Virus record (IMG/VR): IMGVR_UViG_3300047200_000113
Coordinates: 1-23,089 of that record
Strand: one strand, 5' to 3'
Source: a virus
Length of the DNA: 23,089 nucleotides
Part shown: positions 1 to 23,089 of the stretch, piece by piece
How positions within the stretch are numbered: the stretch's first letter is position 1
How the letters are laid out: every line of letters begins with the position of its first letter
Made by a program: the position numbers and the translations under genes
Notes under the pieces: generated by a model
The model's database searches: none
What the model was told of the DNA's origin: nothing
What the model saw: only the letters and a program-made list of their open reading frames with translations

Positions 1-668
1 CCTATAAGTGAAGATGAAAATGTAACTATATCTGTTCCTAAAACATCAGTTCCCCTAGAAAGTTTTACTTCTTTGGTATCATAATTAATAGAAGATACTC
101 TAACTATTTCATTATTAATTTTTAAACAAGTTCCTATTTTTATATTTTGTAAACTATTAACAAATAAACTACTTTCTGTATAACTAATAACTTTAACTGT
201 TGATCCTACAGAAATTGGAGATTGTATAATATTATTAAGAGTAATTAAACACTTAGAATTTTGTTTAAATGCTTCAAATGAATGTTGTGTTCCTATTCCT
301 AAAGATGTAATATCTACACATTGATTATTTGCTGCATATGATGATCCTAAGGATATTTTAATATTATTTTTATCTACAACTACAGGATAAACTGTACTTG
401 GAAATTGTGTAGTTATTCCTAATGCCCCAGGACTTGATGTAGAAATTCCAATAGGAGTGCTTAATGCATCATAACTATATTTTAATGGTTCGCCAGTTTT
501 AAAAAAATGATTTGGAATATTAATTGTGTCTGAATTTATATTTACAACATTAATACTTTGTGCGTCAAAAGTTTTATAAAAGATTGGATCTCCTTTATGA
601 TTTAATGGAAAAGACTTTCTTCCATAAATTGAAGGCGTATATAATGTACCTATTTCGTTAATCGGCAT
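1..668 (-). CDS. Virion structural protein, partial (3' end outside window)
   Basis: The ORF opens with ATG at 666-668 (MPINEIGTLYTPSIYGRK) and stays open to base 1, so about 222 N-terminal residues are visible and the C-terminus is missing. The sequence is rich in S, T, N, I and G, and contains segments also seen in the giant protein upstream: an NIPNHFFKTGEP stretch resembling HYFQTGDEV-type segments, and GTCLKINNEIVRVSS followed by KLSRGTD, matching the repeated LKIDDEIITYTG...RG module. It starts 16 bases beyond the stop of the giant gene, so it is the next gene of the same virion operon. No Shine-Dalgarno is visible. I infer a baseplate or tail-fibre-associated structural protein from composition, shared modules and position; the exact T4 equivalent is not recognisable. 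Confidence 0.8.
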   Translation of the reverse strand, partial: MPINEIGTLYTPSIYGRKSFPLNHKGDPIFYKTFDAQSINVVNINSDTINIPNHFFKTGEPLKYSYDALSTPIGISTSSPGALGITTQFPSTVYPVVVDKNNIKISLGSSYAANNQCVDITSLGIGTQHSFEAFKQNSKCLITLNNIIQSPISVGSTVKVISYTESSLFVNSLQNIKIGTCLKINNEIVRVSSINYDTKEVKLSRGTDVLGTDIVTFSSSLI

Positions 669-677
669 TTTTATGAA

Positions 678-685
678 TATTTATT
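678..685 (-). promoter_or_regulatory. Possible T4-like late promoter box
   Basis: On the minus strand the octamer AATAAATA fits the NATAAATA late consensus of T4-type cyanophages. It overlaps the stop codon of the giant structural gene. The predicted start of transcription near 672 leaves only about four bases before the ATG at 668. The region is so AT-rich that chance occurrence is plausible. Confidence 0.4.
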
Positions 686-3600
686 ATTGATTTGGAGATA
701 ATAAACTTGATTCATAGAATGTAATTTTATAAGTTGCAGAAGTTACTGGATTAAAATATAATGTATAAGTATTTCCACTAATATTGTAAGTTGTATCAAA
801 ATTTAAATCATTCAAACTAATATTTCCATTTATATCATATACAGTATTATTTACATAGTTTCCAGCATGAACAGAATTGAGTTGTATTATTGATCTTTGT
901 GTACTAATTCCTGTATTCTGCTCAATTTCCATAATATATTTACTATATCCATATATTCCAGAAATTGTAGAAATCCCTATGGATAGAGAACTTGTAGTTA
1001 TTTGAGAACTTACAAATTTAGAAAATGTTTTGGAAAAACTATCATATCCAGCATAAGTATTTGTAAGAAATTTTAAATTGGTTTGTAAAGTAACACCTAT
1101 TCCGACAACCCCAGTATAACTAAATTCTATATTAGATCCATTAGTTGATATGCCAACTGTTCCTAAATTATTTAAAGTATTTTCTGAATATGTGCTTGTA
1201 AATATGTCATTAGAAATATTTACAAATGATACTTCAAATGATCTTTCGATATTATTACCAATAGATGAAATTCCTACAATTAAAGTTCCAGATTTGCAAT
1301 TTGAAATTGGAATTGTATAAAATACTTCAGGAGTTGGACTTCCTGAGGCAGCATAAGTATTGCAAAGTTCTACATTTCTAGTGTATCCAAAGGTTGTGGT
1401 TGCAATTCCAACTGCACTTGGAGCAATTTCTTTAATTGCTCTAATATCTATTGTAACAAATGGATTTGTTGGAGTAAAATATAATATAGATTCATTTACG
1501 TTTAATGGATTTGTAACAACAGAAAAAGATCCAAAAAATCCATTAGAACCTAAATTTATAATATCTGCATAATAAGAATATGAAACTAAATTATAATCAT
1601 TAAGATTTTTTGTAATAAGAAGTTCAAATACTTCTGGATATACAAAATCTCCCAAAAATGATTGTGTTGATGATAGATAAAATTCATATTTTAAAACAGT
1701 AGAATTTACATCAAAAGTGCTATCTACTATAATAGTTGGAACAATTGGTTCTGTAGTAAATAAGTTTGAAATATCATCTATGGATAAAACTCTATTATTG
1801 GTAAATCTTAAACTTTGTCCAAGTTTTAATCTATTAAATTTTAAATACTGTGAATATTCTCCATTTGTATCATCAATATCTAATTCATTAACCAAATCAT
1901 AATCTTTAATAGAATTTACATTGCCATAAGAATCTAAAATAACATTAACTGTTGAAACAGAATCTGTTTTTATAGATTGTGTAGTTCCAATTCCTACAGA
2001 TTCTACACTTAAATCGCTAAATTTCTTATACCCTGCAATATGTGATGTATCAGAAACTGGCGAATCCCAATCAGAAAAAGATTTAGTACTTTTTAATGAA
2101 TATGAAAATTTTTGGTAATAATCATTATCTGATAATTTTTGAATATTAGATGAAAGATATCCTCTATTTTCTTGTCCTCCTATAATTTCAGAAACACTAG
2201 AATCTGAAGTAAATGTTGAATTAAAATTGTCAATTTGTGTTACTTTACCTTGGGATTTAGATGCTGCTCCAGAAATAATATCATTAACTCTAATATTATT
2301 GGAATTTTTAACTTTTATTATATTTGTTATTGGACTATTATTTAAATTATCAATTATTTCAGCATTATTAACATATTCTTTGTTGTAAAAAATATTTTGT
2401 GTTAATACTGCTTTTATTTTTGGAATATATGAATATGGAGTAACATAAGCATTATATGTTGCTGTACTATCATATGATCCTGGATTAGTAGTTAATTCAT
2501 ATTTTACAATAGCAGCATCCTGAGACCCATATGCAGGATCTACAAAAGTTGCCATAACTGGTTGATAATCATAATCTGGACAATTAAATCCATTTCCATT
2601 ACCAATAATTCCTTCTACAAAAATTTCATCTCCAACTGAGATTGGAAGTGGATTAGATGTGCTGAAACCTGATGTGGGTGTTCTTAGTGTTAAGGAAACT
2701 ACATATGGAGTGGTTCCTACTACACTAACATTAATAATTTGGAATCCATTTGTATTGTTTGTTACTACAATTTGATTATCACTAGATTTTAATCCATATC
2801 CAGGATTTATAAGATTGATATCATTTATAGAAGAATTTTTTAAAATGGCAGAAGCAGAAAAATTTGAAATAATTTGATTTTCAGTTAAATTATACAATTC
2901 TATTCTTGGTGCTGTAATGTAATTTTTACCATTAGATAATATGTTTAAAGAATTGACAGTATAATTATCTGTTAATTTTAAAGATGAAAATACTTTTGAT
3001 TCTGGTTTTAATGTTTTATCTGATGGGCATATTAATTGAGTATTATTAACTTTTGTTTGTAAAATTTTACCTATTGTATAACTATTAGCAAATAAATTGC
3101 CACCATTACCAAAAGAACTTCCAATTGATATAATTTGTGGCAATTTCTTATAACTTGATCCCTTAGATAAAATTTCTACATTTACTATTGGACCTTTAAT
3201 TTCTTCTGATAAAACTGAATATGATAAAGTGGATGGGGTAGTGTATAATACTCTTTCTGGTGTTACATTTAAATTAAATGTAAATGTATAATCAGTTGAA
3301 GTATTGATACCTATTTCAGTGTTATATAAACTGTTATTGACATTTAATTGATTATAATTTGATACTGATTTATCTAATATTGTAGAAGATAAATTGTAAA
3401 AAAGATTTCTTGGAGTATATTCACTAATGTTTAAAGTTAATTGAGTTGCAGTTTTAACAACTTCTATTCCATTATTCACATTTCCAAAATATGGATTTTC
3501 AAAGTTTTCATCTGTGTATAAATTGAAAACCTTTCCAGATAAAGTTGCAGAAGATATATCAAAAATTACTTGATCATTAGTATAAACATCAATCTTTGGA

Positions 3601-6600
3601 TTAACTTGTGAATTTATTAATACTCTATTAGTTGAATATGATACTGTAAATGTAGTAGAAATTCCAGAAGTTACATTTAATTTAATTAAATTGCCAGAAC
3701 TCAATCCGTGAGTAGATGCAGTTGATACTGTGCATTCATTTTTGGTTACTGTTCCTACAATTACATTTCTATTAGTAGTAAATTTATGTAAACTACCAGT
3801 ACCAGCTGCTGTATATGTTAAAATTTTATTTGGATTTGAAATATTAGTTTTACTTGTAACAAGACCAACTATATCATTTTCAAGTTTTAATACATATAAT
3901 TCTGAAAGGGAAGATAGGTTGCCATAATTTGATACTATTGTAGAAGTTCCTGAAGTATAATTAACTTTATCTCCTGTATTAAATTTATTATTTGGCAAGT
4001 AAATTCCACCAGTAGGAACATACTTAAAGTATGAAACTCCAATACCAAGAGGATATATTGTTAATGTATTTCCAATTCCAACAGAAGTTCCAATACCAAC
4101 AGATACTGATCTGGTGGAATTAAAATAATAGGATTCATTTTTTATAGAATATGCAGAAGTAATGCCAGAAGAATCAAATGTAAATTTATTTGACAGTAGT
4201 TCAACTACTTCTGTTGTTGTATGTGAAGGATTTCCAGAATCTCTCAAAATATTAATTAAATTATTTTTATAATCTAAACCTATTACTGTTACTATTTCAT
4301 TATTAATTTTTATTTGAGAATCTATATCAAAAGAATTGATAGGTTCATTGACTTGAATTGATGTAACTATTCCAGTTGTTGATGATGGTCCAATATTTGA
4401 AGTTAATCTAGTGGAAATATTAAAGGTTGAAATTTTTCTAAACCCTTCTATTTCTTTAAAGTAAGTAGAAACTCCAGATATGTTTACATAAGAATTGTTT
4501 TTTAAAGAATGGTAAGTTGATGCAATTCCTGTTGTGGTAGTTCCATCAGAAATAAAAGTTACATTTGAAAAATTGGTAGTACTACTAGAAATAGTACTAA
4601 TACCAACACCACCAATTTCTGAAACTTTTGCAATTGCTCCAAAACCAGAAGTTCCTTCATCATCAAATATAACAGAATCATTTACTTGATAATCTAATCC
4701 ACCATCTATAATATTAATTTCATCTACAACGCCAGTAGATGTTTTTTGAACTATTATATCCTTTTCATTTGAATTATTGAAGAATTCAAAGTATTCATAC
4801 TTATAATGATTATCTTCTACTCTATATGGAGAAGTCCATTTAACAATATTAAAATTATTAAAGTTTAATGTTTGATTATTTTTAAGATCAAAATTTTCTT
4901 GTGTTGAAGTATAATTATATTTTGGACCTATTACATAAGGAAATTCTGGTGTATTTGTAGTATCTAAAGTACAAAAATATGCATAAACCCCATTTGGATA
5001 CTCTGGAGTAACGCAAAATCTTCCATTATATTCATCCAAAGTTCCTGAATTATTAAAAACATAATCCTCAACCAAAGTAAAAATACTACCAACTGTATTG
5101 TTATAAGTATATCCACTTCTCATTCTAATTATTGATCCAGTCCCATCTATATTATCAAAAGCATAAGGTCCATAGATTGGACATCCATCATATGCCCATC
5201 CAACAATTGGAGAATGATTTGCTGGTGAATTTGGAATATTTAAAAATTGCCTTAAACTTTGATTTAAGAAATACACTCCATAAGTATTTCCAACATTAGA
5301 ATAATTTTTACCAAAAATTGCACCATCTTCAATATTTGATAATCCATTTTTAATTATATCATTTACTGTCCAAGATTTTAATTTTGCCTTTAAGTTTACA
5401 TTTTTTCCTATTGAAACAATTTGTATTGATGTATTGCTAGAAGCATATCCTACGCCAGCATTTACAATTTTGACTGATGTAATAGACCCCTGAGAAATAA
5501 TAGGTTCAAGTTTTGCTCCAAATCCACTTCCAGTTACAATAAGTTCTAATGAATTAAAATAACCAGAACCAGAGTTTTTAACAACAACTTCATTAATTCT
5601 TCCATCTACCACTAGTGGTTGTAAAGATGCATTAACACCTTCTACTATTTCAATAGTTGGATTTTTTTCATAATTAAGTATATTTTTATTGCCAAAATTA
5701 TCTGTTGAAAGAGTGACAGGATTTTTTTGAATTTTTGCTTCAGTTACTATCCCTTTAACAATAGGAACTATAGTAGCATTATATCCAAGAGTAGATATTC
5801 CAGATACAGAAATTGTACCTAAAATTTCAACTCTAATTGGAGAGTATTCTAGAAAATATGTGGTATAATTGTTTGAAGATGTAAAATCTACATAATTGGC
5901 ATCATTTTTAATATTTGAAAGTTTAAAATTATTACTGTCTACTTTGGACACATAATAAAATGTGCCAGAGGATAATCCTACTATAGTTCCTCCAACAGTA
6001 GTTCCAATGCCAGCAGACCAAGTATAAAGAACTTCTTCGCCAGTAGAAAATCCATGCTCTTGTATAGAAATAATATTATCTTGAATATTGACATCATCAC
6101 TAGTAAATGATAATTTTTTATATTCAAAATCTTTTTCATTTTGAATAATATTTACTTCATCAATTCCTTTTTTTGGAAGAGTAGAGATAAAACTTTGGAA
6201 TCCTCCTCCATAAGTTCTAAGATTAATTAAATTTGTTTGTGATAATGCATTAGATTGATTAAAAGCAAGACTCATAGAAGTTCCTGCACCAATGTTAGAA
6301 ACATAATATACAGAATTGTCTATCAAAAATCCATCTGAGGTAGCAGTTCCAATTCCAATAGCAGTAGTTCCAAGAGTTTTGTATAAAACTGGTTCTCCTA
6401 GTATAAAGTTATGTTTAGAATTAAAAATAAATTTATCTGATACTGTATTGATAACAGTATCTTTAGTTGATGCATTAAATGTAACTTGATTAGTTACATT
6501 TTTCATTTTAACTTCAGTAACTACACTTGTATTATTTCCCCCCAAAACTTTTACTGTTGGAACTTCAATATAATCAAATCCAGGATCAGTTATAGATAAA

Positions 6601-8945
6601 TCAATTATACTTCCTTTTAGTTGGGGAATGATTTTAGTATTTGGATATTCTACATCTTCATAGATTACTTTAAATTGGGGAGGATTATTTAAATTGTAAT
6701 TTGATCCAGAATTTAATACATCTATAGAATCTATTCCTCCATAATAAATTTTATCAAAAGATTTATAATTTTTTAATTCTATTCCATTAACAAATACTGC
6801 AATATTTCCTGGTTGTGTTTCTTCTTTAATATTTGATATTAAATTATTTTTTGGAAATTTTTTAAATAATTTATTGGAACCAAAACTTTGATTATATTGA
6901 GAATTTGGAACCAAGTTAACATTAGAAATTCTTCCAATTTCTATATTATTTTCGTCAAATTCTACAAATGTAATATATAATGAATTTTCAAGATCACTTC
7001 TAGATTGAGATAAATTAATTTGAAAATTGTTAGACCTATTAACATAATATGAAATACCAGTTTGAATTCCAATTACATTTTCAAATCCAGAAGTTTCTGT
7101 ATAACTACTTACAGTAACTTCATCACCAGTTTGGAAATAATGATTACCTTGAGAAGTATCTAATGAAGTATAATTACTTGAATTTAAAGTAAATGCTGCT
7201 TCAAAATTTAAAGGATTTATTTGATATTCTGGAAACCCATTAGAAGTTAAATAATAACTATCTGTATCTACATAAGAATCTTGAATATTAGCAGTCAAAT
7301 CTAAGTAAGGTGATTTTTTAACATACCTTCTGAATAAAATATTTTTACCTAAAAGATTGTTTAAATCTCCATAAGATTGGGAAATTGCTAAAATAGGGAC
7401 AGAAAATTCTTTTGCAGATGAAACACTAACTGAAAGATTGGATGCAATTAATACTTCTTCATTTTCAATGTATAAATCAACTGTATCACCAGTTTTTAAA
7501 TAATGGGGATATTTACATAATACAGAACCATTACTGATTGCAAATCCTTCTTGTTGATTATTTCTAATTTCTGTAGTTAATGAATTGACTGCAAATCCAG
7601 AAGAAATGCTAATAGGAATATTGTATATTAATGAACTTAAAAATACAGAATCTTCTGTTGATCCTAATTGAGATATTTGAATTGGATCTTGGTCATATGC
7701 ATATAAAACATCAGAACTTTCTAATTTTGATAAAACATTACACAATTTAAATTTAACTATATTAGTGGTATCACCACTTTCATAAGCATAAAGATAATGA
7801 TCTGAAAATACTTTTGTTTTTCTGCCAATAGTAGATGTAATTCCAGTACAATCTAAAAATTGATTATTTGTTTTATTTGTATAAGTAACAGTTAACCCAT
7901 CAATTTCCAAAGTTCCAGTATTGCCAAATCCTACTGTAGAATCAACTGTAAGGACTGTTGCACCTGCTTGGGTATCTTCTATCACAAATGTCTTTGGAGT
8001 TGCTACAAAGGTCCCCTCTATGCTTCCTTTGGGGTTTAAATTGTTTGAGTATCCAGAAAAAATTTGTAACTTATAAAAAGTTTCACCTTCAAATATAAAT
8101 GTTTCTACATCATAGATTGACCCATTTGCATTATCTATGTTATACTGTGAGAAACTATCTTGATATAATGTCTGTCCTTTAGTTTTTGTTGGGTCTCCAC
8201 TAACCAACTCACATATAAAAGATTCTACAATTCTCCATTTATCATCTGATGGAGTAAAGCAATAATCATCAGGTTTAATTATCTTTACATCTTCTGCATA
8301 TAAAACTTTAAAAAGAATTTTAAATGCTTCATCAGTACCTTTTGTTTGGTAAAAAGTTTTTGCCTTACTGATAAAGTTTTGTGGATTAATTTGTGAAGCA
8401 AAATCAAGTTCTTCAAATCCTGGTGTAAATTGATACTTTACTTTTCTAAAAAATTCTTTAAGGAAAAGATTACTTAAATTTTGAACAGTAGATTGTGTAG
8501 TATGTTCTGATGCTTCTGTTTGGGAAAATGTTAAAAATTCTGGATTATTTTCTTGTGTTAATGATGATGTTCCACTAAATCCACGAACACATCCAGTAAA
8601 AGAAGTGCTGGTAATTCCAGTATAAGTGATAATTTCATCATCAATTTTTAAAAGACCATATTGATTTGGCCATCCAGAAGTAGAACTTACATTAATAACA
8701 TCATCAAAAAATTCTACTGCTGATGATAAAGTAGTTTCTTCAATTAAATTTGTATTATCAAAACTATCTACATTTTTATATTCAATTAAGTTTTCTGCCA
8801 GATCTATATTAGAACCTTGAAATTCTTGAGAAATATAGTACTGTTTAAAAAATTCTACAAAGTTTGGGTTATCCGAAAGAATAAACTCTGGAATTTGATT
8901 TTGAATTACATCACTAATTTTAACTACTTTCTTTTCTTGATTCAT
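684..8945 (-). CDS. Giant virion structural protein with YHYH domain, 2753 aa
   Basis: This 2753-residue protein follows gp6 with one base between the gp6 stop and its ATG, the place where T4 has wedge gene 7 (gp7 is about 1030 residues). The N-terminus (IPEFILSDNPNFVEFFKQYY) is of a type seen in cyanophage structural proteins. A YHYH-type domain lies at about residues 1240-1335, with HSPIVGWAYDGCPIYGPYAF beginning at His1244 and RFCVTPEYPNGVYAYF near 1315. Modules of the form LKIDDEIITYTG...RG occur near residue 100, near 340 and again near 1520. About eight degenerate copies of G-I-x-x-V-x-I-x-x-x-G-x-x-Y are scattered between about 735 and 2050. No signal peptide or membrane segment is evident. 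I infer a baseplate or peripheral tail protein; homology to gp7 specifically is not demonstrated. Confidence 0.88.
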   Translation of the reverse strand: MNQEKKVVKISDVIQNQIPEFILSDNPNFVEFFKQYYISQEFQGSNIDLAENLIEYKNVDSFDNTNLIEETTLSSAVEFFDDVINVSSTSGWPNQYGLLKIDDEIITYTGITSTSFTGCVRGFSGTSSLTQENNPEFLTFSQTEASEHTTQSTVQNLSNLFLKEFFRKVKYQFTPGFEELDFASQINPQNFISKAKTFYQTKGTDEAFKILFKVLYAEDVKIIKPDDYCFTPSDDKWRIVESFICELVSGDPTKTKGQTLYQDSFSQYNIDNANGSIYDVETFIFEGETFYKLQIFSGYSNNLNPKGSIEGTFVATPKTFVIEDTQAGATVLTVDSTVGFGNTGTLEIDGLTVTYTNKTNNQFLDCTGITSTIGRKTKVFSDHYLYAYESGDTTNIVKFKLCNVLSKLESSDVLYAYDQDPIQISQLGSTEDSVFLSSLIYNIPISISSGFAVNSLTTEIRNNQQEGFAISNGSVLCKYPHYLKTGDTVDLYIENEEVLIASNLSVSVSSAKEFSVPILAISQSYGDLNNLLGKNILFRRYVKKSPYLDLTANIQDSYVDTDSYYLTSNGFPEYQINPLNFEAAFTLNSSNYTSLDTSQGNHYFQTGDEVTVSSYTETSGFENVIGIQTGISYYVNRSNNFQINLSQSRSDLENSLYITFVEFDENNIEIGRISNVNLVPNSQYNQSFGSNKLFKKFPKNNLISNIKEETQPGNIAVFVNGIELKNYKSFDKIYYGGIDSIDVLNSGSNYNLNNPPQFKVIYEDVEYPNTKIIPQLKGSIIDLSITDPGFDYIEVPTVKVLGGNNTSVVTEVKMKNVTNQVTFNASTKDTVINTVSDKFIFNSKHNFILGEPVLYKTLGTTAIGIGTATSDGFLIDNSVYYVSNIGAGTSMSLAFNQSNALSQTNLINLRTYGGGFQSFISTLPKKGIDEVNIIQNEKDFEYKKLSFTSDDVNIQDNIISIQEHGFSTGEEVLYTWSAGIGTTVGGTIVGLSSGTFYYVSKVDSNNFKLSNIKNDANYVDFTSSNNYTTYFLEYSPIRVEILGTISVSGISTLGYNATIVPIVKGIVTEAKIQKNPVTLSTDNFGNKNILNYEKNPTIEIVEGVNASLQPLVVDGRINEVVVKNSGSGYFNSLELIVTGSGFGAKLEPIISQGSITSVKIVNAGVGYASSNTSIQIVSIGKNVNLKAKLKSWTVNDIIKNGLSNIEDGAIFGKNYSNVGNTYGVYFLNQSLRQFLNIPNSPANHSPIVGWAYDGCPIYGPYAFDNIDGTGSIIRMRSGYTYNNTVGSIFTLVEDYVFNNSGTLDEYNGRFCVTPEYPNGVYAYFCTLDTTNTPEFPYVIGPKYNYTSTQENFDLKNNQTLNFNNFNIVKWTSPYRVEDNHYKYEYFEFFNNSNEKDIIVQKTSTGVVDEINIIDGGLDYQVNDSVIFDDEGTSGFGAIAKVSEIGGVGISTISSSTTNFSNVTFISDGTTTTGIASTYHSLKNNSYVNISGVSTYFKEIEGFRKISTFNISTRLTSNIGPSSTTGIVTSIQVNEPINSFDIDSQIKINNEIVTVIGLDYKNNLINILRDSGNPSHTTTEVVELLSNKFTFDSSGITSAYSIKNESYYFNSTRSVSVGIGTSVGIGNTLTIYPLGIGVSYFKYVPTGGIYLPNNKFNTGDKVNYTSGTSTIVSNYGNLSSLSELYVLKLENDIVGLVTSKTNISNPNKILTYTAAGTGSLHKFTTNRNVIVGTVTKNECTVSTASTHGLSSGNLIKLNVTSGISTTFTVSYSTNRVLINSQVNPKIDVYTNDQVIFDISSATLSGKVFNLYTDENFENPYFGNVNNGIEVVKTATQLTLNISEYTPRNLFYNLSSTILDKSVSNYNQLNVNNSLYNTEIGINTSTDYTFTFNLNVTPERVLYTTPSTLSYSVLSEEIKGPIVNVEILSKGSSYKKLPQIISIGSSFGNGGNLFANSYTIGKILQTKVNNTQLICPSDKTLKPESKVFSSLKLTDNYTVNSLNILSNGKNYITAPRIELYNLTENQIISNFSASAILKNSSINDINLINPGYGLKSSDNQIVVTNNTNGFQIINVSVVGTTPYVVSLTLRTPTSGFSTSNPLPISVGDEIFVEGIIGNGNGFNCPDYDYQPVMATFVDPAYGSQDAAIVKYELTTNPGSYDSTATYNAYVTPYSYIPKIKAVLTQNIFYNKEYVNNAEIIDNLNNSPITNIIKVKNSNNIRVNDIISGAASKSQGKVTQIDNFNSTFTSDSSVSEIIGGQENRGYLSSNIQKLSDNDYYQKFSYSLKSTKSFSDWDSPVSDTSHIAGYKKFSDLSVESVGIGTTQSIKTDSVSTVNVILDSYGNVNSIKDYDLVNELDIDDTNGEYSQYLKFNRLKLGQSLRFTNNRVLSIDDISNLFTTEPIVPTIIVDSTFDVNSTVLKYEFYLSSTQSFLGDFVYPEVFELLITKNLNDYNLVSYSYYADIINLGSNGFFGSFSVVTNPLNVNESILYFTPTNPFVTIDIRAIKEIAPSAVGIATTTFGYTRNVELCNTYAASGSPTPEVFYTIPISNCKSGTLIVGISSIGNNIERSFEVSFVNISNDIFTSTYSENTLNNLGTVGISTNGSNIEFSYTGVVGIGVTLQTNLKFLTNTYAGYDSFSKTFSKFVSSQITTSSLSIGISTISGIYGYSKYIMEIEQNTGISTQRSIIQLNSVHAGNYVNNTVYDINGNISLNDLNFDTTYNISGNTYTLYFNPVTSATYKITFYESSLLSPNQ

Positions 8946-8946
8946 C

Positions 8947-10821
8947 TTAATTTCTTATTTTGGTTCCTGACAGGTAACTTGACTCTGGACTAAACATACT
9001 ACCAGAAGAATTTTCACCAGAAGATACAATATCTTTTTCTGGCGCAATCATACTATTTCCAATATCCAATTTAAGGTAAATTGATTTTTTAGCAACAATA
9101 TCATTTGAATATGGAGTTGCTTCAACCTCAATAATATTATTTGGTTTTAATGTTGAAGATACATTTATATTATCTATATTCAAAATTCCATTGACATAAT
9201 CAATTGTTCCTATATTATTTGATTGTACAGTAACCACATCACCTTTTATTGAAAATAAGAATAATTTGCCAGTAGACATATCTGAATTTGGAATATCTGA
9301 AATATAAACTATATCAGAAACCCCATTAACATAGAATCCAGAAGAACGAATATTATATCCTTCTGAATCTATATGGAATCTATTTTCAAAACAAACATAA
9401 TAATTTGTAGGTGTATTTAAAATTGTTCCTATATTTCTTCTAATTTTAACTTTTGTAATGTTAGATGTAATTGCTGTATTGGTAGCATCAATAATTCTTA
9501 ATGCTTTACTGTATTTAAATCTTCCTCCAAACTTGTTTAAGTCTGTTGAGTTAGCATAAGAAGTTAAAGAACTAGTAACTTGAGTAGTTAAACTACTTAC
9601 TGAACCAATAAAACTTGCATTATAATAGAATGTGGTGTCTAATTCTACATAAAGAACATTAATATCTACAAATTCTGGTTTAATTCCTGCTACTGAATAC
9701 TTTTTAAGGGAGTTTAAGATAGAATCTTTTGTTGCTTGGGACAAATAATCTGAATTTTTTGGTTTTGCAGCAATAAAAACCTTTCCATATTGTGGTGGAG
9801 TTAGTTCTTCGCCCCCATATGCAGTAACTGATTCAATATTTGGGTAGATTGAAGGTAAAAGTGCCTCATAATCTCCTGCAGTAACTGCTCTATTCTGTGC
9901 TGCATACAATCTTGGGGCATAATATCTTACTGATTCTGTACTTTGAATGATATCTCCATTCTGAGAAGAAGTATTAGTAACAATAACACCAACAGTTGCA
10001 CTAATTATTGCATCTGTATTGTCTTTAATTGATCCAGAGAATGTAAAATTAGATGCTCCATTACCTGCTGGACCATTAGTAACAATATAAGAAGCATCAA
10101 TTCTATTGGTATTGCTTAATTTTTTACCAAAAATACCATCGCCAAAGAAAAGTTCATACTTTTCATCAGAAACTTCTTGAATTAAGAAGATTTGTGATGT
10201 AGAATTGATACCTACAATATTATCTACTACATTATATTGCTCAATAGTTCCTCCATCATTTACATTTACCCTAATTGTAGATGTATCTACATAAGGATTT
10301 GGAATGATATACTTTTGATTTGGTTGTGATGTATCTACTGTAAAGGTTTTTGTAAGATATGTTCCTTCATAAATGTCTATATCTGAAAAAATTGCTTCTT
10401 GATTAGAAACTCCAACAGTGATGTCTTCTGGGATAGAAAAGATATAACTGGTATTATCTAAGTTGCCTGTACATACCACTCCTGCCTTCAAGGTGGCAGT
10501 TTTAACTTGTGAGTTGATATTGGTAACTATGAATGAAATGTTTGCCTTTGCTGCCCTTCTAGACAGGGGTACAAACCCTATGTTCCTTGCCAGTGATACT
10601 ACATTCTCTCTAATGGTAGCACTATCAAGGAATGCCTCATTTGCCACCATATTGGTGTTGTAGGCAGTCAGATAACTATTGTATGCAAGTACATCAATCA
10701 GAATAGAAAAGTTAGAACCCTCGAAATCAAAATCCGTAAAGGTTGAATTTGCCCTTAGGTAATCTTTAATGGATGCTCTAATCTGATCAAAATCTAGATT
10801 AGTAAAATCTGTAAATGCCAT
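8947..10821 (-). CDS. 6: Baseplate wedge subunit gp6 (Baseplate J-like)
   Basis: This 624-residue protein matches T4 gp6 (about 660 residues) in size, gene order and character. The N-terminus (MAFTDFTNLDFDQIRASIKD) and the segment ILIDVLAYNSYLTAYNTNMV followed by NEAFLDSATIRENVVSLARN are typical of gp6/Baseplate J-like proteins, which form the ring linking baseplate wedges. Its ATG shares one base with the gp25 stop (TAATG), and its stop is one base from the giant gene's ATG, so translation is probably coupled along 25-6-giant. The central part (GGEELTPPQYGKVFIAAKP, about residues 340-360) also fits the Baseplate J fold. Composition becomes noticeably more AT-rich towards the 3' end. Confidence 0.95.
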   Translation of the reverse strand: MAFTDFTNLDFDQIRASIKDYLRANSTFTDFDFEGSNFSILIDVLAYNSYLTAYNTNMVANEAFLDSATIRENVVSLARNIGFVPLSRRAAKANISFIVTNINSQVKTATLKAGVVCTGNLDNTSYIFSIPEDITVGVSNQEAIFSDIDIYEGTYLTKTFTVDTSQPNQKYIIPNPYVDTSTIRVNVNDGGTIEQYNVVDNIVGINSTSQIFLIQEVSDEKYELFFGDGIFGKKLSNTNRIDASYIVTNGPAGNGASNFTFSGSIKDNTDAIISATVGVIVTNTSSQNGDIIQSTESVRYYAPRLYAAQNRAVTAGDYEALLPSIYPNIESVTAYGGEELTPPQYGKVFIAAKPKNSDYLSQATKDSILNSLKKYSVAGIKPEFVDINVLYVELDTTFYYNASFIGSVSSLTTQVTSSLTSYANSTDLNKFGGRFKYSKALRIIDATNTAITSNITKVKIRRNIGTILNTPTNYYVCFENRFHIDSEGYNIRSSGFYVNGVSDIVYISDIPNSDMSTGKLFLFSIKGDVVTVQSNNIGTIDYVNGILNIDNINVSSTLKPNNIIEVEATPYSNDIVAKKSIYLKLDIGNSMIAPEKDIVSSGENSSGSMFSPESSYLSGTKIRN

Positions 10822-11225
10822 TAGTATCTAGTGGGTTGTAATATGAAATTGATTGCCTGCGTTGGAACAGCAAGTCCAACAATATCATATGATATAGTTA
10901 CATCTAGTTCATTATATTCAGGATATACTGCAACATCAACTGATCTAACAGTAACTCTTGGTTCAAAGTTAGAAATAACTGTTTTAATTTCTTCTTGTAA
11001 AGGATCTACAATACCACTATCTGCAAGTTCAAAGAAGTAGTTTTCTACATTAGAACCTAAAAGAGAGTTGAAGAATCTTTCTCCAACTCTTGTTCTTACC
11101 AAATTAACTACTGATCGCTTAATTGCATCTTCATTTGTAAGGGTGCCAATATCATTTGTCACAGGATGCCTTAGAAAAGACAAACTGATATCTTTAAATC
11201 CTCTTGATATATTCTCTAAGGGCAC
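10821..11225 (-). CDS. 25: Baseplate wedge subunit gp25 (GPW/gp25 family)
   Basis: At 134 residues it equals T4 gp25 (132 residues). It carries the family pattern FLRHPVTNDIGTLTNEDAIK, an RTRVGERFFNSLLGSNV segment, and the conserved EPR triplet in NFEPRVTVRSVDV (about residues 92-94). gp25 sits at the inner baseplate and contacts the sheath-initiating core bundle. The start is GTG at 11223-11225: an in-frame TAG lies three codons upstream and no ATG is available. The purine stretch AAAGG runs directly into the start codon, which is unusual spacing. The gene overlaps gp6 by one base (TAATG) and follows a late-promoter-like octamer at 11251-11258. Confidence 0.95.
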   Translation of the reverse strand: MPLENISRGFKDISLSFLRHPVTNDIGTLTNEDAIKRSVVNLVRTRVGERFFNSLLGSNVENYFFELADSGIVDPLQEEIKTVISNFEPRVTVRSVDVAVYPEYNELDVTISYDIVGLAVPTQAINFILQPTRY

Positions 11226-11250
11226 CTTTAACTATGTAATATGTTACTTT

Positions 11251-11258
11251 TATTTATT
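11251..11258 (-). promoter_or_regulatory. Putative T4-like late promoter for 25-6 operon
   Basis: AATAAATA on the minus strand overlaps the stop codon of the 81-residue gene. Predicted initiation near 11245 gives a leader of about 20 bases before the gp25 GTG. Placement directly ahead of a virion gene is what a late promoter should show; AT-richness makes chance matches possible. Confidence 0.55.
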
Positions 11259-11499
11259 GTGGTTTTCCATAAACTGGTTCAGTTCCATATTCCCAATCAT
11301 CATAATCTGCATCATTACGAATAATAGCATGAAGTTCTGCTTGTTCTTTTAAGTGATGCTTATTTTTTGGTATATCATCATGCATAATCTCTTGAATAGT
11401 TTTCTTTTCAAGTTTTACACCATAATCAGTTACCAAATTTGTGGTTCCCCACATTTGGTACATATAATTTTTGTCCCTATCAACAGGTAAGTTAGACAT
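11254..11499 (-). CDS. Unknown 81-aa protein upstream of gp25
   Basis: An ORF of 81 residues (MSNLPVDRDKNYMYQMWGTT...) ending 28 bases before the gp25 start. It is charged and aromatic (YDDWEYGTEPVYGKPQ at the C-terminus), with no membrane segment, signal peptide or recognised domain. It has one of the best ribosome binding sites in the window, AGGGAG three bases before the ATG, and part of that site lies in the foot of a hairpin. Its place at the head of the 25-6 cluster suggests a virion or morphogenesis role, but this is inference; the product is not recognised. Confidence 0.75.
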   Translation of the reverse strand: MSNLPVDRDKNYMYQMWGTTNLVTDYGVKLEKKTIQEIMHDDIPKNKHHLKEQAELHAIIRNDADYDDWEYGTEPVYGKPQ

Positions 11500-11506
11500 T
11501 TGCTCC

Positions 11507-11552
11507 CTAATTCGATTGAATTAGAACTTTTTAAGGGGTTGCTATCCCTTAA
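11507..11552 (-). other. Tandem stem-loops in leader of the 81-aa gene
   Basis: Two inverted repeats lie side by side. Bases 11507-11513 pair with 11518-11524 (CTAATTC/GAATTAG, 4-base loop). A second one has TTAAGGG/CCCTTAA arms (7 bp) at about 11531-11552. The first overlaps two bases of the Shine-Dalgarno of the 81-residue gene, so it could modulate translation. Neither is followed by a convincing U run on the minus strand. Confidence 0.5.
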
Positions 11553-11568
11553 TACTTTATATAGACAT

Positions 11569-11595
11569 TAAAAAAGGACCCAGAAGGTCCCTTTA
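11569..11595 (-). terminator. Rho-independent terminator
   Basis: Read on the minus strand: AAAGGGACC, a 5-base loop, then GGTCCTTTTTT. The stem is nine pairs with one G-U and the following U tract has six residues. It begins three bases after the stop of the 47-residue gene and separates the glycosyltransferase group from the gp25-gp6 virion cluster. Confidence 0.9.
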
Positions 11596-11597
11596 AA

Positions 11598-11741
11598 TTA
11601 ATTTCCTTGTCCTCTATAACGCTTTCTACGACCATTCCTTGAAGTGGCAGATAGACTAGTGTTTTGAGAACGCCCTTGACGTGTTTTCTTGGGTGTACTT
11701 TCAATAACTACTTTATTGGTCAGTGATGGACGCTTTGCCAT
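11598..11741 (-). CDS. Small basic protein, 47 aa
   Basis: An ORF of 47 residues, MAKRPSLTNKVVIESTPKKT followed by an R/K/G-rich tail (GRRKRYRGQG), strongly basic and probably disordered. I recognise it as the type of short basic ORF that recurs in cyanophage genomes, but no function is known to me; nucleic-acid or capsid binding would fit the charge. It starts five bases after the stop of the 57-residue gene and ends right at a Rho-independent terminator, making it the last gene of its operon. Confidence 0.8.
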   Translation of the reverse strand: MAKRPSLTNKVVIESTPKKTRQGRSQNTSLSATSRNGRRKRYRGQGN

Positions 11742-11746
11742 AGTGT

Positions 11747-11920
11747 TTATTCCTCAGGATCACCTACACATTCTACCACAAGGTCCTGGGGATTGGGAAG
11801 CCCTGTATCATAGAATTGTTGGGAAAGGTCATCCATGGTCTCAAACATCTCCTCCTGAGAGAGGTTTTGGTAGATGACCCTACCATTACAAAGAATTCTA
11901 AATGACTCTTGTTTTTTCAT
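11747..11920 (-). CDS. Small conserved-type protein, 57 aa
   Basis: An ORF of 57 residues (MKKQESFRILCNGRVIYQNL..., acidic C-terminus ending VGDPEE). Its start lies inside the end of the glycosyltransferase gene (23-base overlap, different frame), which suggests translational coupling. The pattern SFRILCNGRVIYQNLSQEE is typical of a small ORF found in many cyanophages. No catalytic motif, membrane segment or signal is present; function is not recognised. The stop is five bases before the ATG of the 47-residue gene. Confidence 0.82.
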   Translation of the reverse strand: MKKQESFRILCNGRVIYQNLSQEEMFETMDDLSQQFYDTGLPNPQDLVVECVGDPEE

Positions 11921-12659
11921 GTCCTACACGAATTTGTGGATGGCACCAAATCTCAAAACCACATTTTCTAGTAGCCTCTAAACAGAATGAGACATCTTCA
12001 CCACACATATCCTGAACATCACCAGATTCAAAGACTTGCATCTGAGGTGCAAACCAAGGATACTTCATCTCAGGGTGTTCAAAGACGCCCTTCTTAATTA
12101 GAACCCAACCAAAACCAGTATAGTCTACTGTAAATGGTTTCTTCCTATTAGAAATGGTATCTACCATCTCATGATTCATGACCCCACCATTCTTGGCAAA
12201 GTTCTCTTCATCCAACCAATGGGCAACAGATGTAGTCCTACCATCCTCTGTGGCATACCATCCTGCTGCAATATCCTTATCCATTTGAACCAGTGCCCAA
12301 AATGCATCACTATTGAATACAATATCACTATCAATCCATAGTTGATAATCATAGTTCAACCTACCTTGCCAGGGCACCTGATCTGGTCCTGCAAGAACAT
12401 TGGCTCCAAGTACCTTACATCTTGCAAAGTTAACCATGGAACTGTAATCCTGACTAATCTGAATACTTGCTCCAGACTGTACCAAATCAAAACAAAGTTG
12501 TACAAATGATTTTAAGAATGTATATGATACCCCACGTCCAGGTAAACAAAATACAATACTCTTACCCCTAATCTTTTCCTTACATTCCTCAAGATTAAAT
12601 AGGGGTTGTTGTTCTTGAGGTTCAGGTGTTTTTGCTTTTACAGTAAATCCTTTAGCCAT
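11898..12659 (-). CDS. GT-A type glycosyltransferase-like protein
   Basis: A 253-residue protein with the layout of a GT-A glycosyltransferase. After a Pro/Gln-rich N-terminal tail comes a beta strand and loop (SIVFCLPGRGVSYTFLKSF, residues 34-52), then a DxD-type metal and sugar-nucleotide site, WIDSDIVF, with Asp110-Ser111-Asp112. A later acidic motif, GEDVSFCLEA (220-229), and RVGHEKT at the C-terminus fit the family pattern. It would transfer a sugar from a nucleotide donor; the acceptor (virion protein, DNA base or host surface) cannot be told from sequence. It has its own promoter upstream (TTGACA-17-TATCAT) and heads the group ending at the terminator at 11569-11595. Start is ATG without a clear Shine-Dalgarno. 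Confidence 0.82.
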   Translation of the reverse strand: MAKGFTVKAKTPEPQEQQPLFNLEECKEKIRGKSIVFCLPGRGVSYTFLKSFVQLCFDLVQSGASIQISQDYSSMVNFARCKVLGANVLAGPDQVPWQGRLNYDYQLWIDSDIVFNSDAFWALVQMDKDIAAGWYATEDGRTTSVAHWLDEENFAKNGGVMNHEMVDTISNRKKPFTVDYTGFGWVLIKKGVFEHPEMKYPWFAPQMQVFESGDVQDMCGEDVSFCLEATRKCGFEIWCHPQIRVGHEKTRVI

Positions 12660-12695
12660 AAAATTCTCAAATTTGATTATGTACGTACCAATTCA

Positions 12696-12724
12696 ATGAT
12701 ACTACACTATTTATTCTATGTCAA
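12696..12724 (-). promoter_or_regulatory. Sigma70-type promoter with overlapping late box
   Basis: Minus strand: TTGACA (12719-12724), 17-base spacer, TATCAT (12696-12701). Predicted start is near 12689, with a leader of about 30 bases to the glycosyltransferase ATG. The spacer itself contains AATAAATA (12708-12715), a late-box match, so the gene may be read both early and late. A GTACGTAC palindrome lies just after the predicted start. Confidence 0.8.
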
Positions 12725-12754
12725 TTGAAAGAGATATTGGTAGAGACAAAACCG

Positions 12755-12967
12755 CTATAAAACCTCAACATCACTAATAGTAATACTCTTACATTCATAA
12801 TAAGACTTAAGTTGTTCAGCATTCATAGGAGTATCTACAACAATCTGAATCCTTACTGTGGCACCATCAATAAGACTTGAAAGGATGACAGTGTGCCTAT
12901 TCATTTTATCCTTCATAAGATACTCACCAATTTCCTTTGTATAAGTTGTCTGATCCTCAATACTCAT
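12755..12967 (-). CDS. Unknown 70-aa protein
   Basis: An ORF of 70 residues from MSIEDQTTYTKEIGEYLMKD to ISDVEVL. I chose the ATG at 12965-12967 because it shares one base with the stop of the phosphoesterase gene (TAATG); a longer frame upstream exists but lies wholly inside that gene. The centre is a beta-rich stretch (TVRIQIVVDTPMNAEQLKSY). No motif is recognised. It is the last gene of the operon starting at 14291 and is followed by 95 bases carrying the glycosyltransferase promoter. Confidence 0.8.
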   Translation of the reverse strand: MSIEDQTTYTKEIGEYLMKDKMNRHTVILSSLIDGATVRIQIVVDTPMNAEQLKSYYECKSITISDVEVL

Positions 12968-13671
12968 TAGTATTTCTCCAAACAATAAACGCCATTCTTT
13001 TCTACAATAGCAGAACAAGTATCAACAAAATCTCCACAACACATATACATCATCTTACCAAACTTACGAATGTTTGCATGATGAATGTGACCACAGATAA
13101 TACCATTATACTTCTTATCTTGCTGAACACAATATCCAACAATATCATTCTCATACTTATTAATATATCCTTTACCACGCATAGTATTCTTTAAGAAATG
13201 AACCAGAGAGAACCTGAAATAACGATTCAAAAAAATACTCAATGGCGTAATAAATTCATATCCCCAATTAAACATTAGTTGCTTCCAAGAACCAGAAGAA
13301 AACTCAGAGTGCTTATCTCCATGGGTACAGAGATACTTATTCCCAGTACTATCCTTATGAACATATTCATCGCACATCATAAAGTTCTTGTGCGCAAAGT
13401 TACAATACCTTCGTATCATACCTTCATGATTACCAAGAACATAGACAACCTCAGTACCCTTCTTACACAAATCTAAAAGGGCATGAACACATTCAGTATG
13501 TTCATGCTTCCATCGTGTTCCATACTTCTCCATACAATAGATGTCAATAATATCACCTACCATTACAAGTTTCTTAGTTTTAAGTCCTTTAAGAAACTTC
13601 AAGAACTTCTCGGTATTACACCTATCAGTTCCTAAATGAACATCAGAAATAAAAACAGTATCAAATGTCAC
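12967..13671 (-). CDS. Calcineurin-like metallophosphoesterase (LpxH-type)
   Basis: A 234-residue protein with the full set of metallophosphoesterase motifs: ISDVHLG (Asp10, His12), VGDIIDI (Asp40, Asp43), GNHE (80-83), THGD (116-119) and CGHIHH (Gly194, His195, His197). These residues bind two metals and hydrolyse phosphate esters. The DVHLG start and overall spacing resemble UDP-2,3-diacylglucosamine hydrolase (LpxH) proteins of lipid A synthesis, but substrate cannot be assigned. The start is GTG at 13669-13671, overlapping the preceding gene by 11 bases; the first internal ATG would remove the first metal-binding motif. It sits in the middle of the five-gene operon driven from 14398-14426. 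Confidence 0.9.
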   Translation of the reverse strand: MTFDTVFISDVHLGTDRCNTEKFLKFLKGLKTKKLVMVGDIIDIYCMEKYGTRWKHEHTECVHALLDLCKKGTEVVYVLGNHEGMIRRYCNFAHKNFMMCDEYVHKDSTGNKYLCTHGDKHSEFSSGSWKQLMFNWGYEFITPLSIFLNRYFRFSLVHFLKNTMRGKGYINKYENDIVGYCVQQDKKYNGIICGHIHHANIRKFGKMMYMCCGDFVDTCSAIVEKNGVYCLEKY

Positions 13672-13966
13672 CTTTTAAATCCTCCATAACCTCATCCATT
13701 GAATAAGTCTTTGCCTTACCAGTTCTTACATCATCTGCTATCTGTATTAGATATTCAAGAAACTCTTTTGAATATACAGTATCCTCCCCTAATGTCCACC
13801 AAAACCAACTGAGACATTCTTCTTCTGGATCTACATCTGGATCATCATCTAAAATATAATCCTCATAATTACTACCCATCAGATGTCCCCACATCTTAAA
13901 GGCATCCCCAATATTCTGCCATCCACGCATCCAACAGTGTCCTATCAAATACTCAAACCAGTTCAT
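13661..13966 (-). CDS. Unknown acidic, Trp-rich 101-aa protein
   Basis: An ORF of 101 residues, MNWFEYLIGHCWMRGWQNIG..., with many tryptophans and an acidic centre (DDDPDVDPEEECLSWFWW). The C-terminus is charged (YSMDEVMEDLKGDI). The ATG overlaps the stop of the 51-residue gene (ATGA) and its own end overlaps the phosphoesterase start by 11 bases. No domain is recognised and no true transmembrane helix is seen. The acidic-aromatic profile could suit a protein-binding role, but that is speculation. Confidence 0.82.
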   Translation of the reverse strand: MNWFEYLIGHCWMRGWQNIGDAFKMWGHLMGSNYEDYILDDDPDVDPEEECLSWFWWTLGEDTVYSKEFLEYLIQIADDVRTGKAKTYSMDEVMEDLKGDI

Positions 13967-14118
13967 TTGTCCTCTCCAATACTAATCACAAACTCCTCTA
14001 CCTCAAAATCAGTAGAAAATATATCCATCATCATGGAAATGTCTGAGAGTGCCTTCTGGCATTGTGCCATTGTACCCTCACAAAATATCCTATCTCTGGC
14101 AATTAACTTACAATTCAT
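13963..14118 (-). CDS. Unknown 51-aa protein
   Basis: A short ORF (MNCKLIARDRIFCEGTMAQC...) of 51 residues. Its ATG overlaps the TGA of the 58-residue gene, and its own TGA overlaps the next ATG: two consecutive ATGA junctions in one frame chain, which is good evidence that it is real. Three cysteines fall in the first 20 residues (positions 3, 13, 20) and the C-terminal half is acidic. No function is recognised. Confidence 0.8.
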   Translation of the reverse strand: MNCKLIARDRIFCEGTMAQCQKALSDISMMMDIFSTDFEVEEFVISIGEDK

Positions 14119-14291
14119 TTTTTACCCCTGGAAAATTTTTTCACATAATTGGTAACAACTATATTTACAGTTTCTCTAAGGCAACTCACAATATAACTCA
14201 CCTCATCTAAGGGACTTATTGTGGTTCCATAACCCCTCTCATAGAGCAACCTTACAGGATTTTTTATGGGGGGAAAATTTTTTTTATTCAT
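14115..14291 (-). CDS. Unknown 58-aa protein, first gene of operon
   Basis: An ORF of 58 residues, MNKKNFPPIKNPVRLLYERG... ending in a basic tail (KKFSRGKK). The TGA overlaps the ATG of the next gene (ATGA), which supports it as a coupled gene despite its length. The middle (ISPLDEVSYIVSCLRETVNI) could form an amphipathic helix. It is the first full-size ORF after the promoter at 14398-14426. No recognised domain. Confidence 0.72.
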   Translation of the reverse strand: MNKKNFPPIKNPVRLLYERGYGTTISPLDEVSYIVSCLRETVNIVVTNYVKKFSRGKK

Positions 14292-14293
14292 CT

Positions 14294-14383
14294 TTATATC
14301 GTTCTCGCTTTTTCAAAGGTTTGTAGGTTAGGGTAGTTGTGGTTTTTCGCATTACCCACCCCCACCACACACATATACCCCAT
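14294..14383 (-). CDS. Possible 29-codon leader ORF
   Basis: ATG at 14381-14383 opens a 29-codon frame (MGYMCVVGVGNAKNHNYPNL...) ending in TAA two bases before the ATG of the 58-residue gene. Predicted transcription from the promoter at 14398-14426 would start only about eight bases before it. The G-rich sequence (runs of four, two, five and three G) may instead be a structured leader. Coding potential is weak. Confidence 0.3.
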   Translation of the reverse strand: MGYMCVVGVGNAKNHNYPNLQTFEKARTI

Positions 14384-14397
14384 AATACTGCCAATTC

Positions 14398-14426
14398 ACT
14401 ATAACACAGGACTGCACATTTGTCAA
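14398..14426 (-). promoter_or_regulatory. Strong sigma70-type promoter for leftward operon
   Basis: Minus strand TTGACA (14421-14426), 17-base spacer, TATAGT (14398-14403) preceded by TGT, giving a full extended -10 (TGnTATAnT). Predicted start near 14391. It is the only good promoter ahead of the five genes at 14291-12755. The spacer is almost wholly one copy of a 16-base repeat (14405-14420) found again at 14461-14476. Confidence 0.85.
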
Positions 14427-14476
14427 TAGGTATATCTCACTGTGTAATTGTAAGAATACTCACAGGACTGCACATT
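14405..14476. repeat. Direct repeat pair CACAGGACTGCACATT
   Basis: Sixteen bases at 14405-14420 recur exactly at 14461-14476, 56 bases apart. The first copy fills the spacer of the leftward promoter, so a binding protein could control that promoter. The second copy has no matching promoter elements. Confidence 0.85.
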
Positions 14477-14683
14477 CACTGCTAAGTATACCCTACTGTA
14501 CATCACTGAATATACCTGTGGAAAAATAGTTTTCCACAATTTGTATAGTTTTCCACAGGCATATTCACTGGGTTTCACTATAATCCTAGTCCCTCACTGT
14601 GTTCTCACTGATTTATACTTAGTGCCTGTGGAAAACTATCTGTCAAGGGGCATTGTGCCAGTATTTGGAGTGCCTGGGGGGTG

Positions 14684-14712
14684 TTGACATTTGGGAGGAT
14701 TTGTGATAGAAT
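14684..14712 (+). promoter_or_regulatory. Orphan rightward sigma70-type promoter
   Basis: TTGACA at 14684-14689, 17-base spacer, TAGAAT at 14707-14712. It points right, while every gene here points left. A transcript starting near 14719 would run through both copies of the 25-base repeat and then become antisense to the small genes at 14912-15448. No plus-strand ORF follows, so an origin primer RNA or regulatory RNA is possible. Confidence 0.6.
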
Positions 14713-14721
14713 GTGGGCCAA

Positions 14722-14794
14722 GATCACTACAACCAGACACATTTACCAACATATTAAATATACCTTACTGATCACTACAACCAGAGGCATTTAC
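14722..14794. repeat. Direct repeat pair of 25 bases
   Basis: Bases 14722-14746 and 14770-14794 share 23 of 25 positions (GATCACTACAACCAGA core exact), offset by 48 bases. They lie within the DnaA-box cluster, downstream of the rightward promoter. Looser echoes of TATACC(C/T)TACTG occur at several places in 14430-14770. Confidence 0.85.
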
Positions 14795-14911
14795 TGAGTA
14801 TCACACAATTAACACACTTTTTCCACAGGATATACACTTACTTGTGGAAAACTACTATACATTTATTCACACATTTAATTGATTTCAGTTATATCCCCAT
14901 TTCACTACATT

Positions 14912-15130
14912 TCACCACTGATCTATATTCAATTTGTGTTCCATGTCATTCAGCAACTCAGACACATAACTAAACTCTAACCAGGGTGTTTCCTTGCTAT
15001 AACTAGGATCAGTAGTTTGTGCAAAATGTAATACCTTACTCCGCAGCAGTTCTAATGCAACAAGAATCCTCTCTGCATCTTCTTTACACAGTTCAATTTG
15101 AAATACTTTGTTTTGTTCAGTTTCCATCAT
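14912..15130 (-). CDS. Unknown 72-aa helical protein
   Basis: A 72-residue ORF beginning MMETEQNKVFQIELCKEDAE. The first ATG overlaps the stop of the preceding gene (ATGA); a second ATG follows directly. The sequence is predicted to be mostly helical (EDAERILVALELLRSKVLHF, then SYVSELLNDMEHKLNIDQW). It is the last leftward gene before the DnaA-box region. No function is recognised. Confidence 0.8.
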   Translation of the reverse strand: MMETEQNKVFQIELCKEDAERILVALELLRSKVLHFAQTTDPSYSKETPWLEFSYVSELLNDMEHKLNIDQW

Positions 15131-15327
15131 ACTTGTTCATATTGAATAGCGTTAATACACCAACCAGATTTATCACTGATTAGGTTTACAAGTTCATCCT
15201 CTTCTGTTACATCTAAGACTTTGCCTATGTAACCTTTTTGGAGTTGATGTTGTAGCATTTCAGTATCAATGTACTCACCACAATCATCAGTCAGATCAAA
15301 CTCAATTTCAGTGATTTTGTACTGCAT
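15127..15327 (-). CDS. Conserved-type 66-aa phage protein
   Basis: A 66-residue acidic ORF, MQYKITEIEFDLTDDCGEYI ... GYIGKVLDVTEEDELVNLIS, ending GWCINAIQYEQV. The pattern I-x-E-I-E-F-D-x-T-D-D followed by a D/E-rich middle and GWCI near the end is familiar from hypothetical proteins of marine T4-like phages. Its start lies 20 bases inside the end of the 46-residue gene and its stop overlaps the next ATG. Function unknown. Confidence 0.83.
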   Translation of the reverse strand: MQYKITEIEFDLTDDCGEYIDTEMLQHQLQKGYIGKVLDVTEEDELVNLISDKSGWCINAIQYEQV

Positions 15328-15448
15328 AATTTTGTACTTTTTTGATTGCTGTTGTGATAGATGTAGTCAGGAAGATGCACCTATCATTATGACAGATAGC
15401 ATACACAGGTTGTTTAGTCTCAATGTCAAAAGTGTACTTGATGGTCAT
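15308..15448 (-). CDS. Unknown 46-aa protein
   Basis: A short ORF, MTIKYTFDIETKQPVYAICH..., of 46 residues filling an otherwise empty 125-base interval. It starts four bases after the stop of the upstream gene and overlaps the 66-residue gene by 20 bases. Codon positions look protein-like and there is no competing frame. Two cysteines (19 and 24), no recognised domain. Confidence 0.68.
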   Translation of the reverse strand: MTIKYTFDIETKQPVYAICHNDRCIFLTTSITTAIKKVQNYAVQNH

Positions 15449-15452
15449 TAGT

Positions 15453-15713
15453 TTAGTTCAGATCTTGCAGCATTTCATTGAGTTCAATCTTGTTCACTTT
15501 GGGGTCAGTAAATGATACTCCATCAGGTGTAGATTTATCATTGAAACTAACTGCTTCCAGACAATCTACAAAAGTTTGATAATCACCTGCCTCCTGTGCT
15601 AAGTGATACAGACCTTCATCATTCTGAATCCAGAGTGATACATTCCAGGTCTCATAATTTGCCCAACCATTATAGTTGGAATCTTCAATGTTGGTTTGGA
15701 AAGTGTTAGTCAT
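15453..15713 (-). CDS. GWxNYETWNVxLW-type small phage protein
   Basis: An 86-residue acidic protein, MTNTFQTNIEDSNYNGWANY..., with the motif GWANYETWNVSLWIQND at residues 16-32, a signature of a widespread small phage and plasmid protein family of unknown function. I took the ATG at 15711-15713, not the in-frame ATG at 15753-15755, because the latter lies inside the -10 region of the cassette promoter. The leader from the predicted start near 15744 is 31 bases, holds a small hairpin (GGTTG/CAACC) and has no Shine-Dalgarno next to the ATG. The same CCAAA...ATGACTAACACT start context recurs at the ArdA-like gene. Confidence 0.85.
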   Translation of the reverse strand: MTNTFQTNIEDSNYNGWANYETWNVSLWIQNDEGLYHLAQEAGDYQTFVDCLEAVSFNDKSTPDGVSFTDPKVNKIELNEMLQDLN

Positions 15714-15740
15714 TTTTGGTGTTGGTTGTTTTTCAACCTT

Positions 15741-15810
15741 TGATACATGTATCATAGCATGGATTCAGGCATTTCGGTAAATATACCGACCAGTTTCACA
15801 ACTGGCACAT
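15741..15810 (-). promoter_or_regulatory. Promoter cassette A (PeSL-like)
   Basis: Minus strand order: inverted repeat CCAGTT-4-AACTGG (15790-15805), TATATTTACC, 19 bases, extended -10 TGCTATGAT (hexamer 15751-15756) inside the palindrome TGATACATGTATCA. Relative to the other copies, both palindrome arms carry a complementary C/G swap. That swap also turns the ATG seen at +1 in other copies into ATC. Confidence 0.78.
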
Positions 15811-15825
15811 CACATCACTTAGACC

Positions 15826-16002
15826 TCATACATCCATGCTATCATCATAATCATTCTCCATGATATAAGCATCACTGGGAACAGGAACTTGATCCACGTT
15901 GGTATCAATTACTGCATCCAAGATTTGCAACAGTTGGTTGCCATCTTGTGCCTTGGCAAGCATACCCAGGGCAGTGATCTTAGGGAAAGAAAGTGTAGTC
16001 AT
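15826..16002 (-). CDS. Unknown 58-aa protein
   Basis: An ORF of 58 residues, MTTLSFPKITALGMLAKAQD followed by GNQLLQILDAVIDTNV and an acidic tail (YIMENDYDDSMDV). The leader is A/C-rich (AACAAACAACAA before ATG) with no Shine-Dalgarno. Its stop lies about 20 bases before the inverted repeat of cassette A. The last codons contain an inverted copy of the cassette -10 segment (15832-15845). No domain is recognised; the predicted structure is a short helical hairpin. Confidence 0.78.
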   Translation of the reverse strand: MTTLSFPKITALGMLAKAQDGNQLLQILDAVIDTNVDQVPVPSDAYIMENDYDDSMDV

Positions 16003-16022
16003 TTGTTGTTTGTTAAGTAATA

Positions 16023-16073
16023 CAATGTTTAGAACATTGCAGAAAATCCACTACATTTTGTGTAGAAGGATTT
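16023..16073 (-). other. Tandem stem-loops after ArdA-like gene
   Basis: Two hairpins fill most of the 82-base gap. One has AAATCC/GGATTT outer and CTACA/TGTAG inner arms (16044-16073) and is followed on the minus strand by a short U run, so it may be a weak terminator. The other is CAATGTT/AACATTG with a 3-base loop (16023-16039). Confidence 0.5.
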
Positions 16074-16084
16074 AGTGCAATAAT

Positions 16085-16474
16085 CTACCAGTTTCTGTTG
16101 AAGATATAACCTTCCTCAAATGTAAAGTCATAACGAAGTGTGCAATTCCAAGTTGCTTCCCAATCCACTACAATGCCATTGGGAATCTCAGTTCCCATGA
16201 TGTCAGTGTAGAACTCCTCTGCAAAGATTTCAGGGGTATCATATTGCCCATAGAAGGCATCTTCAACATGAGGAAGATCATCAAGTGTCCACATTTCAAG
16301 GAATGCATCAACAATCTCTTGATTGAAGTTCTCAACCTGCTCTTGATATTCTTCCCAGAACTTTACATTCTCAGCACCATAGTTCTCCATGAAATCAATA
16401 AACAAATTATTATCATTGATCACATAAATGTCACTCCAATCAGTGATAATAATGTCGGAGTTAGTGTTAGTCAT
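16085..16474 (-). CDS. Short ArdA-like antirestriction protein
   Basis: A 129-residue, very acidic protein. The pattern DAFLEMWTLDDLPHVEDAFY, then GQYDTPEIFAEEFYTDIMG, then VDWEATWNCTLRYDF and EEGYIFNRNW at the C-terminus follows the ArdA family. ArdA proteins are elongated DNA mimics that block type I restriction enzymes in the host cytoplasm. ArdA is usually about 165-170 residues, so part of the N-terminal region appears missing. I chose the ATG at 16472-16474 because its context matches the start of the 86-residue gene; the in-frame ATG at 16502-16504 would add ten residues and sits exactly at the predicted transcription start of cassette B. Family assignment rests on pattern recognition only. 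Confidence 0.75.
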   Translation of the reverse strand: MTNTNSDIIITDWSDIYVINDNNLFIDFMENYGAENVKFWEEYQEQVENFNQEIVDAFLEMWTLDDLPHVEDAFYGQYDTPEIFAEEFYTDIMGTEIPNGIVVDWEATWNCTLRYDFTFEEGYIFNRNW

Positions 16475-16500
16475 TTGGTCAGAAGTGGTTTTTTGATTGA

Positions 16501-16578
16501 TCATACATGTATGATAGCATGGATTGAGGGGTTTTGGTAAATATAGCGACCAGTTTTACAACTGGCACATGCTATCAT
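16501..16578 (-). promoter_or_regulatory. Promoter cassette B (PeSL-like)
   Basis: Inverted repeat CCAGTT/AACTGG (16550-16565), TATATTTACC, 19 bases, extended -10 TGCTATCAT (hexamer 16511-16516) within the palindrome TATCATACATGTATGAT. An ATG begins six bases after the -10. The cassette is bounded by an exact 11-base inverted repeat (16511-16521 and 16568-16578). Confidence 0.8.
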
Positions 16579-16761
16579 TTAGAGGTCACTGGTAAGCATA
16601 TCCAATGCCCCTTGAAGTGCAGTCCTACTGTATCCCACTGCATAGTATGGTGATCTATCTGGATTCTGTATTCCTTCCTCACTGAAATCAACATTTTCAC
16701 ACACATTCAGGGCACCAGATAACATGTTGATCAGGTGGTCTTTTGTACTTTGGTTCATCAT
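16579..16761 (-). CDS. Unknown 60-aa protein
   Basis: A 60-residue ORF, MMNQSTKDHLINMLSGALNV ... YYAVGYSRTALQGALDMLTS. The ATG overlaps the stop of the preceding gene (ATGA) and a second ATG follows at once. Two predicted helices flank a polar middle (SEEGIQNPDRSPYY). It ends one base from the outer repeat of cassette B. No function recognised. Confidence 0.8.
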   Translation of the reverse strand: MMNQSTKDHLINMLSGALNVCENVDFSEEGIQNPDRSPYYAVGYSRTALQGALDMLTSDL

Positions 16762-16958
16762 TCTTGTAAATAAAATCTTTTTAATCCTTTGGATCTTTCT
16801 GCCTTGTCTAACTCCCTCTTGATAAGATATTGTGGATTTCTTATCAATAACTCTTCCCTAGTAGGGATAGAAGTATGAGGTTTGTATGCCTGTTGCATAT
16901 AAAGAAAATATGCAACATTGCCAGGAGTTTGTGTTACATTGTCATTCCAGGTTAGCAA
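16758..16958 (-). CDS. Unknown 66-aa protein (TTG start)
   Basis: A 66-residue ORF, LTWNDNVTQTPGNVAYFLYM ... ending KGLKRFYLQE. The only upstream start is TTG at 16956-16958, immediately after the phosphatase stop, with GGAG nine bases ahead serving as a possible Shine-Dalgarno; the first ATG is 20 codons in. The C-terminal half is basic and helical (IKRELDKAERSKGLKRFY). It is the middle gene of a three-gene unit started by cassette C. Function unknown. Confidence 0.72.
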   Translation of the reverse strand: MLTWNDNVTQTPGNVAYFLYMQQAYKPHTSIPTREELLIRNPQYLIKRELDKAERSKGLKRFYLQE

Positions 16959-17432
16959 TCACTGATCTCCATAATCTGCCCAGAAGGCATCATTGTGAGA
17001 AGGACGAATGCAGTGCACAGCATGATCCTCAATGACTTTTGCATTGAATGGACTATCATCAACCCAGAACTCAATGTCATCCCAGAACCTGAGAATGTCC
17101 ATCAGTTGATGACCCTTAGCAGTGGAACCAGTTGCATCATCATCAGCATTCTTCATGTAAAGTGCATCAAACTCAGGCAAATGTTCCTGTAACCAATACC
17201 CTGTACCCTCTGCAAATGTATCAGGACGAGCAGTAGCAATAACTAAATCATAACCATGCGATTTGCAGTGCTTAGCAACATCTACAACAGCATCTATGGG
17301 TTGAAATTGATCACAATCTTCAAACCCTGATTGATCACCATGATGGCACAATGTGGCATCTAGATCAAACACTACACATTTGGGGTTTGAGATATTGTAA
17401 ATGAGTTTTGAGAATGTTTTGTTTTTTTCCAT
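16959..17432 (-). CDS. HAD-family phosphatase (PNKP 3'-phosphatase-like)
   Basis: A 157-residue protein with the HAD motifs in order: CVVFDLDATL (nucleophile Asp23, acid/base Asp25, Thr27), VIATARP (Thr67), a conserved-type Lys near 106, and FWVDDSP (Asp125, Asp126). It resembles the phosphatase half of T4 polynucleotide kinase (PseT), which removes 3'-phosphates during RNA/DNA end repair, but no kinase domain is attached; a nucleotidase or other phosphatase role is possible. The only ATG that keeps the first HAD strand lies at 17430-17432, six bases after the predicted -10 of cassette C, so its mRNA may be leaderless. The next gene follows directly. Confidence 0.85.
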   Translation of the reverse strand: MEKNKTFSKLIYNISNPKCVVFDLDATLCHHGDQSGFEDCDQFQPIDAVVDVAKHCKSHGYDLVIATARPDTFAEGTGYWLQEHLPEFDALYMKNADDDATGSTAKGHQLMDILRFWDDIEFWVDDSPFNAKVIEDHAVHCIRPSHNDAFWADYGDQ

Positions 17433-17499
17433 ACCTGTATGGTAGCACGGTTTGAGGGGTTTTGGTAAATATAGCGACCAGTTTCACAACTGGCACATG
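17430..17499 (-). promoter_or_regulatory. Promoter cassette C (PeSL-like)
   Basis: Inverted repeat CCAGTT/AACTGG (17478-17493), TATATTTACC, 19 bases, extended -10 TGCTACCAT (hexamer 17439-17444) in the palindrome CCATAC-AG-GTATGG. Compared with other copies, T to C in one arm is matched by A to G in the other. The phosphatase ATG starts six bases after the -10. Confidence 0.78.
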
Positions 17500-17505
17500 A
17501 TATAA

Positions 17506-17769
17506 CTAACAGGCACCTGCCATAGGATTACCTAACTGTGGAAAATTGGTGTTATCTTCAATGACAACATAATCAAGAGATTGATACTCTTTCAGTTGAA
17601 CTTTGTGCTCAACTTTGTTAATGAACTTCTTGGAGATTGTCTTAATTCCTTTCCATTCAAGCACTTTAAATGTCCAGGTTTCAGATATATCACCAAATGG
17701 TGTTTTCACAGGATAAAATGACACAATCCTAGTGCCATCTTTGGATTGAAATGTAGGAAATGTGGTCAT
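17506..17769 (-). CDS. Unknown 87-aa protein
   Basis: An 87-residue ORF, MTTFPTFQSKDGTRIVSFYP ... WTFKVLEWKGIKTISKKFIN, ending GNPMAGAC. Alternating hydrophobic residues suggest a beta-rich fold. It starts three bases after the stop of the 53-residue gene and ends 12 bases before the inverted repeat of cassette C. Codons near 17537-17545 include an isolated TTTTCCACA on the minus strand. No function recognised. Confidence 0.8.
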   Translation of the reverse strand: MTTFPTFQSKDGTRIVSFYPVKTPFGDISETWTFKVLEWKGIKTISKKFINKVEHKVQLKEYQSLDYVVIEDNTNFPQLGNPMAGAC

Positions 17770-17772
17770 AAT

Positions 17773-17934
17773 TTATACAGAAACTTCAACAGTAACGTCT
17801 TTAAGATTTAATCCTTGCAGTTGCAAACATACACGATTGCATATAATTGTAGGTGCTTTCTTTGCACTGGATTTCTCATACCAAATGGTCCTACATCCAT
17901 CATTGGTATCAACTGTAACTTTGTAGTTTTTCAT
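17773..17934 (-). CDS. Unknown 53-aa protein
   Basis: A short ORF, MKNYKVTVDTNDGCRTIWYE ... GLNLKDVTVEVSV, of 53 residues. Its ATG shares one base with the upstream stop (TGATG) and its TAA is three bases from the next ATG, so it fits the gene chain. The pattern is a strand, a basic helix (EKSSAKKAPTIICNRV) and another strand. Function unknown. Confidence 0.76.
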   Translation of the reverse strand: MKNYKVTVDTNDGCRTIWYEKSSAKKAPTIICNRVCLQLQGLNLKDVTVEVSV

Positions 17935-18083
17935 CAATCTAAGCAAACAAAATCATAGTCAATAATATCTTCACCTTCCTCAAAGTTTAGACATTCAGCA
18001 ATAGCATCAGGAATGAACTTGCGAGGGTGACTATTCTCATCAATAGCAATTTCAATCTTAATAACCCAGTTTTTGGTATTCAT
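17934..18083 (-). CDS. Unknown 49-aa protein
   Basis: A short acidic ORF, MNTKNWVIKIEIAIDENSHP ... EEGEDIIDYDFVCLD. It overlaps the next ATG by one base (TGATG) and starts four bases after the stop of the upstream gene. N-terminal strand, acidic C-terminus, no recognised motif. Gene-chain spacing is the main reason to believe it. Confidence 0.74.
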   Translation of the reverse strand: MNTKNWVIKIEIAIDENSHPRKFIPDAIAECLNFEEGEDIIDYDFVCLD

Positions 18084-18087
18084 AATT

Positions 18088-18306
18088 TCAGAGAATAGAG
18101 AAAGAACCACAGAACTTGCGAACCCATTGTAGAGTTTCCCAGTAAGATGTGCGTGGTTTGGACATAACCATGCTCATATCTTTGTGAGGGTTGTATGAAA
18201 TAGCAACATACATGTTGCCACAATCATCATCACCAAGTTGTTGAATCCACATCTGATTAACTTTACCTTCCTTCCAGTCTGTGTGATAGTGGAAGATTTG
18301 ATCCAT
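18088..18306 (-). CDS. Unknown 72-aa protein behind cassette D
   Basis: A 72-residue ORF starting MDQIFHYHTDWKEGKVNQMW, ending VRKFCGSFSIL. An in-frame ATG at 18328-18330 would add MINQKSTQ and lies exactly at the predicted transcription start of cassette D; the ArdA-like ORF has nearly the same extension (MINQKTTS), so these codons may be cassette leader instead of protein. The middle (DDDCGNMYVAISYNPHKDMS) is unremarkable. No function is recognised. Confidence 0.76.
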   Translation of the reverse strand: MDQIFHYHTDWKEGKVNQMWIQQLGDDDCGNMYVAISYNPHKDMSMVMSKPRTSYWETLQWVRKFCGSFSIL

Positions 18307-18327
18307 TTGAGTGCTTTTTTGATTTAT

Positions 18328-18397
18328 CATACATGTATGATAGCATGGATTCCAGCATTTCGGTAAATATAGCGACCAGTTCTACAACTGGCACATA
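18328..18397 (-). promoter_or_regulatory. Promoter cassette D (PeSL-like)
   Basis: Inverted repeat CCAGTT/AACTGG (18376-18391), TATATTTACC (TTTACC at 18362-18367), 19 bases, extended -10 TGCTATCAT (hexamer 18337-18342) in the perfect 18-base palindrome TATCATACATGTATGATA. It lies just after the 3' end of the tRNA gene. Confidence 0.8.
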
Positions 18398-18402
18398 GTA
18401 TA

Positions 18403-18474
18403 AGCCTCAGACAAGATTTGAACTTGCGACCTATCGCTTACAAGGCGATTGCACTACCACTGTGCTACTGAGGC
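18403..18474 (-). tRNA. tRNA-Thr (anticodon UGU)
   Basis: A complete 72-base cloverleaf: acceptor GCCTCAG/CTGAGGC, D stem GCAC/GTGC, anticodon stem ATCGC/GCGAT with loop CTTGTAA (anticodon TGT, reads ACA), T stem GCAAG/CTTGT with one G-U and loop TTCAAAT. The discriminator base is U and CCA is not encoded. It sits ten bases after the stop of the 98-residue gene and 11 bases before the inverted repeat of cassette D, so it is probably cut from a longer transcript. ACA codons are common in AT-rich phage genes, which would explain carriage. Confidence 0.95.
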
Positions 18475-18483
18475 AAAAAAGGA

Positions 18484-18780
18484 TTACTCCTTAATCATAG
18501 ACATTATAATCCAAATTGCAAGACCAATAGCACCAATAATTAGCATGTACTTCCATGCTGCTACTATAAACAACAAGAACAATACAAATAGAATGCCACC
18601 AGGTTCCGCACCACCATTAGAATTAGATGCGGAACTTACTTCATGCAGGTTTATAATTTGTTCTGCACCATAAATCCTTTCAAGTTGAGTCTTTGCACCA
18701 TTCCAGGTATTTGCTTTGACTTCTAATTCTTGATAACCAGATTCAGAACCTAACCAGCATTCTGCACGCCAAATGCCCAT
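18484..18780 (-). CDS. Small membrane protein, 98 aa, two C-terminal helices
   Basis: The soluble N-terminal half (MGIWRAECWLGSESGYQELE ... NGAKTQLERIYGAEQIINL) is followed by a Ser/Asn/Gly linker (SSASNSNGGAEPGG) and two hydrophobic helices (ILFVLFLLFIVAAWKYMLII, then GAIGLAIWIIMSMI). The N-terminal pattern is familiar from hypothetical proteins of cyanophages; there it occurs with or without the membrane part. Likely in the inner membrane or a thylakoid-like membrane with the first half in the cytoplasm. It starts three bases after the nuclease gene and lies directly before tRNA-Thr. Function unknown. Confidence 0.85.
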   Translation of the reverse strand: MGIWRAECWLGSESGYQELEVKANTWNGAKTQLERIYGAEQIINLHEVSSASNSNGGAEPGGILFVLFLLFIVAAWKYMLIIGAIGLAIWIIMSMIKE

Positions 18781-18782
18781 AA

Positions 18783-19469
18783 TCAGTTACCTTTGTTATT
18801 GTAATCAGCAATATACTGTTTGAGAGTGTCAACATAATCATCAGGGTTTCTGACATAAACTTGTGTCTCTCCTGAATGACAAGAAATCAAGGTTACAATT
18901 TGAGTAACTTTCCTACCAGTCATTTCTTCATACATTTTAGCATAACCTGTCTCCTGCACAAAATAACCAAGAATCTGTGATTCATACTTTGGTTTAGAAG
19001 AACTCTTGAAGTCAATGATAGACAATTCACCATCAAATTCAGCAATACAATCTACACGACCTGCAATTCCAAGTTGTTGAGAATACAATGCACATTCTTG
19101 ATAATGAACATTGTTAATCCTATCAAGCAAGTGTTGAAATTGATTGAAAAGTTTGAGAGCAACTTCATACTGTTCATTGCCTTCATATTCTACAAAGTCA
19201 ATAGAATTGTCAACATATTGTTCTACAATACTATGAAACTTTGTGCCATTGGTTGATGCAAATTGACTGATTTTATTTGCTACATCTTCACCTACACGTT
19301 TCCTCCATTCATTGATACTCTGACGAGTTTGGTAAGATGTAACAGAAGTAATGGATGGCAATAGTTTACCATTCACCACATATTTACGTGAACCATTTAC
19401 AGTTTCAGTAGGAATGTCTGCAAGTTTAGGCAGATTAAGATGATGAAAAGGTTGTGAAATGGTAAGCAT
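18783..19469 (-). CDS. PD-(D/E)XK nuclease (MGME1/RecB-like exonuclease)
   Basis: A 228-residue protein with the signature of the Cas4/RecB/MGME1 branch of PD-(D/E)XK nucleases: GTKFHSIVEQYV (His79), then GIAGRVDCIAEFDGELSIID with Asp140, DFKSSS (Asp153, Lys155) and a helix with Gln165 and Tyr177 (ESQILGYFVQETGYAKMYEE). No Cys cluster for an iron-sulphur centre is visible, which favours an MGME1-type single-strand exonuclease over Cas4. Likely cytoplasmic roles are DNA recombination, repair or degradation during phage replication. The leader is A/C-rich (AACAACAAC before ATG) with no Shine-Dalgarno. It is followed closely by the membrane-protein gene and tRNA-Thr. Confidence 0.88.
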   Translation of the reverse strand: MLTISQPFHHLNLPKLADIPTETVNGSRKYVVNGKLLPSITSVTSYQTRQSINEWRKRVGEDVANKISQFASTNGTKFHSIVEQYVDNSIDFVEYEGNEQYEVALKLFNQFQHLLDRINNVHYQECALYSQQLGIAGRVDCIAEFDGELSIIDFKSSSKPKYESQILGYFVQETGYAKMYEEMTGRKVTQIVTLISCHSGETQVYVRNPDDYVDTLKQYIADYNNKGN

Positions 19470-19508
19470 GTTGTTGTTAATAATGTGTTCAAGTTGATGT
19501 GTTAAAAG

Positions 19509-19658
19509 TTAAAGAAACTCTGCCATGTAGTAGTCCACAGTTATTTCTAACTCTGCTGCTTTTGCTTCTAAATCCATAGCATATTCATCAGCAAGTTGTG
19601 CATCAATGTGATCACAAAATAGGTCAAGTGAGGTGTCACTCATAAATTTATCTTTCAT
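19509..19658 (-). CDS. Unknown acidic 49-aa protein behind cassette E
   Basis: A short acidic ORF, MKDKFMSDTSLDLFCDHIDA ... ELEITVDYYMAEFL. The ATG at 19656-19658 lies exactly six bases after the -10 of cassette E; a second in-frame ATG (19641-19643, MSDTSLDLF) is an alternative. Longer in-frame extension would run through the -35 and is rejected. The whole protein looks like one or two acidic helices. It is first in the unit with the nuclease, membrane protein and tRNA. Confidence 0.76.
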   Translation of the reverse strand: MKDKFMSDTSLDLFCDHIDAQLADEYAMDLEAKAAELEITVDYYMAEFL

Positions 19659-19726
19659 ACATGTATGATACCATAGATTCACTAAAAAGTCAAGCATATA
19701 GGGACGGTTCTACAAGTGTCACATGG
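19656..19726 (-). promoter_or_regulatory. Promoter cassette E (divergent copy)
   Basis: The -35 is TTGACT (19688-19693), the spacer 17 bases and the -10 TATCAT (19665-19670), an almost ideal sigma70 promoter. It keeps the palindrome ATCATACATGTATGA but has lost the CCAGTT/AACTGG repeat and the TTTACC element. Its good -35/-10 pair supports reading TATCAT as the -10 in the other five copies. Confidence 0.85.
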
Positions 19727-19829
19727 TATAATGCAAATGCTGCAAATCTCTTTTTATTTGATTGTCAGCATTTGCATTTATAACATTAACAAGGACTAAA
19801 CAAGTAATAGCAAATAGTACGTATTTCAT
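19719..19829 (-). CDS. 36-aa signal-peptide-like ORF
   Basis: A 36-residue ORF, MKYVLFAITCLVLVNVINAN followed by ADNQIKRDLQHLHYTM. A Lys, a hydrophobic core and an Ala-Asn-Ala end give a plausible signal peptidase I site after residue 21, leaving a mature peptide of about 15 residues; Cys10 is misplaced for a lipoprotein box. The ATG overlaps the TGA of the 131-residue gene (ATGA), the same coupling as its neighbours, which is the strongest support. Its last codons run into the start of cassette E. A 12-base inverted repeat lies within the coding part. Function unknown. Confidence 0.62.
   Translation of the reverse strand: MKYVLFAITCLVLVNVINANADNQIKRDLQHLHYTM
19731..19777. repeat. 12-base inverted repeat inside small ORF
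   Basis: ATGCAAATGCTG at 19731-19742 is exactly inverted at 19766-19777, with 23 bases between. In the leftward mRNA this gives a 12-pair stem covering codons of the mature peptide. No U tract follows, so a simple terminator is unlikely. Confidence 0.75.
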
Positions 19830-20221
19830 TTGTACAAATAAGAACCTGCCCAATCTGCACGAGTTAGCATTTCTTTTCTTGATTTATCATCAAGCAAGTT
19901 ATACCTTACACCTTTTGCAGGTGCTTTAAATGATGCAGGTTTGAATACATCACCATTAGTTTGATCTACAAACAAATGTGCAGAACTTTGATTATAATCT
20001 TTCATAATAACTTTTAGGTATTTTTTACCTTTTGTAATGGTGAACTCAGGCACACCATTACCCATACAAAGTTCATCAATCTGTTCTTTGTGGTAGTCTA
20101 CATTATCACCTTTGGCAATGTAATGCCTGTGTGATGCAATCCTGTATTGCCTGTAATTTTCACGAAGAGTTTCACACAATTTGTTGGTGAACTCAATAAC
20201 TGTTTCAGTGGTTTTAATCAT
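19826..20221 (-). CDS. Unknown 131-aa protein behind cassette F
   Basis: A 131-residue ORF, MIKTTETVIEFTNKLCETLR ... KGKKYLKVIMKDYNQSSAHL, ending DWAGSYLYK. The second half (residues 60-100) looks like a small beta sheet; VFKPASFKAPAKGVRYNLLD resembles a pattern of phage hypothetical proteins. The ATG at 20219-20221 is six bases after the -10 of cassette F and there is no other ATG before residue about 53, so a leaderless or near-leaderless mRNA is implied. It overlaps the 36-residue ORF by four bases. Not recognised. Confidence 0.82.
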   Translation of the reverse strand: MIKTTETVIEFTNKLCETLRENYRQYRIASHRHYIAKGDNVDYHKEQIDELCMGNGVPEFTITKGKKYLKVIMKDYNQSSAHLFVDQTNGDVFKPASFKAPAKGVRYNLLDDKSRKEMLTRADWAGSYLYK

Positions 20222-20287
20222 ACAAGTATGATAGCATGGATTTAGGTGTTTTGGTAAATATAGCGACCAGTTCTACAACTGTCACAT
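20219..20287 (-). promoter_or_regulatory. Promoter cassette F (PeSL-like)
   Basis: Inverted repeat CAGTT/AACTG (20268-20281), TATATTTACC, 19 bases, extended -10 TGCTATCAT (hexamer 20228-20233), palindrome ATCATAC-TT-GTATGAT. The palindrome centre differs from the other copies (TT instead of AT) but both arms are intact. Confidence 0.78.
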
Positions 20288-20298
20288 CATTATATTTT

Positions 20299-20496
20299 TT
20301 ATTGTATTCCTTTTGCTTTCTTAACTGCATTGCCCCCAATTCCACCCTGAGAATTGAGAACTTTCATTACTTCACTTTTAGACAATGTTTTGTTTGGATT
20401 TACTGCTTTTGCTTGTATCTTAGCAATTTCTTTCTTCTTTGCTTCTTCTAAAAACTGCTTAAAAGTAATCATTAGGTTTTTTAGATATTTATTCAT
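20299..20496 (-). CDS. Lys-rich 65-aa protein with FKQFLEE motif
   Basis: A 65-residue basic ORF. The first ATG (MNKYLKNL...) overlaps the upstream stop (ATGA); an in-frame ATG at residue 9 starts MITFKQFLEEAKKKEIAKIQ, a form of N-terminus (FKQFLEE) common in T4-like phage proteins, and may be the true start. A late-box match (AATAAATA, 20486-20493) lies between the two starts, so late transcripts could give only the short form. The C-terminus is Gly/Lys-rich (GGIGGNAVKKAKGIQ). Function unknown. Confidence 0.78.
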   Translation of the reverse strand: MNKYLKNLMITFKQFLEEAKKKEIAKIQAKAVNPNKTLSKSEVMKVLNSQGGIGGNAVKKAKGIQ

Positions 20497-20768
20497 CGCA
20501 ACATCTCCTTCATTTTACGCAAACAGTGATTGTGCCCATCTACAAGCAATTCAGTATTTGTATTTTGTGAACCAGCAGCAGATTGTGGTTGAGGCAACCA
20601 TTCATCAACGACATCTACAATCTCATCACACATATCAATGGAGAAACCAAGTTTGTCTCTCATAATATACCAAAGTTTTTGCGACTTAAATTTCTCAACT
20701 TGTTTTAGAATTACAAGTTTATCTTGAAGAGTTTTAATCTCTACTTGTAGTTTTTCAATTTCAGTCAT
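20493..20768 (-). CDS. Unknown 91-aa protein with N-terminal coiled coil
   Basis: A 91-residue ORF. Residues 1-30 (MTEIEKLQVEIKTLQDKLVI...) form a heptad-like coiled coil; the middle is amphipathic (SIDMCDEIVDVVDEWLPQPQ) and the C-terminus ends GHNHCLRKMKEMLR. ATGA overlaps join it to the genes on both sides. The type is familiar from cyanophage hypothetical proteins. Oligomerisation through the coiled coil is likely; role unknown. Confidence 0.83.
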   Translation of the reverse strand: MTEIEKLQVEIKTLQDKLVILKQVEKFKSQKLWYIMRDKLGFSIDMCDEIVDVVDEWLPQPQSAAGSQNTNTELLVDGHNHCLRKMKEMLR

Positions 20769-20944
20769 TCTGCAAGTCTACGTAGTGCATCATTATACTT
20801 CAAAATACCCTCTTTTACAAGTTTTGCAAATTTCTCCTTACCATACTTTGTGAGTTCTTGCTTATTATATCGCAGTTCTTCTACTTCTTGTGGTGAGAGA
20901 TTTAACCACGGAGCATCATCAGGTTCTGGTAGATTGTTAGTCAT
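20765..20944 (-). CDS. Unknown 59-aa protein
   Basis: A 59-residue ORF, MTNNLPEPDDAPWLNLSPQE ... LVKEGILKYNDALRRLAE. I placed the start at the ATG (20942-20944) that overlaps the upstream stop by eight bases (ATGACTAA), because the same junction is used by the next gene pair; a longer frame lies wholly inside the upstream gene. Helical and charged C-terminus. Function unknown. Confidence 0.8.
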   Translation of the reverse strand: MTNNLPEPDDAPWLNLSPQEVEELRYNKQELTKYGKEKFAKLVKEGILKYNDALRRLAE

Positions 20945-21140
20945 TGCTGTACTCAATAACACCGACATCATAACCTTCTCTCCAACCTTCTCCATAACCC
21001 TTATTGTATCCATCTTCGTGAATTGCAAGGGCAAACTTCAAGAGTTGTTCTTCCCAACACTCCCAGAAGTTTTCTTTCTCACCAGTGAAATCATCAAATC
21101 CACAGGTTTTAGCAAGTTCAAGGATTTGTTCGTTAGTCAT
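20937..21140 (-). CDS. Unknown 67-aa protein (EEQLLKFALAI type)
   Basis: A 67-residue ORF, MTNEQILELAKTCGFDDFTG ... WEEQLLKFALAIHEDGYNKG, then an aromatic Gly-rich tail. The first half matches a widespread small phage protein pattern (MTNEQILELAK-CGF...LLKFALAI). The motif EEQLLKFALAI recurs as EEQLLRFSRAI in the next upstream gene, suggesting local duplication. Eight-base overlaps (ATGACTAA) join it to both neighbours. Function unknown. Confidence 0.82.
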   Translation of the reverse strand: MTNEQILELAKTCGFDDFTGEKENFWECWEEQLLKFALAIHEDGYNKGYGEGWREGYDVGVIEYSND

Positions 21141-21288
21141 TATTCATACTCATAATACGATTGATTGCTGTTCTATTTGCTTCTGGATTAGGAACATCTT
21201 TCAGTAAAGTAAGAACTTCCTCAATAGTTTCTTTACGAATTGCTCGGGAAAACCTCAAGAGTTGTTCTTCAATTTGTTCGTCAGTCAT
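21133..21288 (-). CDS. Unknown 51-aa protein (EEQLLRFSRAI type)
   Basis: A 51-residue ORF, MTDEQIEEQLLRFSRAIRKE ... RTAINRIMSMNND. The ATG overlaps the stop of the membrane-protein gene (ATGA) and the stop overlaps the following ATG by eight bases. The sequence is mostly helix and shares its core motif with the 67-residue gene, so it may be a reduced paralogue. Function unknown. Confidence 0.78.
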   Translation of the reverse strand: MTDEQIEEQLLRFSRAIRKETIEEVLTLLKDVPNPEANRTAINRIMSMNND

Positions 21289-21491
21289 TTTTGTGTCTCT
21301 TTAAGTTTGATGTACTGGTATTCTACCACACATTCCTTTGGTTTCTCGGAGCAGAAGACAATACCTTGACTTCTTCCTTCTGTGATGTAGTTTGATTTCA
21401 TAATACCCGAACCTACTGAACCTCCAAGCACAAAAATACTAATAGCAAAAACAAGAATACCAACTCCAATCGGATCGTCATCCCATCTCAT
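21285..21491 (-). CDS. Small single-helix membrane protein, 68 aa
   Basis: A 68-residue ORF. Residues 8-28 (IGVGILVFAISIFVLGGSVG) form one transmembrane helix or uncleaved signal anchor; the rest (GIVFCSEKPKECVVEYQYIK) is soluble with two cysteines that could pair. This layout is common among marine phage hypothetical proteins (EGR-QG-x-FC-x-EKP pattern). Likely in the host inner membrane; function unknown. ATGA overlaps on both sides. Confidence 0.84.
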   Translation of the reverse strand: MRWDDDPIGVGILVFAISIFVLGGSVGSGIMKSNYITEGRSQGIVFCSEKPKECVVEYQYIKLKETQK

Positions 21492-21667
21492 TCTTCTACC
21501 TCAAATCCACCAATACCAATATCTACACAGGTAGAACCATCTACATCCTCAAAGAGTTGGAAGTCAAAATCACCTTCGTAAAAGTGATACTTATGCCCAT
21601 CTGTGATTTTTACTTGTTTGTCTTGTGGAAACTGTTTGAGTTTCTCAATCCATTCAGCAACAGTCAT
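21488..21667 (-). CDS. Unknown 59-aa protein (MTVAEWIEKL type)
   Basis: A 59-residue acidic ORF, MTVAEWIEKLKQFPQDKQVK ... YHFYEGDFDFQLFE, ending GIGGFEVEE. The start pattern (T-V-x-E-W-I/L-E-x-L-K-x-F/L-P-Q-D) is a very common small phage protein type of unknown function, often near early genes. The ATG shares a base with the upstream TAA (TAATG) and the stop overlaps the next ATG (ATGA). Confidence 0.83.
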   Translation of the reverse strand: MTVAEWIEKLKQFPQDKQVKITDGHKYHFYEGDFDFQLFEDVDGSTCVDIGIGGFEVEE

Positions 21668-21849
21668 TAGTAATCACCCTCCTCCACAGGAAACATAGCA
21701 TCATACTCTTCATCAGTCAGTGTGAGATACTGAACATCAGCATCACGGTGTTCTTCGGCATACACCAGTTGATAGTGAGCAAAATCACTCAAACTGGTGC
21801 TACCATATTCTACAAGTCCATTTAATAAACAGAGGTAGTTTAGAGACAT
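21667..21849 (-). CDS. Unknown acidic 60-aa protein, first in chain
   Basis: A 60-residue acidic ORF, MSLNYLCLLNGLVEYGSTSL ... TLTDEEYDAMFPVEEGDY. It is the first gene behind the promoter at 21872-21900 and starts the overlapping chain running down to 20299. The leader is A/C-rich (AAACAAACAAACCG before ATG) with no Shine-Dalgarno. Function unknown. Confidence 0.8.
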   Translation of the reverse strand: MSLNYLCLLNGLVEYGSTSLSDFAHYQLVYAEEHRDADVQYLTLTDEEYDAMFPVEEGDY

Positions 21850-21871
21850 CGGTTTGTTTGTTTATAAAAGT

Positions 21872-21900
21872 ATTATACCAGAAACGGCATCTACTTTCAA
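21872..21900 (-). promoter_or_regulatory. Strong sigma70-type promoter
   Basis: Minus strand TTGAAA (21895-21900), 17-base spacer ending CTGG, TATAAT (21872-21877). Predicted start near 21865, leader about 16 bases. It serves the small-gene chain below the homing endonuclease, and so frees that chain from interruption by the insertion. Confidence 0.85.
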
Positions 21901-21930
21901 GTGCCCCTGTGCCAGTTGTTCAAGTGTCCT

Positions 21931-22695
21931 CTATGCTACTTGTTTTCTTTTGGAAGTGTCTATTCCTCTTTTCTTTTGATAGTTTGAAAGGGCACCAGAA
22001 TTAGTAATATAACCAGTTTCAAGACACATCCATTTTTGAGAATTTACTTTTTGAATAATTTTTAACCTTTCTTCTGGTGATATAGAAAAGACACCAATTT
22101 TTAGTTCATAAGTTTTTTTACCACCCTTTTTACCATCTTTTGATTTCTCATCTTCTGTCCTACTATGAATACCTTTACCAAGTTCTTTACACTTATTTCC
22201 ACCCATTTTAGCAACTTCAACTCTTTCTTCTTGCGTAAAATTGTGAATACCAACTTTCAATTCTACAAATTTATTACCAACTTCTCTTCCAATATTTTGT
22301 CTCAAAATTCTAACATCTTCACTAATAATACCCATCTTTTCTCTGGTTTCTATTGAATGCACCCTTCCTTTATTTTTTTCAGTAATTAGCACACTAAATC
22401 TATTTCTACATTTTTCATAAAGATAAGAATTATAATATCTTTTATTACCTTTCATTCTTATATGAGCATAAGTCATTTTATGAGTTTTATAATGATGTAA
22501 TCCGTATCTTTTTATAAATGCCTTTTCTAATAGTGCGTGTGCGATATAATGTTCTCTTGCCGTGAGCACTACAATTCTTTTATTCTTTCCAAAGATACTT
22601 ACTGGAAATGTATGATGTTTTTCTATATAACCTTCAGGAGGAGTTCTATTCTCTGCTTTCCTGATAAGATTACAATAAACCTTTAGATAGTTCAT
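21931..22695 (-). CDS. Free-standing HNH homing endonuclease
   Basis: A 254-residue basic protein. The HNH core is at residues 23-56: YIEKHHTFPVSIFGKNKRIV then REHYIAHALL (His27, His28, His49, His53). Residues about 136-215 hold three degenerate repeats of about 26 residues (VGNKFVELKVGIHNF, GGNKCKELGKGIHSR, GGKKTYELKIGVFSI), probably DNA-binding units, and the C-terminus (CLETGYITNSGALSNYQKKR) resembles NUMOD-type helices. Such enzymes nick or cut phage DNA and spread between phages. I chose the ATG at 22693-22695; the frame extends upstream but runs into a hairpin and a promoter. It stands between two small-gene groups with no interrupted gene visible. Confidence 0.88.
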   Translation of the reverse strand: MNYLKVYCNLIRKAENRTPPEGYIEKHHTFPVSIFGKNKRIVVLTAREHYIAHALLEKAFIKRYGLHHYKTHKMTYAHIRMKGNKRYYNSYLYEKCRNRFSVLITEKNKGRVHSIETREKMGIISEDVRILRQNIGREVGNKFVELKVGIHNFTQEERVEVAKMGGNKCKELGKGIHSRTEDEKSKDGKKGGKKTYELKIGVFSISPEERLKIIQKVNSQKWMCLETGYITNSGALSNYQKKRGIDTSKRKQVA

Positions 22696-22706
22696 TTCTA
22701 CTCTGT

Positions 22707-22778
22707 TGTGGTTCGCAATACTATTTATACAAGAAAAGGTGCAAAAGCACCTTTTCCACCTGATAGATGCGAACCACA
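22707..22778 (-). other. Nested hairpin in endonuclease leader
   Basis: An outer 11-bp stem (22707-22717 with 22768-22778, TGTGGTTCGCA/TGCGAACCACA) encloses an inner perfect 10-bp stem with a 4-base loop (22733-22742 with 22747-22756). The inner hairpin may terminate read-through from the upstream gene. The outer stem ends about 12 bases before the endonuclease ATG. Confidence 0.85.
22722..22729 (-). promoter_or_regulatory. Exact T4 late promoter inside the hairpin
   Basis: TATAAATA on the minus strand, the exact T4 late consensus, lies between the inner hairpin and the downstream outer arm. Predicted initiation near 22716 would make a transcript without the upstream arm, so it could not form the outer stem. 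A further late-like CATAAATA lies at 22789-22796, before the hairpin. Confidence 0.7.
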
Positions 22779-22804
22779 CAGGTGTTATTATTTATGGTAG
22801 TTCA

Positions 22805-23029
22805 TCAGTTAGGATTGATGTAATTGGGCAGTTGAAAGTTGATATAAGGTCTTACAAGTTTATCCTTTTCATAATCATAGAAAGAATGAATGCGAAGTTT
22901 AGCATTAGGAATAACTTCATATGTAGTAGAAACCTCATAATCAACTTCAAACTCTGCCCCATATTTACACAAAAGTTCTTTGAAGTCACTCATAAATGCG
23001 TCTATAATTTCTTGTTGTTCGTCAGTCAT
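22805..23029 (-). CDS. Unknown 74-aa protein
   Basis: A 74-residue ORF, MTDEQQEIIDAFMSDFKELL ... KLRIHSFYDYEKDKLVRPYI. I took the ATG at 23027-23029, which overlaps the stop of the partial upstream gene (ATGA), not the TTG four codons earlier. N-terminal acidic helix, then a strand-rich part. It is followed by the nested hairpin of the endonuclease leader. Function unknown. Confidence 0.8.
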   Translation of the reverse strand: MTDEQQEIIDAFMSDFKELLCKYGAEFEVDYEVSTTYEVIPNAKLRIHSFYDYEKDKLVRPYINFQLPNYINPN

Positions 23030-23089
23030 CGGTAAGTCCAAGAAAGAGTTTTGAGTTCATCATCACCAAATTGCTCTCCATCATCAATC
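23026..23089 (-). CDS. 3' end of an upstream gene, partial
   Basis: The last 20 codons of a leftward ORF whose start is outside the window: IDDGEQFGDDELKTLSWTYR then TGA overlapping the next ATG (ATGA). Too little is visible to name it. Confidence 0.65.
   Translation of the reverse strand, partial: IDDGEQFGDDELKTLSWTYR

Follow-up and report, generated by a model that had tools for sequence, protein, structure and literature searches.

The window analysed here, a whole stretch of 23,089 bases from an IMG/VR virus record, has its best DNA matches among Synechococcus phages and is of T4-like cyanophage origin; the nuclease gene of the isolate S-SRM01 is one of these matches. On its minus strand lies a nuclease gene in whose product the residues EKHH..N..REHYIAH can be read off, and which we assign, from this motif and its PHROG match, as a free-standing HNH homing endonuclease (Table 1). 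The protein has no match in Pfam, and no solved structure is similar to it by sequence. Because the gene is placed among small genes that all lie on one strand, transcriptional read-through into it is likely. A module of the form ACACTTGA..GGCACAGGGGCACTT...TATAATAC, which resembles a sigma-70 early promoter with an extended -10 element, recurs before small genes in this phage group. In the whole window TATAAATA was observed once against 4.3 expected from shuffles and TAAATA 35 times against 51, a deficit that is consistent with avoidance of stray late promoters.

Table 1. Features of the window and of the nuclease leader (window positions unless a locus is named)
Feature	Position	Strand	Remarks
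HNH homing endonuclease, 254 aa	21931..22695	(-)	start ATG 22695; phrog_655 (homing endonuclease) match, E=2e-24
Whole cassette	~22795 to ATG 22695	(-)	begins at first late-promoter box, 22794-22789
Site 1, TAAATA late-promoter core, in ATAAATA	22789..22794	(-)	predicted +1 22783; 5' boundary of mobile cassette
P1 hairpin	22757..22784	(-)	CACCTG 22784-22779 pairs with CAGGTG 22762-22757; 5' arm of the outer stem lies in the loop
S2 outer stem, 5' arm TGTGGTTCGCA	22768..22778	(-)	antisense to late mRNA start
Inner hairpin GAAAAGGTGC TTTT GCACCTTTTC, then TTG	22733..22756	(-)	terminator-like, GC core and T run; arms 22733-22742 and 22747-22756
Site 2, TATAAATA, embedded late promoter of nuclease gene	22722..22729	(-)	predicted +1 22716
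S2 outer stem, 3' arm TGCGAACCACA	22707..22717	(-)	extends, with bulged A, to CAG 22705-22703
Early-promoter-like module	21940-21870	(-)	also in loci L085 and L086, about 4900-5010
tRNA-Thr (TGT) gene	18403-18474	(-)	

The leader of the nuclease gene is built from two nested stems and an exact T4-type late promoter. The arms of the outer stem (S2, 11 bp) and of the inner stem (10 bp, 4-nt loop) are each 100% complementary, and site 2 occupies the stretch that separates the inner hairpin from the downstream outer arm, exactly as the initial annotation had described. With T4 spacing, in which +1 lies 6 nt past the box, the late start is predicted at position 22716, inside the downstream arm as had been proposed. 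The CAG to which this arm extends adjoins a weak Shine-Dalgarno GAG, and ACAGAGTAGAA lies between the arm and the ATG. The predicted fold of the minus-strand RNA 22783-22680 has an energy of -41.2 kcal/mol (z -6.9; none of 200 shuffles was as stable) and pairs part of the GAG. In RNA starting at site 2 the 5' UTR is predicted to be free of structure, which agrees with the claim that the late RNA, beginning within the arm, cannot form the fold. A simple terminator scan of the window did not call the inner hairpin, presumably because its T run is counted into the stem; in nearly all relatives the same element is found, followed by TTTT. The feature had been placed at 22693-22778, an interval that holds the core stems and the promoter but falls short of the cassette's upstream end near 22795, and neither P1 nor the second late-promoter box, at the boundary of the cassette, had been mentioned. 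An alternative longer frame, opening at GTG 22779, runs through the leader and is not conserved; a conserved leader peptide was rejected, as such frames are open in some members (the window and locus L002) and broken in others.

To what extent is this arrangement conserved? A protein search with the HNH enzyme brought up 80 viral loci that code for related proteins, and comparison of their upstream regions revealed the same anatomy almost everywhere, in the order (A/C)TAAATA, 5 nt, P1 with the 5' arm in its loop, terminator-like hairpin, TATAAATA, complementary arm and ATG (type I). The arm complementarity around the late promoter extends to these homologous genes: all 63 distinct leaders have a post-promoter arm that is complementary to the upstream arm, over 9-16 bp and with 34 different arm pairs among them, so that the combination of hairpin and late promoter is far beyond chance. 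The protein of locus L004 is 87% identical to that of the window, and its arms are different yet complementary. Site 2 is kept as TATAAATA in nearly all leaders, with NCTAAATA and NATAAATA as rare variants. The type I stem mostly reaches to 6-7 nt before the ATG, with the Shine-Dalgarno only partly inside it. An extra TATAAA-like insertion of 8-10 nt (TATTATAAACTCT or TATTATAAAGTA) is present between the terminator-like hairpin and the late promoter in L009, L012, L038, L067, L098, L101 and L103, and is common to several nuclease families. The possibility that the loop guides insertion to a target site was discarded, as identical arms are found at different flanks (L074, L075, L076). No Rfam family matches the leader at or above the gathering cut-off, the leader pattern was not found in four enterobacterial T4-like relatives of the HNH enzyme that were checked, and one 32-base leader pattern had no match in bacterial genomes.

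The leader is not confined to HNH genes. When viral contigs were scanned with two leader-only patterns, the downstream gene was always homing-endonuclease-like and often belonged to one of several GIY-YIG-like families rather than to HNH. A structural scan of all fetched loci, which asked for two TAAATA boxes, arm complementarity and an ATG, returned 110 distinct leaders, about twenty of which had not been seeded by any earlier query; it hit 170 places, whereas five dinucleotide shuffles gave 0-1 each and reversed sequence gave none. Among 101 downstream proteins, 65 match PHROG 655 and 64 match PHROG 314, both annotated as homing endonuclease, while their N-terminal parts form eight groups that show no BLAST similarity to one another at E 1e-4. 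Judged by these sequence groups, the cassette stands before no fewer than eight kinds of nuclease N-terminus, HNH and several GIY-YIG-like ones. The C-terminal NUMOD-like module of the window enzyme is common to GIY-YIG-like enzymes: the element KWMCLETGYITNSGALSNYQKKRGIDTSKR is found in the HNH enzyme and in two GIY-YIG-like enzymes, as is LETGYITNSGALSNYQKKRGIDTSKR (window 22695-21931; L122:12680-13462; L101:4209-4925). Because this module is held in common, it appears that catalytic domains have been swapped between a leader and a DNA-binding end that both stay in place.

The pairing of the two arms and of P1 was evaluated in a covariation alignment (A1) of 50 leaders, in which P1 and the S2 core were treated as a pseudoknot. 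Together they are 89.7% paired, compared to 69% after shuffling, with a covariation score of 0.566 versus 0.215; these values draw largely on related sequences, and the independent events are fewer than the counts. Sliding the alignment by one to three columns cuts the score to about 0.12 or less. Full S2, extended to 6-7 nt before the ATG, is 86% paired with a score of 0.555 versus 0.185. Because the arms covary across many phages, we conclude that their pairing is selected. The P1 helix is present in 108 of 110 leaders, compared to 51 in the shuffle null, and takes 53 distinct forms. Its 5' strand doubles as the basal part of the extended S2, and P1 and S2 therefore compete. By folding energy S2 wins in the full-length RNA and P1 prevails only when the RNA stops short of the 3' arm; it forms, for example, in the predicted fold of a 54-nt RNA. 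As P1 is conserved, yet appears only in the fold of a truncated RNA, a truncated or nascent RNA would seem to have a function. The candidate RNA from site 1 would be 50-72 nt long (median 59) with a mean z of -4.3 in the predicted folds. In the predicted short RNA the antisense arm is more unpaired than in shuffles (0.66 vs 0.47), and the duplex with the mRNA has a predicted mean energy of -22.7 kcal/mol.

Site 1 marks the upstream end of the conserved unit. In 108 flanks the sequence upstream of it is random and conservation starts sharply at (A/C)TAAATA, a set that was chosen to contain TAAATA; in the unselected test, the leaders found by protein homology alone, TAAATA lies 3-6 nt before P1 in 58 of 63. 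The predicted +1 of site 1 is a purine in 105 of 110 leaders. A resident late promoter as the source of site 1 was rejected, as the insert-free relatives L084 and L086 have no TAAATA at the spot; in L085 the cassette lies one gene further downstream. S-SRM01 has genes for both gp55 (“sigma factor for late transcription”) and a late promoter regulator. Of 37 hand-picked late genes in this phage, about 31 have TAAATA 15-55 nt upstream, in the form NATAAATA in 26 cases and NCTAAATA in 6, and NATAAATA is the published cyanophage late promoter (PMC2984593). Site 1 thus appears to be a genuine late promoter that travels with the cassette; the RNA made from it would have its predicted 5' end at the foot of P1 and its predicted 3' end at the terminator-like hairpin.

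As a check that does not depend on the downstream gene, the whole S-SRM01 genome (240,842 bases) was scanned at every TAAATA regardless of gene. Ten of 274 sites exceed the complementarity cut; three of them, low-scoring and chance-like, fall within or overlap unrelated genes, and all seven credible sites precede known or likely endonucleases. Leaders precede gp030 and gp066 (both HNH), gp075 (a NUMOD3 nuclease), gp297 (a homing endonuclease) and gp091, which is annotated as hypothetical and starts with MTSQ as does the GIY-YIG-like family. The hypothetical gp152 has a type II leader (described below) whose arm is identical to that of type II leaders before GIY-YIG genes. The leader of gp207, endonuclease VII, is a simple T4-style hairpin, a perfect 17-bp stem that has TATAAATA in its loop and includes the start codon in its 3' arm (NC_070963, about 126120-126180; L141). 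Other endonuclease genes of this phage have no leader, and the leader is hence not universal. The psbA gene of S-SRM01 is annotated in two pieces around a homing endonuclease (207378-209040, gp319-gp321; L143), probably reflecting an intron.

A more compact architecture, type II, emerged from divergent relatives, whose pattern TGGGCAGCAA...TTGCGTAAGTCCCA matched 52 stretches. Here a hairpin with the arm in its loop is followed by a T-rich stretch, NATAAATA and the complementary arm. All but two of the distinct matches read out show this compact logic; the two, L148 and L163, have one identical match without a late promoter, probably by chance or unrelated. In 35 of 41 leaders the complementary arm stops no more than 1 nt away from the ATG, 29 ending 0-1 nt before it and 6 overlapping it by 1 nt. 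Type II leaders precede GIY-YIG, HNH and PD-(D/E)XK-like nucleases, the last class being assigned by eye. An exact TAAATA upstream is found in only 12 of 41, GTAAATA being the usual form, and because site 1 is weak in type II the site-1 RNA would not be universal and action in cis is favoured there.

A late promoter within a hairpin is a known control device of Aeh1 mobE (a free-standing HNH gene), segB and I-TevI/II/III, as described in the review PMC2988022. With these the cassette shares the late promoter between the arms of a hairpin over the ribosome site, an RNA made late that escapes the fold, and the homing endonuclease gene; in the window, the predicted read-through stem covers the start region. 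The initial annotation had likened the window to I-TevI and, because the HNH enzyme is unrelated, suggested convergence. Its logic of read-through and late RNA is borne out by the predicted fold just upstream of the start codon and by the covarying arms, and as a cis mechanism it is plausible. The framing as convergence does not stand: the cis logic is already known, including for the HNH enzyme mobE, and in this phage group one shared cassette moved between nuclease families rather than being invented independently. In contrast to the mobE, segB and I-TevI leaders, the cassette holds the 5' arm in the loop of an extra hairpin, has a terminator-like hairpin between the arms, is opened by a second late promoter, and serves unrelated nuclease families as one unit.

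The P1 loop is complementary to the predicted start of the nuclease mRNA. In IS10, RNA-OUT is transcribed from the strand opposite to RNA-IN; its hairpin loop is complementary to the 5' end of RNA-IN, and the duplex extends along one flank of the stem. Common to both would be a hairpin loop complementary to the very start of the mRNA that encodes the enzyme of a mobile element, whereas the candidate RNA of the cassette would be encoded upstream, in tandem and on the same strand, from a duplicated late promoter. A further regulatory RNA tied to a homing endonuclease in a T4-like cyanophage is CfrI of S-PM2, about 225 nt long and antisense to psbA and the nuclease gene (PMC2984593); unlike the cassette it does not form a leader, and its structure is different. 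The wcaG RNA (RF01761) is also a structured RNA of cyanophage leaders, and in S-SRM01 it lies at 191427-191524 (L002 1908-2005), upstream of a glycosyltransferase gene that precedes a leader-bearing nuclease. A relation to it was rejected, since sequence and structure differ, no late promoter lies inside it and it does not match the cassette.

We hypothesize that translation of the nuclease is restrained by pairing of the upstream arm with the first 10-15 nt of the mRNA, in three steps. The first is the anatomy itself, which, like the covariation, the cassette boundary and the sharing among nuclease families, is read directly from the sequences: the cassette opens with a late promoter of its own (site 1), followed by P1, whose loop carries the antisense arm, then by the terminator-like hairpin and site 2, from which the mRNA is predicted to start at or beside the first paired base, with the start codon some 20 nt further on. 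In the second step, which follows the T4 precedent, early and middle read-through RNA that passes the terminator would pair in cis and block the ribosome site, so that only the late site-2 RNA would be translated. In the third, a step without precedent in these phages, site 1 would yield at late times an RNA of 50-70 nt ending at the terminator-like hairpin, whose loop would base-pair in trans with the beginning of the site-2 mRNA; P1 would then unzip as pairing ran on down its 5' strand, in the manner of RNA-OUT and RNA-IN of IS10, and the nuclease dose would be capped. A separate antisense RNA of about 55 nt is suggested because site 1 and P1 are not needed for the cis hairpin. We consider this combination of cis silencing and a trans-acting antisense RNA, with predicted promoters, terminator and short RNA, to be somewhat more probable than not, and with it the reading of the feature as the 5' control region of a mobile homing-endonuclease cassette. 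The more specific proposal, that a portable cassette for HNH, GIY-YIG-like and PD-(D/E)XK-like enzymes uses a duplicated late promoter to make a same-strand antisense hairpin RNA of about 55 nt as a dose limiter, is put forward tentatively, at slightly less than even confidence.

The main alternative, which we regard as a real but lesser possibility, is a pure cis stage switch of the I-TevI or mobE kind, in which P1 would be a folding intermediate and site 1 either unimportant or a means to stop upstream translation. Steps two and three of the combined model predict similar sequence constraints. The switch is known for T4 I-TevI/II/III and segB and for Aeh1 mobE (PMC2988022; PMC3014915), the RNA of the window folds as it would demand, and read-through into the nuclease gene is likely. 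The mostly missing clear site 1 of the type II leaders and the classical simple hairpin of gp207, with TATAAATA inside, also fit it. On the other hand, it leaves unexplained the (A/C)TAAATA boundary with its near-fixed spacing to P1, the covariation of P1, and the display of the arm in a loop in both architectures.

Action at the DNA level, with the inverted repeat round the late promoter binding a protein such as the endonuclease itself as autorepressor, finds a parallel in I-TevI, which autorepresses at an operator overlapping its late promoter (PMC2988022). It is improbable here: within one HNH family the arms are very diverse, and even the window and L004 enzymes have different arms despite their close identity, while complementarity, loop display and +1 placement are kept. 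Still less credible is an ordinary terminator followed by a late promoter, with an incidental outer stem. A terminator-like hairpin does adjoin the promoter, and late promoters do precede most of the sampled S-SRM01 late genes, yet the outer stem is complementary in all 63 distinct leaders and shows compensatory changes, the covariation contradicts it, and among the S-SRM01 TAAATA sites the outer stem is seen only at endonuclease-like genes. Least probable of all is a self-cleaving or catalytic RNA, for although the order P1(5')-S2(5')-P1(3')-hairpin-S2(3') recalls the pseudoknot topology of HDV-like ribozymes without P3, there is no Rfam ribozyme match even at E=10 and no invariant core nucleotide outside promoters and stems.

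Rfam and the open-access papers searched hold no description of the leader, and to that extent the cassette appears to be new, as do the double promoter and the use of one leader by unrelated nuclease families. Homing endonucleases are selfish cutters that must attack rivals without harming their carrier, and the leader probably delays the cutting enzyme until late and then holds it at a low dose. The leader signature finds phage nucleases that are not annotated as such, for example gp091 and gp152 of S-SRM01. A single control cassette travelling with different nuclease domains would, if true, provide T4-like phages with a candidate family of sequences for tandem antisense control, and it would mean that expression control itself is a mobile and exchangeable module.
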